Below are positions 1 to 64,000 of a DNA stretch of 64,000 nt, piece by piece. A model generated the notes under the pieces. That model saw only the letters and a list, made by a program, of their open reading frames with translations, made no database searches and was not told the DNA's origin. The stretch covers positions 1 to 64,000 of the forward strand of contig CABVRX010000019.1 in the NCBI GenBank assembly GCA_902500825.1. Direction: 5' to 3'. The translations under genes and the position numbers were made by a program. Numbering within the stretch: the stretch's first letter is position 1; each line of letters starts with the position of its first letter. This DNA comes from an uncultured Nitrospira sp. (GTDB lineage Bacteria > Nitrospirota > Nitrospiria > Nitrospirales > Nitrospiraceae).

Positions 1-52
1 CGCCGGATTGTGGATCCGGAGGTCGCGGGTTCGAAACCCGTCATCCACCCCA
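1..52 (+). tRNA. tRNA-His (GTG), 3' part
   Basis: Only the 3' portion lies in the window. The anticodon arm reads CCGGA-TTGTGGA-TCCGG, whose loop places GTG at the anticodon (histidine). It is followed by a five-base variable loop and a T arm with loop TTCGAAA closed by GCGGG/CCCGT. The acceptor half CATCCAC is followed by discriminator C and an encoded CCA. A C at position 73 is diagnostic of tRNA-His, where it pairs with the extra G at -1. The acceptor 5' strand and D arm lie upstream of the window. An integrase remnant points toward this 3' end, so the gene may have served as an attachment site. Confidence 0.93.
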
Positions 53-80
53 TGCCCCTTATTTGTAACCGCTTGTACCT

Positions 81-288
81 TCAGCTGATCTGAAGAAACT
101 GGCCTGGGGAAGGTGCTTTCCGGTTGCGGGGCGGTGCGGAATCGGGCTGTAACACGGGCATATCGAGCCGGTTAACGGCTTGCGTATTCCCGCCTGGAAT
201 CAAATGGCCGTATAGTATAGGTCGACCGTGACTTGGATAGAGCTGTGGCCCATCTGATCCTTCACGTAGACGGGGCTCTTACCGTATT
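81..288 (-). pseudogene. Tyrosine recombinase C-terminal remnant, frameshifted
   Basis: The minus strand encodes SPVYVKDQMGHSSIQVTVDLY, then in another frame GHLIPGGNTQAVNRLD and a tail ending at a TGA at 81-83. This is the usual C-terminus of phage-type tyrosine recombinases, with the H-x-x-x-x-V-T-x-x-x-Y-G-H-L region holding the catalytic His and Tyr. The two halves are separated by a tandem GTATA duplication at 210-219; removing one copy restores DLYGHLIP. A stop lies just upstream of the recognisable part, so only about 65 residues survive. It reads toward tRNA-His, as integrases of tRNA-integrated elements often do. I infer the relic of an excised or decayed element. Confidence 0.8.
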
Positions 289-369
289 CTTGAAGCTCAC
301 ATCAAAGAGTTGGAACGGAGAGGGATCACGTTGACGCTGCCGAAGGGAGGGTGGGTTTCCTTTAAATAG
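289..369 (+). pseudogene. C-terminal fragment of an unknown protein
   Basis: An open frame runs through LEAHIKELERRGITLTLPK and ends at the TAG at 367-369. It reads like a short helix followed by a small C-terminal tail. It directly abuts the integrase remnant on the other strand, so both are probably debris from one rearrangement. No start codon with a ribosome-binding site precedes it. The parent family is not recognised, and it could be chance. Confidence 0.3.
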
Positions 370-419
370 ATGACAACCGATGATTGGCTACCCAGCACTG
401 AGATCGTTCACGCTCGAGT

Positions 420-1001
420 ATGAACACTATGACCGCTAAGCTCCACAGCATGCGGATGAACATGAGCAGATTGATTCAGACCATCCTTATGTCGGCTCTG
501 TGCGTGGCCGTCGGTTGCACCGCCGTACCGCGAAAATATTTGGAGGAAGCAGACTCGACTCTCAAGTTTTCGTGGCTGGCTGCCACCCCCAAGTTTTATC
601 AAGATCGACTTGTCGTCTTGGGGGCTGTCATCGTGACGGAGGAAGTGCGGAATGGAGACCTCTGGTTGCACGTCAAGAATCGCCCCCTTGACGAGAAGTA
701 CCGTCCCCAGCTTCCGCCCAACCCGAATGATCACGAAGGAGGTTTGTATTGGATTGTCGTGAAGAAACATAACACGTTGCCCAGTTCCTACCATCATTGG
801 GCTGATATGACCATCGTCGGTCGTGTCCTCGGTGTTGGTCCCGAAGGACAGCCCCTCTTGAAGTTGATCTACGCACGCGGCTGGGGAATGAATCCGGAAC
901 ACGACGGAGTGTGGGAACATCTTGTGGATGGGAACTACGCGCCAACGACTCCATCTGAACTCATCCGTGAATCGGACCCATTCCAGCCACCACAATATTG
1001 A
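420..1001 (+). CDS. Slp-family outer-membrane lipoprotein
   Basis: The 193-residue product has an N-terminal signal with a lipobox-like VAVGC (Cys at about residue 33). The mature part has the Slp pattern: a hydrophobic strand RLVVLGAVIV followed by a basic/polar segment, the proline-rich LDEKYRPQLPPNP, and WADMTIVGRVLG near the C-terminal half. Slp proteins are small outer-membrane lipoproteins linked in enterobacteria to stationary phase and starvation; the role here is unknown. Several in-frame ATGs lie in the first 20 codons, and the one at residue 11 or 15 would give a more standard signal peptide. The gene stands alone. Confidence 0.7.
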   Translation: MNTMTAKLHSMRMNMSRLIQTILMSALCVAVGCTAVPRKYLEEADSTLKFSWLAATPKFYQDRLVVLGAVIVTEEVRNGDLWLHVKNRPLDEKYRPQLPPNPNDHEGGLYWIVVKKHNTLPSSYHHWADMTIVGRVLGVGPEGQPLLKLIYARGWGMNPEHDGVWEHLVDGNYAPTTPSELIRESDPFQPPQY

Positions 1002-1158
1002 AGTCGCTTTGCCCAGTAGTTTGCTGCGGAGATGGATGAGGACATTGTGACGGTCTAGACCTAAGAACCGGAAAAGAAGGGGGCTCCTGCCGAAGGGGAA
1101 GTGATCAGGCAGCAGAACGGAAACGTATTGACAGTCAGTATGCTCACGGAGGCGTCAC

Positions 1159-1527
1159 TTGCGAGTCACTCTAGCTCTAATCCTCGCCATTTTAAGCGCG
1201 TGTGCCGACCAAAATCCCCATAAGACTCCTGATCAAACTGGCAGTTTGTCGACCGAGGAACGTGAGGCACTGTATCATCAGGCCCGTGAAGCTGAGCAAC
1301 AGTCCCGCGAACGGTACATCGCGACCACCCGTCCCGCCCTTCAGCGGCAGTTTCGACAGGAATATCCCACAATGCCCGAAGCGGACATCGAGGTCCTGGT
1401 CAATGATGCGTTGAAGAAAGGCTTGCGCCCAGATGCCAGACGCCGAGCGGACGGGCCAATCAGGCAACCCCAAATGGATTGTATGTCTTCCTCATGGAGA
1501 AATTCTCCCCTTGGGAATTGCTATTAG
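1159..1527 (+). CDS. Small lipoprotein, unknown function
   Basis: The start is a TTG at 1159 preceded by GGAGG at 1148-1152 with six-base spacing. The 122-residue product begins with a short signal peptide ending in the lipobox ILSAC (Cys at about residue 15). A charged, probably helical stretch rich in Glu, Arg and Gln follows (residues 30-95), then a Ser/Asn-rich tail with two further cysteines. I do not recognise a family. The ribosome-binding site and lipobox make it a credible expressed envelope protein. Confidence 0.6.
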   Translation: MRVTLALILAILSACADQNPHKTPDQTGSLSTEEREALYHQAREAEQQSRERYIATTRPALQRQFRQEYPTMPEADIEVLVNDALKKGLRPDARRRADGPIRQPQMDCMSSSWRNSPLGNCY

Positions 1528-1652
1528 CGAACGTTGTGCCCGGCGCAGCAGCTGGCGGTCCTCACTAATCTTGGCTGAGCCCTTCAAAACCGCTGAAAGT
1601 GCGAAGGGTATTTATGTAAGCTTTCCTTTTACACTCAGTTATGGAGAATCCT

Positions 1653-1961
1653 ATGGACAGTGATATAGGTGGTATTGATCCAAATACAATTCAGACCATA
1701 CGGGAATGTCTAGAAAAGCAATTTGTAGACATCAAGTTCAGTCAGAATATCAGACCGACGTTTGGCTTTCACCACGGCGTCGAGAAGCAGTCTTGGCACC
1801 TGATATTTAATGAACAGTTTTTAGTTGATCACACTTCTCGCGAGGAGTTGCAGCATTTCGTAGAACACAAGGTGATCCCGAAGGTCCTCAAGAATCCCGG
1901 TAAGCGAATTCAGATTTCGAAGTTGGGAGACATCACCGTCGAAGAGAAAAATCCTTCGTAG
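1653..1961 (+). CDS. Conserved hypothetical protein, about 102 residues
   Basis: A soluble acidic/basic protein with no signal peptide or membrane segment. The ATG at 1653 has GGAGA six bases upstream, so I prefer it to the in-frame ATG at 1641. Motifs such as FGFHHGVEKQSWHLIFNEQF and the C-terminal GKRIQISKLGDITVEE look like a compact alpha/beta fold. Family unknown. Upstream 1528-1652 holds no gene that I can support. Confidence 0.55.
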   Translation: MDSDIGGIDPNTIQTIRECLEKQFVDIKFSQNIRPTFGFHHGVEKQSWHLIFNEQFLVDHTSREELQHFVEHKVIPKVLKNPGKRIQISKLGDITVEEKNPS

Positions 1962-2171
1962 TGTTCACAGAGGGACAGAGGCACAGAGGCACGCTCAAGA
2001 TTGACGAGTGGTCACCGCTCATTATCCCTACAGCGTCTGCATCAAGGTTTCACTCGTCAACGGCGCCACGATGCGACTTCTGTCAGAGGACCGGACGCAG
2101 CGGCCGGCAGCGATTCTCCTGAACGCACATGCAAATAGTCTCATCGACCATCGCTGAGGCCGTTGCTGCCC

Positions 2172-2432
2172 TTACTGATACACCATCCAATACGAACGCA
2201 CCCCAGCGCGCTCAGCCAACATCCGGCAGTGCGCCTCGGTCTGGCATGGACGCTCGCGTGAACCTTGGGCGGTCACATCGTTACCGCGGGTATGATCCAC
2301 AACGTATTCCTTCCGTGACGAGGAACAGCCAATAAGCGACAGGATCAGCCACAGTAAAGCGCCGAGCGCGAGCCCCCCTTTGTACCCGGTGTGAAGCCCA
2401 TGACCCTCTTGCGGTTGTCCAAACATGAACAT
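2172..2432 (-). CDS. Small membrane lipoprotein, unknown
   Basis: The ATG at 2432 (reverse strand) has AAGGAG six bases upstream. The 86-residue product has a hydrophobic segment at residues 17-33 ending in a lipobox LIGC followed by SSS. The mature part is short and polar (about 50 residues) with two more cysteines. Family unrecognised. It overlaps an apparent plus-strand frame at 2129-2335 that lacks a good start. The ribosome-binding site plus lipobox favour this strand. Confidence 0.5.
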   Translation of the reverse strand: MFMFGQPQEGHGLHTGYKGGLALGALLWLILSLIGCSSSRKEYVVDHTRGNDVTAQGSRERPCQTEAHCRMLAERAGVRSYWMVYQ

Positions 2433-2930
2433 CGTCGACTCCTTCCAGTGCGAGCGAATAAGAAATAGGTGTGGACCAATACAATGAACCGATGCAACAA
2501 GTTTCCATCTTGCCCTACCCTTTACGAGAGCCAATCCCGCATCTGTAGGGGCTCAGCCACCCTTCCGGTGAATAATGTGAGTCGTCATATACCAGCGTAC
2601 TTCCCAATAAATTGAATATGGCCCGTGACGACTGCTGACCCATCTCCAACGAGCGCCTCAGACGACTTCTTACGTAGATGTATAGTTGCCTTGCCTGCTC
2701 TTCGAGGTTTCCTGTGCGACGAGTTTTCTTTGTGAAATAAGGTGAAGAACGAAGGTCCAGGGAGGTCAATGGCGAACCACGGTAGCTGAAAGGCTAAGGT
2801 CTTGGAGTACTGACGAGACAATCGAGACGTTGGAGACTAAAGCGAGAGCCGCTAAGAAATGTACGTCCGGCAATGTGGAGGTAGTCTGCTGAAGATCTGC
2901 CGCGATTCTTGACTGAGCCGTGCTCGAAGG
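2433..2930. other. Intergenic stretch with no supported gene
   Basis: Short open frames exist on both strands, but none combines a ribosome-binding site with protein-like composition. I see no RNA gene, repeat or terminator that I can support. It lies between a small lipoprotein gene and the nitrilase operon, both on the minus strand. Confidence 0.4.
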
Positions 2931-3122
2931 CTACCGCGTTCGCAAATCCCGCCGGGTCATCTCAATGTATTCCAGGTGCCCCAATTCAATTTCATTCGGA
3001 CTGTAATGCACCATACACCCACGCCCAGAATCAGGGCCGATGTAGATTGCTCCAAGCCACGGAGCCCGAAGATAGAGAAACTTGGCAATCTCCAGCTCAA
3101 CATGCTTCGTTTGGAACAGCAT
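2931..3122 (-). CDS. Small hypothetical protein downstream of nitrilase
   Basis: A 63-residue product starting at an ATG with GGGAGG seven bases upstream. It begins 12 bases after the stop of the nitrilase-family gene on the same strand, so the two are probably co-transcribed. It alternates hydrophobic and polar residues (KFLYLRAPWLGAIYIGPDS) with a charged C-terminus. No family recognised. A product working with the amidase is possible but inferred only from position. Confidence 0.5.
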   Translation of the reverse strand: MLFQTKHVELEIAKFLYLRAPWLGAIYIGPDSGRGCMVHYSPNEIELGHLEYIEMTRRDLRTR

Positions 3123-3134
3123 AATGAGGCCTCC

Positions 3135-3941
3135 CTATACCAGGGGCAACCGGTCATCGTCTAGCCTCTCTAAAGTATTCCTCAACCGCTCTTTAGTCTG
3201 TACGACGCCATCCCTGGCCTGCGATCGACGGCAGCTTGTAACGGCCACGTCTTCGCGCCCCTCGCGCGCACGTGAGACGATCGTGCCGTCGGGGCTGACT
3301 ATGACCGTGCACCCATAGCTCATCGATTGACCATGACCGCCGGTCACGTCAGCCGAGGCAACCCAACATCCGGTCTGCCGCGCACGGGCTTGAAGAGTAT
3401 CAATGCTTCGGTTGCGCCACTGAGCGGCTGTCTCCGGCGGCAACATATTATTGAGCGGATAGAGGATCAAACTTGTTCGCTGATCGGCGAGACGTCGGGC
3501 GGCAGTCGGTTGATTGGCATCATTACAGATATTGATGCCATAACAGAGACCCGAGCGCTGGAAGACGGGATACTCGGTTCCAGCGACCACTCCGGGCTCA
3601 TTGGGGTAAGCCTTAGCGTAGTGCCCAATGACACAACCATGTTCGATCACAAACGCACTGTTGGTAACTACGTTGCCTCGCTGTGCAAACGCTCCGACAA
3701 TGACTGTCGGATCTGCCCAAGTAAGACGGGAACAGAGCATTTCCAGTCCACCGTTCGCCAGTCTATCGGCACGTGCAGCGATGACCTGCGGATCGTAGGA
3801 ATGTCCGAGCAAAAAGCTCTCCGGAAATAGGGCGATCTCACTGCCTTCGTTCGCTGCCCAACAAAGATCCCGTTCCAGCACATCACACACGTGACCCATG
3901 TTGTCGAAAATTGCATGACGCTGAAAGGCCGCGATACGCAT
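3135..3941 (-). CDS. Carbon-nitrogen hydrolase (nitrilase superfamily)
   Basis: The 268-residue protein has the nitrilase catalytic triad in order: Glu41 (ALFPES), Lys110 (GHYAKAYP) and Cys139 (GINICNDAN). Such enzymes hydrolyse amide or nitrile C-N bonds through a thioester on the cysteine. Length and absence of a signal peptide fit a cytoplasmic amidase or carbamoylase. Substrate cannot be assigned. It is the first gene of an apparent two-gene unit with the 63-residue protein downstream. The ATG start gives a beta-strand MRIAAFQ typical for the family. Confidence 0.88.
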   Translation of the reverse strand: MRIAAFQRHAIFDNMGHVCDVLERDLCWAANEGSEIALFPESFLLGHSYDPQVIAARADRLANGGLEMLCSRLTWADPTVIVGAFAQRGNVVTNSAFVIEHGCVIGHYAKAYPNEPGVVAGTEYPVFQRSGLCYGINICNDANQPTAARRLADQRTSLILYPLNNMLPPETAAQWRNRSIDTLQARARQTGCWVASADVTGGHGQSMSYGCTVIVSPDGTIVSRAREGREDVAVTSCRRSQARDGVVQTKERLRNTLERLDDDRLPLV

Positions 3942-4223
3942 GGCACAACACTATCCCAACCAGGGCCATACTGAAAGTGTATCGGCTCGGACGGTGCGTA
4001 AATTATCCGCATAAAGAACCTGATCCGGAAGCCGTCCGCAGCCCATAAGTATGCTAAGTTTCACCAACATGCTATGCAGACGAGGCACAGAGAAGAATAG
4101 AGGCGGATCTTGAATCGTGCAATCCCTTCTCTGATCGTACTGCAGGTGCCCGGGTCTGCTACTGGACACCAGGTGATAATAGGGGCTAGGTTGAACTTTC
4201 AAATCAAAATTAGGAGTAAGCCC

Positions 4224-4325
4224 ATGCCTGGAATGTTTGGTGCTCATCCTCCGCTCATGCTGATCGCTATTGCGATTGTTGTGATAGCGGCGGTGGTGTT
4301 CGCTCTGATGACGGCAGGTTATTGA
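4224..4325 (+). CDS. 33-residue single-span membrane peptide
   Basis: The ATG at 4224 follows TAGGAG with seven-base spacing. The product is MPGMFGAHPPL followed by a single hydrophobic helix (about 19 residues) and a short TAGY end. No family recognised. The strong ribosome-binding site and clean membrane segment make translation plausible; homologous tiny proteins are often missed by gene callers. Confidence 0.5.
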   Translation: MPGMFGAHPPLMLIAIAIVVIAAVVFALMTAGY

Positions 4326-4385
4326 GCGAATGAGCGAATAGGATGGCGCGCGGTGTATCGATCGCTTCACGATCGTACAGTCCCA

Positions 4386-5150
4386 TTATCTAGTCGTTGA
4401 ACCGAGTTCTACTCCTAACAGGCGGACCATCTCGCAGTAGAAGGTATCGGCCAATCGTTCCAGATTCACGCAATCCGCTTCATTGTAGCCGAGCAGCCGT
4501 TCTCTGGCTTCCTTATCATGGCTGTGCTGCCATCGATTCCACAGGAGCACTGCATCATGACCATTGAAGCCATGTAGATCTGTCGTACGAGTAATGTCCA
4601 GCTGCGCTTCAATCGCCTTGAGTCCACCTCGATACCCGAGCTGTCGGCCAACGAAACACAGGTCGATGTGCGGTTGGTCTAATGGAAGGCTGGGAAACTG
4701 CGCGAGCAACTTCGGTACATCGAACGTCGCCCCGCAAAACGTCACCAGCAGATCGTACCGAGACAATTCATCCGCAAGGTGCCGGGCATTCAACGACTCA
4801 CCCCGAACGAATGAGGTGAACCGGCTATGACCATAGAGTCCTACGACGGTGATCTGTCCGAAGGAATCGGTTTCGATGTCCAGATACACCGCACGTTCAC
4901 GAAGCCATTCATAAAGCCGCCACTGCTCCCGCTGAGGCAGGACCAGGCCGAAGTAACGCGCATCGTCTTGCGCGTGATGTGCTTGAGCTTCAGAAATAGC
5001 CTCGTCATACAACGCTTTCCGACCTGCGCTGATACCTCGGATGGAGGAAGCCGCGAGGAAATCTGTCCAGGAACTGATTCCTTCGCGCCACAGACGCCGT
5101 TCAGTAGTGCGCCCTATCCCTGTAAGCAAGCAGAAGGTGGATGTAATCAT
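4386..5150 (-). CDS. RNase H-fold 3'-5' exonuclease-like protein (YprB type)
   Basis: The 254-residue protein starts with a helix-hairpin-like N-terminus (LLTGIGRTTERRLWREG) that resembles helical DNA-binding modules. It continues with a DEDD-type exonuclease domain: YLDIETD near residue 90, FCGATFDVPKL near 138, HIDLCFVGRQLGYRGGLKAIE, and YNEADCVNLERL near 225. These supply the four acidic residues expected for two-metal nuclease chemistry. YprB-like proteins are predicted nucleases whose substrate is not settled. It is transcribed alone. Confidence 0.8.
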   Translation of the reverse strand: MITSTFCLLTGIGRTTERRLWREGISSWTDFLAASSIRGISAGRKALYDEAISEAQAHHAQDDARYFGLVLPQREQWRLYEWLRERAVYLDIETDSFGQITVVGLYGHSRFTSFVRGESLNARHLADELSRYDLLVTFCGATFDVPKLLAQFPSLPLDQPHIDLCFVGRQLGYRGGLKAIEAQLDITRTTDLHGFNGHDAVLLWNRWQHSHDKEARERLLGYNEADCVNLERLADTFYCEMVRLLGVELGSTTR

Positions 5151-5312
5151 GTGGAGCTGTGAGTGATCAGATCGTTAGCAATGCGTATGGGGATCAATTG
5201 TTCACCAGTGCATAGGCTGGTTTCAACTTACAAGTCAAAAGTGAAGACTAAACGCTCACCTTCCCGTGCGAACTGTTCGGCATCTGCGGTCCTTCTGGAA
5301 TGCTGCACTCTG

Positions 5313-5320
5313 CCCTGGGA
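5313..5320. repeat. Target-site duplication, left copy
   Basis: CCCTGGGA directly precedes the left inverted repeat and recurs exactly at 7533-7540 immediately after the right inverted repeat. Eight bases is the usual duplication length of IS1595-type elements. Confidence 0.88.
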
Positions 5321-5339
5321 GGTACTGGTAAAGTTTGAA
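5321..5339 (+). repeat. Left terminal inverted repeat
   Basis: GGTACTGGTAAAGTTTGAA. It pairs with 7514-7532 with two mismatches and is the outer boundary of the transposon. The lysine-rich peptide gene begins 48 bases inside it. Confidence 0.88.
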
Positions 5340-5386
5340 TCTCCGAGGGACTAGCGAAAGGCGTAAGGCTCTGGCATGATGGTGCC

Positions 5387-5536
5387 ATGCCAAAGCCAAA
5401 AGCCAAGAAGAAGAAAGCGCCTGCCAGAAATCCATCTGACCCCATGAAACTTGCCCGTTCAGTGGTCGAAGCGGCCATTGGTGAGCCGCTTAGCTCGAAA
5501 TCAAGAAAGAAGAGAGCCCGTAAGTCAAAAGGGTAA
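5387..5536 (+). CDS. Transposon cargo: 49-residue lysine-rich protein
   Basis: Starts MPKPKAKKKKAPARNPSD and ends in a second basic patch (SKSRKKRARKSKG). The middle MKLARSVVEAAIGEPL resembles the N-terminal half of a common small-protein family in which a similar helix is followed by a Gly-Gly-Leu-Lys-Gly-Gly and Ala-Arg-Trp motif; that second half is absent here. The charge suggests nucleic-acid binding, an inference only. It runs tail to tail with the P63C gene, whose stop lies four bases away. The start has no strong ribosome-binding site. Confidence 0.55.
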   Translation: MPKPKAKKKKAPARNPSDPMKLARSVVEAAIGEPLSSKSRKKRARKSKG

Positions 5537-5539
5537 TCT

Positions 5540-6574
5540 TCAGCTCACTTCGCCTTCATCCTTCCCATACTCTAAATCCATTGGAATCGTTTGCCCGAAT
5601 TTGGGATGTATTGTTTCCAGCTTATCCATGAAATCCTCCCATTTATCACTGAGTTTCATAAGAGTAACCACAGACCCTAGATGTTCCCTTAATTTGGGAT
5701 AGCCTGTGTTTTGGGTTAATTTTTGAAAATATTTTGCTGTTGGCCTTCCAGCTTCATTGCGCGGGACTTCGCGTTGTAATTCCTCGCGCACTCCAGGGGC
5801 TAAACGGTCATATATAATATTATTTGTTAAAACGCCAAAGTACTGCGGTCTCTTCACTGTAGTTACAGGGTATGGTAGGCCCCGCAATCTGAACATATGT
5901 TCATAAAAATCTGATGGGAAAGTTTTGATCCACGGTTGCAATTCTTTAGCGATAAATGCCTCAAGAATCTTCGCAAGAGCATCTTTTGCTCTGTCCTTTT
6001 GATAACCTGTTGCCTCATCAACAAGAGCAATAATCCCAACTGTTGCGAATCCATGTTGAAGAATGGCTGCCCGTTCCGCTAGCGGTTCTAAGCGTTTACC
6101 AAGCATCCCCTTCTGATGCGCTTCGATAATCACAGCGCATATGTCCGGTAACATCGTCGCGTCATACCCGTCAGCAAACGGCCCTCCATTCGGTAAAATG
6201 AAACGAATAGGAGAATTGGCGCGCACAACTAACCCTCTGACATCAAGGCCTTTTTCCGCAAGATTAGCCATGATCTGGACGATTTTGCGCTCACCACGCT
6301 TCCCGCCACCTTCCGATAATCCAATGCCACTTTGAAGGCCTCTCATTGAAAGTACTCGCGTCCCATCCGACAGAACATAGCACGGTATTTCGACTGTCCC
6401 GATTTTGAGGGGGCGGTCAGGGCCACCATATGAAGCTTGAATTGGTTGCTTTCCCTCTCCAGCCCATCTGGCAATAGCTGCATTCCTTGCGATCAAAGAC
6501 CGCTTTTGACGGGTTAGCTTCTTGAACCGCTCCTGTCCACCTTTTGACGCCATCTCAGAATGTTTATTGGTCAT
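5540..6574 (-). CDS. Transposon cargo: P63C-domain protein
   Basis: Start ATG at 6574 has AAGGAGGG six bases upstream, giving 344 residues. Residues 5-38 carry a basic motif (MASKGGQERFKKL ... ARNAAIARW) like the second half of the small Ala-Arg-Trp family. The middle has ATVGIIALVDEATGYQ, a pattern shared with phage-type antirepressor proteins. Residues about 200-300 match the P63C domain: IAKELQPWIKTFPSDFYEH, KRPQYFGVLTNNIIYDRLAPG and LREHLGSVVTLMKLS. P63C proteins are found in phages and mobile elements and have no established biochemical role. It is divergent from the transposase and may regulate it. Confidence 0.83.
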   Translation of the reverse strand: MTNKHSEMASKGGQERFKKLTRQKRSLIARNAAIARWAGEGKQPIQASYGGPDRPLKIGTVEIPCYVLSDGTRVLSMRGLQSGIGLSEGGGKRGERKIVQIMANLAEKGLDVRGLVVRANSPIRFILPNGGPFADGYDATMLPDICAVIIEAHQKGMLGKRLEPLAERAAILQHGFATVGIIALVDEATGYQKDRAKDALAKILEAFIAKELQPWIKTFPSDFYEHMFRLRGLPYPVTTVKRPQYFGVLTNNIIYDRLAPGVREELQREVPRNEAGRPTAKYFQKLTQNTGYPKLREHLGSVVTLMKLSDKWEDFMDKLETIHPKFGQTIPMDLEYGKDEGEVS

Positions 6575-6610
6575 GGTTATCCCTCCTTGCATCGCAATGT
6601 AGCATACTTA

Positions 6611-6659
6611 ATGCTTGCTAGCAAGCATATTGACATCGGATTAGGTGTTATCGGATAAT
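6611..6659 (+). promoter_or_regulatory. Perfect 18-bp palindrome and transposase promoter
   Basis: ATGCTTGCTAGCAAGCAT at 6611-6628 is a perfect palindrome in the gap between the divergent P63C and transposase genes. Immediately after it is TTGACA (6630-6635), then an 18-base spacer and GATAAT (6654-6659), a near-consensus sigma-70 promoter reading toward the transposase. A protein bound at the palindrome would occlude the -35 region. Operator function is inferred. Confidence 0.6.
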
Positions 6660-6686
6660 GCATCCATTGCAATGGAGGTCGCTTTC

Positions 6687-7517
6687 ATGAACAAGCTGGA
6701 CAAAAAACGAAGAGCGCAAGTCGTAGCGGCACTGGTCGAAGGCGCAAGTGTCAACAGTGTGGTTCGTATGACTGGCGTCTCAAAGCCAACGATTCTCAAG
6801 TTGCTCGCCGATTTAGGTACAGCCTGCGCGAAGTATCAGGATGAAAAGCTGCATAGCCTCCCTTGTAAGCGTGTTCAGGCGGATGAAATTTGGTCGTTTT
6901 GCTTCGCAAAGGACAAGAATTTATCTGAAGAAATGAAAGGCAAGTTCGGCTTTGGGTCGGTCTGGACATGGACAGCCATTTGCGCCGATTCCAAGCTCAT
7001 GATTTCGTGGCTTGTCGGGGAACGTAGCGTGCCTTATGCCGTCAAATTCATTGATGATCTAGCTTCACGTCTAGCCCATCGAGTGCAACTCACCACCGAT
7101 GGACATAAAGCCTATTTGCGAGCCGTTGAAGGAGCTTTTGGCGCTGATGTGGACTACGCCATACTAGAAAAGATTTATGCGGCGCCACCACAAGAAGGCG
7201 TGACGACTCGGTATAGCCCGGCTCAGTGCTGCGGGACCAAGACCCATCGGATTACAGGCAATCCCGATTCAGGGCATATCTCTACCAGCTATGCAGAGAG
7301 GATGAACCTACAAATACGAATGGGGATGAGACGGTTTACGAGACTGACGAATGCACATAGCAAGAAGGTTGAGAATCACCGGCATGCATTGGCGCTTTAC
7401 TTCATGTATTACAACTTTGCTCGCATTCATTCGACACTGAGAGTGACCCCGGCCATGCAGGCAGGAGTTTCTAACCATGTCTGGTCGTTAGAAGAAATCG
7501 TTGGGTTACTCGGTTGA
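6687..7517 (+). CDS. DDE transposase (IS1/IS1595-like)
   Basis: Start ATG at 6687 has GGAGGT seven bases upstream and lies after the predicted transcription start; upstream in-frame starts would precede it. The 276-residue protein has an N-terminal helix-turn-helix (residues 5-45, VNSVVRMTGVSKPTILKLL) and a DDE core: Asp66 (QADEIWSF), Asp138 (TTDGHKAY) and Glu204 (SYAERMNLQIRM). The end MYYNFARIHSTLRVTPAMQAG is typical of the family. All catalytic residues are present and the frame is intact. It ends at the right terminal repeat. Confidence 0.92.
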   Translation: MNKLDKKRRAQVVAALVEGASVNSVVRMTGVSKPTILKLLADLGTACAKYQDEKLHSLPCKRVQADEIWSFCFAKDKNLSEEMKGKFGFGSVWTWTAICADSKLMISWLVGERSVPYAVKFIDDLASRLAHRVQLTTDGHKAYLRAVEGAFGADVDYAILEKIYAAPPQEGVTTRYSPAQCCGTKTHRITGNPDSGHISTSYAERMNLQIRMGMRRFTRLTNAHSKKVENHRHALALYFMYYNFARIHSTLRVTPAMQAGVSNHVWSLEEIVGLLG

Positions 7518-7532
7518 AACTTTACCAGTGCC
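7514..7532 (-). repeat. Right terminal inverted repeat
   Basis: Reverse complement GGCACTGGTAAAGTTTCAA, overlapping the last codons of the transposase. It forms the outer boundary with the left repeat at 5321-5339. Confidence 0.88.
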
Positions 7533-7540
7533 CCCTGGGA
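7533..7540. repeat. Target-site duplication, right copy
   Basis: CCCTGGGA, identical to 5313-5320, abutting the right inverted repeat. Removing one copy plus the element restores a continuous intergenic sequence. Confidence 0.88.
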
Positions 7541-7655
7541 ACTCATATGTCTAAGCGGCAGGCAGGCTGGTACAATTATCGGGATAGCATCGAGAGGACC
7601 TCACAAACTCATGTTGCTCACGGAACCATTCCATAAGAAGAAAGGTAGCGTCGCC

Positions 7656-7946
7656 ATGCATCGGCTTGTATTCGGAGTATTGGGCGGTCTCATCCTTCTG
7701 ACAACGAGCATAATCAGCCTACCGAATGACACTCTTGCTCTTCCGCCCCTTCAAGGAGAAGTCGTATCCATGACAGCCAGTATTCCGGGAACGATGGTTC
7801 TTCGAGACGAGAAAGGCCAACTCCATATTCTGAATCTCACACAACAAACTCAACTCGGTGGTAGATTTAAGGTGGGTGATAAAGTATTGGTCTTTTTCAG
7901 CCCATATGGGGTGAGTGCAGTACAACTCCAAACGGGTATTCGTTAA
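7656..7946 (+). CDS. Exported small protein, OB-like fold possible
   Basis: The ATG at 7656 begins a signal peptide (MHRLVFGVLGGLILLTTSII) with a likely cleavage after about residue 27. The mature 70 residues are beta-rich: GEVVSMTASIPGTMVLRDEKG, then FKVGDKVLVFFSPYGVSAV. This looks like a small barrel, but no named family is certain. An in-frame start at 7611 would place 15 polar residues before the signal. It lies just downstream of the transposon insertion, which could have changed its upstream region. Confidence 0.55.
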   Translation: MHRLVFGVLGGLILLTTSIISLPNDTLALPPLQGEVVSMTASIPGTMVLRDEKGQLHILNLTQQTQLGGRFKVGDKVLVFFSPYGVSAVQLQTGIR

Positions 7947-8004
7947 CTTGGCTTCGTTCTCCGAGCCCTGTAGATTTGGCCGTTCACCTCTTCGTTGACC
8001 GCAT

Positions 8005-8226
8005 CTATTCTCGTCGAAGCGCAGCAAGGAATCCTACAGCGCCGAGAAGCCCGCCCACGATGATCAGAAATGATGACGTGTCCGGCAGGCTGGAGTCTTG
8101 CGAAGGCGGCCAATCGCCGAAAAGGCCCATCGCAATGAGGATGGCGCCGAGAGTCAGCATCACTTTCCAGCGGATGGTGATGCGCCGATCGGTCTCGTGA
8201 ATCTCTTCTGATCGTTTATCCGACAT
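8005..8226 (-). CDS. Two-span membrane protein, unknown
   Basis: A 73-residue product whose ATG follows CAGGAGG with a five-base gap. The N-terminus is charged (MSDKRSEEIHETDRRITIRWK). Two hydrophobic helices follow at about 21-39 and 52-69. It resembles small inner-membrane proteins of unknown function. It is convergent with the exported protein gene at 7656-7946. Confidence 0.6.
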   Translation of the reverse strand: MSDKRSEEIHETDRRITIRWKVMLTLGAILIAMGLFGDWPPSQDSSLPDTSSFLIIVGGLLGAVGFLAALRRE

Positions 8227-8365
8227 CGATCCTCCTGAGTCGATTCACCATCAGCATGGCAACTCGGCGCGGTGACGGTCAAGGACCAGTCGTACTCTTG
8301 TCGGGAGTTCCTACAAACGCGTATGGTTACACCATGCAACGCGTACAATATCGGGAGAGGTTTTT

Positions 8366-9190
8366 ATGGAGGTCTTGAAGAAGTGCTGGAAGTGGTTCTG
8401 GGGGCAGAGTGTCTTCAATAAGATCGTCATCATTGGGCTGTTCGCAGCGTTTGTCCCATTTGTCCTCCCGACGGTCGTGGCATGGTTCAGGCCGACTATG
8501 ATTCACGTTGGGGTGGCCTTCTACACCTATGAACGGGGAATCCAGCCACAGGGCATGAATTCACTCTATTTCTTTGAACGGCGCAATCTGGTGTCGGATT
8601 GCAGTATCCGCCATGAGGAGCAATCTGTGCCGAGTGGTCGCGCGAAGGCGCCTGATCCACAAGCGTGGGTCTTGATCAAGCTGCTGCTGGAAAATGTGTC
8701 GGATCGTGATATCACGAACCTCCGGGTCGGTGTGAGGTCTCCCGCTATCAATCAGACGACACAGCTGCTGACCGCTCCGACTTTGGTCGCCACGGGCAAC
8801 AAGGAGGCCCCGCCCGATGTCAAACCCCTCTATGTCATCTCGATCGCGAGGATTCCAGGGACCAGCTCGGTGGTTGTCAGCCTGAAGACCCCGATCGATG
8901 ACAACTTGCGCGACTTTATCTATGTCAAACGCCGCCCCGTGACCATTCAGGTTCCGTATGTTTCGGCAGATGAATTCAGACAGTACCCTCCGATCGTTTC
9001 ACGCACGAATGCGGTCAAAATGTTGAATCGTGAAGGGGTCTTGCGGAGCGGCGACGAGGCCTTTGCTGACGAAAAACTCCAGGTGACGGTGTTGCCGCTC
9101 AATGAGTCGAATATGAAGGAGCAAGAAGTGCCGTATCGAGTCCTCCCTCGGGCCAAGACCTGTTCGGAAGCAGAGGCAGGCGTGTGGTGA
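8366..9190 (+). CDS. Membrane-anchored hypothetical protein
   Basis: The 274-residue protein has one hydrophobic helix near the N-terminus (residues 18-42). A large soluble domain follows, rich in beta-strand patterns (QAWVLIKLLLENVSDRDITNLRVGV; TSSVVVSLKTPIDDN). The strand layout suggests an immunoglobulin-like or similar beta-sandwich domain facing the periplasm, an inference from sequence pattern only. AGAGGTTTTT precedes the ATG. No family recognised. Confidence 0.55.
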   Translation: MEVLKKCWKWFWGQSVFNKIVIIGLFAAFVPFVLPTVVAWFRPTMIHVGVAFYTYERGIQPQGMNSLYFFERRNLVSDCSIRHEEQSVPSGRAKAPDPQAWVLIKLLLENVSDRDITNLRVGVRSPAINQTTQLLTAPTLVATGNKEAPPDVKPLYVISIARIPGTSSVVVSLKTPIDDNLRDFIYVKRRPVTIQVPYVSADEFRQYPPIVSRTNAVKMLNREGVLRSGDEAFADEKLQVTVLPLNESNMKEQEVPYRVLPRAKTCSEAEAGVW

Positions 9191-9242
9191 TCGTCAATCA
9201 AGGGGAGTCGGAGTCAAAAGAAGAAACAAGCCGTCCCGTCGA

Positions 9243-10532
9243 TCATGTGCTGTGAGGCGGAACCTCGGCGGGCAGGAGACTCTTCGCCGCCGACTGACCG
9301 GCCAGCCGTCCCGTCGTCCAAGCCCATTGAAAATTGAATCCTCCGATGCGGCCGTCGCAATCGAGCATCTCCCCGATCAGATAGAGTCCCGAAATCAGCT
9401 TCGACTCCATGGTGCGATAGTTGATTTCTTCCAACGGCACGCCGCCGGCCGTGACTTCCGCAAAGTTCCATCCGCGGTCCCGCTCAATAGGAAATCGGAA
9501 CCTCGTCAGAGTGCTCAGGACTCGCTCTCGGTCACGACGCGTGACCTGAGTCATGAGTTCCAGCGGGTTGCATGAACAGTGGCGACAGAGAGATTCGGCA
9601 AATCGATCCGGGATCAGCATCGACAGTGTTCGTGTCAATGAACGCCTGGGATGTTCAGCCGATTGGGAGACAAACCACTCCTTCAATTCTTCTGATGTCA
9701 TGCTTGGAACAAAGTTGCCGTACAGATCAACCTGCGCGCTTCGGTTTTTCGCCAAGGTCCAGAAGCGGCTGGCATCCATGACCACGGGGCCGCTGATTCC
9801 GAAATGGGTCCAGAGCAGGCTCCCGATCCGTCGATCGACTTCTCGACCATCCACCAGTGCGGTCAACTCCACGTCCTGCGATAGGCCTGAGAGCGTTGCG
9901 TGAAACATGGAACGATCAAGTACCAAGGGGACCAGGGCCGGTACCGTCGGCGTCACGCGATGGCCGAGGCCGTGAGCCAGTCGATGTCCATATCCGTCGC
10001 TGCCGGTTTTCGGCAACGACTGACCGCCTGCGGCGAGCATGACTCGGGATGCTTGTGTTGAGCCGTGACTGTGTTTCAGCAGAAATCCTGCGCGGGATGT
10101 CAACACTTCGGTTACACGATGGTCCGGACGGATCATGACGCCGGTATCTCTGGCACGGGTGAGCAATGCGGTGAGGACAGTCCTTGCGTCGTCGGTGGTG
10201 GGAAACAGCTTGCCGGTTGGTTCGCGCTTCAAGTCAACGCCTAACGACGTAAACCACGCGATCGTTCGCTCGACTGAAAACGCCGCGAGAATATTTCGGA
10301 TGATGTTTCGATTCCCGAAGAAATCTTTGGGGGTGATCATCTCATGCGTGACGTTGCAACGCCCGCCGCCTGAGACCAGAATTTTGGCCCCTATTCTTTT
10401 AGCTCCATCCAGCAAGAGCACCCGCCCTGGCATTCCCTCCTTTGCCAGAGTTTCCGCCGCAACGATCGCCCCGGTCAGTCCGGCTGCCCCGGCTCCCACG
10501 ATAGCCACGTCCACCGCATCGTCAGTCGTCAC
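9243..10532 (-). CDS. FAD-dependent oxidoreductase, HI0933/BaiN-like family
   Basis: The 429-residue flavoprotein has the N-terminal dinucleotide-binding motif VAIVGAGAAGLTGAIVAAE and a second signature GAKILVSGGGRCNVTHE. The C-terminal part has GFNFQWAWTTGRLAGQSAA, the FAD-contacting closure of this family. Related proteins (YhiN, BaiN) are cytoplasmic flavoproteins; some act as NAD(P)H-dependent reductases, but the physiological substrate is generally unknown. It is transcribed alone, with no nearby partner. Confidence 0.85.
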   Translation of the reverse strand: MTTDDAVDVAIVGAGAAGLTGAIVAAETLAKEGMPGRVLLLDGAKRIGAKILVSGGGRCNVTHEMITPKDFFGNRNIIRNILAAFSVERTIAWFTSLGVDLKREPTGKLFPTTDDARTVLTALLTRARDTGVMIRPDHRVTEVLTSRAGFLLKHSHGSTQASRVMLAAGGQSLPKTGSDGYGHRLAHGLGHRVTPTVPALVPLVLDRSMFHATLSGLSQDVELTALVDGREVDRRIGSLLWTHFGISGPVVMDASRFWTLAKNRSAQVDLYGNFVPSMTSEELKEWFVSQSAEHPRRSLTRTLSMLIPDRFAESLCRHCSCNPLELMTQVTRRDRERVLSTLTRFRFPIERDRGWNFAEVTAGGVPLEEINYRTMESKLISGLYLIGEMLDCDGRIGGFNFQWAWTTGRLAGQSAAKSLLPAEVPPHST

Positions 10533-10774
10533 GTGGCCCTTCGTGCTCTAGAGAAGCGGACGGTAAAACGATCACCGCTTTAGGGAACTTTCTCATCGAC
10601 CGTCCCAGTGGAATCGCAATCGAACACAAATTCGCGGAAGCAGGGCCGAAAGTGCTGCCGGCTACCTGACACCGATAAGCCGGGCATTAGCGTTTTTTAA
10701 CTAACTGTTAACATGTCATTAATCTTGAAATGGTACATATCATCCGCAGTCAATATCGGCAAGGAGGGATGCCA

Positions 10775-10930
10775 ATGACCTGTGTCAAATGCAAAGGGTT
10801 GATGATCCACGAGCGCCAACCGGCAGTGTCGTCCAGTACGGTCATATTGCGTTGTCTTAATTGCGGTCTGATCATTGATCCCTTGATTGAGCAGAATCGC
10901 AGCAACCATATGCGAGCCAAGGCGGCTTAG
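10775..10930 (+). CDS. Small zinc-ribbon protein
   Basis: AAGGAGG at 10761-10767 fits the second ATG (10775) better than the ATG directly abutting it. The 51-residue product has CVKC near the N-terminus and CLNC near residue 30, spaced as a treble-clef zinc ribbon, with a basic C-terminus. Likely a zinc-binding nucleic-acid or protein adaptor; function unknown. Confidence 0.65.
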   Translation: MTCVKCKGLMIHERQPAVSSSTVILRCLNCGLIIDPLIEQNRSNHMRAKAA

Positions 10931-11005
10931 GAGAGGAATTCCATTTCAGCCATCGCAAAACTGTGGAAGTGATCGGCTCGGTCGGAGTGGATGTCGCGCG
11001 TGCGG

Positions 11006-11779
11006 TCAGATCGAAAACTCTGCCCACAAAAAGGTGTGGTCTGAAGGTTCTTTCGCTCGCCTCGGCTCGATATCCACATCCGCCTTGACGCACTTGTCGG
11101 CCAATGACGCCGTGGCCATCATATGATCAATGCGCCAGCCTTTGTTGGCCGCCAGGGAGCTCGGGGCACGGTAGTCCCAAAATGTGTATTGTTGCCGGGT
11201 CGGGTACAGCTTCACGAAGACGTCCTGGAATCCCCAGGCCGCAGTCTGTTCATAGGCTTTTCGCGCAGCCTCGTGATAACAGACATGGTTCAGATGTTTC
11301 TCCGGACTGTGGACATCCATGGGACGTGGAGCTACGTTCATATCGCCGCACCAGATGGCCGGGGCCTGCGGTGACAGATGGGTGTTGAAGTAGTTCCGCA
11401 GTCGTTCGTACCAGGCGAGCTTGTAGGCATACTTCGGCGAATCGATTTCGAACCCCTGCGGTACGTAGGTATTGATGATGGGAATTCCGTCGATGAGGAC
11501 CCTCAGCAAGCGAAAGTCTTCGGGATCTCCTCCGTCATCGAATCCGTAGAACACTGCTTCCGGCTTCTTTCGGCTGAGAATCGCCACTCCGTTATAGGAT
11601 TTCATTCCTCGAAACGTCGTCTCATACCCGCTGGGTGCCAGTGCGAGCAAGGGAAACTCGCTGTCCTGGACCTTAGTTTCTTGGAGGCACAGAACATCAG
11701 GCTGATGCCGATCAAGCCACTCAAGCACGATCGGCAAACGTTTGCGCAATGAATTGACGTTGAACGTCGCGATTTTCAT
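11006..11779 (-). CDS. xth: Exodeoxyribonuclease III
   Basis: The 257-residue product starts at MKIATFNVNSLRKRL, the standard beginning of ExoIII. It shows Glu34 (CLQETK), the metal/catalytic segment WCGDMNVAP, WRIDH and the C-terminal PSDH. The enzyme cleaves DNA 5' of abasic sites and removes 3' blocking groups in base excision repair. It lies 76 bases downstream of the OxyR gene on the same strand. Co-transcription would tie oxidative DNA repair to the peroxide sensor. An upstream in-frame start would add 19 residues unlike the family. Confidence 0.92.
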   Translation of the reverse strand: MKIATFNVNSLRKRLPIVLEWLDRHQPDVLCLQETKVQDSEFPLLALAPSGYETTFRGMKSYNGVAILSRKKPEAVFYGFDDGGDPEDFRLLRVLIDGIPIINTYVPQGFEIDSPKYAYKLAWYERLRNYFNTHLSPQAPAIWCGDMNVAPRPMDVHSPEKHLNHVCYHEAARKAYEQTAAWGFQDVFVKLYPTRQQYTFWDYRAPSSLAANKGWRIDHMMATASLADKCVKADVDIEPRRAKEPSDHTFLWAEFSI

Positions 11780-11855
11780 TTCCAGCGCGCCCCAAATGAG
11801 TCGGCGCATCCTAACAAAAGCAGTCCAGAGCAACAAGCCGCTGGGAGGTGTTGCG

Positions 11856-12773
11856 TCATGTCCGTTTCTCCGTCACCATCTTGAGACCCTGTATTTTCAG
11901 TACATGGACTGCCTCTCGGATCACGTCGATGACTTGAGGACGTGTGAATCCTCGCCGCCAGGCGAGACCGATTCGACGACCGGGCACCGGATCGGCCAGC
12001 TTGATCGCGATCAGGCGCTTGTTCTGGTATTTCGGCGTGAGGGCGCTGCAAGGCAGCACGGTAATGCCGAATCCGGAGACGACCATCTGCCGGATGGTTT
12101 CCAACGAGTTTCCCTGCAAGCCTTCCGCATCCGAGCGACTGAGTTCGGGACAGACATCGAGAACTTGCTGGCGGAAACAATGTCCCGCGTGAGGCAGGAG
12201 GACTTTCTCGGCACTTAATTGACGGGAATCGAGCAATTTCTTTTTCTGCCAGTGGTGTCCAATCGGGACGACGGCCTGAAATGGTTCATCATACAAGGCA
12301 CTTGTGAGTACTCCTGGTTCCTCGAAGGGAAGGGCGATCATGATGACATCGAGTTTTCCATTCTTCAACATTCCAGCCAAGTTCTGAGTGAGATTTTCTT
12401 CCAATTCCAGAGGCATCTTTGATGCACGCGCAATCAAGAGTGGGACCAAATCCGGAAGGATATACGGTCCCACGGTCGCGATAACGCCGAGCCGCAACAG
12501 TCCATTCAATTGATCTTTGCCTTGCGCCGCCAGAATCTTGATTTGCTCCGCCTCTTCCAATACGCGTTGTGCCTGGTGGACGATTTGTTCCCCGAGCGCT
12601 GTCAGTTCAATCCGGGCTTGGCGCCGCTCAAAAATCGTCGTGCCCAATTCTTCTTCCAGTTTTTTGATCGCGAGACTTAAGGCCGGTTGGGTCACGAATA
12701 CGCGCTCGGCGGCACGGCCGAAATGACGCTCTTGAGCCACGGCGACAATATATTGCAGTTCCGTCAGAGTCAT
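11856..12773 (-). CDS. oxyR: OxyR, LysR-type hydrogen-peroxide sensor
   Basis: The 305-residue protein has a LysR winged helix at residues 1-60 (MTLTELQYIVAVAQERHFGR) and a substrate-binding domain. Residues Cys199 and Cys208 in GHCFRQQVLDVC occupy exactly the numbering of the redox pair of E. coli OxyR, where peroxide forms a disulfide that switches the activator on. The gene is divergent from a small exported-protein gene, catalase and Dps, the classical OxyR targets. The intergenic region holds inverted repeats that may be its binding site. Start ATG immediately precedes the DNA-binding domain. Confidence 0.93.
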   Translation of the reverse strand: MTLTELQYIVAVAQERHFGRAAERVFVTQPALSLAIKKLEEELGTTIFERRQARIELTALGEQIVHQAQRVLEEAEQIKILAAQGKDQLNGLLRLGVIATVGPYILPDLVPLLIARASKMPLELEENLTQNLAGMLKNGKLDVIMIALPFEEPGVLTSALYDEPFQAVVPIGHHWQKKKLLDSRQLSAEKVLLPHAGHCFRQQVLDVCPELSRSDAEGLQGNSLETIRQMVVSGFGITVLPCSALTPKYQNKRLIAIKLADPVPGRRIGLAWRRGFTRPQVIDVIREAVHVLKIQGLKMVTEKRT

Positions 12774-12787
12774 TGATCGCTACATCA

Positions 12788-12840
12788 ATAAGTTATTCTT
12801 ATCATCATGCTATATATTATCAATTGGACTGATAGTCAAT
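12788..12840. promoter_or_regulatory. Divergent AT-rich control region with inverted repeats
   Basis: Between oxyR and the divergent small gene lies ATAAG-TTATT-CTTAT (12788-12802), a perfect five-base inverted repeat, followed by CTAT and GATAG motifs to 12835. OxyR sites are built from ATAG-like half sites spaced in tandem, so this region is the natural candidate for OxyR binding and autoregulation. The match to the published consensus is partial. Confidence 0.45.
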
Positions 12841-12910
12841 GTCCGGTTACCTTGCACTCAAGTACGCGGGAGAATCCCGCAGCAAATACATAAACCAGAA
12901 GGAGGATGTC

Positions 12911-13153
12911 ATGAGAGTGAAAGGTACATTGATGATCGGATTCTTGGCAGTAATGGCGGTAACCGGAGCGACAAATACGCCGGACAGTTTCGCTTCCGAT
13001 GCGTATCGAGTGGACGTCATCGATGCTCTCCATGAGACGGTCGCGCAGCAGGACAGCGTGAAGGGCGGAGGCGAACAGAGGCGGGTGGACGTTGTCGATA
13101 ATATACAGCCGGGAGGGCCGGAATATTCCTACACCAAGCCGATGAGCCACTGA
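12911..13153 (+). CDS. Small exported protein between oxyR and katA
   Basis: Start ATG at 12911 follows AAGGAGG. The 80-residue product has a signal peptide (MRVKGTLMIGFLAVMAVTGA) with likely cleavage near residue 27. The mature peptide is short and polar and carries a repeated V-D-V-I/V-D element (RVDVIDALHE and RVDVVDNIQ). Family unknown. Its position directly after the OxyR control region suggests peroxide induction. Confidence 0.6.
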   Translation: MRVKGTLMIGFLAVMAVTGATNTPDSFASDAYRVDVIDALHETVAQQDSVKGGGEQRRVDVVDNIQPGGPEYSYTKPMSH

Positions 13154-13171
13154 TGCCTCGGCGAGACACCT

Positions 13172-13202
13172 GACCGAGGAGAGACTCTGACCCTCCTCGG
13201 TC
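13172..13202 (+). terminator. GC-rich hairpin after the small exported gene
   Basis: GACCGAGGAG (13172-13181) pairs perfectly with CTCCTCGGTC (13193-13202) across an 11-base loop. No T tract follows, so it may act as an RNA-stability or attenuating structure rather than a true intrinsic terminator. Confidence 0.45.
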
Positions 13203-13257
13203 GGCTCGAGATCGGCGCGAGGTGTTGTCGTGAAACGGATTGAAGGAGGAATCTTAC

Positions 13258-13368
13258 GTGGGTGTAATTCATCATTCTGCCGCACGGTGTTTCATAGATC
13301 AATACGGTCATTGTGCTGCAGACGTACGCGACATCTCAGGAGCGTTAGACGGAACGGGATCGCGTTGA
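13258..13368 (+). CDS. Possible 36-residue ORF upstream of katA
   Basis: A GTG at 13258 has AAGGAGGAA upstream at good spacing and opens a 36-codon frame with a Cys/His-containing sequence. Another short frame (ATG near 13375, ending near 13446) follows in a different phase. Either these are two leader-type peptides or one decayed gene. The 13203-13545 stretch otherwise shows no feature I can support. Confidence 0.25.
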   Translation: MGVIHHSAARCFIDQYGHCAADVRDISGALDGTGSR

Positions 13369-13545
13369 TTTTGAGATGGCCGAAGCCTATCCTCATGAGC
13401 GTGAGTTCGTGATTGCCTGCCAAGTGAATCGTAAACACGAGTCTTAATCTTCGGGGGGAGTGTGTCACTAGCCCGAAAGGGTGCCCGAAAGAACGTATCG
13501 TAATCATGCACATAGCGATCCATACCTGAGAAGGGGGGAGACATC

Positions 13546-15003
13546 ATGAGTGATGAGAAGAAGCTGACCACGAACGCCGGTTGTCCGGTCGCCGACAATC
13601 AACACGTGATGACCGCCGGCTCACGCGGCCCACAATTGCTGCAAGATGTGTGGTTCCTGGAAAAGCTGGCGCACTTCGACCGTGAAGTGATCCCCGAGCG
13701 CCGCATGCATGCCAAGGGCTCCGGTGCCTACGGCACGTTCACGGTCACGCACGATATCACGAAATATACACGCGCGAAGATCTTCGGTCAGGTCGGCAAG
13801 AAGACCGAACTGTTTGCCCGTTTCACCACCGTCGCCGGGGAGCGCGGCGCCGCCGACGCCGAGCGCGACATTCGCGGGTTTGCCCTGAAATTTTACACCG
13901 AGGAAGGCAACTGGGATTTGGTCGGTAACAACACCCCGGTGTTCTTCCTGCGTGACCCACTCAAATTCCCGGACCTCAACCACGCGGTCAAGCGCGATCC
14001 GCGCACAAATTTACGCAGTGCAAAGAGCAACTGGGACTTCTGGACCTCGCTGCCCGAAGCGCTGCACCAAATTACCATCGTCATGAGCGATCGCGGCATT
14101 CCAGCGACGTACCGCCATATGCACGGTTTCGGCAGCCATACGTTCAGTTTCATCAACGGGAAGCGCGAGCGCCACTGGGTCAAGTTCCACTTTAAGTGCC
14201 AGCAGGGCATCAAAAACCTGACCGATGCTGAAGCCGAGGCGGTGATCGGCAAGGACCGCGAGAGTCACCAGCGCGACCTGTACGACGCCATCGAACGCGG
14301 CGACTACCCCAAGTGGAGACTCTCTATACAAATCATGCCCGAGAAGGATGCGGCGAAAGTCCCTTATAACCCGTTCGATCTCACCAAGATCTGGCCGCAC
14401 AGGGATTATCCATTGATCGACGTGGGCGTCATGGAACTCAACCGCAACCCGGAGAACTTCTTCGCAGAAGTCGAACAGTCCGCGTTCAACCCGGCGAATG
14501 TCGTGCCTGGCATTGGGTTTTCACCGGACAAGATGCTGCAGGGGCGCCTGTTCAGTTATGGCGACGCACAACGCTATCGCCTCGGCGTCAATCACCACCT
14601 CATACCGGTCAATGCTCCACGTTGCCCGGCGCACAGCTACCACCGGGACGGTGCCATGCGCGTAGACAGCAACCACGGAAGCACGCTCGGCTACGAGCCG
14701 AACAGCTCCGGTGAATGGAAGGAGCAACCTGATTTCCGCGAACCGCCGCTGTCGCTCGAGGGCGCAGCCGACCACTGGAACCACCGAGAAGACACGGACT
14801 ATTACTCGCAGCCGGGCGCGCTGTTCCGTTTGATGGCGACGGCACAACAGAAACTGTTGTGCGAAAACACGGCCCGTTCCATCGGAGCCGCGCCACGGGA
14901 AATCCAAATTCGGCACATCCGCAACTGTCTGAAAGCCGATCCAGCGTACGGCAAGGGCATTGCCGATGCGTTAGGTATGGCGTTGTCCGCTGTGCCGGCC
15001 TAG
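13546..15003 (+). CDS. katA: Monofunctional haem catalase
   Basis: The 485-residue length fits small-subunit catalases. Key residues are present: distal His55 ([13 protein letters not shown]), Asn128 ([11 protein letters not shown]) and the haem-ligating Tyr338 in [14 protein letters not shown]. The enzyme dismutates hydrogen peroxide in the cytoplasm. A strong AAGGGGGG ribosome-binding site precedes the ATG. It sits between oxyR and dps, consistent with OxyR control. No signal peptide is present. The next gene starts after a gap of about 200 bases. Confidence 0.96.
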
Positions 15004-15201
15004 GAGGGGGGGATTACTCAATTGTTTGGGATGGAAGCGAGCGAATAGTGTGGGTGTCATCGAGAGCATGGGGCCTGGAGGGCTTGGATGTTCTCGCACA
15101 TCCTGTGGATCAGGCTGTGATCACCGTCACGACAATTGAGTCCATAGCATGAGTCATGATATGACAAGCCCGAACGTGGGCCGGACCGAAGGAGGGACAC
15201 C

Positions 15202-15714
15202 ATGGTGAAAACTCACCGTCCAACAAAGGCACGAGCCCACAACGGTCCGCAGATTGATCTTGGGATCGAGCCGGCACAGCGGAAAGCTATCGCGGAAGGG
15301 CTCTCCAAGGTGTTGGCTGATACCTATACGCTCTATCTCAAAACGCATAATTTCCATTGGAACGTCACGGGCCCGATGTTCCAGACGCTGCATCTGATGT
15401 TCGAACAGCAGTACAACGAACTGGCGCTGGCGGTGGATTTGGTGGCGGAACGCATCCGAGCCCTTGGACATCCGGCGCCGGGAAGCTATGCGCAATTTTC
15501 CAAGCTCTCGTCCATCTCTGAAGCAGCGGGCGTACCCAAGGCGGAAGACATGATTCGTCAACTGGTCGAAGGGCAGGAAGCACTGGTACGAACGGCGCGG
15601 AATGTATTTGCGACGGCTGAAAAGGCTTCGGATCAGGTGACGATCGATCTTTTGACTCAACGCATGCAGGTGCATGAGAAAACGGCGTGGATGCTCCGGA
15701 GTCTACTGGAGTAA
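15202..15714 (+). CDS. dps: Dps, ferritin-like DNA-protection protein
   Basis: The 170-residue protein has the Dps ferroxidase signature: [28 protein letters not shown], with His, Asp and Glu ligands at the dimer interface. Dps dodecamers oxidise ferrous iron with peroxide and bind DNA. The N-terminal tail is basic ([15 protein letters not shown]), as in DNA-binding Dps. AAGGAGGG precedes the ATG. It follows katA and precedes a peroxidase gene, completing a peroxide-defence cluster. Confidence 0.93.
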
Positions 15715-15842
15715 CCGGAGGGTGTCGGTCCGCTTCGAGGAAGAAGGGCGCGTGAAGGCTTGAAGCATGTGTGTGAGGACTGAATGAAGCGGAGAGAGGA
15801 CTGAGGCGAAGGAACAGGGACAGTACAAGCAGGGAGGGGGAT

Positions 15843-16910
15843 ATGATGAGACGTCGCGGTGTATGTGGAAGGATGGGACTGGTCGGAATGCTGGGGCTGG
15901 GTGTTGCGGTGGCCTTGCCATTGCTCTCGGTCGCTGGGACGAGCGGCGCCGGGACATCTTTGCAATTGCCACAAATCCAAGGGCTGGAAGATCCGAACAC
16001 CTTTGTTCCCGCCGATAATCCGCTCACCAAGGAGAAGGTGGAGCTAGGGCGCATCCTCTTCTTCGATAAGCGGCTGTCGAAGGATAACACCATTGCCTGT
16101 GCGAGTTGCCATCTGGCGCAGAAGGGCTTTACCGACGGGATGCCGGTCTCAACCGGGATCAAAGGGTTGAAAGGCGGCCGCAGTGCGCCTGCGTCATTCA
16201 ATCGGGTCTACAGCAAGGCGCAGTTCTGGGATGGTCGGGCCGCGACGCTGGAAGATCAGTCGATCGGCCCTTTCATCAACCCGGTCGAACATGGGTTTGC
16301 CAACCATGATGAAATGGTGGCAAAAATGAAAAAGATTCCAGGGTATCGGAAGCTCTTTCAAGAAGTCTTCGGGCAGGAGATCACGATTCAGGACGTCGGG
16401 CGGGCCATCGCCAGCTTTCAACGGACTGTGTTGTCGGGGAACAGCGCGGTGGACAAGTTCGATATCGGAGGAGATCAAAGCGCGCTGAATGACTCCGCGA
16501 AACGCGGCCTTGAGCTGTTCCGTGGAAAAGCCCGTTGCACCCGTTGTCATTCTGGGTTCAACTTCTCCGATGAGAAGTTTCACAATATTGGAATCGGGTG
16601 GGATACCAATACCGTGGATCTCGGTCGGTATATGGAAACGAAAAATCCAGAGGATATCGGAGCCTTCAAGACCCCGACATTACGGGAAATCGCTCGGACC
16701 GCACCGTATATGCACGATGGGCGATTCAAGACTCTCGAAGACGTGGTCAATTTCTACAACCAGGGAGGGATCAAGAATCCCCACCAGGACAACACCATCA
16801 TCCCGTTGGAACTGACGGATGAGGAGAAACAGGATTTGGTAGCCATGCTCAAGGCGCTCAATGGCGAGGGGTGGCAGCACGTCTCCGCGCCGAAGTCGTT
16901 TCCGAAGTAA
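15843..16910 (+). CDS. Di-haem cytochrome c peroxidase (CcpA/MauG family)
   Basis: The 355-residue protein has a signal peptide (hydrophobic residues 11-30) and two haem-binding motifs, CASCH (86-90) and CTRCH (232-236). The pattern KVELGRILFFDKRLS before the first haem and TPTLREIARTAPYMHDGR after the second is typical of bacterial cytochrome c peroxidases. These reduce hydrogen peroxide in the periplasm using electrons from a c-type cytochrome. Two adjacent ATGs (15843, 15846) follow GGGAGGGGG. A strong terminator lies 28 bases downstream. Confidence 0.93.
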   Translation: MMRRRGVCGRMGLVGMLGLGVAVALPLLSVAGTSGAGTSLQLPQIQGLEDPNTFVPADNPLTKEKVELGRILFFDKRLSKDNTIACASCHLAQKGFTDGMPVSTGIKGLKGGRSAPASFNRVYSKAQFWDGRAATLEDQSIGPFINPVEHGFANHDEMVAKMKKIPGYRKLFQEVFGQEITIQDVGRAIASFQRTVLSGNSAVDKFDIGGDQSALNDSAKRGLELFRGKARCTRCHSGFNFSDEKFHNIGIGWDTNTVDLGRYMETKNPEDIGAFKTPTLREIARTAPYMHDGRFKTLEDVVNFYNQGGIKNPHQDNTIIPLELTDEEKQDLVAMLKALNGEGWQHVSAPKSFPK

Positions 16911-16938
16911 TTCGAAGCGTTTAGAGGGGCGATAATCG

Positions 16939-16969
16939 GAGGGCCATCGCGAGATGGCCCTCTTTTTTT
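16939..16969 (+). terminator. Rho-independent terminator
   Basis: A perfect 10-bp stem GAGGGCCATC/GATGGCCCTC with a GCGA tetraloop followed by seven T. It ends the peroxidase transcript and may also act for the convergent MscS gene, whose stop lies five bases beyond. Confidence 0.93.
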
Positions 16970-16973
16970 AGAC

Positions 16974-17816
16974 TCAGTGCAAGGATTCCTGACCGTTCAT
17001 CTGCAGGAGATAGCGACGCAGAATGGCCTGCTCGATACGGGAGCGTCCCCGATCCGGAGCCGGGAATCGGAGCACGAGATGGATCTTGCCGGATTCCGGG
17101 AGCTGAATCGTGATGCGCGGTTCCGGAGAAGGCGCTTCCAGAAGATTGGCCTGTTCTAAGAGCTTCATCTGCCGCGCTGCTTCTTCCATGAACGGTGCAC
17201 ATTCGAGTTTCGCTGCGTCCAGAAGGCCGCGCTCTGCTCGCTGCCAATCCTCGCCGTTCTTGATCGGGACGATCACTGTGTAAAGACCGTATTCCTGCTC
17301 AGGGTTTTCTTTGACCAATGCGTTCGTGAACAACATGCTGTTGGGAAAAAACGTCACACGTCCGGTATAGAGATGAGCGAACTGACCGGGGCCGATCTCC
17401 AATAACTTCGTCGTAAAGACGTCGTGATCCAGCACGACTCCGCGGTGGCCCGCGATTTGAATTCGATCACCGACAGCATAGACCTTGCCGCCCACTCGAA
17501 GCGCCGCGCCGCTCCAGCAGAGGAGCAGCTCTTTCGTCGCCAAGACGAACGCCGCCGCCAAAGCGACGAGGGAAACAGCAAAGGCTTGCAGTTCGTGAGC
17601 CCAGATGATGACGAGACCGATAAGAAGCGCGAAGACGACTGAGTTTCTGGTCGTGACCACCCATCGGCGTTTCGATTCCATCGAGAGCGTCGGGTTGTGG
17701 GCGATCCAACGCACGATCAGCGACCTGACAGCAACTACGGTCAGCAACAGGATCAGCGACTTCAATCCGTCCAACGCGACTGAGCTGTCGATTCCAAACC
17801 ACTCGCTTTGGGGCAC
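16974..17816 (-). CDS. MscS-family mechanosensitive channel
   Basis: A 280-residue protein with three N-terminal hydrophobic segments (about 15-36, 58-76, 78-98). A beta domain follows, with the MscS signature YAVGDRIQIAGHRGVVLDHDVFTTKL and the stretch TFFPNSMLFTNALVKEN. The last transmembrane segment is the pore-lining helix in the family. Such channels open under membrane tension to release solutes on hypo-osmotic shock. The C-terminus is shorter and more charged than in E. coli MscS. It shares its strand with the lipoprotein gene just upstream. Confidence 0.85.
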   Translation of the reverse strand: MPQSEWFGIDSSVALDGLKSLILLLTVVAVRSLIVRWIAHNPTLSMESKRRWVVTTRNSVVFALLIGLVIIWAHELQAFAVSLVALAAAFVLATKELLLCWSGAALRVGGKVYAVGDRIQIAGHRGVVLDHDVFTTKLLEIGPGQFAHLYTGRVTFFPNSMLFTNALVKENPEQEYGLYTVIVPIKNGEDWQRAERGLLDAAKLECAPFMEEAARQMKLLEQANLLEAPSPEPRITIQLPESGKIHLVLRFPAPDRGRSRIEQAILRRYLLQMNGQESLH

Positions 17817-17825
17817 GATCGTCCT

Positions 17826-18272
17826 CTACTTGGCCGTCAATGTTTCGCGAGTACCAGGAACGCATTCCTCGCGGTTCCAGTTCTTCAGGGTATTGTCTTC
17901 TGAGAACGTCAATGTGTATCGATAGCAATACAACGTGGCTTTGATGGTCTCTGCTCCCTTGCCCATCATGCTGGTGACCGAGTTGGAGGCGTCGGCGACG
18001 AACGAGGAATTCCACTGGGTGAGATCTTGCTCGCTGAGCGCGAATCGATAGGTCCAGAGACTGTCCCCGCCGAGAGCCGGGGTCTTGGCCGTATGCGGGG
18101 GACCGAACCGCTCCCGAATCTCTTCCTGTGTCAGCCGACCGACTCCTTTTTTGAAATAGCTATCTCGCCAGGGCCCGCTGCAGCCGGAAATGCCGATGGC
18201 CAGAGCGACGAGCAGGGCACATGTGACAAGAGGGAGGCACTTCTGGATGGCGGAAGAAATCAAGACCGGCAT
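17826..18272 (-). CDS. BamE-like lipoprotein, unknown role
   Basis: The N-terminal signal ends in a lipobox GISGC (Cys near residue 31 from this start). The mature domain has the layout KGVGRLTQEEIRERFGPP ... DSLWTYRF, which resembles the BamE/SmpA fold (helix pair, G-P-P turn, D-x-W-x-Y strand). Whether it takes part in outer-membrane assembly is unknown. The start is uncertain: neither the ATG at 18272 nor the TTG at 18323 has a good ribosome-binding site. The gene starts ten bases upstream of the MscS gene's start region, so the two may be co-transcribed. Confidence 0.6.
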   Translation of the reverse strand: MPVLISSAIQKCLPLVTCALLVALAIGISGCSGPWRDSYFKKGVGRLTQEEIRERFGPPHTAKTPALGGDSLWTYRFALSEQDLTQWNSSFVADASNSVTSMMGKGAETIKATLYCYRYTLTFSEDNTLKNWNREECVPGTRETLTAK

Positions 18273-18438
18273 GCTGGGGCCTACGCTACACTGGACGATC
18301 GGTAAGTGCAACTCTACAGACAATCACCCGCTATCCTATTCGATGCGTGGTCCGTCGTTGAGCCTCAGCGCGATAGGTCGAGGTGGGCTGGATTTGGCCA
18401 TACGTTTTCGGTACCTTAGTGTTGGCCGAGGCCGACGT

Positions 18439-19413
18439 ATGAATGTCCGATTGATTGGTATCGCGTGGATTGCCGGTGCCGTGACCCTCTCTCTCCAGGC
18501 AGGGTTTGCGGCGACCGAAAACCGAACGGTCAAAACCGAGTCTGTCTCACAAACTATCCTGAAGTCTGATCCTCCTGGGCCGGCGAAACTCCCAAGTTTC
18601 ACCGGCGATCCCAAGGCTGGAGAGAGGAGCAAGTCGCCGACCAACGGCGGTGCTGTTCATCCGCTGGCTGTGTCGACCTCTGCTTCCCCTGAAATCATCG
18701 GAAAAGATGGTGCGCCGATGGTGCTGGTGCCGGCCGGTGAATTCGTGATGGGAAGCGATAAAGGCGATGAAGACGAAGCCCCTCCGCACCGCGTCTACCT
18801 CAATGCCTTCTCCATCGATAAATTTGAGGTGACGAACGGACGATTCGCCAAGTATGTCGAAGCTATTCAGAGCGAACCCCCATGGGGATTCACAGACAAG
18901 GAAACCCCTGTGACCCATACCGATCGCCCGGTCCGCTGGGTGAACTGGATGGATGCCATGGGGTACTGTCTCTGGATCGGTAAGCGGCTTCCCACAGAAG
19001 CGGAATGGGAGAAGGCGGCGCGTGGAACTGACGAACGGGTTTATCCGTGGGGCAATGATCCACCGACTCCGGTGCATGCGGTCTATGGGTTGAAGGAAGG
19101 TGGCGCGGAGACGGTGTCGGTCATCGGCAATCACCATATGGGGCAAAGTCCGTACGGTGTGCAGGATCTGGCGGGTAATCTTTACGAATGGGTGATGGAC
19201 TGGTACGCCGAGGACTTTTATTCCAGTTTTATCAACGGCCCCGCCATCAATCCACGCGGACCTGGGGAAGGAGCGGCAAAGGTCCAACGGGGTGGATCCT
19301 ACATCAATACCCCGTATCGACTACGGTCGTCGTTTCGCACAAAGAGTGATCCGACCGAGCATGATGCGAATGTGGGCTTCCGCTGTGCCCAGGATGTTCA
19401 GAAGCAGCCGTAG
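18439..19413 (+). CDS. SUMF1/FGE-like exported protein, catalytic cysteines absent
   Basis: The 324-residue product has a signal peptide (MNVRLIGIAWIAGAVTLSLQ), a 70-residue linker rich in Pro/Ser/Thr, and a SUMF1-type domain from about residue 90. Signatures include MVLVPAGEFVMGSDKGDEDE, GKRLPTEAEWEKAARGTDE, DLAGNLYEWVMDWY and NVGFRCAQD. True formylglycine-generating enzymes have a Cys-x4-Cys pair after the Arg-Gly-Gly-Ser segment; here that segment is GGSYINTPYRLRSS with no Cys. It is therefore likely a non-FGE member, perhaps a carbohydrate- or protein-binding domain. Start at ATG 18439; a longer frame extends upstream. Confidence 0.82.
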   Translation: MNVRLIGIAWIAGAVTLSLQAGFAATENRTVKTESVSQTILKSDPPGPAKLPSFTGDPKAGERSKSPTNGGAVHPLAVSTSASPEIIGKDGAPMVLVPAGEFVMGSDKGDEDEAPPHRVYLNAFSIDKFEVTNGRFAKYVEAIQSEPPWGFTDKETPVTHTDRPVRWVNWMDAMGYCLWIGKRLPTEAEWEKAARGTDERVYPWGNDPPTPVHAVYGLKEGGAETVSVIGNHHMGQSPYGVQDLAGNLYEWVMDWYAEDFYSSFINGPAINPRGPGEGAAKVQRGGSYINTPYRLRSSFRTKSDPTEHDANVGFRCAQDVQKQP

Positions 19414-19509
19414 CCCCGTACGTTTCCTCGCCCGATCTCACAGCAACGCGTGTGAATGCTCAGAAGGCTGTTCGAGTTTCGGGGACAGCGTGTCAGCGGC
19501 ACGGAGCCA

Positions 19510-20340
19510 ATGGAGGAGCCGGTGAAGCAATATCGTGTGAAGCCCGAGGGCAAACTTTCGCTCAAGGCATTCGATCCGGACGACACCGGCGAGTACAAGA
19601 AGAATGACCAGGGGAAAGCAAAAGCCAAAGCCGAAACGGCCAAGCTCATTGCCAGGCTCGATGGGCTTCAGGAGCGTTTGTATGCCGGCGCGGCACGATC
19701 ACTTCTCATCGTGCTGCAGGGGATGGATACGAGCGGAAAAGACGGGACCATTAAGAGCGTCATGTCCGGTGTGAACCCGCAAGGCTGCAAGGTGGCGGCC
19801 TTTAAGGCTCCGTCCAAGGATGAACTGGCCCACGACTTTCTGTGGCGTGTGCATCGCGAGGTGCCTCCCAAAGGGTACATCGGGATCTTCAACCGATCGC
19901 ACTACGAGGATGTCCTGATTACGCGGGTCCATGGGTGGGTGTCCGACAAAGTCGTCAAGCGTCGCTTCGACCAAATTAAAGAATTCGAGGAGTTGCTGAC
20001 CGAAAGCGGGACGGCCGTGCTCAAGTTCTTCCTCCATATCTCGAAGGATGAGCAAAAAGAGCGGCTGGAAGCCCGCATCGCCGATCCGGAAAAACGCTGG
20101 AAGTGGAATTCCGGCGATTTGGAGGAACGGAAGCTGTGGGGTGAGTATCTGAAGGCCTTCGAAGATGTCATCTCGGCGACCAGCACCGAGGAAGCACCCT
20201 GGTACATCGTGCCGGCGAATCGAAAGTGGTATCGCAACCTCATCGTGGCGGACCGCGTCGTGAATGTGTTGGAGGACATGGAACTCAAGACGCCTCCGGT
20301 GCCGGAAGGTGTCGATTTCACCAAGCTGAAGATAAGCTAA
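19510..20340 (+). CDS. ppk2: Polyphosphate kinase 2 (PPK2)
   Basis: The 276-residue protein has Walker A GMDTSGKDGTIK, the lid region KAPSKDELAHDFLWR and Walker B-like YIGIFNRSHYEDVLITRVH. PPK2 enzymes transfer phosphate between polyphosphate and nucleotides, usually forming GTP or ATP from the diphosphate. The C-terminal WYIVPANRKWYRNLIVADRVV is the family norm. Start ATG 19510 follows CGGAG. An in-frame upstream start exists. It follows the SUMF1-like gene by about 100 bases. Confidence 0.93.
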   Translation: MEEPVKQYRVKPEGKLSLKAFDPDDTGEYKKNDQGKAKAKAETAKLIARLDGLQERLYAGAARSLLIVLQGMDTSGKDGTIKSVMSGVNPQGCKVAAFKAPSKDELAHDFLWRVHREVPPKGYIGIFNRSHYEDVLITRVHGWVSDKVVKRRFDQIKEFEELLTESGTAVLKFFLHISKDEQKERLEARIADPEKRWKWNSGDLEERKLWGEYLKAFEDVISATSTEEAPWYIVPANRKWYRNLIVADRVVNVLEDMELKTPPVPEGVDFTKLKIS

Positions 20341-20431
20341 CGCAGGTTCATCGGCACATAGGTGCGTGTCCTTTTATCGGGCGTACACGCTTGATCAACG
20401 GTACCGTTTATTCTAACCAGGAGGATGTTCC

Positions 20432-21253
20432 ATGCGGCAAGCGGCTTTGTTCATCTGGGCCGGGCTCTGTGTCGCTGTGACTGTATCATCGGCCAACGCA
20501 GGAGATTTCGAAGGCATCCTTCATATGTCAACATCTCATGGTACGGAACCTCCTCACAAAATGGATTGGTCGATCAAAGGTGACAAGGCTCGCATCGATC
20601 GGCCGCGTGAGAACGGACGCTCCCACGGTATGATTATCGACACCACGGCCAAGAAAATGCTGATGTTATTTGACGAAAAACACTCCTATGCGGAAATCGA
20701 CTTCGGTGGAGAGCGAGGAGAACGTCTCGACAAGATGATGGACACATACGATGTGGAGCGCACAGGAAAAACCGATATTGTGGCGGGCTATTCTTGCGAG
20801 ATCTGGAGGATCAAGGAGAAAGATGCCCAACAGCAGCGGACGGAGGCCTGTATCGCGAAAGGGTTTGGCCGCGTCGCCAGTTTCTGGGTTGAGCCGAGAA
20901 AATCGCAACCGGCGTGGATCACAGAATTGGTCAATGACGGGGCCATGGCAATACGGAGCGTCCGCTACGACAAGGCCGGCTCAGAGATCTCGCGCATGGA
21001 AGTCACGAGCGTGGCAAGAAAATCACTCGACAGCGGTCTGTTTGCCGCTCCTCATGGCTATACGAAAATGGATATGGGGCCCATGTTTGGCGGTGATGCC
21101 GGCGGCGAAGACGTTCGCAAAAAGATGGAGGAGATGAAGAAACGGCGTGCGGGACAAGGCGGGTTTTCCGGAGGCGGAGAGCAATCTGATATGGGCGAAA
21201 TGATGAAGCAGTTCGGTGAGATGATGAAAAAGAAACAACAGGGTGGACAATAA
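20432..21253 (+). CDS. DUF4412-like exported protein
   Basis: A 273-residue product with signal peptide cleaved near residue 23 (SSANAGDFEG). The mature region opens with a beta-strand motif found in DUF4412 proteins (FEGILHMSTSHG ... MDWSIKGDKARID), then MLMLFDEKHSYAEIDF and IVAGYSCEIWRIKE. The C-terminal 70 residues are low-complexity, rich in Met, Lys, Glu and Gly (MEEMKKRRAGQGG; MMKQFGEMMKKKQQGGQ). AGGAGG precedes the ATG. It is a periplasmic protein of unknown role, perhaps lipid- or metal-binding. Confidence 0.7.
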   Translation: MRQAALFIWAGLCVAVTVSSANAGDFEGILHMSTSHGTEPPHKMDWSIKGDKARIDRPRENGRSHGMIIDTTAKKMLMLFDEKHSYAEIDFGGERGERLDKMMDTYDVERTGKTDIVAGYSCEIWRIKEKDAQQQRTEACIAKGFGRVASFWVEPRKSQPAWITELVNDGAMAIRSVRYDKAGSEISRMEVTSVARKSLDSGLFAAPHGYTKMDMGPMFGGDAGGEDVRKKMEEMKKRRAGQGGFSGGGEQSDMGEMMKQFGEMMKKKQQGGQ

Positions 21254-21376
21254 GGAGCCAGATAGGAGGTGCCAAATAATCAACAAATGCGCGTGCCGCG
21301 AGTCTCTTGTTCCTCTAGATGAGGAAGAAGAGTTGTAAGGTCGTCACGCTCCTTTTGTTTCCCTATCACGTCGCTG

Positions 21377-21805
21377 ATGAACTGGGCCACAATCACATGG
21401 TGCTGTCGCCTACTGATCGGTGGAGTGCTCCTGGCCTCCGCGTTAGGGAAATCGCTCGATCTCAAAGGATTCGTTGATGTGTTGGTGACCTATCGGCTTT
21501 TCCCCGGTTGGTCTCTCTGGCCGGTGGCGCTCCTGATCATCGCGATCGAATGGATACTGGCCGCGTGGATCCTTTTCGGTTGGCGGTTGCCGACCGGCGC
21601 GCTCCTCGCGCTGGCGCTGAACGGCCTCTACGCTGTGGGGCTCATCGTCACGTTTGCCCGCAGACTCGATCTTCCGAATTGTGGCTGCTATGGCGTGTTC
21701 TTCCCACAGCCGTTGCGGTGGTATTCCCCGCTCGAAGCTCTAATGTTGGTTGGCATCTGCTATGCATTACGCATCAGTGCCCAGAAGAGCCATGGTGACT
21801 CTTGA
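21377..21805 (+). CDS. MauE/DoxX-like membrane protein
   Basis: A 142-residue protein with four hydrophobic helices (about 4-20, 48-68, 72-92, 116-135). The motif RLDLPNCGCYGVFFPQPLRWY, with a Cys-Gly-Cys, is typical of MauE-type and related DoxX redox-associated membrane proteins. These are linked to disulfide or thiol electron transfer and to maturation of periplasmic proteins. No partner thioredoxin-like gene is adjacent. A weak ribosome-binding site precedes the ATG. Confidence 0.75.
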   Translation: MNWATITWCCRLLIGGVLLASALGKSLDLKGFVDVLVTYRLFPGWSLWPVALLIIAIEWILAAWILFGWRLPTGALLALALNGLYAVGLIVTFARRLDLPNCGCYGVFFPQPLRWYSPLEALMLVGICYALRISAQKSHGDS

Positions 21806-21932
21806 CAAGATTTTCTAATGGGCGTACTGAGAAAACTGCGGCCCATCTATCAACCGAAGTTCGAGAGATCGGGTAGACCGCGCGGCTGCCATCCAGGTCT
21901 CTCGGTGACTTCATCGCGAGAGGAGGGTGGAG

Positions 21933-22004
21933 ATGAACGATACGACGCCACCTGGCCCACTAGGCCCAACGATGCACGGGCTGGTTTCTCGTCGGTCATG
22001 CTAA
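21933..22004 (+). CDS. Possible 23-residue leader peptide
   Basis: AGGAGGG precedes an ATG by seven bases; the frame encodes MNDTTPPGPLGPTMHG and ends in TAA after a basic tail. It is followed by hairpin ACCCTC-ACAAA-GAGGGT (22042-22058). Proline-rich short peptides followed by structured RNA can be attenuation leaders, but no downstream gene on this strand is near enough to support that. Confidence 0.25.
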   Translation: MNDTTPPGPLGPTMHGLVSRRSC

Positions 22005-22226
22005 CGAGTTCTTCGTCGGCTGTGCCGGATCGGCATGTAGAACCCTCACAAAGAGGGTGAAAGCCATTCTTGAGCGAAGCAATGTTCGGTAGCATGAGGA
22101 ACACAAGCACCCGGGATTGACGAGGTCTCCCCCGATTGGAAACCTTGGATTCCCAGCATCGAGCGGGTCTTGAGGGCCGCGTCAACAAAGCTCAGCATAA
22201 GATCTTCGGCGTCCTAAGCGCCAAAT

Positions 22227-22264
22227 CGCGGGCGACCTCCCACCTTAGTGCAGGGTCGCCCGCG
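22227..22264 (+). other. Strong intergenic hairpin
   Basis: CGCGGGCGACC (22227-22237) and GGTCGCCCGCG (22254-22264) form an 11-bp perfect, GC-rich stem with a 16-base loop. No T tract follows, and it sits 64 bases from the end of the convergent phosphodiesterase gene. It could be the terminator of an unrecognised small RNA in 21806-22328, or a protein-binding palindrome. Confidence 0.5.
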
Positions 22265-22328
22265 CTGTTTCTGAGCCTTTATCGTGTGATACGTCGTTCT
22301 TCCGCAATCACGCCTGTTATCTGGGTTT

Positions 22329-23018
22329 TCAAACAAGGTCCGGAAAGTCTGAGATAATCCCGTCTACATCGAGCATGTTCAGCCTACTGATTTCAGCAGG
22401 CCGATTGGCGGTATAGGCGAACACGATCAAATGTTCGTTGTGCAGAGCAGTCACGAGTGGTTGGGTCACGGTATCGAACCGCAAGCCTATGTGGGTGGCG
22501 TGAAGTCTGGCCGCTACAGCGCAGGGATTCGCGGGCGGCCGCGTAAAGAGGATCATGGTCTGCGCGTCCGGATCGGCCCGTCGGACATGTTGTAGCTCTT
22601 CCCGTAGGAACGAGGCATAAATCACCGGTTGAGTGAAGCCGCTGGCACGGACGGTCGCGCAGACATCGTAGGCCAATCCCCCGGTCTTCAGTTCTAGAAT
22701 CAGGCCGATTCGACCATTCGTGGCCTTGAGCACCTCGTCTAGGGTGGGCGGGGTCTGGCCGCTACCGGCATCCAGCTTTCGAATATCTGGAAGAGTCAGC
22801 TCAGAAACACGCCCGCGACCGTTCGTCGTGCGGTCTACTCGCTCGTCATGCAGGAGGACCAGCTCATCGTCCGAAGTCCGTTGGATATCCACTTCCGTGA
22901 AGGCGCATTGGAGTGCGATCGCCCGCTCAATGGACGCCAGGGTATTTTCCGGTGCGTGCCCGCAAGCGCCTCGATGGCCGATGCGAAGAATCCGTTGATT
23001 GGGACTTTCATTTCCCAT
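22329..23018 (-). CDS. Glycerophosphodiester phosphodiesterase (UgpQ-like)
   Basis: The 229-residue TIM-barrel protein has IGHRGACGHAPENTLASIERA with the catalytic His and metal Glu, EVDIQRTSDDELVLLHDERVDRTTNGRG, LILELKTG, and the C-terminal DVDGIISDFPDLV. It hydrolyses glycerophosphodiesters to glycerol-3-phosphate and an alcohol. No signal peptide is present, so the enzyme is cytoplasmic. Its ATG overlaps the ATG of the divergent ParB-like gene inside one CATG, an unusually tight arrangement. Confidence 0.92.
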   Translation of the reverse strand: MGNESPNQRILRIGHRGACGHAPENTLASIERAIALQCAFTEVDIQRTSDDELVLLHDERVDRTTNGRGRVSELTLPDIRKLDAGSGQTPPTLDEVLKATNGRIGLILELKTGGLAYDVCATVRASGFTQPVIYASFLREELQHVRRADPDAQTMILFTRPPANPCAVAARLHATHIGLRFDTVTQPLVTALHNEHLIVFAYTANRPAEISRLNMLDVDGIISDFPDLV

Positions 23019-24039
23019 GGCTCTGTCCTACCATATCGCGGTGGCTGAAAAGAAATCGAAAAGCACGCCGCAGTCCAAGGGGGCGAGACGTCGGCGAAAA
23101 CCGTCCGGTACGTCAACCGGCTTGGCTGCAGGGGAGTTACAAGCGGCTGCGCCGCCAGGCGCCGTGGCCGAGTTGCATCAGGCGATCGAACAGGATAGCG
23201 GGAAAGTCCTCTCGATCTATCGTGAACCCTACAGCGGACATTGGTTGGTCCTGGCAGCATTGCCGATCGAGCTGGTTGAGCCGACACCGTATCAGCGGAA
23301 TCTCTCTGATACGCATGTCCGAAAGTTGGAAGGGGTCATCGGGAAAATCGGTCGCTTTCTCGACCCCATTATCGCCGTACGAATCGCAAAACCCGACCAT
23401 ACGGCCAAGTACTGGACACCGAACGGCAACCATCGCCTGTCCGCCATGCGGACCCTTGGCGCCAAGAGCATCATCGCGATCGTGGTTCCGGAAGCTGCTG
23501 CCGCCTATCAGATTCTCGCGCTGAATACGGAAAAGGCGCACAACCTCCGTGAGAAGGCGTTGGAAGTGATTCGGATGTATCGGGAGCTGGCACAGCTTGA
23601 TCATGCAACGGAAGACACCTATGCCCTGGAGTTCGAGGAACCGGCGCTGATCACGCTGGGGCTCTGTTATGAAGAACGGCCTCGGTTCAGCGGCGGCGCC
23701 TACCACCCGGTGCTGAAACGAGTGGACGAATTTCTACAGAAACCGTTGCATGCTGCTCTGAGCCTTCGCCAGCAGCGCGCGAAGACCGTCCTGGCGCTGG
23801 ATGACATGATCGTCAAACAAGTCGAAGCTCTTAAGGCCAAGGGGTTGACCAGTCCCTATCTCAAGAGCTTCGTCGTCGCTCGGGTGAATCCAATCCGCTT
23901 CCGTCCCAAAGATGCGCCGGCGTTGTCGTTTGACGAAGCGCTTGATCGCATGACGCAGGCTGCGGTTAAATTCAATCCCGATAAAATCAAGATGGATGAT
24001 CTGGCGAAGTCCGGTGGAGTTGCAGACGAGTCTGAATAG
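23017..24039 (+). CDS. ParB-like nuclease-fold protein
   Basis: The protein (about 340 residues) has a basic, Ser/Lys/Arg-rich N-terminus and then a ParB N-terminal fold. This shows as LVEPTPYQRNLSDTHVRKLEGVIGKIG, then FLDPIIAVRIAK and TPNGNHRLSAMRTLGAKSI. The G-N-H-R segment is the ParB/sulfiredoxin-type nucleotide pocket. The C-terminal 150 residues are helical and not a canonical ParB DNA-binding domain. No ParA neighbour is present, so plasmid or chromosome segregation is not implied. The start is uncertain; the ATG at 23017 overlaps the neighbouring gene's ATG and lacks a ribosome-binding site. Confidence 0.75.
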   Translation: MALSYHIAVAEKKSKSTPQSKGARRRRKPSGTSTGLAAGELQAAAPPGAVAELHQAIEQDSGKVLSIYREPYSGHWLVLAALPIELVEPTPYQRNLSDTHVRKLEGVIGKIGRFLDPIIAVRIAKPDHTAKYWTPNGNHRLSAMRTLGAKSIIAIVVPEAAAAYQILALNTEKAHNLREKALEVIRMYRELAQLDHATEDTYALEFEEPALITLGLCYEERPRFSGGAYHPVLKRVDEFLQKPLHAALSLRQQRAKTVLALDDMIVKQVEALKAKGLTSPYLKSFVVARVNPIRFRPKDAPALSFDEALDRMTQAAVKFNPDKIKMDDLAKSGGVADESE

Positions 24040-24122
24040 TTCGCTCTGTGGCTCTTGTCTTGTTTCTCTGCCGATAGCCCCTTTACAATGCTTCACTAGT
24101 TTTTTCTCGCAAGGAGGATGTC

Positions 24123-24470
24123 ATGGGTCTTGCTGACAATAAATGTATGCCCTGTCGTGGCGGGGTGCCGCCGTTGCCCAATGATCGCACTCAGGCGCTA
24201 CTGAAGGAACTTGGCCGAGGCTGGTCCCTGAACGGGCAAGGACATCTTGAGCGGTTGTATACGTTCAAGGATTTCGCTCAGGCACTTGAGTTTGTGAACA
24301 AGGTCGGTGCTGTCGCAGAGGCAGAGGGCCATCATCCCGATCTGTATCTTGCCTGGGGCAAGGTCAAGGTCGAGATCTGGACGCACAAGATCAATGGCCT
24401 GACCGAGAGTGACTTCTATCTGGCGGCCAAGGCCGACCGAGAATTTGAACCGTTCAGGGCAGGTGTCTAG
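24123..24470 (+). CDS. phhB: Pterin-4-alpha-carbinolamine dehydratase
   Basis: The 115-residue protein has the N-terminal C-x2-C-x-G-G (CMPCRGGVPPL) seen in many bacterial members. The active-site region EGHHPDLYLAWGKVKVEIWTHK and GLTESDFYLAAKADRE follow. It dehydrates 4a-hydroxytetrahydropterin, normally recycling the cofactor of aromatic amino acid hydroxylases. AAGGAGG precedes the ATG. The stop TAG lies inside the arm of an inverted repeat (24467-24485), so the last codons may have been replaced by the repeat insertion. Confidence 0.92.
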   Translation: MGLADNKCMPCRGGVPPLPNDRTQALLKELGRGWSLNGQGHLERLYTFKDFAQALEFVNKVGAVAEAEGHHPDLYLAWGKVKVEIWTHKINGLTESDFYLAAKADREFEPFRAGV

Positions 24471-24632
24471 AACCTATCTCAAAATTAACAATCGACGTTT
24501 CGAACGAGCGCGAGCGTAGGACGCTGAGAGATCGACACGCGCATTTTCAGCCAAATTCGATCTTTTGCCATGCGTGTGGCCACGGTGTGCAAGACCGACT
24601 TCCTTGAAAATCGATTTTGAGATAGGTTCTAG
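24467..24632. repeat. 166-bp element with 19-bp perfect inverted repeats
   Basis: CTAGAACCTATCTCAAAAT at 24467-24485 is exactly inverted at 24614-24632. The interior (128 bp) encodes nothing I recognise. Size and structure fit a miniature inverted-repeat transposable element. The left arm supplies the TAG stop of phhB. A second palindromic element follows within 40 bases. Confidence 0.7.
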
Positions 24633-24671
24633 TGTTGCGCTCCTCACGTACATTCCTGAGATAGTCCGCTC

Positions 24672-24752
24672 GCCCTTCGACGGGCTCAGGGCCAGCGAGC
24701 AATTGCTCGCCGATAGCAACAAGTTCCGTTCGTGCTGAGCTCGTCGAAGCAC
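24672..24752. repeat. REP-like palindromic repeat (TTCGACGGGCTCAG type)
   Basis: TTCGACGGGCTCAG and CTGAGCTCGTCGAA form imperfect inverted arms in 24672-24692 and 24728-24752. Between them is the 16-bp perfect palindrome GCGAGCAATTGCTCGC (24695-24710). The arm sequence resembles a very widespread bacterial intergenic repeat. It lies immediately before the broken SUMF1-like gene and may have removed that gene's start. Confidence 0.65.
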
Positions 24753-24763
24753 AGTCCCAAATC

Positions 24764-26156
24764 TTGAAACAGCTTCTAGACAGTCTTACGTACACACGCT
24801 ACACTTTTCTGGTCTTCTCACAAGGTCCTTTCCCTGGAAAAATAAACGAGGTGCAATACCAATCTACTGTGCAATCGCCGAGCACCAGTACCGAGGTGAG
24901 CAGGCCGCCCTCTGTTCCGCAACCGGTCCAACAACCTTCGACGACGCAAGAGAAGCCAGCCGTGAAGCAGGAATCCACGACTGGCGGGACTGTGGCACCC
25001 AAGCCGCCCCAGGTGAAGACGATCACCGGCAAGGATGGCACGCCGATGGTGCTGATACCCACTGGGAGCTTTCGGATGGGCAGCACGAAAGACGGAGTAG
25101 ATCGAGCCATCAAGGACTGTGTCAGGGTATTGAAAAAAGATCAGTCAATCTGCGAAGTCTGGTATGAGCCGGAATCCCCTGCGCACAAGATTTCGATCAG
25201 CAGCTTTAATTTGGACCAATACGAAGTCACAAACCGTCTGTTTGGAAAATTTGTCGAGGTTACCGGGTATCGCACCACAGCGGAAGAAGAAGGAACGGCC
25301 TGGGGTCTGAAATGGTGAATGGAAGGATGTAACTGGGGCTACCTGGAAACAGCCGGAAGGTGGCGTGACGGTCTTTGCATCGAATCGGGTGGAACATCCG
25401 GTGGTGTCTGTCTCTTGGGAGGATGCTGACGCCTATTGTCGCTGGGCGGGAAAGCGGCTGCCGACGGAAGCGGAGTTCAAATATGCCACGCGGGCCGGGA
25501 CACAAACGAAGTATTGGTGGGGCAACGGTACGCCAGGCACGCGTAAGGTGGCCAATGTCGCGGATGCATTTCTGAATGAGAAGGATCCTGGTTGGGCGAT
25601 TATGGAGGGATATAACGACGGGTATGAGCGTACGGCACCAGTCGGCTCCTTTGAGCCCAATCTCTTCAACTTGTTTGACATGACGGGCAATGTAAGCGAA
25701 TGGACGACCGACTGGTACGATGCTGAGTACTATAGCAAGAGTCCGCAGCGTAATCCGAAAGGGCCTTCGAGCGGCGAGTATCGGGTGCTCCGCGGTGGGT
25801 CCTGGAACAATGAACCGGACAACGTGCGATCCGCAAACCGGAACAGGAACACACCGACGAAACGGGACGACAATATCGGGTTCCGTTGCGCCCAGGACGC
25901 CTGCCCGATGGTCAGAATTCGGACCTTCATGGGGGGAGGTTCGGAGTGTATTGTCGGGCGTTCAGACCGATCCCGGGCTGGTCGGATCCGACGCCGGTCA
26001 GCCGAAGAACGCACCACCTGTCTCTTGGGCCGGCCAAGTGATCCCATCACTGACCCAGGGCCGGTCCGACGTCGGGCGCAGCATGCCGGAAGGGAATGCG
26101 GGTGGCGTTTTGATGCCGGATCTTGTATAGGTCATCGGTATGCCTTCGAAATCTGA
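24764..26156 (+). pseudogene. SUMF1/FGE-like gene, frameshifted and without its start
   Basis: The first frame lacks a credible start (a TTG right after the repeat) and no signal peptide is seen. It has a Pro/Ser/Thr-rich linker and the SUMF1 opening MVLIPTGSFRMGSTKDG, and stops at TGA near 25316 after AEEEGTAWGLKW. The expected continuation (WKDVTGATWKQPEGG, then HPVVSVSWEDADAYCRWAGK and GNVSEWTTDWYD) is in another frame until GFRCAQDA near 25905. The tail to 26156 is of uncertain frame. The Cys pair of true FGE is absent (GGSWNNEPDNVRSAN). A one-base indel explains the break; sequencing error is possible. Confidence 0.8.
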
Positions 26157-27333
26157 AGGTCAACAACCTTCTTTACCGCATGGCCGGCAGCTACCCTCTA
26201 CAGGCGCCATTACTGACATGCAGCAGTCGCTGGATAACGCAGACGAGCCGGAGGCCGCCCGTAGGCCGTTTGACCAGGAGTCGTCCACCGAGACGTCCCG
26301 CCCCGAGGCGCTGGACGCGCCGGTAGAGTCCTTCTCTCCTGAGAGCACAACAAAAGGTCCAGAAGCCGAACCACCGCCGGCACAAACGGATGAGGACCGC
26401 CCTGGTGCATCAACTCGTGCAGCACGATCAAAACAGTCACCGTCATACCTCCTCATTGGAACGAGCTTGCTTCTGGTCACGGGAGCATTTGCGGGGCAAT
26501 GGATCTTGTCACATATCCCTTCTTCTATTATCACGAGGATTCCGTCAGTATTCCAGCCAACGGAATCACTACGTACCCAGAGCCAGGGGATTACGCCGGA
26601 CCCTGGGCCCGCGCCGATGGTCCTGGTGCCGGCTGGGGAGTTCATGATGGAGGCGCGGCAGGATGACAAAATGGCCGACAAGGATGAGCGGATAACCCAT
26701 GCGGTGTATCTGGATGCCTTCTCCATCGACCAATATGAGATCACCACCGCTCGCTACGCCAAATTCGTTCAAGCGACGAAACGATCTGCGCCAAAGTATT
26801 GGTCTGAAGAGGTCCTGAAGCAGCATGAACGCAAGCCGGTGGTGGGGGTGGACTGGAATGACGCTGTCGCCTACTGCTCTTGGGCAGGAAAACGCTTGCC
26901 CACCGAAGCCGAATGGGAGAAAGCGGCGCGAGGGACCGACCAACGTCTGTATCCATGGGGGAATGCGGAGCCCAGTCAGCAGCGGGCAAATTTCGACCAC
27001 TGTTGTGATTCGAACCACTATGGGGACCTGACCGACGTCGGATCCTTTGACGGAGGGACAAGTCCTTACGGTGTTCACGATATGGCCGGCAACGTGTGGG
27101 AATGGGTGGCGGATTGGTCCGACGAGGGCTATTACGGCAAGAGCCGAGAGCGTAATCCGACAAGGCTTTCGAGTGGTGACAAACGTGTGGTCCGCGGTGG
27201 GGCCTGGGACTCGGCTCCAGCCTACATCCGATCCTCGTACCGGCTCAGGCTCTCTCCCATGTTTCGGCTTGACAATATCGGGTTTCGTTGTGCCCGGGAC
27301 GTTCCGAGATATGCTTTACGCTTGGGTCCTTGA
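26140..27333 (+). CDS. SUMF1/FGE-like protein with N-terminal membrane anchor
   Basis: The 397-residue product has a polar 100-residue N-terminus rich in Glu/Pro/Ser, one transmembrane helix (about 103-122, YLLIGTSLLLVTGAFAGQWI) and a SUMF1 domain from about residue 158. Signatures are MVLVPAGEFMMEA, GKRLPTEAEWEKAARG, DMAGNVWEWVADWSDE and NIGFRCARD. The sequence after Arg-Gly-Gly is AWDSAPAYIRSSYRL without the catalytic Cys pair. It follows the frameshifted homologue by a few bases, suggesting tandem duplication. The domain probably faces the periplasm. Confidence 0.8.
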   Translation: MPSKSEGQQPSLPHGRQLPSTGAITDMQQSLDNADEPEAARRPFDQESSTETSRPEALDAPVESFSPESTTKGPEAEPPPAQTDEDRPGASTRAARSKQSPSYLLIGTSLLLVTGAFAGQWILSHIPSSIITRIPSVFQPTESLRTQSQGITPDPGPAPMVLVPAGEFMMEARQDDKMADKDERITHAVYLDAFSIDQYEITTARYAKFVQATKRSAPKYWSEEVLKQHERKPVVGVDWNDAVAYCSWAGKRLPTEAEWEKAARGTDQRLYPWGNAEPSQQRANFDHCCDSNHYGDLTDVGSFDGGTSPYGVHDMAGNVWEWVADWSDEGYYGKSRERNPTRLSSGDKRVVRGGAWDSAPAYIRSSYRLRLSPMFRLDNIGFRCARDVPRYALRLGP

Positions 27334-27347
27334 ACGATGGGATGCGC

Positions 27348-27680
27348 TTACATCGACAGCTTCTCTGCCACGTTTCTCATCTGCACACCGTGAATCAGTG
27401 ACGCGCCGCCGCGGATGGCGCAGGCGACGTGGACCGCTTCGGTCATCTCTTCCACGTTGGATCCCTTTTCCAGCGATGCCTGGGTGTAGGCGTCGATGCA
27501 GTACGGACATTGGACCGTATGCGCGACGGCCAGTGCAATGAGCGCCTTTTCCCGTTCTGTCAGCGCGCCTTCAGCAAAGACAGCGCTGTAATAATTCATG
27601 AATTTATCCCATAGGTCTTTGTTTGCCTTTCCCATGTCCGAAAACTTGCCTAGATCATGTGAGTGATAGTACGAGTCCAT
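27348..27680 (-). CDS. AhpD/carboxymuconolactone-decarboxylase-like protein
   Basis: The 110-residue product starts at MDSYYHSHDLGKFSDMGKAN with GGGAGG upstream. It has the AhpD-like core GALTEREKALIALAVAHTVQCPYCIDAYTQASLEKG, with a Cys-Pro-Tyr-Cys redox pair and following acidic and His residues. It closely resembles the small peroxidase-like protein often found beside arsenosugar biosynthesis genes, but no ArsS-type radical SAM enzyme is present here. It likely acts as a thiol peroxidase-like or alkylhydroperoxidase protein. Likely co-transcribed with 27735-28013. Confidence 0.85.
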   Translation of the reverse strand: MDSYYHSHDLGKFSDMGKANKDLWDKFMNYYSAVFAEGALTEREKALIALAVAHTVQCPYCIDAYTQASLEKGSNVEEMTEAVHVACAIRGGASLIHGVQMRNVAEKLSM

Positions 27681-27734
27681 ACGAACCTCCCATGCAACTG
27701 TAATGAAGAAAAGAGCAAACAGGGCGTGGAGCAA

Positions 27735-28013
27735 TCAGGCATTGCCCGGAGGCATGGGGTCTGTCTCAGACAGGGCTTTGGAAAAGCGATCACCGACGAT
27801 GTCAGTGGCCTTCGCCATGAGGTCCCTCACTTCTTGCCATTCATTGGGCAGCAGGTCTTGCTTCAACTGTGGATGGATCGCCCACTGGGCTTCAACTTGT
27901 GTTCCCTTGCGGCTGACTAGCACGCGCAGCAGTTCCACGTCCCAGGTCGGGTCGGCAGGATTATCATTGGACGGTGGCATATTCACTTCAGAAGGAGGGA
28001 GAGCCTGTGCCAT
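27735..28013 (-). CDS. Conserved hypothetical protein, 92 residues
   Basis: A soluble product with proline-rich N-terminus (MAQALPPSEVNMPPSNDN) and a compact charged domain (WDVELLRVLVSRKG; KQDLLPNEWQEVRDLMAKATDIVGD). GGGGTATGT precedes the ATG. It lies between inositol monophosphatase and the AhpD-like gene on one strand, 54 bases from the latter. Family unknown. Confidence 0.55.
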   Translation of the reverse strand: MAQALPPSEVNMPPSNDNPADPTWDVELLRVLVSRKGTQVEAQWAIHPQLKQDLLPNEWQEVRDLMAKATDIVGDRFSKALSETDPMPPGNA

Positions 28014-28072
28014 ACATACCCCTCAGTGTAACTCGTTCACACGGCATACTGTATTCGGAGCTATTCTGTATA

Positions 28073-28897
28073 TCAAGGGGTCTTTTGGTTAAGGACTGCG
28101 AGCATCGCATTGTGGATCTGTCCATTGCTTGCCACGAGTTCCCGTCCATAAATTGAAAGATCTTTTCCGCCGAAATCGGTCAACCGCCCGCCGGCCTCGC
28201 GCACGATCACCGACCCGGCCGCCATGTCCCATGGATTGAGCCGGACTTCCCAGAACCCATCGAAGCGTCCTGCCGCCACATAGCAGAGATCCAATGCCGC
28301 AGACCCCGTTCTTCTGAGCCCCTGGGCCTTGAGGGCAAATCTGACGAAATGGTCGAGGTTATTGTGCGGTGTTTCTCTGATGTCGTACGCAAAGCCTGTC
28401 ACCAATAGACTGCTGTCGAGAGTCCTCGCATTGGACACATGGATGGGGCGACCGTTCAACTGCGCACCTCGCTGTTCTACAGCGGTGAATAGTTCGCCTC
28501 GTGAAGGATCGAAGATCACGCCGAGCACACAGCGCCCCTCGTACTCGAGGCCGATGGAGACGCAGTAGGTTGGATAGCCATGCGCAAAATTGGTTGTCCC
28601 ATCCAATGGATCGATGATCCACAGATAGGGCGACGGTGTTTCTTCGAGGCGGCCTCGCTCTTCGGCCAAGAACCGATGGGTTGGGAAATGAGCCTGGATG
28701 CAGTCGATGACGCACTGCTCAGCAGCACGGTCTGCGTCGGTGACCAGATTGACGGGGTTCTTATACTCGATGCGAAAACCGGCTTCTGCATATTTAAGAA
28801 GGAGTGCACCGGCAGCGTGGCTGGCGGCGACGGCCGCTTGAAGGAGTATGTCACGCGAGATTGGGTCGTCTGAAATTGGCACGCCTGGTTGTAACAT
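28073..28897 (-). CDS. suhB: Inositol-1-monophosphatase family phosphatase (SuhB-like)
   Basis: The 274-residue protein has the metal-binding motifs of the family: TDADRAAEQ with the first Glu/Asp, LAEERG, WIIDPLDGTTNFAHGYP and NPWDMAAGSVIVREAGGRL. These proteins hydrolyse inositol or sugar phosphates with magnesium; SuhB in enterobacteria also assists rRNA transcription. The start at MLQPGVP has no strong ribosome-binding site, and a longer in-frame start adds 23 residues. It heads the three-gene minus-strand group 27348-28897. Confidence 0.92.
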   Translation of the reverse strand: MLQPGVPISDDPISRDILLQAAVAASHAAGALLLKYAEAGFRIEYKNPVNLVTDADRAAEQCVIDCIQAHFPTHRFLAEERGRLEETPSPYLWIIDPLDGTTNFAHGYPTYCVSIGLEYEGRCVLGVIFDPSRGELFTAVEQRGAQLNGRPIHVSNARTLDSSLLVTGFAYDIRETPHNNLDHFVRFALKAQGLRRTGSAALDLCYVAAGRFDGFWEVRLNPWDMAAGSVIVREAGGRLTDFGGKDLSIYGRELVASNGQIHNAMLAVLNQKTP

Positions 28898-29028
28898 GGC
28901 TGGTCTGTCGAATTGAGGAAAATCATAGCCTTGAACAAGTGCAAGGCTTATCAATACAATATACAAAAGGATTACTTGCGTGCAATATGCCGAACATAGT
29001 AAATGACATATGAGTTAAATAATAAGTC

Positions 29029-29069
29029 TTGACAGAGTTTACAAGCAATGCTATAAAGCAAGCATGCTT
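29029..29069 (+). promoter_or_regulatory. Consensus sigma-70 promoter with operator-like palindrome
   Basis: TTGACA (29029-29034), a 17-base spacer and TATAAA (29052-29057) precede the HARE-HTH gene. The palindrome AAGCATGCTT (29060-29069) overlaps the predicted start point. The palindrome could be an autoregulatory site. Confidence 0.7.
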
Positions 29070-29080
29070 TATGTGAGGAA

Positions 29081-29599
29081 ATGGTGGAGGAATTAACAGA
29101 CATCCTCGTTGGTCTGGAGCAACGGATTAACGCATACAAGAGTCGGTTCCAGGAGCTAGAGAAGAAGCGTCGTCGACTTGATGACGAAATTGCCACTATT
29201 AAGAAGTATCTTGAGCTTGCAGAAACCCTCTACCGTGTCGAGGCTGATAAGGCCAAGCTCGCCAGTCTTTCCAACCAAATCATTACACCGGATGATTCCA
29301 AAGGGATTCGTCCCGTACCGGTTATGGACGTCACCGATCAGTCGCGGGAAATTCTTCTCGGGCGAAGTAAGTATGTGGGGAAAAGTGTCCCTCAGGCAGC
29401 CTATGAAATTCTCCGTGAATCGAATCGCGCGATGCACGCGAAAGAGCTGGTGCAGCGTTTAATCGAAGGCGGGTTACAGATCAAAGGGAAAACGCCGCTT
29501 ACGTCGATCGCGACGTCACTCAAGCGCGATAAACGCTTTAGAAAGGTCGGTCCTAATACATTTGAAGCCTTAGACGATATGTTGATTCAAGCTGTGTAG
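29081..29599 (+). CDS. Coiled-coil plus HARE-HTH domain protein
   Basis: The 172-residue protein has an N-terminal coiled coil (about residues 10-65, LEQRINAYKSRFQELEKKRRRLDDEI) and a winged-helix domain (about 100-168). The latter is SVPQAAYEILRESNRAMHAKELVQRL and GKTPLTSIATSLKRDKRFRKVGPNTFEAL, the HARE-HTH pattern. HARE-HTH domains occur in chromatin proteins, restriction enzymes and RNA polymerase delta, and are proposed to sense or bind nucleic acid. As a free-standing dimeric protein, it could be a nucleoid or regulatory factor. The ATG follows GAGGAA at short spacing. Confidence 0.75.
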   Translation: MVEELTDILVGLEQRINAYKSRFQELEKKRRRLDDEIATIKKYLELAETLYRVEADKAKLASLSNQIITPDDSKGIRPVPVMDVTDQSREILLGRSKYVGKSVPQAAYEILRESNRAMHAKELVQRLIEGGLQIKGKTPLTSIATSLKRDKRFRKVGPNTFEALDDMLIQAV

Positions 29600-29648
29600 T
29601 CGATCAGTTAATGAATCTAACGTGATACTGCGAAGGGGGGTGAGACTC

Positions 29649-29687
29649 TTGGCAACAAAGAAGGCAGCGAAGAAGAAGAAGAAGTAA
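29649..29687 (+). CDS. 12-residue lysine-rich ORF (MATKKAAKKKKK)
   Basis: TTG at 29649, preceded by AAGGGGGGTGA, opens a frame reading ATKKAAKKKKK and stops at TAA. It resembles the start of the lysine-rich histone H1-like proteins with A-A-K-K repeats. It is either an unusually short peptide or the remnant of a longer gene. A strong hairpin follows 13 bases later. Confidence 0.3.
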   Translation: MATKKAAKKKKK

Positions 29688-29700
29688 TCCCCGCCATGAT

Positions 29701-29739
29701 GGTACGCCGGCGGGCAAGGCCACTTGCCCCCGGCGTACC
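29701..29739 (+). terminator. Long GC-rich hairpin
   Basis: GGTACGCCGG pairs with CCGGCGTACC and GGGCAAG with CTTGCCC, a 17-bp stem with one bulge and a four-base loop. No T run follows. It lies between the lysine-rich ORF and the convergent lpxC, and probably ends the upstream transcript. Confidence 0.6.
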
Positions 29740-29826
29740 ATACTGCACCGCGATGTTCTGAAGTGAGAAGGGCGTCCAACCGAAGAGAATGGAAATCAGC
29801 CCGATACCGAGACTATCCTTGATAGA

Positions 29827-30756
29827 CTAAGAAGCTTGAAGTGCAACGGCCGGCTGTAGGTGAAGCGCATGTGAAGCCGATCGCTTGCCTGCTCCTGAAG
29901 GTTCCGCATTCAGAAGCACCCACTTCTCCGTCTGCGTCAGGATCTGCTGGACCAACCGAGTGTGGAGCGCATGCCCAGACCGGTCTGCGATAATGTGACC
30001 GATGAAGGGCATTCCCAGAAGAGAAAAGTCACCGATCAAATCGAGGATCTTGTGACGGACAAACTCATCATCGAATCGAAGACCGGATTCATTGACGATG
30101 CCGTCATTCGACAGCACGATGGTGTTATCTAGCGTTCCACCTTTGCCGAGCCCTCGAGCCCACAATGCTTGGACTTCGTACAGAAACCCAAAGGTCCTGG
30201 CCTCGGCAATCTCATTCTCAAACGCACCGACCGAGCAGTCATGCGCATAGGTCTGCGTCTTGATCAGAGGATGCTCATACTGGATGGAGTAGGTGATTCT
30301 CGGAGTGGAGGACGGTTCGATCCGAACACGCTTCGATCCTTCGACCACCTCAATCGGGGCCATAATTTTAAGAAACGGCTGCTTCCGCTCCTGGGGAACG
30401 ATGCCGACGGACTGAATCAGCCGGACGAACGGTGCGGCGCTTCCATCCATGACCGGAACTTCGCTTGCTGATATATCAATGAAAACGTTGTCGATATGAA
30501 GGCCGCACAGCGCTGATAGCAGATGCTCAATGGTTTGAACTTGGAATCCATTGCCGCTGATGGCCGTACACAATTCGGTTGGGACCCGGTGTTCAATAGA
30601 GGCGGAAAGATACGTATCAACGTCCGTTTTACGTTTGACAAAAACCACACCGGTGTCAGGCGGAGCGGGCCGCAGCGTAATTGACGCCGACTGGCCGGAG
30701 TGAAGTCCTACACCAGAACAGGTTACTGCCGAGGCCAAGGTTTGTTGATTACGCAC
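29827..30756 (-). CDS. lpxC: LpxC, lipid A deacetylase
   Basis: The 309-residue protein starts at GTG with GGAGG upstream. It has the family opening QQTLASAVTCSGVGLHSG and zinc ligands His78 (TIEHLLSAL), His235 and Asp239 (RHKILDLIGD), plus catalytic His262 (SGHALH). These match E. coli numbering (79, 238, 242, 265). LpxC removes the acetyl group from UDP-3-O-acyl-GlcNAc, the committed step of lipid A synthesis. Its presence shows an LPS-bearing outer membrane. Confidence 0.97.
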   Translation of the reverse strand: MRNQQTLASAVTCSGVGLHSGQSASITLRPAPPDTGVVFVKRKTDVDTYLSASIEHRVPTELCTAISGNGFQVQTIEHLLSALCGLHIDNVFIDISASEVPVMDGSAAPFVRLIQSVGIVPQERKQPFLKIMAPIEVVEGSKRVRIEPSSTPRITYSIQYEHPLIKTQTYAHDCSVGAFENEIAEARTFGFLYEVQALWARGLGKGGTLDNTIVLSNDGIVNESGLRFDDEFVRHKILDLIGDFSLLGMPFIGHIIADRSGHALHTRLVQQILTQTEKWVLLNAEPSGAGKRSASHALHLQPAVALQAS

Positions 30757-31298
30757 AAGTCCTCCATCATAGAGACAAATGCTTAAACACAGTCATCCGT
30801 ATTACTGCAAAGCAATTCGTGTGCCTAAATACTATGTCTATAAATAATTGTTATTCAAGGTGAATACAATGAATATCCAAAATTATGACTGTATCTTAAA
30901 AAACACAACTGTGTTTTTCAAGAAAGAGGTCTCGGAAGAAGTTGGGCAGTTATAGGTCGAGGTATGACGCCGGTGTTTCCTCGGCACGAAGTGGAAGCGA
31001 TCGGCACCGTTCCACATGGCGTTACGGCATCATGATCCAATACGCAGGTAGGCGTAAGGTAGAAGAGAGTATCAGAGAAGGATGTCATCACTCAGATAAC
31101 CGGTTGGAATAGTATTGTGGCGCTCGACGTTTTCGAACAACTGGAGTTCCAAGTCAAGGGGGAACGCCACGGCCTGGATTACGAATCATCAATGTATGAC
31201 ATCCTGGTGGTGTGTACCAAATCAGCAACTACCGCTGTGTCGAGTTCATCATGAGACATCTCTGATGATCCCATGATTTTTCGTGAATTCAAGCGGTG
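30757..31298. other. AT-rich gap between lpxC and sdhC
   Basis: The lpxC side (30780-30930) is AT-rich and holds a near-palindrome at 30895-30922 whose arms are AAAAACAC and GTGTTTTT around a four-base loop. Further on, 31117-31254 is a 46-codon frame from GTG that looks protein-like (VALDVFEQLEFQVKGERHGL) but has no ribosome-binding site. It may be a gene remnant. No RNA gene is recognised. Confidence 0.4.
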
Positions 31299-31304
31299 TA
31301 TAAT
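31299..31304 (+). promoter_or_regulatory. TATAAT box directly before sdhC
   Basis: TATAAT ends nine bases before the sdhC ATG at 31313. Transcription would begin near 31311, giving a leaderless or almost leaderless mRNA. The -35 region is T-rich without a good consensus. Confidence 0.5.
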
Positions 31305-31312
31305 GTTTGCGG

Positions 31313-31993
31313 ATGGCACGCCCCTCCAACCATTTCCAGTCCTCAGTCGGCAGTAAAGTCGTCATGGCCTTGAGCGGGCTGGGGCTCGTGATCTATGTCA
31401 TTTTTCATATGTTGGGAAATCTTCAGGTGTTTGAAGGGGCCCATGCGCTCAATGGCTATGCGGCATTTCTCCGCGACATGCCAATTCTCTTGTGGACAGC
31501 CAGGATTGGGTTGCTGAATCTTGCGGCTCTTCACATCATACTCGCAATCCGGTTGACCTTGCGCAATCATCGTGCTCGCCCGGTCGCTTATACGGTCCGT
31601 GAGTATCGCCAAGCATCTTTTGCATCCCGCACAATGGCTGCCTCAGGCCTTGTGCTCTTGCTCTTCCTCATATTTCACCTGTTGCATCTGACGGCCGGCG
31701 TCATCGATCCCTCTTCCGTCGATCGCCTCGATACCGAAGGACATCGTGATGTCTATGGAAAGGTCGTCCATGCCTTTCAAAATCCCTTCATCGTGGCCCT
31801 CTACTTGGCAGGTCAGTTGGGGCTGGGCTTGCATCTGAACCATGCGGTCACCAGCAGTTTACAGACATTGGGGTTGGAACATGCCGCATTCAACCGACTC
31901 TTCAAGGCAGCCGGTCCCGCGATTGCGCTGGTGGTCGTTCTTGGCAATGTCGCCATCATCCTGGCCATCTTCTTAGGCATTGTACGAGGATGA
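31313..31993 (+). CDS. sdhC: Succinate dehydrogenase cytochrome b subunit
   Basis: The 226-residue protein has five hydrophobic helices (starts near 12, 49, 98, 145, 191 in this numbering) and conserved His residues in several. This is the layout of the single large di-haem cytochrome b subunit of type B enzymes (Wolinella, Bacteroides, Bacillus). [25 protein letters not shown] opens the first helix. It anchors SdhAB to the membrane and passes electrons to quinone. It overlaps sdhA by four bases. The start at the ATG 31313 is preferred over an upstream TTG. Confidence 0.9.
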
Positions 31994-33903
31994 TGAAACT
32001 TGATCCAAAAATTCCTCCCGGCCCATTGGAAACCAAATGGGATCGGCGACGGTTCAGCGAAAAACTAGTGAGTCCGACGAACAAACGGAGAATCACGGTG
32101 ATCGTCGTCGGCACCGGCCTGGCTGGAGCCAGCGCAGCTTCGACCTTGGGACAGCTTGGCTATCAGGTGGAATGCTTTTGTTTTCAGGATAGTCCTCGAC
32201 GCGCCCACAGCATTGCGGCACAGGGAGGAATCAATGCGGCCAAGAATTACCAGGACGATGGAGACAGTGTGGGGCGATTGTTCTATGACACGATCAAAGG
32301 TGGAGACTTCCGCTCCCGCGAGGCCAATGTATACCGACTCGCCCAGGTGAGCACGCAAATCATCGATCAATGTGTGGCGCTCGGCATCCCGTTCGCCAGA
32401 GAGTACGGCGGGCAGTTGGCGAATCGTTCGTTTGGCGGCGTCCAAGTCTCACGGACCTTCTATTGTCGAGGGCAGACCGGACAGCAACTTCTCTTAGGGG
32501 CCTATTCCGCGCTCTGCTGGCAGATTGAGCGGGGACAGGTCACCATGCGCCCACGCACCGAAATGCTTGATCTTGTCATGATCGATGGACTGGCTCGAGG
32601 AATCGTGGCGCGCGATCTCGTCACGGGCCGGGTGAGTATTCATACGGCTCATGCCGTGGTTCTTGCAACCGGCGGCTACAGCAATGTGTACTATCTGTCG
32701 ACCAACGCGAGCGGCAGCAACGTGACGGCCACCTACCGGGCATGGAAGCAGGGCGCCGCGTTTGCGAATCCGTGCTTTACGCAGATCCACCCCACAGCGA
32801 TTCCTCCGGGTGACGCCCATCAGGCCAAGTTGACTCTGATGTCCGAATCGCTTCGCAACGACGGGCGACTGTGGGTCCCGACGATGCCGGCGGATCATCG
32901 GTGTCCAGGCGACATTCCCGCCGGAGAACGTGACTATTTTCTGGAACGCCGATACCCACGTTTCGGCAATCTGGCCCCACGAGATCTTGCATCCCGCGCC
33001 GTGAAAGCCGTGTGCGATGAAGGCCGTGGCGTCGGTCCTGGCGGCCAAGGCGTGTACCTGGATTTCGCCGACGTCATCGGTCAGCAGGGACTTGATGTGG
33101 TCCGTGAGCGCTACGGCAATCTCTTCGACATGTATCAGCGAATCACAGGGGAGGATGCCTACCACGCACCCATGCGAATTTACCCGGCGCCGCACTATAC
33201 AATGGGAGGGCTTTGGGTGGATTACAATCTCATGAGCACCATCCCGGGACTCTTTGTGATCGGTGAAGCGAATTTTGCGGATCACGGCGCCAATAGGCTT
33301 GGAGCCAGCTCGCTCATGCAAGGACTTGCCGACGGCTATTTCATCTTGCCCTATACGATCGGTCATTATTTGGCGACGGCGAAGCTCACTCCCGTTGGTG
33401 AAGATCATCAGGAATCTCGGGCGGCGCTTCAGCGCGTGACGAGCAGGGTCAGCCGTCTCCTGAATGCAAAGGGGTGTCGAACAGCTGCCTCATTTCACCG
33501 GGAAGTCGGTCAGTTGTTGTGGAATCACTGTGGCATGTCCCGCAATCAGGAAGGGCTCAAATCGGCGCTGACATCGATCCCGGCGCTACGGGAAGAATTT
33601 TGGCGGGATATCATGGTTCCGGGTTCGGGAGAGGCCTTCAACCAAGAATTGGAGTATGCGGGGCGAGTGGCCGACTATCTCGAATTCGCGGAGTTGCTGT
33701 GTCACGATGCCTTGCATCGGGAGGAGTCTTGTGGGGCGCACTTCCGAGAAGAGTATCAGACGGATGACGGCGAGCCGCAACGTGACGACAGTCGCTTCGC
33801 GCACGTGGCCGCATGGGAGTACCGAGAAGGGACATCGCCCGTCCTCCATAAGGAGTCCCTGGCCTTCGAGTTTGTACAGCCGACAACAAGAAGTTATCAG
33901 TAA
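31990..33903 (+). CDS. sdhA: Succinate dehydrogenase/fumarate reductase flavoprotein subunit
   Basis: The 637-residue flavoprotein has the dinucleotide motif [17 protein letters not shown] and the covalent FAD His73 in [15 protein letters not shown]. It also has the active-site region [10 protein letters not shown], then [12 protein letters not shown] and [17 protein letters not shown] near the C-terminal half. In the type B complex, it oxidises succinate or reduces fumarate. The gene order C-A-B with translational overlap matches this class. The N-terminus is about 30 residues longer than typical. Confidence 0.95.
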
Positions 33904-33917
33904 TCGGCATCCGCATC

Positions 33918-34706
33918 ATGAAATTCACGTTGAACATTTGGCGGCAGAAGGGCTCGGACGAGAGAGGCCGGTTTGTGACGTACGAGGCTCACGACGTGAG
34001 CTCCGGCATGTCGTTCTTGGAAATGCTCGACGGCGTGAATCAGAGATTGATCGTCAAGGGAGAGGAGCCGGTGGCGTTCGAACAGGATTGCCGTGAAGGT
34101 ATTTGTGGAAGTTGCTCGCTGGTGATCAACGGCATTCCGCATGGCCCGGATCGCGGCATCACCACCTGTCAGTTGTACATGCGGCGGTTTCCCGACGGAG
34201 CCGTCATCACGATCGAGCCGTGGCGCGCACGTGCCTTTCCCATCATTAAGGACCTAGTGGTGGATCGCCGAGCGCTGGATCGAATCATGCAGGCCGGGGG
34301 GTATGTCTCCGTCCCTACCGGTGGAGCGGTGGACGGGAACGTTCTATTAATCAGTAAAGACCAGGCCGAAACCGCGATGGATGCCGCGTCCTGTATCGGC
34401 TGTGGAGCCTGTGTAGCGGCATGTAAAAATGCTTCGGCCATGCTGTTTGTGGCGGCCAAAGTGTCTCACTTGGCGCTCTTGCCGCAAGGGAAGCCCGAGC
34501 GTACCAGTCGGGTGAAAGCGATGCTGGAAGCCATGGATCGAGAAGGATTCGGTTCTTGCGGCAATCAAAATGAGTGTGAAGCCGTCTGTCCAAAACGCAT
34601 CAGCGTCTGTTTCATCGCCACGCTCAATCGTGAATATCTCCGGGCCGGTGTCGTCGAACCCGGTCTTCCCGCTGAGCCCGAATCTCCCCATGCCGAGTCT
34701 GTGTAG
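33918..34706 (+). CDS. sdhB: Succinate dehydrogenase iron-sulfur subunit
   Basis: The 262-residue protein has the [2Fe-2S] motif [19 protein letters not shown] with its distal Cys (ITTC), and the ferredoxin-like clusters [12 protein letters not shown] and [13 protein letters not shown] for the [4Fe-4S] and [3Fe-4S] centres. It passes electrons from SdhA to the cytochrome b subunit. It starts 14 bases after sdhA. It ends the sdhCAB operon. Confidence 0.96.
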
Positions 34707-34835
34707 CGGGTATGTTGACGGCAGGGGACCCTTCTCGTTTTGATTGGTAACCAACACGCTGCCGAGCCTCAATTGCCGACCTCCTCACGGCTTAGATGGC
34801 TGGTGGAGGCTGATTTGCGCCAGATGGCAATCAGC

Positions 34836-34863
34836 TTGACTGTGGAGGAAAGGCCTTTATAGT
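34836..34863 (+). promoter_or_regulatory. Sigma-70-type promoter upstream of the PilZ gene
   Basis: TTGACT (34836-34841), a 16-base spacer and TATAGT (34858-34863). Transcription would start near 34870, leaving about 155 bases of leader before the chosen PilZ start, unless an earlier start is used. No other clear feature is seen in 34707-35026. Confidence 0.5.
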
Positions 34864-35026
34864 GCGGTGAGGATGCAGCGAAAGCCCTCCAGCGGCGTTC
34901 TCGCTTCGTTCAAGGCCTCAACGTACCAGAAACGTACGCCTCGGCCTCTCGCTCGCTGCGGCCTTGCTGGGCGGGCTTCCTCTGTATCCTCCGGTCTCTT
35001 CCATGCGACTTCTGGAGACAGAACGA

Positions 35027-35551
35027 ATGGGTCGTCAAGTGATCTGTCCGCGATGTCGAAAGGATGGAGCGTTCCGTGTGCGGCCACAATCGCCGCGCGA
35101 ACTGATCGCGGCATTGATTTGGATCGTTCCGTATCATTGTGGACACTGTTGCCACCGGTTTCTTGGCCGTCGTCTCAGCATCGCCGGACCTCCGCCTCCC
35201 ATGGAGCGTCGTGAACATCTTCGTATTCCTGTACGGCTTTGCCTGTCCTTTTCCGGAGGGAAGGTCAGAGGCGAGGGAACCGTGATGGATCTCTCCATGG
35301 GCGGTTGCATCATCAGGAGTGACACTCAAGTACATGTTGACGACATTTTCTACCTGGAGATTGTCGTCGCCGAGGATGAAGTTCCCGTCGAAGTGGCTGC
35401 CATGGTGCGGTCGGTGAGTGCGCGTGGCATCGCCTTCAAGTTTCTCCGCAAGGCCCAAGAGAATAAACGCCTTCTGACCTTCATCCAATCACATTCTGGC
35501 TCCACGTCCTCCATCCTCTCCAAAGCCGTCGAGCCGACGGTCATCGGCTAG
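35027..35551 (+). CDS. Zinc-ribbon plus PilZ domain protein
   Basis: The protein (about 174 residues) begins with two Cys pairs, CPRC and CGHCC, forming a zinc ribbon with a hydrophobic stretch between (LIAALIWIVPYHCG). A PilZ domain follows (about 65-150), with ERREHLRIPVRLCLSF and DLSMGGCIIRSD, the R-x3-R and D/N-x-S-x-x-G c-di-GMP-binding elements. It is a likely c-di-GMP receptor. The start is uncertain between 35003 and 35027; GGAG precedes the latter by nine bases. Confidence 0.75.
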   Translation: MGRQVICPRCRKDGAFRVRPQSPRELIAALIWIVPYHCGHCCHRFLGRRLSIAGPPPPMERREHLRIPVRLCLSFSGGKVRGEGTVMDLSMGGCIIRSDTQVHVDDIFYLEIVVAEDEVPVEVAAMVRSVSARGIAFKFLRKAQENKRLLTFIQSHSGSTSSILSKAVEPTVIG

Positions 35552-35566
35552 TCTCGATCATCCGGC

Positions 35567-35872
35567 CTAGATAGGCGTCTCCCAGGTAGACGGCAGCGGA
35601 TATTCGGTGATCAAGCGGTCATGTTCGGCGAGATCGTACGGCTCGATGGTCAGATCGTTTTGATCCATCGGTTCCATGCAGGCTGAAGAGGAGAGCACAT
35701 CGATCAAGACTTGTGCCTTGTCTCTTGTCGGAAACCGGCAGAGCCCATGTTCGGGCAGGCCTGACGATGGGTGCCAGAAAGCCAGGTCGATCGCACTGCC
35801 TTGATAGATGCCAAGGGTGCGGTGTCGTACTTGAAACCCACCAGGTTTATGAATCGACTGTTCCCGTGGCAT
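35567..35872 (-). CDS. Conserved hypothetical protein, 101 residues
   Basis: A soluble product starting MPREQSIHKPGGFQVRHRTL, with AGAGGG a few bases upstream. Strand-like segments GIYQGSAIDLAFWHPSSGLPEHG and a C-terminal acidic region (DLTIEPYDLAEHDRLITEYP) are seen. Family unrecognised. It is convergent with the PilZ gene and divergent from lemA. A start 13 codons upstream is also possible. Confidence 0.5.
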   Translation of the reverse strand: MPREQSIHKPGGFQVRHRTLGIYQGSAIDLAFWHPSSGLPEHGLCRFPTRDKAQVLIDVLSSSACMEPMDQNDLTIEPYDLAEHDRLITEYPLPSTWETPI

Positions 35873-35972
35873 AGGCCCTCTTGACCGACATATCTTAATG
35901 ATTATGCCCATGGTAGCATGATCGCGAGATCGGGGGACACTGCGTCCTGCTCGACTGCTGAAGGAGGAACCG

Positions 35973-36575
35973 ATGGGGCGTACTTGGCGGCAAAAGACGG
36001 TGATCACCATAGCGATGATCAGTGCATTGTCTGTGTCCGGTTGCGGTTATAACGATCTTCAAGGCTTGGACGAAGATACGAAGGCTGCGTGGAGCGAAGT
36101 CATCAATCAATACCAGCGCCGTGCCGATCTCATTCCCAATCTTGTCGCAACGGTTAAGGGATACGCGGCACACGAAAGGGAGACCCTTGAAGGTGTTGTG
36201 AATGCCAGAGCCAAGGCGACGGGGATGCAAGTGACACCCGAGGTGCTCAAAGATTCAGCTGCGTTCGAGGCATTTCAAAAGGCCCAAACCGGTCTGACAT
36301 CGGCGCTAGGCCGGCTGATCGCCATTGCCGAAAATTACCCCAACCTGAAAGCCGATCAAAACTTTAGGGACCTCCAAAGCCAGCTGGAGGGGACGGAGAA
36401 CCGCATCACCGTAGCGCGTAAGCGGTACATCGACCGAGTGGCGGAATATAACAAGATGGTCCGGTTTTTCCCGACCAACCTCACAGCGAAGCTGCTGCTG
36501 CACCTGGAAGAGCGCCCCAACTTTACGGTTGCCGATGAGAATGCTGTAGCAAAGCCGCCCGAAGTGAAGTTTTGA
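35973..36575 (+). CDS. lemA: LemA-family lipoprotein
   Basis: The 200-residue product has a signal/lipobox region (SVSGCG) and the LemA helical domain. Visible segments are GLDEDTKAAWSEVINQYQRRADLIPNL, VKGYAAHERETL, and RLIAIAENYPNLKADQNFRDLQSQLEGTENRI. LemA proteins are membrane-anchored with a long helical domain of unclear function. They are commonly next to TPM-domain genes, as here (36594 and 37465), suggesting a joint envelope role. AAGGAGG precedes the ATG. Confidence 0.9.
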   Translation: MGRTWRQKTVITIAMISALSVSGCGYNDLQGLDEDTKAAWSEVINQYQRRADLIPNLVATVKGYAAHERETLEGVVNARAKATGMQVTPEVLKDSAAFEAFQKAQTGLTSALGRLIAIAENYPNLKADQNFRDLQSQLEGTENRITVARKRYIDRVAEYNKMVRFFPTNLTAKLLLHLEERPNFTVADENAVAKPPEVKF

Positions 36576-36593
36576 TCGAGGCGGAGGTGAAGG

Positions 36594-37478
36594 TTGGAAG
36601 GATTCCGATTGAGCCGCCTCGCATTCTGTTGCTACCTGGCAGCAGCAACTCTCTCTTCCATCACATCTGCCACAGCGCTTGATGTTCCGCCGCTGACCGG
36701 ACGGATCGTCGATCTCGCTCATGTCTTGCCGAATTCGACGGTGGAGTCGCTGACGGCTCAACTGGCGGGCCATGAAATTCAGTCGAGCAATCAAGTGGCC
36801 GTCCTGATCGTTCCCTCCCTCGAAGGCGAATCTCTCGAAGAGTTTTCTCATCGCGTAGCGACCACATGGAAACTCGGTCAAAAAGGTACTGACAATGGCG
36901 TCCTGTTATTGGTGGCGATCAAGGAACGAAAAGTTCGCATCGAAGTCGGATACGGTCTGGAGGGGGTCTTGACCGACATTCGCTCGGCTCACATCATCAG
37001 GAATGAAATTGTTCCTCGATTTCGCGCCGGTGATATACCCGGTGGGGTGACTGGAGGCATCAACGCAATCGTCAAAACCGTTGAAGGAACCTATCAGGCG
37101 TCCGAGAAGGCCGTGCCTCGAGAGGAAAGCGATATCATTGGGCAGGTCGTGGTTGCCGTCATTGTCGGACTACTCGTCGGACTCCTGTTCATGAACATCC
37201 ATCGATTCATCGGGCCGGTCGCGGGAGCAGGGATCACCACCCTGCTGGCACCGTGGGTGGTTCCGGCACTCATGGCAAGCGGTATCACCTTGCTTCTGTT
37301 GCTGGCGATTGGTGCATCCGGCACCGGGGGAAGGAGAAGTCGGTCCAGCGGTATCGATGATTGGGTGTGGTACAGCAGTCGCGGTGGCGGGTGGGGCGGA
37401 GGTTCATTCGGCGGCGGAGGTGGATTCAGTGGGGGAGGCGGCGATTTCGGGGGAGGAGGTGCCAGTGGGAACTGGTGA
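36594..37478 (+). CDS. TPM-domain membrane protein (YgcG-like)
   Basis: The 294-residue product starts at TTG. It has a signal peptide and a TPM domain (residues 35-160; PPLTGRIVDLAHVLP, LIVPSLEGESLEEFSHRVATTWKLGQKGTDNGVLLLVA and RIEVGYGLEGVLTD). Then come hydrophobic helices (about 180-250) and a Gly-rich, Ser-containing tail (GGGSFGGGGGFSGGGGDFGG). This fits the TPM phosphatase-fold family, associated with photosystem repair in plants and of unknown role in bacteria. It overlaps the next gene by 14 bases. Confidence 0.88.
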   Translation: MEGFRLSRLAFCCYLAAATLSSITSATALDVPPLTGRIVDLAHVLPNSTVESLTAQLAGHEIQSSNQVAVLIVPSLEGESLEEFSHRVATTWKLGQKGTDNGVLLLVAIKERKVRIEVGYGLEGVLTDIRSAHIIRNEIVPRFRAGDIPGGVTGGINAIVKTVEGTYQASEKAVPREESDIIGQVVVAVIVGLLVGLLFMNIHRFIGPVAGAGITTLLAPWVVPALMASGITLLLLLAIGASGTGGRRSRSSGIDDWVWYSSRGGGWGGGSFGGGGGFSGGGGDFGGGGASGNW

Positions 37479-38127
37479 AGGACTGCCGCTTACGGCCGAG
37501 GAACGGGAGCGGATCAGGCTGGCAGTGCATGCGGCGGAACAACACACGAATGCTGAGATCGTTCCGATGATCGTCAGCCGGTCCGGGCTCTATCGCGATG
37601 CGCAACATCGCGCCGGGATCATCCTCGCGTTAACGGCACTTGTAATATTGCTGAGCATGGAAATGCTTTGGTTGCCATGGGGCTGGCATGCCTCTAATGC
37701 GGCTTGGCTGGTCCTGGCGACAATCCTGGCCTACGGTGCTGGAGCATGGCTCGGCAGTCTTGTGCCTATCATTCGCCTCTTCACATCCACCGATCGTATG
37801 CACTGCAAGGTGAAGCTCAGGGCTGAGCGTGCCTTTGCACAGCATGCCGTCTCCCAGACTCGTGAGCGCACGGGTGTACTGATCATGGTGTCCCTCTTAG
37901 AGCATCAGATCTATGTGCTTCCCGATCAACCCTTGTTTCAACGAGTGCCGATAGAGCGGTGGTTGTTGGTCGTCGAGGCTGCCGTCGGCCGATTGAAAGC
38001 AGACGATATTGTCGGTGGATTATGCCAAAGCATCCAGACGTGTGGTGTGCTTCTTGCCGAAGTCTGTCCCGGCCGTGCAGGCGACAATCCTGATGAATTA
38101 TCGAATGAATTAGTCCAGGAACCATAA
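37465..38127 (+). CDS. Second TPM-domain membrane protein
   Basis: The GTG at 37465 has GGAGG five bases upstream and gives 220 residues. The N-terminus is TPM-like (TAEERERIRLAVHAAEQHTNAEIVPMIV), followed by two hydrophobic helices (about 50-70 and 75-98) and then a second TPM half (RAERAFAQHAVSQTRERTGVLIMVSLLEHQIYVL). Domain order differs from the first gene, with the membrane segment between the halves. Translational overlap with the preceding TPM gene suggests a complex. Function unknown. Confidence 0.82.
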   Translation: MGTGEGLPLTAEERERIRLAVHAAEQHTNAEIVPMIVSRSGLYRDAQHRAGIILALTALVILLSMEMLWLPWGWHASNAAWLVLATILAYGAGAWLGSLVPIIRLFTSTDRMHCKVKLRAERAFAQHAVSQTRERTGVLIMVSLLEHQIYVLPDQPLFQRVPIERWLLVVEAAVGRLKADDIVGGLCQSIQTCGVLLAEVCPGRAGDNPDELSNELVQEP

Positions 38128-38230
38128 ACACTCCTCCCATATCCTGAGTGCTCAATAAATTGCCCTCACCGACCGATAGATAAGAGACTCGGCGGATCAA
38201 TCGGCGCTCTGACAAGGAGGGAGTCCTATT

Positions 38231-38731
38231 ATGTGGAAGCCGGAAGAGGCAGCGGGGGAGGGAGAGCGGGAACAGGACCGGTGGGTGGAGGAGAGGCGCA
38301 GTCCATCAAAGAAGAGCGGCCCGACCCTTCCGGATGAAGTCGCCTTCGTCGGAAAAGATGTCGAGTTCAAGGGGATCATCACCTATTCCGGCACGGTGCG
38401 GATTGATGGATCCTTAGAGGGTGAAATTCATACCGACGGCGGTTTGCTCGTGGGGCCTGAAGCCGTGATCAAGGCCAAGGTCTCTGCCGGGACGGTGGTG
38501 TGCCACGGAACCATCCATGGCGATATTCAGGCGAAGGACCAGATCGTGCTCTGTGCCCCCGCCGTTGTTCAAGGTAGTTTGACAACCCCTGTACTTTCGA
38601 TGGAAGAAGGGGTGGTGTTCAATGGCACGTTGGAGATGAAGCTTCAAGCCAAGGCCGAAGCGACGAGGGACATGGACACAAACGTCGTCAATATCACGAG
38701 CCGACCGCCTGTTCAACGACTCGCGGCGTGA
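38231..38731 (+). CDS. Bactofilin
   Basis: The 166-residue protein has a charged N-terminal tail (residues 1-35) and a bactofilin beta-helix core: VAFVGKDVEFKGIITYSGTVRIDGSLEGEI, then AVIKAKVSAGTVVCHGTIHGDIQAKDQIVL. Bactofilins polymerise without nucleotides and form scaffolds for cell shape and peptidoglycan enzymes. AAGGAGGGAG precedes the ATG. It lies near murJ, though transcription is probably separate given the hairpin between them. Confidence 0.93.
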   Translation: MWKPEEAAGEGEREQDRWVEERRSPSKKSGPTLPDEVAFVGKDVEFKGIITYSGTVRIDGSLEGEIHTDGGLLVGPEAVIKAKVSAGTVVCHGTIHGDIQAKDQIVLCAPAVVQGSLTTPVLSMEEGVVFNGTLEMKLQAKAEATRDMDTNVVNITSRPPVQRLAA

Positions 38732-38743
38732 TGAGCGTTCAGA

Positions 38744-38778
38744 GCCCCTGGCGCGAATCTCCAACAGGCGCTAGGGGC
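38744..38778 (+). terminator. Hairpin after bactofilin
   Basis: GCCCCTGGCGC and GCGCTAGGGGC pair over 11 bases with one mismatch around a 13-base loop. No clear T tract follows. Probable transcript end. Confidence 0.6.
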
Positions 38779-39005
38779 CTGGTTCTGCAAAAAACCGACT
38801 CGCGTTCGTTACTTCTCCTTTTCATCGTTCAGCAATCCACATTTTGATGCTAGAGTGTCTCATCGCACGAAGGCGCCAAGCGTACTCGTCCATCGCCGTT
38901 CGAGCGACTCCGCTCAAGCCCGGGACAACGAGCCAAGAGGTAAGAAAGTTTCCGCCAACCTCTGATCCATAGACGGCCCGCGATCGTTCCGTTAGAATCC
39001 GGTCC

Positions 39006-40619
39006 ATGTCAGAGCCCACCGTTTCGGCCGGCGCTCCAGCCAAACTGCAGGATGAGAATCATTCAGTCGTCAAAGCGGCTGGGGTGATCGGCGTCGCCAC
39101 GTTTTCCAGTCGTATCCTCGGCTTCATCCGCGACATGGTGTTGGCCAGATTGTTCGGCGCGACACCGGCGGCGGATGCTTTTTTCATCGCGTTTCGCATC
39201 CCGAGCCTTCTCCGTGAGCTGTTTGCGGAGGGTTCGATGTCGTCGGCTTTCATTCCCGTATACACGGAATACCGGACGACGCGGAGCAAACAGGAGGCCT
39301 GGGAACTGGCCAGTGCGGTCTTCACGACGCTCCTGACCATCGTCACGCTGGCGACGATGGTCGGGATTGTGGCCGCTCCCTGGCTCGTCCAGCTGCTCGC
39401 TCCAGGATTTCAGGACAACCCCGACAAACTCGCACTCACGACGCTGCTCGCCCGCGTCATGTTTCCGTATCTGCTGTTCATCAGCTTGGCGGCGTTGGCG
39501 ATGGGCATTCTGAACTCGGTACGAGCCTTTGCGGCGCCGGCCTTCTCGCCGCTGTTCCTCAACGTCTTCATCATCGTCGGCGCCGTGTGGCTGGCTCCGC
39601 TTCTGCCGGAACCGATCATCGGGGTGGCGATCGGCGTGGTGGCGGGAGGGGCGGCCCAGTTCGCCATGCAGCTTCCCAGCCTGAAACTGCGGGGATTGCT
39701 GTTCGGCTTCCGATTCGAGCCTGGCCATCCTGGCCTGCGTCGGATCGGTACGTTGATGGTGCCCACGCTGCTCGGCTTGTCCGTCACTCAGATCAACCTG
39801 ACGGTGAGCACGGTGCTGGCGTCGTTCTTTGCCGGTGGACCGACCTATCTGTTTTACGGCATGCGGCTGATCCAATTTCCGCTGGGCATCTTCGGGGTCG
39901 CGTTGGCGACGGCGATTCTGCCGACGTTATCGTCACAAGCGGCGCGGGGCGCGTTGGAGGAACTGCGCACGACACTCGGGTTCGGACTACGTATGATCCT
40001 CTTCATCATCGTGCCGGCGATGGTAGGGCTCATCTTGTTACGCACTCCGATCGTGCATCTTTTTTTCGAGCACGGCACATTCACGGCGCATGATACGGCG
40101 GAGACTGCCCTGGCGGTCCTCTGTTACGCCGTCGGTCTGTGGGCATTCGGAGGGGTTCGTATCATCGTCGCGGCATTCTATTCGCTGCAAGATACCAAGA
40201 CGCCGGCCATCTCGGCGGCGGTCGCGTTGGCAGCAAATATCGTCTTCTCACTGGCGTTGATGTCTGTTCTCGGCGCGGCGGGGTTGGCGCTCGCCACGGC
40301 ATTGGCGGCCATGGTCAACGGAGTCATTCTCGTGGTGGTGTTGAACCGGAGACTAGGCGGAGTTGACTGGGGATCTGTGGGACGGTCTTCTCTTCGGGTT
40401 CTTGTCGCCTGTATTCCGCTGGTCATCGCATGCTGGTGGGTGGCTGGAGCACAGATATGGACGCACTCTGACGAATGGGTCATGAAATCCGCGATGCTTG
40501 TGGCCGCCATCGGGTTGAGTGTCTGTGGATATCTCGGTGTCCATGCGCTGTTCCGATCCGAGGAACTTGGGGTGGTGTGGGGGATGGTGCGCAGGAAATT
40601 AGGTCGATTGGGAGCATAA
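39006..40619 (+). CDS. murJ: MurJ, lipid II flippase
   Basis: The 537-residue protein has about 14 hydrophobic helices and the MviN/MurJ signatures VATFSSRILGFIRDMVLARLFGA and FFIAFRIPSLLRELFAEGSMSSAFIPVY. MurJ moves lipid II to the outer face of the inner membrane for peptidoglycan synthesis. The N-terminal polar tail (residues 1-20) is short. It is followed 13 bases later by ogt. Confidence 0.96.
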   Translation: MSEPTVSAGAPAKLQDENHSVVKAAGVIGVATFSSRILGFIRDMVLARLFGATPAADAFFIAFRIPSLLRELFAEGSMSSAFIPVYTEYRTTRSKQEAWELASAVFTTLLTIVTLATMVGIVAAPWLVQLLAPGFQDNPDKLALTTLLARVMFPYLLFISLAALAMGILNSVRAFAAPAFSPLFLNVFIIVGAVWLAPLLPEPIIGVAIGVVAGGAAQFAMQLPSLKLRGLLFGFRFEPGHPGLRRIGTLMVPTLLGLSVTQINLTVSTVLASFFAGGPTYLFYGMRLIQFPLGIFGVALATAILPTLSSQAARGALEELRTTLGFGLRMILFIIVPAMVGLILLRTPIVHLFFEHGTFTAHDTAETALAVLCYAVGLWAFGGVRIIVAAFYSLQDTKTPAISAAVALAANIVFSLALMSVLGAAGLALATALAAMVNGVILVVVLNRRLGGVDWGSVGRSSLRVLVACIPLVIACWWVAGAQIWTHSDEWVMKSAMLVAAIGLSVCGYLGVHALFRSEELGVVWGMVRRKLGRLGA

Positions 40620-40632
40620 CAAGGAGCGATCT

Positions 40633-41151
40633 ATGCGGCGAGCAATGATCTTTCATTCGCCTTGGGGTTGGATGGGAATCTCAGAGTCCTCGAAAGGGAT
40701 CGACGCAATCGTGTTGCCGAAACGCTCGAAACGAGCCGTCGAGTCTGCCCTCAGCGCACAGTTAAATGGGACACTGCATCAAGGAGAGTCCGCGCGACTG
40801 GAAGCAGCCCGCCGCCAACTGTTCGACTATATTGCAGGGAGGCAGAACGCTTTTGATGTGTCGCTTGATCTGTCGCAAGGAACAGCGTTCCAACGAAAGG
40901 TCTGGCGGACACTGCAGCGGGTCCCCTACGGCAAACTCCGCTCGTATCAATGGATCGCCGCGCGTGTGGGTGGACCCCAATATGCTCGTGCGGTCGGTAA
41001 CGCGGTCGGCGCAAATCCATTGCCGATCGTCGTTCCTTGTCACCGGATCGTTGCCCATGATGCGTCGCTCGGCGGGTTTTCCGGTGGACTATCCATGAAG
41101 CGCAGATTGTTGTCTCTCGAAGGGACATTGACTCAATTGCAGCGAGGGTAA
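40633..41151 (+). CDS. ogt: Methylated-DNA-protein-cysteine methyltransferase (Ogt)
   Basis: The 172-residue protein has the active site PIVVPCHRIVAHDASLGGFSGGLSMKRRLLSLEG, with acceptor Cys136, and the DNA-binding helix VPYGKLRSYQWIAARVGGPQYARAVG. It removes the methyl group from O6-methylguanine by suicide transfer. AAGGAGC precedes the ATG. It sits between murJ and dtd with short gaps, so the three may be one transcript. Confidence 0.95.
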   Translation: MRRAMIFHSPWGWMGISESSKGIDAIVLPKRSKRAVESALSAQLNGTLHQGESARLEAARRQLFDYIAGRQNAFDVSLDLSQGTAFQRKVWRTLQRVPYGKLRSYQWIAARVGGPQYARAVGNAVGANPLPIVVPCHRIVAHDASLGGFSGGLSMKRRLLSLEGTLTQLQRG

Positions 41152-41160
41152 CTTCAATCG

Positions 41161-41610
41161 ATGCGAGCGGTTATTCAGCGGGTCACCGGTGCCTCAGTCG
41201 AGGTTGATGGCAAAGTTGTCGGTCGGATCCAACAGGGCTTGATGGTCTTGTTGGGAGTTGCGCAAGGTGATGACGAGTCAGATGCACGGTATGTGGTCGA
41301 GAAGATCCGGAGTCTCCGCATTTTCTCCGATGATCACGGTAAGATGAATCGCTCGTTGACGGATGTGAATGGCGCTGTGTTGTTGGTTTCCCAATTCACT
41401 CTGTTAGGCCGGACCGACAATGGCCGTCGTCCCAGCTTTGATGGGGCTGCTTCTCCCGACCTGGCCAAGCGCCTCTATGAACAGGTCACGGCTGATCTGC
41501 AGGCATGCGGGACATCGGTGGAGACCGGTATCTTTGCCGCACATATGAGCGTCACATTGGTGAACGACGGGCCGGTGACATTTGTGCTGGACAGCAAGGA
41601 GGCGCGTTAG
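41161..41610 (+). CDS. dtd: D-aminoacyl-tRNA deacylase (Dtd)
   Basis: The 149-residue protein starts MRAVIQRVTGASVEVDGKVVG and has the catalytic signatures LLVSQFTLLGRTDNGRRPSF and VTLVNDGPVTFVLDS. It hydrolyses D-amino acids mischarged onto tRNA. It begins nine bases after ogt. A dispersed palindromic element follows 41 bases downstream. Confidence 0.97.
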   Translation: MRAVIQRVTGASVEVDGKVVGRIQQGLMVLLGVAQGDDESDARYVVEKIRSLRIFSDDHGKMNRSLTDVNGAVLLVSQFTLLGRTDNGRRPSFDGAASPDLAKRLYEQVTADLQACGTSVETGIFAAHMSVTLVNDGPVTFVLDSKEAR

Positions 41611-41651
41611 TCTCGGCTCAAGGTCCGGCGGAGCAGTTCCGATAGAATCGA

Positions 41652-41858
41652 CTAGCAGGTGTTGACGAAATAATCTGTACGTGTGGCGAAGCAGATGTAG
41701 TGGTCCCAGGCCATTTTACAAGAGCCCGCAGGCTGGTCAAAATGGCCGTCCAGCAAGACCGCAGCAAGCGAAGAGGCGAAGCGTACTCTGCGCCCCGTAC
41801 GTTGAGCCTCTAATCGCCGCGAGAACGACGCTGGTGGACTTTTTCAACAGCCTGCTAG
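41652..41858. repeat. Dispersed palindromic element, copy 1 (207 bp)
   Basis: The ends are CTAGCAGGTGTTGACGAAA and, inverted at the right end, CTAGCAGGCTGTTGAAAAAG. The right half shares most of its sequence with 59945-60050: GTCCAGCAAGACCGCAGC, GCGAAGAGGCGAAGCGTAC, GTACGTTGAGCCTCT and GGTGGACTTTTTC each have close counterparts. Copy 1 has about 75 extra bases near its left side. It codes for nothing I recognise and sits between dtd and the next gene. Confidence 0.75.
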
Positions 41859-41930
41859 AGTGGAGATCGGTTCGTAGTCCAGATCTGCTATACTGAGTTC
41901 AAGCCTCATCGGCCTTCGCAGGAGGTGGAG

Positions 41931-42497
41931 ATGGGCACTCAAGTTCCTCCACGACACCCGCTTCGGCAACTCTTCGGCGCGTTAACCGAAAAGAGCTTCA
42001 CGGAACACCTTGGGTGGCCTGACGCCAAGGTCACATCATACGTCTCCAACCTCCTGGTCGATTTCACCCATACGGATCAACTCTATAAAATCAAAAATCG
42101 ACAGAACCAGCCGGTCGATAACGTCGTTGATTTGCTCTTTGAATCGGAGGTCATGCTCGAAGCGCAATCACTGGATCGTGAGCGGGATGTCCATCGTCAT
42201 ATTGGGGATTTCACCCTGTTCATGGCCGGACTCTTTCCCGAATACCTTCGACGGCTTAAATCGGCTGGGCCCATCTATCACAAGGATTTTCTTGTGGACT
42301 ATATGAAGACCGGCAAACGGTCCTACGGGATCGTGGCAAAAATTGGTCGTGATGATGCCGAAGACAATTTGCCTTTGTTTCAAAAATTGTCCGAGAACTT
42401 CGAACTCTGTGTAACGGGTCTGGGATTCGTGCGATCCGATCTGGATCGCATGCAAGATCCTGCTTATCGAAAGACCCGAGATCTGCTCTTGAATTGA
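41931..42497 (+). CDS. Conserved hypothetical protein, 188 residues
   Basis: The ATG at 41931 has AGGAGGT close upstream; an in-frame GTG six bases earlier is less likely. The product is soluble and helical (LRQLFGALTEKSFTEHLGWPDAKVTSYVSNLLVDF; ERDVHRHIGDFTLFMAGLFPEYLRRL). Family not recognised. It overlaps the isoaspartyl peptidase gene by four bases (TTGA), so translation is probably coupled. No catalytic motif is evident. Confidence 0.7.
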   Translation: MGTQVPPRHPLRQLFGALTEKSFTEHLGWPDAKVTSYVSNLLVDFTHTDQLYKIKNRQNQPVDNVVDLLFESEVMLEAQSLDRERDVHRHIGDFTLFMAGLFPEYLRRLKSAGPIYHKDFLVDYMKTGKRSYGIVAKIGRDDAEDNLPLFQKLSENFELCVTGLGFVRSDLDRMQDPAYRKTRDLLLN

Positions 42498-43378
42498 AAT
42501 CCGTCCATCCCATCATTCTCGCGCACGGGGGCGCCGGCTCTCGTGTCATGACCTCACCACAAGCCGCCTGCCTACAGGCCGCCTTGCAAGTCGGCTATCA
42601 TTTGCTGGATCGGGGCAGTACGTCGCTTCTTGCCGTTGAACAGACCATTCGCGTGCTCGAGCGTAGCGGACTGTTCAATGCGGGCAAGGGAGCGCGACTC
42701 CAGTTAGACGGCGTACAGCGGATGGATGCCTCCATCATGGAAGGGGATCATCTCAGTGCGGGGGCGGTGGCTTCCATCGAAGGCATCATTCATCCCATCA
42801 CCGCAGCGCGCCTTGTGATGGAAGAAACGGATCATGTATTGCTCGTAGGGCCGTTAGCGACGAAGTTCGCCGGCTATTTCAAGATGGAGCGTCACCAGCT
42901 TCGGACTTCACCCTACCGTCTTTCTTATGGTGCGATGCTTAAGAGGAAGGGATCTTCTCGAAATCGGCATGGCACCGTCGGGGCCGTCGCATTGGATCGA
43001 ACCGGGACGGTCGCCGCCGCCGCCTCGACTGGTGGGATTGATCGCATGTTGCCTGGGCGAGTCGGGGACACGCCGATCATCGGCTGCGGGGTGTATGCGG
43101 ATAACGCAACCGGCGCTGTCTCAATGACAGGATGGGGCGAGAGCATCATGCGTGTGGCGGTGGCCAAAGAGATTTGTGATCGATTGGCTCAAGTGAAGAC
43201 GCCGGCGAGAGCAGCACGGCTCGTGTTGCAGAAACTGGTCGCTCGGATCGACGGATCTGCGGGATGTCTGGTCCTCACGCCGAAAGGACGATTCACCATT
43301 CGCCATTCCACTCCTCACATGATGGCCGGATGGTGGGATGGAAAACGAGAACCCACATTGGGAGACAGATTTCTATGA
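42494..43378 (+). CDS. iaaA: Isoaspartyl peptidase / L-asparaginase (Ntn hydrolase)
   Basis: The 294-residue precursor has the family opening PIILAHGGAGSR and FNAGKGARLQLDG. The autocleavage/nucleophile Thr161 lies in RHGTVGAVALDRTG, followed by AASTGGIDRMLPGRVGDTPIIGCGVYAD. Cleavage before Thr161 would give alpha and beta subunits. It hydrolyses isoaspartyl peptides or asparagine. The start is a TTG overlapping the upstream stop, and the gene overlaps the downstream VOC gene by four bases (ATGA). These form a three-gene unit. Confidence 0.92.
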   Translation: MKSVHPIILAHGGAGSRVMTSPQAACLQAALQVGYHLLDRGSTSLLAVEQTIRVLERSGLFNAGKGARLQLDGVQRMDASIMEGDHLSAGAVASIEGIIHPITAARLVMEETDHVLLVGPLATKFAGYFKMERHQLRTSPYRLSYGAMLKRKGSSRNRHGTVGAVALDRTGTVAAAASTGGIDRMLPGRVGDTPIIGCGVYADNATGAVSMTGWGESIMRVAVAKEICDRLAQVKTPARAARLVLQKLVARIDGSAGCLVLTPKGRFTIRHSTPHMMAGWWDGKREPTLGDRFL

Positions 43379-43812
43379 ACAATAGTTTGTTTCACCTCGC
43401 CTTTCCGATTCACGACGTCGAAGCCACGCTTCGGTTCTACGTGGACGGTCTCGGCTGTACCGTCGGACGTCGATCGAAACATGCGGTCACGCTTGGCTTG
43501 GCCGGCCATCAACTCGTCGCACACGTCGTGCCGGATCAGCCGTCGAAACAGAAAGGTATCTACCCACGCCATTTCGGGTTGACCTTTCTTTTGCAAGAAG
43601 ACTGGCAGGCGTTGGTGGATCGGGCGAAGGCGAATAGTCTTCCCTTCTACCAACAGCCTCGCGTGCGATTTCCCGGCACGCGCATCGAGCACCGCACGTT
43701 CTTTCTTGAAGACCCGTCACACAACCTGCTCGAATTCAAACACTACACCAACGAATCGGCTATCTTCGGAGAAGCCGATCACGGCCAGGTCGGCGACGCT
43801 GAGGAAATCTAG
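43375..43812 (+). CDS. VOC-family (glyoxalase/dioxygenase fold) protein
   Basis: The 145-residue protein starts MNNSLFHLAFPIHDVEATLRFY, the first beta-alpha unit of the VOC fold. Candidate metal ligands are His7 and the Glu in NLLEFKHY. The end TFFLEDPSHNLLEFKHY is typical of small VOC enzymes. The reaction is unknown. It overlaps iaaA by ATGA and is convergent with mtgA nine bases downstream. Confidence 0.88.
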   Translation: MNNSLFHLAFPIHDVEATLRFYVDGLGCTVGRRSKHAVTLGLAGHQLVAHVVPDQPSKQKGIYPRHFGLTFLLQEDWQALVDRAKANSLPFYQQPRVRFPGTRIEHRTFFLEDPSHNLLEFKHYTNESAIFGEADHGQVGDAEEI

Positions 43813-43820
43813 CTGAGTCT

Positions 43821-44627
43821 TTATTGCACGCGTTTGTGAGAGGAGACGGCGACCTTCTCCATCCAGCCAAGGATACGTTGGTGCCGGCGGGTGAGAAAAG
43901 CAGTTTTGCGCAGGGGGTCGTATCGTTGCGGACTGGGGAGAATCGCCGCCAGCCAGGCTGCTTCCTCTGCGGTCAAATCGGAGGCGGATTTCCCAAAGTG
44001 ATGGCGAGCCGCAGCTTCCGCCCCATACACGCCGCGTCCCCACTCCGCAACATTCAAGTACAGTTCAAGGATACGTGTCTTGGTCAGCCGGTGTTCGAGC
44101 GAGCGAGTGATCAAGGCCTCGCGGGCTTTGCGGAACAGTGAACGCTCCGATGACAGATACAGATTTTTCGCCAGCTGCTGGGTGATGGTGCTCCCGCCTC
44201 GTTTGAGTTCTCCTGCTTCCAGATTGTACAGCGCGGCGTCACGGATGCCCTCCCAATCGAATCCCTCGTGGATAAAGAACGAGGCGTCCTCCGCCACGAT
44301 CACGGCACGTTGCAACTCCGGTGCGATTCGGCTCAAAGGTGTCCAGATCCATTGTCGCTTGCCGGTGCGTCCCTGTTCGGACACTTTTGCCAGCTGATGG
44401 TCCATGAGTGCTGTCGAAGTTGGGTTGGTCCTGGCCAGGAGGTCTGTGTCGGGAAGAGTGCTAAGCCAGCTCAGCGCGAGGATGCCTAGAGGAAGTCCGA
44501 TGAGCAGGGTGCTCCAGAGAAGAACACGGGCCACCCTACGTCGGCCGGTTGACTTGGGCACAGGAGGATCGTATGTGTAGTGACGCAGAAAGGTCGGACT
44601 ATCATTTGCCTTCCGTCTTGCATCCAT
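43821..44627 (-). CDS. mtgA: Monofunctional peptidoglycan glycosyltransferase (MtgA)
   Basis: The 268-residue protein has an N-terminal transmembrane helix (about 35-56) and the GT51 domain with catalytic Glu in VAEDASFFIHEGFDWEG. Further motifs are GGSTITQQLAKNLYLSSERS, RKAREALITRSLEHRLTKTRILELYLN and VAEWGRGVYGAEAAARHHFGK. It polymerises glycan strands from lipid II. The start MDARRKAN is chosen because upstream codons look non-coding. It is convergent with the VOC gene. Confidence 0.95.
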   Translation of the reverse strand: MDARRKANDSPTFLRHYTYDPPVPKSTGRRRVARVLLWSTLLIGLPLGILALSWLSTLPDTDLLARTNPTSTALMDHQLAKVSEQGRTGKRQWIWTPLSRIAPELQRAVIVAEDASFFIHEGFDWEGIRDAALYNLEAGELKRGGSTITQQLAKNLYLSSERSLFRKAREALITRSLEHRLTKTRILELYLNVAEWGRGVYGAEAAARHHFGKSASDLTAEEAAWLAAILPSPQRYDPLRKTAFLTRRHQRILGWMEKVAVSSHKRVQ

Positions 44628-44643
44628 TGATCGGCCTGTCGGC

Positions 44644-45264
44644 ATGAAAATCTTCGCTGCTGAGTTTATCAAAAGTTGCGTCTCCCCAGAACAATTTCCT
44701 GCCAATGGGCTCCATGAGATTGCCTTTGTGGGGCGCTCCAATGTGGGCAAATCGTCGTTGATCAATTCGTTGCTGAATCGTCGGGACCTGGCAAAAGTCA
44801 GCCGGACGCCCGGAAAGACGAGGGCCGTAAACGTGTTCCTGATCTCGACGTCCGATCCGGACCTTTCGCAATTCCATCTCGTGGACCTGCCCGGCTATGG
44901 ATTCGCCAAAGTGTCGAAATCCGTCCGCACCCAGTGGGGGCCATTGATGGAAGACTATCTCGTCGATCGGGCCATGCTGCTGAGAGTCGTCATGTTGGTG
45001 GACAGCCGGGTCGTGACCGACCAGGATCGTCAGACCATCGCGTGGCTCCGTTCGATCCACCGGAATCCCCTCGTCGTGGCAACCAAGGTCGACAAACTGA
45101 AACCCAGCGAACGGGTACGTACTCTGAGAGAGACGCATAGGGCCTTAGGACTCGCCGAAGGGGAAATGTTGATTCCTTATTCCTCGGTAACCGGGGATGG
45201 ACGGGATCGGGTGTGGAGAGCCTTACGCGACGTGGCCGACAGCCCGGCCACAGACATTTCTTGA
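44644..45264 (+). CDS. engB: EngB, ribosome-biogenesis GTPase
   Basis: The 206-residue protein has G1 GRSNVGKSSLINSL, G2-region TPGKTR, G3 DLPGYGFAK, G4 TKVDK and G5-like YSSVTGDG. EngB/YsxC assists assembly of the large ribosomal subunit. The gene is divergent from mtgA; the gap is only 16 bases. It converges on the surA-like gene, whose stop lies seven bases beyond. Confidence 0.96.
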   Translation: MKIFAAEFIKSCVSPEQFPANGLHEIAFVGRSNVGKSSLINSLLNRRDLAKVSRTPGKTRAVNVFLISTSDPDLSQFHLVDLPGYGFAKVSKSVRTQWGPLMEDYLVDRAMLLRVVMLVDSRVVTDQDRQTIAWLRSIHRNPLVVATKVDKLKPSERVRTLRETHRALGLAEGEMLIPYSSVTGDGRDRVWRALRDVADSPATDIS

Positions 45265-45271
45265 TCGCTCC

Positions 45272-46276
45272 CTATGGCGTCGAGCGCACAGGCTGCGGTT
45301 GCGTCTTGTCCGCGACTTGTTCGAACTTGATCTCGATGTACGCTTTGTTCTTGAGATCAGCGAGCCAGGATTCGTACATGTCATCGTTCTTTTGCCGATA
45401 GACCAGTTCCTGAATTTCTCGCCGTGCGTCCTCGTATCGGCGAAACTGCTTCGGCTTTCTATCATCCATGCGGATAATCTGGACTCCCTCGGGCCCCTCG
45501 ATGATGTTCGAGATCCCTCCCGGCACTAAGTGGGCGACGGCTTGTTCGATGGCGGGAATGAGTTCCCCTTGTCGGACCCATCCCAGTCGCCCGCCCTGCA
45601 AGGCGTTTGCGCCGTCGGAATACTGCATGGCGACCTCTTCAAATTTTTGTCCTCGCTTCAAGTCGTCCATCGCCAGACGGGCTTTGGTCAAGGCCTCGGC
45701 CAGCCCATCCGGGGAGCGCGACTGAATAATGATCTGGCTCAATTGGTATTCTTCGGGAAGGGCGAATCGGTCACGATGTTCTTGATAGAACCGCTTGAGC
45801 TCAGAGTCTCCGACGGTCACATTGCCGCGAATATGCAGGTCCACGACCCTCATGAGCAGGAGTTGCTCGCGAACGGTCTGGACATCATTCGCATTGGCGA
45901 TGTTGAAGGGACTGCCTTGCCGCTTCATCTGCTCAAGAGCTTGCTTCACTTCAAGGTCCGACACCTCGACTTTTTTGGCCTTGGCTTCCTGCAGTTGCAG
46001 GCGCCGTTCGATGAGCTTCGTCAGGGTCATGTACTCCGCTGTTTTCAACCGCCGGGCGAGGTCCGTTCCGTGGTGCTCGCGGGAAAGCCGCTCTTGCTCC
46101 GTTTCAAACTCACGCTTCACATCCGACAGCATGATCAATTCGGAATTGACGATGGCGACGATGCGATCTTGAAGCCGAGCCTCGGAAAAGGCCGGGAGCC
46201 AGATGGAGGTGACCAACAAGGTGAACGGCAACGCACATCGGGCCAGCTGATCTAATCGCAGCGAAACGCGTCTCAT
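45272..46276 (-). CDS. surA: SurA-like periplasmic peptidyl-prolyl isomerase
   Basis: The 334-residue protein has a signal peptide (MRRVSLRLDQLARCALPFTL, cleaved near SEA). A chaperone N-terminal domain follows (DRIVAIVNSELIMLSDVKREFETEQ, VEVSDLEVKQALEQMKRQ), then one parvulin domain (about 175-275; FALPEEYQLSQIII, EEVAMQYSDGANALQGGRLGWVRQGELIP). SurA helps outer-membrane proteins fold. Only one parvulin domain is present, against two in E. coli SurA. It lies downstream of a second parvulin lipoprotein and mfd on the same strand. Confidence 0.9.
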   Translation of the reverse strand: MRRVSLRLDQLARCALPFTLLVTSIWLPAFSEARLQDRIVAIVNSELIMLSDVKREFETEQERLSREHHGTDLARRLKTAEYMTLTKLIERRLQLQEAKAKKVEVSDLEVKQALEQMKRQGSPFNIANANDVQTVREQLLLMRVVDLHIRGNVTVGDSELKRFYQEHRDRFALPEEYQLSQIIIQSRSPDGLAEALTKARLAMDDLKRGQKFEEVAMQYSDGANALQGGRLGWVRQGELIPAIEQAVAHLVPGGISNIIEGPEGVQIIRMDDRKPKQFRRYEDARREIQELVYRQKNDDMYESWLADLKNKAYIEIKFEQVADKTQPQPVRSTP

Positions 46277-46349
46277 GATCCGTTCACCTAATGGCGCTAG
46301 AACCGATAATTCTACACGAAATAGAGAAATCTTGTGGAATCGAGTCAGG

Positions 46350-47246
46350 TCACCGTTTGCCGGTATCCTCGGTGATATGGCGGGAGGCTTCGGCGAAGCG
46401 AACCACGGCATTGGCCCGAATATCGGCGATGACTTCATCGAACTGCTTGCGGCGCTTATCGGTCAGTAATTCTTGTCGGAGCCGTTCCTGCGTCGCCAAA
46501 TCGGCTTGGATAATGGCTTCGTCAAGCGGGGCCAGCATGACCAAATAGTAGCCGTGGTCGGTCTTGATCGGCGCACTGACCATCCCGAGTTTCAGCGTGT
46601 GGATGACGGCATCGACTTCGGGGAGGACCAGTCCTTTTCGGTAGGGGCCAAGCTCGCCGCCCTTGGTTTTCGTCTTGTCGTCGAGGGAGTATCGCTGTGC
46701 AAACTTGGAAAAGTTTCCGCCTCGATTTACTTGTGCTTCAAGGTCTCTGGCGGCATACACATTAGGGAGCAGCATGACCGAGACATTGGCCTTCAATGGA
46801 TCCAAGAGTTGGCTGGCGTGCTTTTCGTAGTAGGCATTGAGTTCAGCGTGGGTGAGCTCGACCTTGGATTGAAGCTTGTCTTTCAACAGTTCGTCGAGAA
46901 TCAGCTGCTCTTTATATCGCTGCGTCTTGTCACGAATGGCATCATCGCGATCAAGGCCTCGGCGACGAGCCTCTTGCATCAGCAACTCTCGGGTGATGAG
47001 TTCTTCCAGAAACTTCCGCTTGCCGCCCTCTTTTTCGTAGCGTGAGCGAGTGGCCTTCGAGAGTTCGTTCCACCGGAGGTCAAACTCCGTTTGAGTAATG
47101 GCTCGTCCGTTCACCAAGGCAACGACCGGTTCCTCCTGTCGCTCGGCGCATCCCGAACCCACCGACACCAAACCGACCAACATGCCGACAAGCAGCCAGG
47201 GTAGACCGTATGTCCTACGGAAGATCAGGAACCGGAAGGGCATCAT
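46350..47246 (-). CDS. Parvulin-type peptidyl-prolyl isomerase lipoprotein
   Basis: The 298-residue product has a signal with lipobox GSGC (Cys near residue 33), a SurA_N-like helical domain (VVALVNGRAITQTEFDLRWNELS) and a parvulin domain (about 165-260; KANVSVMLLPNVYAARDLEAQ, FAQRYSLDDKTKTKGGELGPYRKG, IKTDHGYYLVML). It resembles PrsA/PpiD-type envelope foldases. The start is at MMPFRFLIF; upstream in-frame codons overlap mfd's end region. Its stop is 74 bases before the SurA start. The mfd-foldase-surA order suggests one transcript. Confidence 0.9.
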   Translation of the reverse strand: MMPFRFLIFRRTYGLPWLLVGMLVGLVSVGSGCAERQEEPVVALVNGRAITQTEFDLRWNELSKATRSRYEKEGGKRKFLEELITRELLMQEARRRGLDRDDAIRDKTQRYKEQLILDELLKDKLQSKVELTHAELNAYYEKHASQLLDPLKANVSVMLLPNVYAARDLEAQVNRGGNFSKFAQRYSLDDKTKTKGGELGPYRKGLVLPEVDAVIHTLKLGMVSAPIKTDHGYYLVMLAPLDEAIIQADLATQERLRQELLTDKRRKQFDEVIADIRANAVVRFAEASRHITEDTGKR

Positions 47247-47271
47247 AAGTCGTGGCACATGTAGTTCTCGA

Positions 47272-50200
47272 TTAAGAGGCTTCCTGTTGGATGGTCTTGG
47301 TATCACAGAGATCGAGGCTTTGCAAGATTGCGTTGAGTTCCGAAAACGTCGACGGCCAATCGTCATGAGGCATCTGAATCTCGAATGAGATGGGACTCAG
47401 GAAGCGCAGCCGCTTCTTGAGCTGGTCCATCAATCGGTGGACGGAGCGCTCAGGAATGACCGCCTTGGGCTGAAACACGACCTTGGCCGTCTGGCCGTGC
47501 ACCTCGATCGAGGCCAGATGCAGGCGTTTGGCGTGGGTCCGGAGTTGCATCACTTCGAGCAGGCGTTCGACCGGCTCAGGAGGGGGGCCGTAACGGTCCT
47601 GGATCTCCCCATGCAACAGGGCCAGCTCGCCGATTTGACCGCACGCCGTCAGCCGTTTATAGAGGGACAGACGGTGGTGCGGGTCGGCCACGTACTGCTC
47701 CGGAATGAACGCCGAAACCGGGAGTTGCAGGGTCGGATCCGGCTCTTCTTCGACGATGTGGCCCTTCATCCGTTGGACGGCTTGCTCGACCATTTGCATG
47801 TAGAGGTCCAAGCCGATCGCGGCGATGTGGCCCGACTGTTGTTTCCCCAGAAGATTACCTGCCCCCCGAATCTCAAGGTCCGCCGCAGCGATACGGAAGC
47901 CCGATCCGAGTTCGGTGAATTGCTGGATCGCGATCAATCGTTTCTGAGCATCGCCGGTGAGCGTGCCTTCATCGGGGATGAGGAAGTAGGCGTAGGCCTG
48001 CTCTCCGCCGCGTCCCACCCGTCCACGCAACTGGTACAGCTGCGCAAGGCCGAATAGGTCGGCACGATTAACGATGATGGTGTTGGCGTTGGGAACGTCG
48101 AGTCCTGACTGGATAATGGCCGAGGCGATTAAGACATCTGCCTCGCGTTTCACGAATTTCAGCATCACCGCTTCCAGCGGTCTGACATCCATCTGCCCGT
48201 GTGCCATGACCATGCGGGCTTCGGGAACCAATTGGTGCAGCCATCCCCCGATCCGCTCCATGGTTTCGACCCGATTGTGGACAAAATAGACTTGTCCACC
48301 ACGCCCGAGTTCACGCAGGATGGCGTCCCGCACCCCCTTCTCGCTGAATCGGATCACCTCGGTCTTGATCGCCAATCGCCCGGCAGGCGGCGTATCGATG
48401 ATCGAGAGATCCCGAACGCTCGACATCGCCATTTGGAGAGTGCGTGGAATGGGAGTGGCGGTTAACGTCAGGACATCGACCTGAGTGCGCAGTTGTTTGA
48501 GTCTCTCTTTATGTTTGACGCCGAACCATTGCTCTTCGTCAATGATCACGAGGCCGAGTTGCCGGAAGGCCACGTCTTTCTGCAGCAATCTGTGAGTGCC
48601 GATCACGACATCGACCGTTCCCGCGCCCACATCCTTCAGAATAGCTTTGGTTTCTTTGGGAGACTGAAACCGTGAGAGCAGCGCGACGCGCATCGGAAAG
48701 GGTGCGAAACGTTCGGCGAAGTTCTCATGGTGTTGATGGGCCAGCAGAGTAGTCGGAACCAGGACCGCCACCTGGCGGTCATGCTCAACCGCCTTGAACG
48801 CTGCGCGCATAGCGACCTCGGTCTTCCCGTATCCCACGTCTCCACAGACGAGTCGGTCCATGGGCTTCGTCGATTCCATGTCACGGCCGATGTCCTCGAT
48901 GGCCCGTAGTTGATCGGCTGTTTCTTCATACTCAAAGGCCGCTTCGAATTCGTGATAGAGAGTCGTGGTCGTGCCATAGGCATTCCGTTTGACCAGCTCG
49001 CGGTTTGCGTAGAGATCGATCAATTCTTGGGCCATCTCTTCGATATCCTTTTTGACCCGCGCGGTGGTCTTGGCCCAACTGGTGCCGCCCAAGCGATCGA
49101 GTCGGGGCACGTGACTCTCGGCTCCGCTGTACCGTTGGACCTGGCTCAAGCGATCGAGAGGAATGTAGAGCGTATCTCCGCCGGAGAACTCGAGGATGAG
49201 GAAATCGCTCTCGTAATCTTGGACCGAGAGGCGTTTGAGCCCTCGATATTTGGCGATGCCATGCTGCACATGCACGACGTAGTCGCCGACGTTCAGGTCT
49301 TCCAGGGAGGAGAGGAAGGTCGCCGTTCTGCTCTTGGGCTGCGGTTTGTGGCGGGCACCCTTCGCGAAGAGCTCTTCTTCCGTCAGGAGCGCGAGCCGAA
49401 GGTCTCCGGAAAGAAACCCCGCCGAGAGATCGCCGTGCAGAACGTAAAACGGCGGCTTCCCGGTCCTGTGGCCGGACCAGGCCACCGGTTTCCACGGGTC
49501 GGCAGGTAAATCGTGCTCCCGGAGTAGGGCGAGCAAGCGGTCGACTTGCCCGCGACTTCGCGCCACCAAGACGACCCGATGTTCGTTTCGGAGTCCTTCC
49601 AATAGGGTCAGTGTCTGGCTGAAGGCGGTACCCCTGATCCCAAGGCCGATACTTCCCGGTACTTGGGTGGAAAACGAAAAAGTCTGATCCCAGGCTGAGT
49701 CCGACGCCGCCAGCGGCTCAAGAGCCAACATGGGCCACGTCCCGATCCGCTGTTGGATGCCTTGCCAGGTCAGGAAGAGTCGTTCAGGCGAGGGATATGG
49801 CTGCATGGCATCACGGTCCACATGACGGAGATATCCGTCGTCGATCTTCTCCCAGGCCGCTTCACAGGCTTGTTTCAGCGCATCCGGTTGATCGAGGGCG
49901 AGGAAAGGGGCTGCTGAGAGATAGTCGAACAGTGTACTCATCGAATCGTATAGGTCAGGGCTACGCCACTCAGCGTCCGGTTGGATCGGCGTGATTGCAT
50001 CCGGGGCATCCGGAGGCCGAACGAACTCCCGCGCGGGCAACACCCAACCATCCTTCAATTTTTCGATGGAGGTCTGGGTCGAAGCGTCGAACAAGCGAAT
50101 CGATTCGACCTGGTCTCCGAGAAATTCCACGCGAATCGGGTTGGGGTAGGCGGTCGAGAAGATATCCACGATGCCGCCACGGATGCTGAATTCCCCTGGA

Positions 50201-50736
50201 ATTTCCACGACGGACACTCGCCGGTATCCCAGGCGAAGGAGATTGGTGATGAGCGAGTCCCGTTCGAAGACTGCCGCTGTTTCGAAGCGGAAGACCGCCT
50301 GCTCGAATATCGAGCGCGGAAGGACGCGGTGCATCGCAGCGGCGACGGAGATGATGAGGATGGTGGGTGGGTTGACCAGCAGACGATGGAGCGTGGTCAT
50401 CCGATGCGCAATCAGCCCGACATGCGGCGCTGTTGCTTCATAGGGGAGCGTTTCCCATTCCGGGAACCAGGCGAGCTCTTCGACCGGGCGACCCATGAGT
50501 TCATGGAAGAAACACAAGTCATTGAACATTCGTTCGGCGGATTCGTCGTTCGCCGTCACAACGACCCATGGACGGGAGCGGTCTGCAATGTCGCGGTGGA
50601 CGGCGTTCAGCAGGGTGAGGGCGCAGGCCGCGGTCGAGCCATGGACCCCCAGCAAGCAAATACGAGCCTGTTCTTGGCGAAGGGCCGAACGAAGGGGAGC
50701 GAGCCAGGATGGAGTGAGGGTGTTGATCTCAGACAC
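47272..50736 (-). CDS. mfd: Mfd, transcription-repair coupling factor
   Basis: The 1,154-residue protein has the N-terminal UvrB-like region (LPYEATAPHVGLIAHRMTTLHRLL), the CarD-like RNA-polymerase interaction domain (NVGDYVVHVQHGIAKYRGLKRL) and a RecG-like motor. The motor carries Walker A DRLVCGDVGYGKTEVAMRAA, Walker B DEEQ (IIDEEQWFGVKHKE) and the TRG-type region GSGFRIAAADLEIRGAGNLLGKQQSGHI. A C-terminal regulatory domain follows (PVSAFIPEQYVADPHHRLSLYKRL). Mfd displaces stalled RNA polymerase and recruits UvrA. It shares the strand with rfaE2 immediately upstream. Confidence 0.97.
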   Translation of the reverse strand: MSEINTLTPSWLAPLRSALRQEQARICLLGVHGSTAACALTLLNAVHRDIADRSRPWVVVTANDESAERMFNDLCFFHELMGRPVEELAWFPEWETLPYEATAPHVGLIAHRMTTLHRLLVNPPTILIISVAAAMHRVLPRSIFEQAVFRFETAAVFERDSLITNLLRLGYRRVSVVEIPGEFSIRGGIVDIFSTAYPNPIRVEFLGDQVESIRLFDASTQTSIEKLKDGWVLPAREFVRPPDAPDAITPIQPDAEWRSPDLYDSMSTLFDYLSAAPFLALDQPDALKQACEAAWEKIDDGYLRHVDRDAMQPYPSPERLFLTWQGIQQRIGTWPMLALEPLAASDSAWDQTFSFSTQVPGSIGLGIRGTAFSQTLTLLEGLRNEHRVVLVARSRGQVDRLLALLREHDLPADPWKPVAWSGHRTGKPPFYVLHGDLSAGFLSGDLRLALLTEEELFAKGARHKPQPKSRTATFLSSLEDLNVGDYVVHVQHGIAKYRGLKRLSVQDYESDFLILEFSGGDTLYIPLDRLSQVQRYSGAESHVPRLDRLGGTSWAKTTARVKKDIEEMAQELIDLYANRELVKRNAYGTTTTLYHEFEAAFEYEETADQLRAIEDIGRDMESTKPMDRLVCGDVGYGKTEVAMRAAFKAVEHDRQVAVLVPTTLLAHQHHENFAERFAPFPMRVALLSRFQSPKETKAILKDVGAGTVDVVIGTHRLLQKDVAFRQLGLVIIDEEQWFGVKHKERLKQLRTQVDVLTLTATPIPRTLQMAMSSVRDLSIIDTPPAGRLAIKTEVIRFSEKGVRDAILRELGRGGQVYFVHNRVETMERIGGWLHQLVPEARMVMAHGQMDVRPLEAVMLKFVKREADVLIASAIIQSGLDVPNANTIIVNRADLFGLAQLYQLRGRVGRGGEQAYAYFLIPDEGTLTGDAQKRLIAIQQFTELGSGFRIAAADLEIRGAGNLLGKQQSGHIAAIGLDLYMQMVEQAVQRMKGHIVEEEPDPTLQLPVSAFIPEQYVADPHHRLSLYKRLTACGQIGELALLHGEIQDRYGPPPEPVERLLEVMQLRTHAKRLHLASIEVHGQTAKVVFQPKAVIPERSVHRLMDQLKKRLRFLSPISFEIQMPHDDWPSTFSELNAILQSLDLCDTKTIQQEAS

Positions 50737-50739
50737 GCA

Positions 50740-51222
50740 TCACTTCGCGGTTGACCGGATGCGTTGAATGAGGCCGGTCGTCGAGAGACCGGGAACCAGC
50801 GGGATCGTCTTGACCACCCCTCCGCGAGCTTCGACTATTTCGCGACCGATGATCCGGTCGAGCCCCCAATCCCCACCCTTGACCAGGACGTCCGGTTGAA
50901 CGGCCACGATGAGCTGGAGGGGATCGGATTCGTCGAAAATGACCACAAAATCCACACAGGCTAAGGCGGCCAATATCTCCGCCCGTTGTGCCTCAGGCAC
51001 GATCGGCCGGTCGGATGCCTTGTCCAGCGTACGGACTGAAGCGTCACTGTTGACACCGACGACCAGGGCATCACCGAGGTCCCTGGCTGCCTGCAGATAC
51101 CGAGTATGACCGATATGCATCAGGTCGAAACAGCCGTTTGTGAACACGATCCGTTTCCCTTTTGTCCGTTCACCGGAAAGGAGCGAGAGAAGCTGATCGC
51201 GGGCCAACACCTTTGCAGCCAT
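50740..51222 (-). CDS. rfaE2: Heptose-1-phosphate adenylyltransferase (RfaE2/HldE C-domain)
   Basis: The 160-residue nucleotidyltransferase has [24 protein letters not shown] with the H-x-G-H ATP-binding motif, and [16 protein letters not shown] and [14 protein letters not shown]. It activates D-glycero-beta-D-manno-heptose-1-phosphate to ADP-heptose for LPS core. It is a stand-alone enzyme; the kinase half is absent and must be elsewhere. GmhA of the same pathway is at 55955-56533. mfd begins three bases after its stop. Confidence 0.93.
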
Positions 51223-51441
51223 GGCTCATCATACCGTGCCTCCCGTGCCGGCGGCTACATGGAAAAGCGTCCGGCCGGCTCTGTCGCCGATTCATAAGGC
51301 TGTTCCGGGATGGGCGCAAAGATCGAGCGATCTTCCGGTGTTGATCTCAAGTCATCAGGGAGCGGACCGATAGAGCACATAACGGATTCTAAGGACTAGC
51401 CCAGGTTGATTGAAGTCTACTGGTGTGTCCGGAGAGCGGCG

Positions 51442-54255
51442 ATGATTGTGGACGGGGTGAATATGTTCTGGCTCATTGCAGCGGCCAATGTTCTGCTGGT
51501 TGCTTTCTTGATGGTCCTCCTCATACGGGCGTCCCGACGAGCACGAATCGAAAGGATCTGCGCGGAGGCTGAACGAATCCGACTCCAGGAAACGGAGCAG
51601 AAGCTCCGGAGTATGTTGGATCGTCGGCAAGCTCTCCAGCATGCAGTGACAAAAGTGCTCGCAGGCGCTACTACCGTCGAGCAAGCGATTCCTGATCTCC
51701 TCCAGGCGATCGTCGTGAATCTCGATTGGCATGTCGGTGTATTTTGGCGGGTGCAAGAGGACCGGCGAACCATTGTCTGTGCGCAGAGCTGGTCGGTCGA
51801 TGCGACGGCGATACAGGAGTTCCTGAGAAGAAGTCGGCAAGAGGCCCGCACCACCGGATCCGATCTGCCGGGGCACTGTTGGGCCAGAGGTGAACCGCTG
51901 TGGATGGAAGATATTGCAAGAGACCCGATGTTTACTCGTGGCTCGGCTGAGGGAACGGAAATGCTGCACGCGGCCTGCGCGTTTCCAATTTGGCTGCGGG
52001 CGAACGTCTACGGTGTCATCGAACTCTTCGGTAGCGCGCCGCAGACCGAGGATCGGGATGTACTGAGAGCCTTGGGCACGGTCGGAAGGCAAATCGGCCT
52101 TTTCGTCGAACGAACGGAGGTGGAAGCGGCACTGCATGAGAACGAAGCCCGCACCGGCCTGATCATCGACACAGCCCTCGACGCCGTGATGACGATGGAT
52201 CATGCCGGCCGAATCACTGAGTGGAATGCCCAGGCTGAACAGGTTTTCGGCTGGTCCGCGCATGAAGTGATCGGGCGCGATGCCGCCGAGACCATCTTCC
52301 CGACGTCCCATCACGCCGGTTTTCGCGGCTATGTTCAGCGCCTGCTTGAATCCAAAGAAATGCCCCTCCCGAACAGGCTGGTCGAAATGATCGGTCTCGG
52401 GCGCGACAGTCGGGAATTTCCGGTTGAAATCGCCATGACGCCGTTAGTTGTCGAGGGGTGCGTCATTTTCAGCGCATTTATCAGAGACATTACGAGTCGG
52501 AAGGAAGCAGAGCAAGCATTGAGGGACTATGCCCAACAGTTGGAGCATATCAATCAGCAGCTGGATGCCGCATTGAGGGACGCCAAAGCCGCCACCGAGG
52601 CCAAGTCGTCGTTCCTGGCGACCATGAGTCACGAAATCCGGACACCGATGAACGGTGTGATCGGGATGACCGGTCTCTTGCTGGAGACCGTGCTGACGGA
52701 TGAACAGCGTGAATGCGCCGAAACGGTTCGAACCTGCGGCGACCACCTGTTGACGATCATCAATGACATTCTCGATTTTTCCAAGATTGAAGCAGGAAAG
52801 CTGGATTTGGAGGTGATCGAATTCGATCTTCGTCTAGCTGTCGAGGAATCCTTGGACCTTGTGGCGGAACGCGCGTCATCCAAAGGGCTCAATCTGGCCT
52901 GTCTCTTCCACGCCGACGTGCCGCGAGATCTGCTTGGTGATCCAAGTCGCCTCCGCCAGATTGTGGTGAACTTGACGGCCAACGCCATCAAGTTCACCAC
53001 GAGCGGAGATGTCGTTGTGGAAGTGACGGTTGAGGCTCAATCGAAAGAAGGAGCGGTGATCCGCATCGCGGTCACGGACACGGGTATCGGGATCACCGAG
53101 CAGGCCCGCGAACGATTGTTTCAGTCGTTCAGTCAAGCCGATGGGTCCACGACCAGAAAATATGGCGGGACCGGCCTCGGCCTTGCAATTTGCAAACGTC
53201 TTGTCGAGATGATGGGAGGCACGATTGGAGTCACCAGCCGAATCGGAGAGGGAAGCTGCTTCTGGTTTACGATGAATTTGCGCCGACAGGCTGATGGCTC
53301 CAAGAGTGCCGATGTCTCTGCCGCCGTATTGGCGGGTCTCCGTATCTTGATCGTGGATGATAGGGCCATCAATCGAAGGATTTTGGAGCTGATGACGAAG
53401 AAGTGGGGAATGCGCCCGACCGTGCTTCGCAGCGGATCAGAGGCATTGGATATCTTGAGCTGTCGGCACGGGCAACCGCCGTTCGATCTTGCGTTGTTGG
53501 ATATGGATATGAGTCCGACGGATGGGATCGCATTGGCGCGTACGATAAAGACACGAATTGAAGACCGCGATATCAAACTTGTGCTGTTTACGTCGTTCGG
53601 TCGACGGGGAGATGCGAAAGCAGCCAAAGAGGCGGGATTAGCAGCTTACCTGACAAAGCCGGTTCGAGAGCGACAATTGCACGATTGTCTCGTCGCGATC
53701 ATCACACAACGCTCCGTCGTTTCGAGTCGGTTGGCCACGAGGGAGTCGCCACCGCTCATCACTCGACACACCCTTGCCGAAACCAAGGCTAAGGGGGATC
53801 TCCGCATCCTCTTGGCCGAAGATAACATCATTAATCAGAAAGTGGCCGCTCGCCTCTTCCAGCGGTTGGGATATCGAATCGACGTCGTGTCCAACGGGCG
53901 CGAGGCGGTCGAGGCGATGTCTCGTATTCGTTATGACGCGGTGTTTATGGATTGCCAGATGCCGGACATGGATGGGTTCGAAGCGACACGGGAGATACGA
54001 CAACGGGAAGCGTTGCTTGTGAATCCTGAAGCGCAGAGCAAGGTGACGAGCGACGAATGGCGTGGGACGCCGCATGTGATGATTATCGCCATGACGGCGA
54101 ATGCCATGCAAGGGGACCGTGAACGGTGTCTGGCCGAAGGGATGGACGACTATCTCTCAAAACCTATTTCGGTCGACGCGCTGGCCGGAGTGTTGGCCCG
54201 AGTGGATCAAGGACGCGAGCATTCTCGGCCGGACAACAACCAAGAAGCCGCATAA
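51442..54255 (+). CDS. Hybrid histidine kinase (TM-GAF-PAS-HisKA-HATPase-REC-REC)
   Basis: The 937-residue protein has one transmembrane helix (about residues 8-28), a GAF-like domain (about 70-225), a PAS domain (about 235-355), and HisKA with phosphorylated His in [18 protein letters not shown] (about 397). The HATPase_c follows ([48 protein letters not shown]), then two receiver domains with Asp in [12 protein letters not shown] and [11 protein letters not shown]. No output domain is seen, so partner Hpt or regulator proteins must be elsewhere. Start at ATG 51442; a TTG 36 bases upstream also exists. Confidence 0.93.
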
Positions 54256-54292
54256 CCCGCATTTTCCCATCAGAGCCGCTTTCCTTTTCCCA

Positions 54293-54985
54293 TCATGCCC
54301 ATTCAAGCGTCAATTGCTCCGGCGCTCTACCGATTCGATTGAGCGCTACGGGCTGGGGAGATGAGTCTGAGACCGGTGCACGGTAGGGCTTGGGGCGATC
54401 CTCGCACAGTTGGGTCGGCGAGACGAGCTCCTGCAATGCCCCTCGACAGGATCCGCATTGGTGGAGCTTTGGTTGGATGGTTCTTCGGTGCCGTCGATAG
54501 AGACGCCCGCAATCCTGGCATCGCCAGGCGAATTTCGACAAGGCAATCACTTCTTGCTCCAGGGCATGGTACGTCGTAACGGCCACTTCTCCCGATCGAT
54601 TGATCTGCGTCATCTTCCGCAAAAACTCCAAGCCATGATCAGGCCGTCGTTTCAACACATCGAATTGCCATTGATGGATCATTTCATGAGCCAAGGTGTT
54701 GAGCAGCTCCTGCTCCGCATAGGCCGTTCGTGCGGCGAGCTGTTCAAACAACGGAAGGGAAAGGCGAATTTCGCGACGGCTGTCGAGTATGGCGGGGTAG
54801 AAGGCCTTGGGCCCCTTGCGACAGGCGAACATCCCGACCGAGGCGGTCAGGCGATGACTCCAGACGATCTCGATCGGACTGAGTGAGCCGGTAAAGTACC
54901 GTGTGTTCAGGTGCTGCCAACGGGCTTGTAGCCCTTCGGACGAAAGGGGTATCGAAAGGCTCGGGCTCGCCCAAGTCGATGTCAT
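54293..54985 (-). CDS. SprT-like zinc metalloprotease-domain protein
   Basis: The 230-residue protein has the metalloprotease motif NTLAHEMIHQWQ (HExxH with Glu) and RRPDHGLEFLRKM, followed by a zinc ribbon with two Cys pairs (CQDCGRLYRRHRR ... CGSCRG). This order matches the SprT/Spartan family; eukaryotic Spartan degrades DNA-protein crosslinks, while bacterial SprT roles are mostly unknown. It overlaps the upstream gene by four bases and ends a minus-strand run that includes gmhA. Confidence 0.85.
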   Translation of the reverse strand: MTSTWASPSLSIPLSSEGLQARWQHLNTRYFTGSLSPIEIVWSHRLTASVGMFACRKGPKAFYPAILDSRREIRLSLPLFEQLAARTAYAEQELLNTLAHEMIHQWQFDVLKRRPDHGLEFLRKMTQINRSGEVAVTTYHALEQEVIALSKFAWRCQDCGRLYRRHRRTIQPKLHQCGSCRGALQELVSPTQLCEDRPKPYRAPVSDSSPQPVALNRIGRAPEQLTLEWA

Positions 54986-55971
54986 CCCAGTTCCTCCAGC
55001 ACAGCCGCTGCGAGCAACGGCAGCATGATCTCGTGGTGACCGGTCAAGGAATAGCCGTGCCCACCTTTTTGCGTCGGCCGCCGCACGACGTTGGTCTGCG
55101 GCCGGTAGTGCGAGAGAAAGTCCATGTTCACGGTGGTAATGTCGGCGATCGGATGGCCGAGGTTTCTGCCTAACGACAACGTTTTTAGAAAGACTTCGGG
55201 AAGAATCACCGCCGAGCCGATGTTGAGATAGACGCCGCCTTCCATCTCGGCAACGACGGCGGTGAGGCGTCTGAAGTCCAGGAGGGAAGTCGCTCCGATG
55301 GCGGCGCCGTCGGCAGAGGGATGCATATGGATAATATCGGTCCCGATCGCGACATGCACGGTCACCGGAATGCCGAGTCGCGCGCCAGTGGACAGAATAC
55401 TGACCGCGCGATTCGGGAATTGATCGGCTGATTGATTGATGTAGCGACCAACGGCCTCGCCCAGCCCCCGGCCGTCTTTTGCGCCACGCGCGATGGCGTC
55501 ATTCAGAATCCGCCCCGTTTCTTCCGCCATCCCGAACCGGCCTTCGTCGATCTCGGCATCGACTTCTTCAGAGGTGTGACCCATGAGAGCCAGTTCGAAG
55601 TCGTGAATGATGCCGGCCCCGTTCATGGCGACTGCCGTGATGATGCGTCGTTCCATCAAGTCCGTGATGATCGGAGCCAGCCCCACCTTGATCACGTGGG
55701 CGCCGATTCCGGCGATGACGGGGCGGCGCCTACGATGCGCCTTCGCGACGGCGTGGGTGACAGCCCGCAAGGTTTTGACCGCCAAGATGTCCGGGAGGCG
55801 GGAGTAGAATGTCGAGAAAGCCCCGCCGCGTTTCCACGGTGCGGCCAAGTCCGAGAGCCGGACCTTGCTGTGCCGCTTTTTCAGCGGATAGGTCTTGAGA
55901 TCAGCCGCATTGATCGGCGGAATCAAAGCGGGCGGCCGAGTCGCGGGAGTCCGGTCAGGACGCTTTCCCAA
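54982..55971 (-). CDS. Deoxyhypusine-synthase-like conserved protein
   Basis: The 329-residue protein has a NAD-binding-fold layout: RRRPVIAGIGAHVIKVGLAPIITDLMERRIITAVAMNGAGIIHDFELAL, EGRFGMAEETG, VTVHVAIGTDIIHMHPSADGAAIG, GGVYLNIGSAVILPEVFLK and TGHHEIMLPLL. Similar bacterial proteins are assigned to the deoxyhypusine synthase superfamily, but the eIF5A substrate is absent from bacteria. Substrate unknown; homospermidine-type chemistry is one possibility. It overlaps gmhA by 17 bases and the SprT-like gene by four. Confidence 0.6.
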   Translation of the reverse strand: MGKRPDRTPATRPPALIPPINAADLKTYPLKKRHSKVRLSDLAAPWKRGGAFSTFYSRLPDILAVKTLRAVTHAVAKAHRRRRPVIAGIGAHVIKVGLAPIITDLMERRIITAVAMNGAGIIHDFELALMGHTSEEVDAEIDEGRFGMAEETGRILNDAIARGAKDGRGLGEAVGRYINQSADQFPNRAVSILSTGARLGIPVTVHVAIGTDIIHMHPSADGAAIGATSLLDFRRLTAVVAEMEGGVYLNIGSAVILPEVFLKTLSLGRNLGHPIADITTVNMDFLSHYRPQTNVVRRPTQKGGHGYSLTGHHEIMLPLLAAAVLEELG

Positions 55972-56533
55972 GGAGATGATCCTCTACCAGTTCACACAAG
56001 ACGTGGCCGAGCGTGATGTGACTCTCTTGAATCCGAGACGTGATTGTAGACGGGACGATGAAGGGATAATCGACTAGCCCAGCCAGCTTTCCGCCGTTGG
56101 CGCCGGTCCAGGCAATCGTGATCAAGCCACAGTCGCGGGCTGCCTCGACACCTTTCAGCACGTTTGGAGAATTCCCGCTCGTGCTGATGCCGATGGCGAT
56201 GTCGCCTTTCCGGCCGTGCGCCCGGACCTGGCGGGCGAACAATTCCTCATACCCATAGTCGTTCGCGATGCAGGTAATGGCGGCAATGTCCGTCGCCAAG
56301 GCGATCGCCGGTAACGGCATCCGTTCGCGCTTGTATCGTCCGACGAACTCCGCCGCGATATGCGCCGCGTCGGTGGCGCTGCCACCGTTGCCGAACAGCA
56401 AGACTTTGTAACCATCGCGAAAGGCCGCTGCGATCAACCTGGCTACTTGGACAATCCGATCGGCGTGCTCACACGCAAACTCCTGCTTCACGCTCGCGCT
56501 ATCGGCAAACGCCGCCAAGACTAGTTCTTTCAT
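55955..56533 (-). CDS. gmhA: GmhA, sedoheptulose-7-phosphate isomerase
   Basis: The 192-residue SIS-domain protein has VLLFGNGGSATDAAHIAAEFVGRYKRER, a zinc-binding His region, IGISTSGNSPNVLKGVEAA, and the C-terminal ESHITLGHVLCELVEDHL. GmhA makes D-glycero-D-manno-heptose-7-phosphate for LPS core, upstream of RfaE2 (50740). Start at MKELVLAAF; a longer in-frame start exists. It overlaps the deoxyhypusine-synthase-like gene. Confidence 0.94.
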   Translation of the reverse strand: MKELVLAAFADSASVKQEFACEHADRIVQVARLIAAAFRDGYKVLLFGNGGSATDAAHIAAEFVGRYKRERMPLPAIALATDIAAITCIANDYGYEELFARQVRAHGRKGDIAIGISTSGNSPNVLKGVEAARDCGLITIAWTGANGGKLAGLVDYPFIVPSTITSRIQESHITLGHVLCELVEDHLLGKAS

Positions 56534-56586
56534 GAGCGCAATTCTAGGCGAGGTCGGTGAACCTGTCAAACGGAACGGTGTGCCTG

Positions 56587-57525
56587 TTAAGACTTCACTG
56601 GGGGGGAAATCCCAGGCTGTCTCATGGCATTCATCGCCAGCGCGATCATCGAACCGACATCGGAAATACTGGCTGGAAGCACCAGTGTGTTGCTCGACTT
56701 TGCCAGTTCGCCGAACTTGGCAATGTACTGCTCAGCTACCCTAAGTTGCACGGCTTCTGGGCCGCCGGGGACTTTGATGGATTCTGCCACCTTGCGGAGT
56801 CCGTCGGCAGTGGCCTGCGCAATGGCGAGTATGGCAGCCGCAGCGCCTTCTGCTTCGTTGATCTGTTGCTGCTTCTTGGCTTCAGACGCCTTAATGACTT
56901 GTTGTTTTTGACCTTCGGCTTGATTGATCGCGGCGTCGCGCTCTCCCTCCGACGTCAAAATCAGAGCGCGTTTCTCCCGTTCCGCGCGCATCTGCTTTTC
57001 CATTGCGTTGAGCACATCTTTCGGCGGAGTGATGTTCTTGATCTCGTATCGAAGGACTTTCACGCCCCAGGGTTCCGACGCTTTGTCCAATTCATTGACG
57101 ACCTGCGCGTTGATGGTGGTCCTGGCCTCAAAGGTCTTGTCCAACTCGATCTTGCCGATCTCGCTTCGCAGCGCCGTCTGGGCCAATTGTATGAGCGCAA
57201 ACTGGTAGTCGCTGATCCCATAAGACGCCCGCTCCGGATTAAGCACCCGCATGTAGAGAACTCCGTCGACATGGACCTGAACATTGTCGCGTGTAATGCA
57301 CACTTGTTCGGGAATATCGACGGCACTTTCCTTCAGCACGTGCTTGTATCGGATTGCATCGACAAAGGGCACCAGGATGTGGAATCCCGCATCAAGCGTG
57401 GAACTGTATTTCCCCAAACGTTCCACGACGTAGGCGCTCTGTTGAGGGACGACAACCGCGGTTTTTGCGATCACAATTACAACGATCACCGCCAGCACGA
57501 CGACAACTAACATTCCACCTTCCAT
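56587..57525 (-). CDS. SPFH/band-7 protein (QmcA-like)
   Basis: The 312-residue protein starts MEGGMLVVVVLAVIVVIVIA, a membrane anchor. A band-7 domain follows (VVPQQSAYVVERLGKYSSTLDAGFHILVPFVDAIRYK ... DNVQVHVDGVLYMRVLNPERASYGI) and a long coiled coil (residues 190-265, rich in Glu/Lys/Gln/Ala). It ends with VLPASISDVGSMIALAMN. Such proteins form membrane microdomain scaffolds and associate with NfeD. GAGGTG precedes the ATG, 26 bases after the NfeD gene. Confidence 0.92.
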   Translation of the reverse strand: MEGGMLVVVVLAVIVVIVIAKTAVVVPQQSAYVVERLGKYSSTLDAGFHILVPFVDAIRYKHVLKESAVDIPEQVCITRDNVQVHVDGVLYMRVLNPERASYGISDYQFALIQLAQTALRSEIGKIELDKTFEARTTINAQVVNELDKASEPWGVKVLRYEIKNITPPKDVLNAMEKQMRAEREKRALILTSEGERDAAINQAEGQKQQVIKASEAKKQQQINEAEGAAAAILAIAQATADGLRKVAESIKVPGGPEAVQLRVAEQYIAKFGELAKSSNTLVLPASISDVGSMIALAMNAMRQPGISPPVKS

Positions 57526-57551
57526 GCCTACACCTCGCTTGGTAGCAATCG

Positions 57552-57980
57552 TTATTCTGATTTCACCCAAAGCATCAACCCGTCCACTTTTGTCACTAGT
57601 GCGCGCTGGCCTTTGGCCAGCGGAGAGGCCCCCTCGTTGCGCGTAGTCCAGGTCGTGCCGCGCAATTCTGCCTTGCCCGTGTGTCCCGAGGGAAGATCGT
57701 CGAGTAGCACAGCGCGTTCTCCTACCATAGTATCTACCGCATGAGTCGGAGTACTTTTGGTCATTCGCAGCAGGGGCCCACGGAAAAGCAGGAGCGAAAC
57801 GACAGCCAGCATGGAGAAGAGCAGCCATTCCAGCCACGCAGTTTGCACGATACCCAGACCGACCAGTGCGCCGACGATCAGTGCCGCCATGCCGAAGAAC
57901 AGGAGATAGAATCCTCCCGGCGACATCATTTCTGCGCCGGCAAGGACTAATCCCATGAGCAACCAATACCACCAGGTCAT
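57552..57980 (-). CDS. NfeD-family membrane protein
   Basis: The 142-residue protein has three N-terminal hydrophobic helices (about 5-22, 26-45, 46-64) and a C-terminal OB-fold domain (TMVGERAVLLDDLPSGHTGKAELRGTTWTTRNEG ... KGQRALVTKVDGLMLWV). This is the short NfeD1b-type architecture without the protease domain. It pairs with the SPFH protein downstream. TGAGG precedes the ATG at 57980, favouring it over the ATG at 57992. Confidence 0.9.
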   Translation of the reverse strand: MTWWYWLLMGLVLAGAEMMSPGGFYLLFFGMAALIVGALVGLGIVQTAWLEWLLFSMLAVVSLLLFRGPLLRMTKSTPTHAVDTMVGERAVLLDDLPSGHTGKAELRGTTWTTRNEGASPLAKGQRALVTKVDGLMLWVKSE

Positions 57981-58088
57981 GAAAAACCTCATTGCTGTCC
58001 AAGTGAACCGACGAGATATCGGGAATCCTTGCGAAGTCTAGGGCTCATTCGAATAACCGTCAAGGGGAGCATATTTAATGGCATCAAA

Positions 58089-58117
58089 TTGAACACCCAT
58101 GCATGCGATGATATAGT
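58089..58117 (+). promoter_or_regulatory. Promoter of the CARF gene, near-leaderless
   Basis: TTGAAC (58089-58094), a 17-base spacer and TATAGT (58112-58117). The ATG at 58127 lies nine bases after the -10 box, so transcription would start within about three bases of it. No ribosome-binding site is present. Confidence 0.65.
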
Positions 58118-58126
58118 CGTCCCGCG

Positions 58127-59383
58127 ATGGCACAAGACCAACCTATCAAAGCGCTCGTGATTGCACTGATCGATGACGCGGCATCGGCGGTCTATTCAAT
58201 CAACAGGCTCAACCCGGATACCTTGTGTTTCGTATTGCCCGAAGGAAGCAGGGCCTTGGTGGAGTCGGACGTCCAGCCGAAAATCCAACAGATGCCGAGG
58301 CGGTGGGATTGGATCGTGATAGCAGACGCTACGGAGTTCCCACCCACCTATCAGACCATTGCGCGGTCCCTACCGGATCTCTTACGAACCTGGGACATAC
58401 AGCCGGGGGAGCTGGTGGTGGACCTGAGTGGGGCGACCGCGGCGATGGCTGGCGCGCTCACCTTGGTGGCGCTCCCGTGGACTTCTCGGGTGGTCGAACT
58501 GGTTCAGGCGCGCGAAGGTCTGGAGGGTGATCGTGTCGAGTTGGGCTCCAAGACGTTTGTCTGGACTCAGACGAATCCATGGGATGAGCAGGGGACGGTG
58601 TCGCGTCGAGAAGGATGTGAGTTGTTCAATCGAGGCCTATTTCATGTCGCCGCCAAAATGTTTCACGACATAGAACTATTAGTCAGTGGTGGACAGAAGC
58701 CGTTGTATCGAGCATTCAGGGATTTTGCCGAGGGCTATGAATTGTGGGAACGATTTCATTACCGCCAGGCCTGGGAGAAATTAAAGACCGCCATCAAGGC
58801 CCTTGAGATGGCTTCGCTGTGGGGCGGGCCATCTGGGTTGAAGGCGGTGCTACCACCTATCAAGGCGAACGCGGGATTCCTTGAAAAGCTCGTGCTCGAT
58901 CCCGCTGAAGTCAAAGAATTTGTATCCTTGGATTTGCTGGCCCATGCCGAGAGAAGGCTCCGAGCGGGACATGATCCCGAAGCGGCCATAACCGCACTCG
59001 TTCGTGCGCTGGAGGCGTTCGCGCAAGTCCGGCTCTTTAAGTTGCACAAGATCAAAAGCTGGGATGTGTCGCCGGGGCAGCTTCCGCAAGCGCTTCAAGA
59101 GACTTGCCGAACTTGCTACCTCGAAGACATCGACGGCAAGTACAAACTCCCGCTCCAAGCACAATTTCGGGTGTTGGCTGGATTGGGTGATCAGTTGGGC
59201 CAAGCCTTCCTCAGAGAATGGCAGAAGATGAAGCCGTTGCTGGATGCGGCCAACCGCGCGGTCTTGGGCCACGGTTTCGAGCCGATCAAGGCAGAGCGAG
59301 TGCAGCAACTCTACGATGTGGTCGTCAAACTGTCGGGTGTCAATGAGACCTCGCTGCCGAAGTTTCCGGTCCTCAATCTTTAG
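58127..59383 (+). CDS. Orphan CARF-HEPN protein (Cas02710/TIGR02710-like)
   Basis: The 418-residue protein has an N-terminal Rossmann-like CARF region (KALVIALIDDAASAVYSI, then DWIVIADATEFPPTYQ, then GELVVDLSGATAAMAGALTLVAL at 94-116). A helical middle follows (RREGCELFNRGLFHVAAKMF; YRAFRDFAEGYELWERFHYRQAWEKL), which I recall from TIGR02710 proteins. Near the C-terminus, NRAVLGHGFEPI gives Arg377-x4-His382, the HEPN ribonuclease motif. CARF proteins bind cyclic oligoadenylate made by type III CRISPR systems and activate the effector. The usual D-x-T-G-G-T-K segment is DLSGATAAM here, lacking the Lys. No cas gene or CRISPR array is in the window. Confidence 0.8.
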   Translation: MAQDQPIKALVIALIDDAASAVYSINRLNPDTLCFVLPEGSRALVESDVQPKIQQMPRRWDWIVIADATEFPPTYQTIARSLPDLLRTWDIQPGELVVDLSGATAAMAGALTLVALPWTSRVVELVQAREGLEGDRVELGSKTFVWTQTNPWDEQGTVSRREGCELFNRGLFHVAAKMFHDIELLVSGGQKPLYRAFRDFAEGYELWERFHYRQAWEKLKTAIKALEMASLWGGPSGLKAVLPPIKANAGFLEKLVLDPAEVKEFVSLDLLAHAERRLRAGHDPEAAITALVRALEAFAQVRLFKLHKIKSWDVSPGQLPQALQETCRTCYLEDIDGKYKLPLQAQFRVLAGLGDQLGQAFLREWQKMKPLLDAANRAVLGHGFEPIKAERVQQLYDVVVKLSGVNETSLPKFPVLNL

Positions 59384-59517
59384 TCATGGGGCGCCGAAGG
59401 CCGATCGTCGAGAGCGGATCGTATTGTTATCGGGCGGTCGTTTCGTTGATCACTACCATCACTTCGCATGTCTACCCGATCGTGTAACTCCTGACTAACC
59501 ATCCGCTTTCAGTTTCT

Positions 59518-59916
59518 ATGGAAGTAAAGATCTATTACGAAGACACCGACTGCGGCGGGGTGGTCTACTACGCCAATTATCTGAAATATTTTGAGCGGGC
59601 TCGTACCGAATACCTCGAAATGCGGGGATATTCGGTTGCGGCCTTGATGAAACAGGGCGTCATCTTCGTGGTCGTGCGTGCCGAAGTGGACTATTGCTCG
59701 CCCGGTCGGTACGGAGAAACGTTGGTCGTTGAAACGGATGTAGGCGATGTGACGCGCGCTGCTTTGACATTTTCCCATGTCCTGCGCGAAAAAGTGAGTG
59801 GCCGCGTGGTGGTGAAAGGCTCGGCTCGGTTGGCGGCGACGGACGGGAACGGGAAAGTCGTGCGTCTGGACGGAGCCATGGTCGCCGCTCTTCAATCAGC
59901 GTCCCATCCTTCATGA
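59518..59916 (+). CDS. ybgC: YbgC-like acyl-CoA thioesterase
   Basis: The 132-residue hot-dog-fold protein has the signature YYEDTDCGGVVYYANYLKYFERARTEYL, in which the Asp of the D-x-D-x-G-G-V segment is catalytic. YbgC hydrolyses acyl-CoA thioesters and is often linked to the Tol-Pal system. The C-terminus ends just before the dispersed repeat copy 2. No tol genes are adjacent. Confidence 0.92.
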   Translation: MEVKIYYEDTDCGGVVYYANYLKYFERARTEYLEMRGYSVAALMKQGVIFVVVRAEVDYCSPGRYGETLVVETDVGDVTRAALTFSHVLREKVSGRVVVKGSARLAATDGNGKVVRLDGAMVAALQSASHPS

Positions 59917-59928
59917 GTCGCCTCGGTT

Positions 59929-60059
59929 CTAACAGGATGCTCAAAAAGGCTGTCCAGCAAGGCCGCAGCGAGCGAAGAGGCGAAGCGTACGCTTCGGTAC
60001 GTTGAGCCTCTGAGCGATGCGAGAACACCGCTGGCGGACTTTTTTCAGCATCCTGTTAG
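59929..60059. repeat. Dispersed palindromic element, copy 2 (131 bp)
   Basis: The left end CTAACAGGATGCTCAAAAA and the inverted right end CTAACAGGATGCTGAAAAA match at 18 of 19 bases. The interior is a long imperfect palindrome (GTCCAGC ... GCGGACT; GAGGCGAAGCGTAC ... GTACGTTGAGCCTC) closely related to copy 1 at 41652-41858. The right end supplies the TAA stop of the methyltransferase on the minus strand. It fits a miniature inverted-repeat element. Confidence 0.8.
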
Positions 60060-60913
60060 GAGACGCCGCGTTGGCCCCAACAGCCATGGATGAGCGCACT
60101 GAGAAACCAGAAAGATGGGTCGGTCAATGGGGCAGTGAGCACTCCGTATTCTGTATCTCGTTCCTCCGTGAGGCTCCCATCGGCATGCTCAGAAGCACGT
60201 ATTGCTTCCAGGCTTTGCAACCACCACCGCCCCCACGGGCTGCCTCCACGGACTACCGTTGCACTTGCTTTGTGGCGGATATTCACCAAGCCGCAGCGTT
60301 CGAACAGCATCGGTAGCGTTCGCCCAAACAGAGGATCGTACCCACGCTCAGCCCACCATTCGCCGTTCTTCCAGACGCGATGATAGCCGGCGTAATGTGA
60401 ATGGGACGGATCGACCGGGGCGACCATGCCCCAGTCACCATCCTCGTCGATAAGCCATCCGCCAGGCCGCAAGCACTCCACCATGCGGCGAATGGCGATC
60501 TCCTGTTTGCCCGCAAGCCAAAATAACAGGAGGCGTGCACAGACAAGATCGTATGAACCGGGATCTAAGCTATCCAGCGAATCGCTGAGGATGTTGTGCC
60601 GGCGGACTTCGAGGTTCGGGAGATCAAGACGATTGAGGTAAGTAGTATCGACGTCGGTGGCCACGACTCGACCGTTGACTCCGACTCGTTGGGCAAGCCA
60701 CACCGCCATAGATCCTCGGCCTGCGCCGACTTCGAGACAGCGCCAGCCTGGTTGAACGAAGGCACGCCGTTGACGGGAAAGAGGATCGAAGATTTCTTCA
60801 AGGAGGCTGAGTCGTTCATCTTCGGCTTTTTGGCGTCCCGTTGCAGCGAGGCGATACACTGATTCGGATGTATGGATGCGCTCGCCGTTCGTTCCATCCT
60901 TATATTGGGTCAT
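60056..60913 (-). CDS. SAM-dependent methyltransferase
   Basis: The 285-residue protein has the class I methyltransferase motif I CLEVGAGRGSMAVWLAQRVG, followed by VVATDVDTTYL, SYDLVCARLLLFWL and the post-core LRPGGWLIDEDGDWG. Substrate unknown; sequence past the core (WGRWWLQSLEAIRASEHADG) is not informative to me. The stop codon lies in the terminal repeat of the dispersed element, so the C-terminus may have been altered by insertion. Confidence 0.88.
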   Translation of the reverse strand: MTQYKDGTNGERIHTSESVYRLAATGRQKAEDERLSLLEEIFDPLSRQRRAFVQPGWRCLEVGAGRGSMAVWLAQRVGVNGRVVATDVDTTYLNRLDLPNLEVRRHNILSDSLDSLDPGSYDLVCARLLLFWLAGKQEIAIRRMVECLRPGGWLIDEDGDWGMVAPVDPSHSHYAGYHRVWKNGEWWAERGYDPLFGRTLPMLFERCGLVNIRHKASATVVRGGSPWGRWWLQSLEAIRASEHADGSLTEERDTEYGVLTAPLTDPSFWFLSALIHGCWGQRGVS

Positions 60914-60937
60914 GCCTGTTACCGTAATCCGTCACTG

Positions 60938-62659
60938 TCAATGATGGGTCACCGACTGAGTGGAGAATCCCCGGAGCTTCTTGCCGACTTGCGTTTTCGC
61001 ATCACCTGGATTGCCGCCTAGTTCTGACCACTGAGTAATCACGATTTCCATTCGCCGATTCTTACTCCGGCCTTTTTCGGTTTCATTAGGCGCGATAGGT
61101 TTCGTATCTGCGTACCCAACGGCCTTGACTCGATCGGCTTCGAGCCCTCCGTTGACCAGTGCCTGACTTGCATGCTCGGCGCGTGTCCTGGAGAGTTCGG
61201 TGTTATCCCGAAAGTTTCTCCGAGAGTCGTTCCGAACCGGCTGGTTGTCGGTATGCCCGGCAACCTCCACGCTTTGGTAACGGAATCCGTGTAAGACGGT
61301 TCCGACTCGTTCGAGCAACGAGTTGCCTCCCAGGGTGATCGTGGCGTCACCGGGGGTGAATAGTTCACCGGTCGCAAAGATGAGGGTCAATTTGTTTCCT
61401 CGCTGCCTCAAGGAAACATTGCCCTTCCTGAGTTCGGGCTGTAACAGGCTCGCTAGGCGCTCATTCATCTTGCCGAGGTCGTTGCTCAATAAGGCCTCTA
61501 GGTCATCTGCAACCGCGGGGGCGGGCGGCAGCAAGTTGGTCACGGATAGATTCTCATCGACCGATTGCGGCGGCAAATTCTTGTCAGGAGAGATCTCTTC
61601 TTGAGCCGCAGTCACCTCGGTCGGTTTTAAGGAATTGCGCTCAAGGTCCGCCAGCAATTGCTTCATACGTGCGAGTTCCGAGTCTCTCGCCATGAGTTGA
61701 GGATTGAGGTCCGCCAATTTTTGCGTGACTTGTTTGATATCCTCTTTGACCTGCGCCAGTTCTTGTTCTTTCTTCGCGGTCTGTTGTTCCGCGTCGGCGG
61801 CGCGGCGTTTGGCTTGTGCCAGTTCTTGCTCTTTCCCTACCATCTGCTGTTCGATCTCGGTTGCACGGCGTTTGGCCTGGTTCAGCTCCTGTTCTTTCCT
61901 CGCCGCAGGGTGTTGTTCGGGTTCGGCTGTTCGTCGTTTCGCTTGTGCGAGTTCTTGTTCTTTCTTCGCGGTCTGTTGTTCCGCGTCGGCGGCGCGGCGT
62001 TTGGCTTGCGCCAGTTCTTGCTCTTTCCCTACCATCTGCTGTTCGATGTCGGCTGCACGGCGCTTGGCCTGTGCCAATTCCTGTTCTTTCCCCGCCGTTT
62101 GTTGCTCTGCCTCGGCCATGCGGCGTTTCGCCTGAATCAGCTCCTGTTCTTTCCCTGCCATCTGTTGTTCGACTTCCGTTGTGCGCCGCTTAACCTGTGC
62201 CAGTTCCTGCTCTTTTCTTGCCGTCTGTTGTTCTGCGTCCACGGCCCGTCGTTTGGCCTGAGTCAAGTCTTGCCCTTTCCCAGCCGCCATCTGTTGTTCG
62301 ACTTCGGCAACGCGGCGTTTGGCTTGGTTGAGTTCCTCAGCCTGTGAGACAAGGTCCTCTCGAAGCTTCCTGGAATTCTCGTGAGCGTTGGATCTCAGGG
62401 CTGAGATCTCATTTTCTTTGGCATGGAGCTGGATAACGAGCTCGCCGATCCGCCGCTTTGCAGTCTCCAGATTGCCGGCAGCAAGTTGCCGTTCGAGTTC
62501 ATCGATTTTTTGCTTGGCCTGCTGGAGATGGGTTCTCGTCACGTTCAATTCGTCTTGCGGCGATTGACCGTCCGGATCTCCGACGGCAACAGAGACCGGC
62601 ACGGTTCCGCATACCATGGCGATGAATACAAGAGCGAGGGCGAATAACTTAATGATCAT
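60938..62659 (-). CDS. OmpA-family protein with a 9x21-residue coiled-coil repeat
   Basis: The 573-residue protein has a signal peptide (residues 1-25) and a long coiled coil (35-330) that includes nine tandem repeats of about 21 residues. A Pro/Glu-rich linker follows, then a C-terminal OmpA/MotB peptidoglycan-binding domain (about 440-555; IFATGELFTPGDATI, VEVAGHTDNQPV, NTELSRTRAEHASQALV, VKAVGYADTKPIAPNETEKGRSKNRRMEIVI). It is anchored to peptidoglycan and may bridge to the outer membrane or scaffold other proteins. It begins a short minus-strand run ending at the methyltransferase. Confidence 0.92.
   Translation of the reverse strand: MIIKLFALALVFIAMVCGTVPVSVAVGDPDGQSPQDELNVTRTHLQQAKQKIDELERQLAAGNLETAKRRIGELVIQLHAKENEISALRSNAHENSRKLREDLVSQAEELNQAKRRVAEVEQQMAAGKGQDLTQAKRRAVDAEQQTARKEQELAQVKRRTTEVEQQMAGKEQELIQAKRRMAEAEQQTAGKEQELAQAKRRAADIEQQMVGKEQELAQAKRRAADAEQQTAKKEQELAQAKRRTAEPEQHPAARKEQELNQAKRRATEIEQQMVGKEQELAQAKRRAADAEQQTAKKEQELAQVKEDIKQVTQKLADLNPQLMARDSELARMKQLLADLERNSLKPTEVTAAQEEISPDKNLPPQSVDENLSVTNLLPPAPAVADDLEALLSNDLGKMNERLASLLQPELRKGNVSLRQRGNKLTLIFATGELFTPGDATITLGGNSLLERVGTVLHGFRYQSVEVAGHTDNQPVRNDSRRNFRDNTELSRTRAEHASQALVNGGLEADRVKAVGYADTKPIAPNETEKGRSKNRRMEIVITQWSELGGNPGDAKTQVGKKLRGFSTQSVTHH
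61748..62320 (-). repeat. Nine tandem 63-66-bp coding repeats
   Basis: Residues 114-304 of the OmpA-family protein. Units start with K-R-R: 114, 136, 157, 178, 199, 220, 241, 263 and 284. Seven are 21 residues and two are 22. Units alternate E-Q-Q-M and E-Q-Q-T forms, giving a 42-residue higher-order period. Units at 199-240 and 263-304 are nearly identical at both levels. The unit at 241 is altered (TAEPEQHPAARKE). Confidence 0.9.
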
Positions 62660-62983
62660 GTCTCACCCACAAATAAGGTGCGGCGACCGTAATGGATTCG
62701 CGTGCGCCATCGGACTTCACGAGTACATGAAATCCGTTAACAAGGCACAGGCGGAAGTACCTGAGTTGCACTCCAAAGGGATGTCGGCGCGTTCTCCTCT
62801 TCATGAATGGAAAGAGAAAGAGGGAACGCGATCCTATCGTCTTCACGATTCACTTTGCAACGGGGCAGTGAAGCAGTCCACTCTCGTGATGACAGTGGTC
62901 TATTGTCTCTATGGATGTCGCCATATCGGCAGGTGATAGCGGATACACAGCGGCGAACCGAATGAGGTGAGTCGCCGCCCGCG
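62660..62983. other. Intergenic stretch with no supported gene
   Basis: Lies between two minus-strand genes. Short frames exist on the plus strand without ribosome-binding sites. I see no repeat, RNA or terminator that I can support. Confidence 0.4.
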
Positions 62984-63310
62984 TTAATCGAAGGGGTAGA
63001 GGGGATCTTTGCTCAAAGGCCGTTTCTCTCGCTCGGTGCTATTGGCCGAGCACCGATAGCCTTCATGATTCACAAATGGGAAAAGAAATGAGAACCAATT
63101 CGATTCCATTTGGAATTCATCGGGTACCAATCGCACATTTTTCTCGCGAGCCGTTATCTTCAGATTGAGCAGACAGCCATCTTTCGTGTACCCAGTTGCG
63201 GTCACTTTTCCAGGCCCATCCGTTCCTCCAGCGCCCTTATTGGCGTTGGAAGCACAGGCGACGAGAACCATCGGAGCGGCGACAGCAAGCACGACGAGAA
63301 AGCGTTTCAT
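62984..63310 (-). CDS. Small lipoprotein, unknown
   Basis: The ATG at 63310 has GAGG seven bases upstream. The 108-residue product has a signal peptide (MKRFLVVLAVAAPMVLVAC) with lipobox LVAC. The mature part is beta-like (KVTATGYTKDGCLLNLKITAREKNVRLVPDEF) with a charged C-terminus and two Cys. Family unrecognised. Likely periplasmic face of the outer or inner membrane. Confidence 0.7.
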   Translation of the reverse strand: MKRFLVVLAVAAPMVLVACASNANKGAGGTDGPGKVTATGYTKDGCLLNLKITAREKNVRLVPDEFQMESNWFSFLFPFVNHEGYRCSANSTEREKRPLSKDPLYPFD

Positions 63311-63561
63311 GACCAACCTCAAACAATCTTTAGGCGCCGACCGGATTGCCGATCTCAATGAACCTCAAAGAACGAGATGCTGACTGCTTGATGACGCACA
63401 AGCCGCCACTCCAAAGGTGTGCGTTCAAAGATGACAGAAGTTGCCGGATTGTCGGAGAAATCTCCGAAGGGTGTCAAGACACATGCGGAGAAGTCTGAAT
63501 TTCAACAGTGCATGTATCTCGGCACGTGGGAAACGCTGCTCAAATTGTGGTCCCCACCTTC

Positions 63562-63830
63562 TGTGGACAACCTTGTGAACAATGTCTGTTTCTCGAACAA
63601 ATCATGCACCAATGACGTGTCTATTTATCAAAGTGCCTACTTTTTAGGCATTTGCACCGCGTTGGAAGATCCACAACTAATAGTGGTCCATATCCTTCTT
63701 CTAGGCGCTTTCACGCATTCCTAGCAGTATTGCTCGCCTTTCCATAAACCAGTCTTAACGGAGCCGCTGGTCTGAGAACCAGGCGCGGAGCTATCCACAG
63801 CCATGGGGGTTTTCTGGGGATTGTGGACTA
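63562..63830. other. Cluster of DnaA-box-like nonamers
   Basis: TGTGGACAA (63562-63570), TGTGAACAA (63574-63582), CTATCCACA (63791-63799) and TGTGGACTA (63822-63830) differ from the TTATNCACA consensus by one or two bases (last one by two). Four such sites in 270 bases of otherwise gene-poor DNA (63311-63932) is suggestive of DnaA binding or an origin-like region. No dnaA or other origin-linked gene is visible. Confidence 0.35.
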
Positions 63831-63932
63831 ATTGATAGGCCTAGAGCGCTGTTTCTGATCTGTCAAGAGCCGGTCGGAAAAGAAAGCAGCTTCGCCGAGA
63901 AAAAAGGTAGGGCCAAATGGCTGCAAGCGGCG

Positions 63933-64000
63933 CTACTTTTTTCGATACACATTGAGCCCGACCTTCTCTTGTCGATTCGGAACGGTCACGTTCCCTTCTG
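63933..64000 (-). CDS. C-terminal end of an unidentified gene (partial)
   Basis: The minus-strand frame runs EGNVTVPNRQEKVGLNVYRK and stops at TAG (63933-63935). The rest lies beyond the window's right edge. The strongly amphipathic, protein-like ending supports real coding. Family not identifiable from 21 residues. Confidence 0.5.
   Translation of the reverse strand, partial: EGNVTVPNRQEKVGLNVYRKK

Follow-up and report, generated by a model that had tools for sequence, protein, structure and literature searches.

A P63C cargo gene that may have taken over transposase control in an IS1-like element of Nitrospira

Introduction

A stretch of 64,000 nucleotides from an uncultured Nitrospira sp. 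(contig CABVRX010000019.1), called the window here, contains a gene for a 49-residue protein that stands tail to tail with a gene for a P63C protein. A sequence-only reading of this DNA had described the two products as separate halves of one small-protein family, a helix half and a GG..ARW half, and had suggested that they share an origin or work as a pair. We asked how two such halves came to lie side by side and what they might do there. The answer that we favor, and consider reasonably probable, is that both genes belong to an IS1-like element with an exchangeable slot, that GG..ARW is a DNA reader, and that the cargo P63C took over control of the transposase. The evidence, all drawn from sequence, consists of the ends of the element with their target-site duplication, exchange of genes in the slot, homology of the two halves, motif enrichment, and co-occurrence.

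Results

An IS1-like element encloses both genes

The 49-aa gene and the P63C gene were enclosed, together with a transposase gene, in one IS1-like transposable element of 2,212 bp at 5321-7532, which had the following features.

5313..5320, no strand: 8-bp target-site duplication, left copy (CCCTGGGA), from the sequence, matched with the right copy
5321..5340, + strand: left inverted repeat GGTACTGGTAAAGTTTGAAT, 17/20 matches to the right repeat
5387..5536, + strand: small basic core protein, 49 aa, helix half present and GG..ARW half absent by profile comparison
5540..6574, − strand: P63C cargo gene, ORF reaching 6592 (PF10546, E 7.6e-31; PHROG 2384, E 9e-102)
5690..5968, − strand: P63C domain within the cargo protein (residues 209-301, counted from the ORF start at 6592)
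6464..6550, − strand: N-terminal GG..ARW module of the P63C protein, a putative DNA-reading domain (residues 9-37, start at 6574)
6611..6628, no strand: ATGCTTGCTAGCAAGCAT, a perfect palindrome of 18 bp in the gap that separates the divergent genes for P63C and the transposase; candidate operator of the P63C type
6630..6659, + strand: transposase promoter-like site TTGACA-18-GATAAT, directly 3' of the palindrome
6687..7517, + strand: IS1-like DDE transposase, ORF opening at 6645 (NF033558, E 2.8e-13, below cut-off)
7513..7532, − strand: right inverted repeat GGCACTGGTAAAGTTTCAAC (as read on the − strand), pairing with the left repeat
7533..7540, no strand: 8-bp target-site duplication, right copy (CCCTGGGA), from the sequence

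The transposase gene was divergent from the P63C gene, and the 49-aa gene lay on the strand opposite P63C. The last two genes did stand tail to tail, as described earlier, but the gap between the ends of their ORFs was 3 bases rather than the four originally given. A single open frame of 290 aa encoded the transposase, and one open frame was found in many relatives too. The protein scored 50.3 bits with NF033558 against a cut-off of 100, so that the IS1 threshold was not reached, and 18.5 bits with PF03400 against a cut-off of 24.1 (E 0.0027); its relatives are annotated 'IS1 family transposase'. It also contained a predicted HTH (HTH_23 and HTH_7 at E 0.0018 and 0.015, both below cut-offs). 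The source genome carried one full copy of the window element and a second, diverged element (C11, L090), whose transposase was 58% identical, whose small gene was full, and whose cargo was an HTH-M78 pair. A gene for an RNase_H_2 domain protein (PF13482, E 2e-31; 4386-5150, − strand) adjoined the left side of the window element.

The two halves of the small-protein family

Both proteins were compared with a profile of full-length small proteins from related elements, from which those of the window, L102, and L108 and aberrant ones had been excluded. The 49-aa protein, in which the helix half was present, scored 20.6 bits (11.4 at most in 1000 shuffles); for the P63C N-terminus, the score was 35.3 bits (12.4 at most in 1000 shuffles). 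What the window small protein lacked was exactly the module that its P63C neighbor carries, the GG..ARW half (0.7 bits with the module profile). The assignment of the 49-aa protein and the P63C N-terminus to the helix and GG..ARW halves of one small basic family was therefore borne out, since each was significantly similar to the family and outscored all 1000 shuffles. PHROG 2384, whose match spanned almost all of the P63C protein (E 9e-102), aligned through positions 8-38 (E 1.3e-5) and 8-37 (E 8.5e-4) with the C-terminal half of the small proteins of two relatives, providing an independent link between the small-protein module and the P63C family. With PF10546, the cargo protein scored 107 bits against a gathering score of 26.1 over positions 1-93 of the 93-position profile, making it a full P63C member; no model in Pfam, NCBIfam, or PHROGs matched the 49-aa protein.

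When the full small protein of L187 was modeled with AlphaFold, a short helix (15-26) was followed by a two-helix hairpin (41-61 and 64-81), and this hairpin was the GG..ARW half (pLDDT about 90). The model (mean pLDDT 80.9) matched no PDB structure, so the DNA-binding nature of GG..ARW rests on its association with the motifs described below, which suggests that it is probably a compact helical-hairpin DNA-reading module. For P63C, a model made with 15 sequences (mean pLDDT 76.9) matched nothing in the PDB at E below 0.1; in BFVD, it had three matches under 1e-3, with Mx8 p63 second in the list, and Bro-N/antirepressor proteins matched only at E 0.04 and above. Sequence searches of the PDB returned nothing for P63C or the transposase; for the small family, they gave two matches at chance level.

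A conserved small gene and an exchangeable cargo slot

The element family was surveyed in 88 elements, taken from the best 80 of at least 568 transposase-similar loci on genome contigs and from 148 sampled genomes of the phylum, with genes called as the longest nonoverlapping ORFs. L109 was removed as a copy of L079, and no further copies were present among the 88 elements. The record titles of the best 80 of at least 568 relatives named Nitrospirota, Acidobacteria, Planctomycetes, Verrucomicrobia, Chloroflexi, several proteobacterial classes, Omnitrophota, and Patescibacteria, among others. Among these 80 loci, the small gene lay upstream of the transposase gene and on the same strand in 68; of the 12 loci without it, 10 extended less than 2 kb upstream, and among the 67 loci with 2 kb or more on that side, 65 had it. 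Matches in the 148 phylum genomes were found for the transposase in 23, for the small-protein profile in 25, and for P63C in 12. The small gene was present in 20 of the 26 oriented phylum loci, and the six without it were five short transposase pieces and L092, whose transposase was 47% identical.

The ends of 37 elements, 2.0-4.1 kb long, were identified, and 28 of these elements had a target duplication of at least 8 bp; in elements with called ends the small ORF began 14-195 bp from the left end. The space between the small gene and the transposase gene measured 0.4-3.2 kb (median 1.26 kb). Across the 88 elements, 138 cargo ORFs of at least 80 aa fell into 72 clusters; as 54 of these were singletons, a large part of the cargo is unclassified. 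P63C formed the largest cluster (15/88 elements); next came HTH-protease ORFs, in 11 and 9 elements, and then SDH-type proteases, in 6. Pfam searches with 130 cargo ORFs identified HTH_3 (28), Peptidase_M78 (17), P63C (15), HigB-like (5), and Fic (2) domains, and the PADLOC families RmrA, PD-Lambda-2_B, capP, and RmrT matched up to 17, 13, 12, and 4 ORFs, some ORFs being shared and some matches being due to generic HTH or protease similarity. The window P63C protein itself matched none of the PADLOC families, including the BstA model. Between the window element and L102, the transposases were 90% identical, the small proteins 74%, and the P63C proteins about 40%. Judged from these sequences, the core consists of the small gene and the transposase gene, which flank an exchangeable slot that often holds toxin-antitoxin- or defense-like cargo.

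The cargo of L122 (304-1452) was a BstA-type abortive-infection protein with the GG..ARW module fused in front (PADLOC, E 2.8e-118); a scan of viral contigs gave no match to this fusion. In L179 (3454-5843), the small gene encoded the helix half only, and a separate GG..ARW ORF (~55 aa) lay on the opposite strand just before the transposase, so that the two halves are truly on two genes there; the promoter region of this element contained TACGTGAGCGCTCACGTA, and a related palindrome was present despite the GG..ARW-less small gene.

That many slot-mates of P63C are toxin-antitoxin-like could suggest that the small protein and P63C are themselves such a pair. We consider this extremely improbable and rejected it: most P63C loci on viral contigs (77 of the best 80) had no small gene in the fetched flanks, and the small gene accompanies the transposase and every kind of cargo.

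P63C and the small gene occur apart

Viral contigs yielded 571 P63C loci, the best 80 of which were analyzed. GG..ARW was present in 68 of these 80 proteins, no relative of the window transposase was found at the 80 loci, and the small gene was absent from the fetched flanks (up to 4 kb) of 77. In the other 3 of the best 80 (L234, L246, and L247), P63C stood tail to tail with a small GG..ARW gene without a window-type transposase, and L234 contained a pair that by eye was SocA-like, similar to the cargo of L180.

These loci bear on the proposal that an ancestral small gene was split and that its two products form a physical pair. The complementary halves in the window and their tail-to-tail order invite this idea, and both the separate ORFs of L179 and the three viral loci (of the best 80 of 571) with P63C and a small gene agree with it. 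However, a full small protein and a GG..ARW-P63C coexisted in 10 elements, and most viral P63C proteins had GG..ARW with no small gene nearby. The 10 elements and the 68 of 80 viral proteins indicate that the P63C module did not come from this small gene. In L077, L083, and L093, it was a full-length, two-half small protein that was encoded tail to tail with the P63C gene.

The closest relatives of the window element point the same way. Transposases were found in 41 of 175 genomes of the family, and the closest group comprised eight elements with 86-96% identical transposases (the window element, L102, L108, L411, L412, L413, L414, and L416). All eight small proteins (45-55 aa) lacked GG..ARW. 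Five of the elements (window, L102, L411, L412, and L416) carried GG..ARW-P63C as cargo; in the others, the helix-only small gene lay beside a P63C with a YdaS-like HTH and no GG..ARW (HTH-P63C; L108) or Fic-type cargo (Fic in L413, Fic-like by eye in L414), and a six-frame search of these three elements revealed no GG..ARW. The absence of GG..ARW from all eight small proteins, and of any GG..ARW from three elements, makes gene fission unlikely. Fission followed by physical pairing was thus rejected as the general case, given the coexistence in 10 elements and the helix-only elements without GG..ARW, and we regard it as highly unlikely. The window element, L108, L411, L412, and L413 had 8-bp duplications at five different sites, so that the clade is mobile even though its small protein has no GG..ARW. 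The right end of L108 lay some 0.7 kb past its transposase, and the transposase of L416 was broken. Outside this clade, three small proteins lacked GG..ARW (L178, L179, and L181).

Of the two relations suggested by the sequence-only reading, a shared origin by splitting of one gene is thus not supported, given the coexistence in 10 elements. The genes often occurred one without the other, with P63C in only 15 of the 88 small-gene elements and no small gene in the flanks of 77/80 viral P63C loci, so that a conserved, obligate pair is not supported either. Working as a pair survives in a regulatory sense, in that five of the eight helix-only clade elements carry GG..ARW-P63C and 3 of the best 80 viral loci have both genes tail to tail in the absence of this transposase.

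TGCTTG sites near the transposase and P63C genes

Palindromes with arms of at least 7 were present upstream of the transposase in 36/88 elements (8.6% in shuffles). The word TCAAGCA/TGCTTGA occurred upstream of the transposase in 52 of the 73 non-P63C elements, whatever their cargo (0.8 expected by shuffling). Within 130 bp of the transposase, it was present in 59 of the 82 elements with a full small protein, the exact word being absent in 23, and in none of the six with a GG..ARW-less small protein (Fisher 8.8e-4 versus 59/82) or of 11 when five more clade members were added; the eight GG..ARW-less clade elements represent one shared loss, so Fisher values overstate the independence of these cases. 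A weaker signal of this type preceded the small gene (17/88 in the last 62 bp, with 0.8 expected and start codons approximate).

The sister word TGCTTGC/GCAAGCA was found upstream of GG..ARW-P63C in 44 of 70 nonredundant regions (IS elements, 12/13; viral, 32/57), with at least two copies in 37, versus 1 of 13 regions upstream of P63C without GG..ARW (IS, 0/2; viral, 1/11). Its background was 1.8% in shuffles and 2.8% of 2831 windows from the same loci. In a second viral set, which overlaps the first in contigs and is more distant from IS-type P63C, TGCTTGC preceded only 16/54 GG..ARW-P63C genes and only 1/26 genes for short GG..ARW proteins. The GG..ARW profile that detected modules in cargo was derived from the small proteins themselves. 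A search for the module in 49 genomes yielded mostly short proteins and P63C and was excluded from the site counts. Seven of the 73 non-P63C elements had TGCTTGC/GCAAGCA near the transposase, one of them the BstA fusion of L122, which had four half-sites upstream. The occurrence of the two words within 130 bp of the transposase start, sorted by small protein and cargo, was as follows.

Full small protein, other cargo: TGCTTGA 52/71, TGCTTGC 7/71
Full small protein, GG..ARW-P63C: TGCTTGA 6/10, TGCTTGC 8/10
Full small protein, HTH-P63C (L082): TGCTTGA yes, TGCTTGC no
GG..ARW-less small protein, GG..ARW-P63C: TGCTTGA 0/6, TGCTTGC 6/6
GG..ARW-less small protein, HTH-P63C (L108): TGCTTGA no, TGCTTGC no
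GG..ARW-less small protein, other cargo: TGCTTGA 0/4, TGCTTGC 0/4

The transposase start of L093 was misplaced in these counts, and this element was counted against our reading although its true intergenic region, with both TGCTTGC and TGCTTGA sites, agrees with it. Within the one clade of 86-96% identical transposases, the type of site followed the cargo and not the transposase. In L411, L412, and L416, a TGCTTGC-type site stood between TTGAC(A/T) and TAAAAT, 35-46 bp upstream of the ATG of the transposase gene, and L419 and L424 had the TGCTTGA type at this position. In the window, the palindrome at 6611-6628 was the only match (0.01 expected) and lay just before the TTGACA at 6630, upstream of the −35 element and not in the −35/−10 spacer; the 8-mer TGCAAGCA does not occur in the window. 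TTGACA-18-GATAAT was found once in the region against a shuffle mean of 2.9 and is not significant by itself.

GG..ARW and related sites were also seen elsewhere. An HMGL-like and Cache-domain protein with an N-terminal GG..ARW was encoded in L106 (2223-4208), with relatives in L065, L066, L067, L074, and L107; these genes, apparently unrelated to the transposon, had two or three TGCAAGCA-type sites upstream in five related genomes, mostly with one over the start codon. L097 and L098 encoded free-standing GG..ARW-only proteins of 58-59 aa with GTGAGCG- or CTTGAGCG-type palindromes upstream, which would fit a varied specificity.

The sites could be read in other ways. The transposase might repress itself by reading TGCTTGA with its N-terminal HTH, the small protein being a histone-like architectural helper of transposition. 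The HTH predicted in the transposase (below cut-offs), the location of the TGCTTGA sites at the transposase promoter, and the annotation of a relative's small protein as 'histone H1' are compatible with this view. Yet the 86-96% identical transposases of the clade had either no sites (L108, L413, and L414) or TGCTTGC (the other five), depending on cargo, and sister half-sites occurred at phage P63C loci where no relative of the transposase was found. As for the helper, the perfect 8-bp duplications of five GG..ARW-less clade elements, at five different sites, show that movement does not require the small protein's GG..ARW half, at least. We therefore consider this explanation unlikely.

The TGCTTG words might instead be promoter or RNA-leader features of a mobile 5' cassette that includes the GG..ARW coding start, with GG..ARW acting otherwise, for example as a tether to nucleic acid without sequence preference. 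In many P63C genes and in the HMGL-like genes, sites overlapped the start codon or the −10 element, the two copies in HMGL-like genes could form a hairpin before a T-run, and transfer by itself would couple module and motif. Conversely, the start-codon word occurred in either orientation (L167 and L161 versus L083 and L187), which suits DNA better than RNA, and TGCTTGA sites preceded the transposase gene, which does not itself encode GG..ARW; the distance from these sites to the gene that does so frequently exceeded 1 kb. A cassette of this kind seems to us quite improbable, less so than fission but more so than self-repression.

Proposed control of the transposase

In the reading that we prefer, the GG..ARW of the small protein would, in an ordinary member of the family, repress the transposase promoter via TGCTTGAnnnnTCAAGCA-like sites in or near its −35 and −10 elements, and P63C would use its own GG..ARW to read the sister half-site TGCTTGC and control the P63C promoter. 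The small protein of the window clade has lost GG..ARW and the TGCTTGA sites have disappeared, and in clade elements with GG..ARW-P63C, P63C-type sites lie in the P63C-transposase intergenic region, in three elements near the transposase −10 or −35 element. After this loss from the core, P63C would hold the transposase promoter besides its own. The combination of a GG..ARW-less small protein with only TGCTTGC sites suggests that the cargo P63C probably took over control of the transposase; binding of TGCTTG sites by GG..ARW, repression through this binding, and the takeover by P63C are all steps that we infer.

A broader and more tentative view, which we rate at somewhat under an even chance, is that GG..ARW is a widespread, hitherto undescribed, portable DNA reader, that TGCTTG(A/C) moves with it, and that in this IS1-like superfamily cargo repeatedly replaced the core repressor, which would let the passenger decide when the transposon jumps. 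As part of this view, the portable reader would span unrelated proteins, namely the IS small protein, P63C, BstA, and the HMGL-like proteins.

Discussion

The window element seems to present a case in which a passenger has captured the switch of its vehicle. This would also give a testable role to two families to which the searched libraries assign no function, the small protein ('histone H1' in one relative) and P63C. Compact IS1-like elements in records named for many phyla carry exchangeable toxin-antitoxin- or defense-like genes, and its place among such cargo makes P63C a candidate phage-defense or exclusion gene; that it serves host defense or the exclusion of other phages is a guess from its slot-mates. 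Passenger genes in small transposons are already known. In the open-license literature searched, we did not find the element family, GG..ARW, its sites, the constant small gene, the slot, or the takeover.

The element resembles the IS1 family (NF033558; PF03400) in its DDE transposase with weak IS1 matches, its 8-bp duplication, and its inverted ends of about 20 bp. Classical IS1 uses a frameshifted insA/insB transposase; the window transposase is one open frame, so the insA-insB' frameshift feature is absent. The element further differs from IS1 in scoring below both cut-offs and in two additions, a small gene that is conserved and a slot of 0.4-3.2 kb for cargo. Tn7-like transposons are far larger than the window element. 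They share with this family a diverse defense cargo (PMC8649781), whereas their transposition machinery is unrelated.

Tn3-family transposons carry toxin-antitoxin passengers beside their transposition genes, so that toxin-antitoxin genes in these elements are already known, and the authors of that account consider that promoters of the passengers might influence tnpA (PMC7157771). The elements described here are alike in that toxin-antitoxin-like passenger genes adjoin transposition genes, but they differ in transposase class and size, no resolvase was seen in them, and their cargo is exchanged while the core small gene stays constant.

BstA is described as a phage abortive-infection protein with a putative DNA-binding N-terminal region (PMC8585504). 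A GG..ARW-BstA fusion occupies the cargo slot of L122, and BstA and P63C are both phage proteins with a putative DNA-binding N-terminal region; unlike BstA, P63C has no PADLOC match. For the P63C domain, Pfam and PHROGs list no function, and the literature search found no named function. The window cargo protein is a full member of the P63C proteins (PF10546; PHROG 2384; phage Mx8 p63) and differs from them in being the cargo of a transposon.
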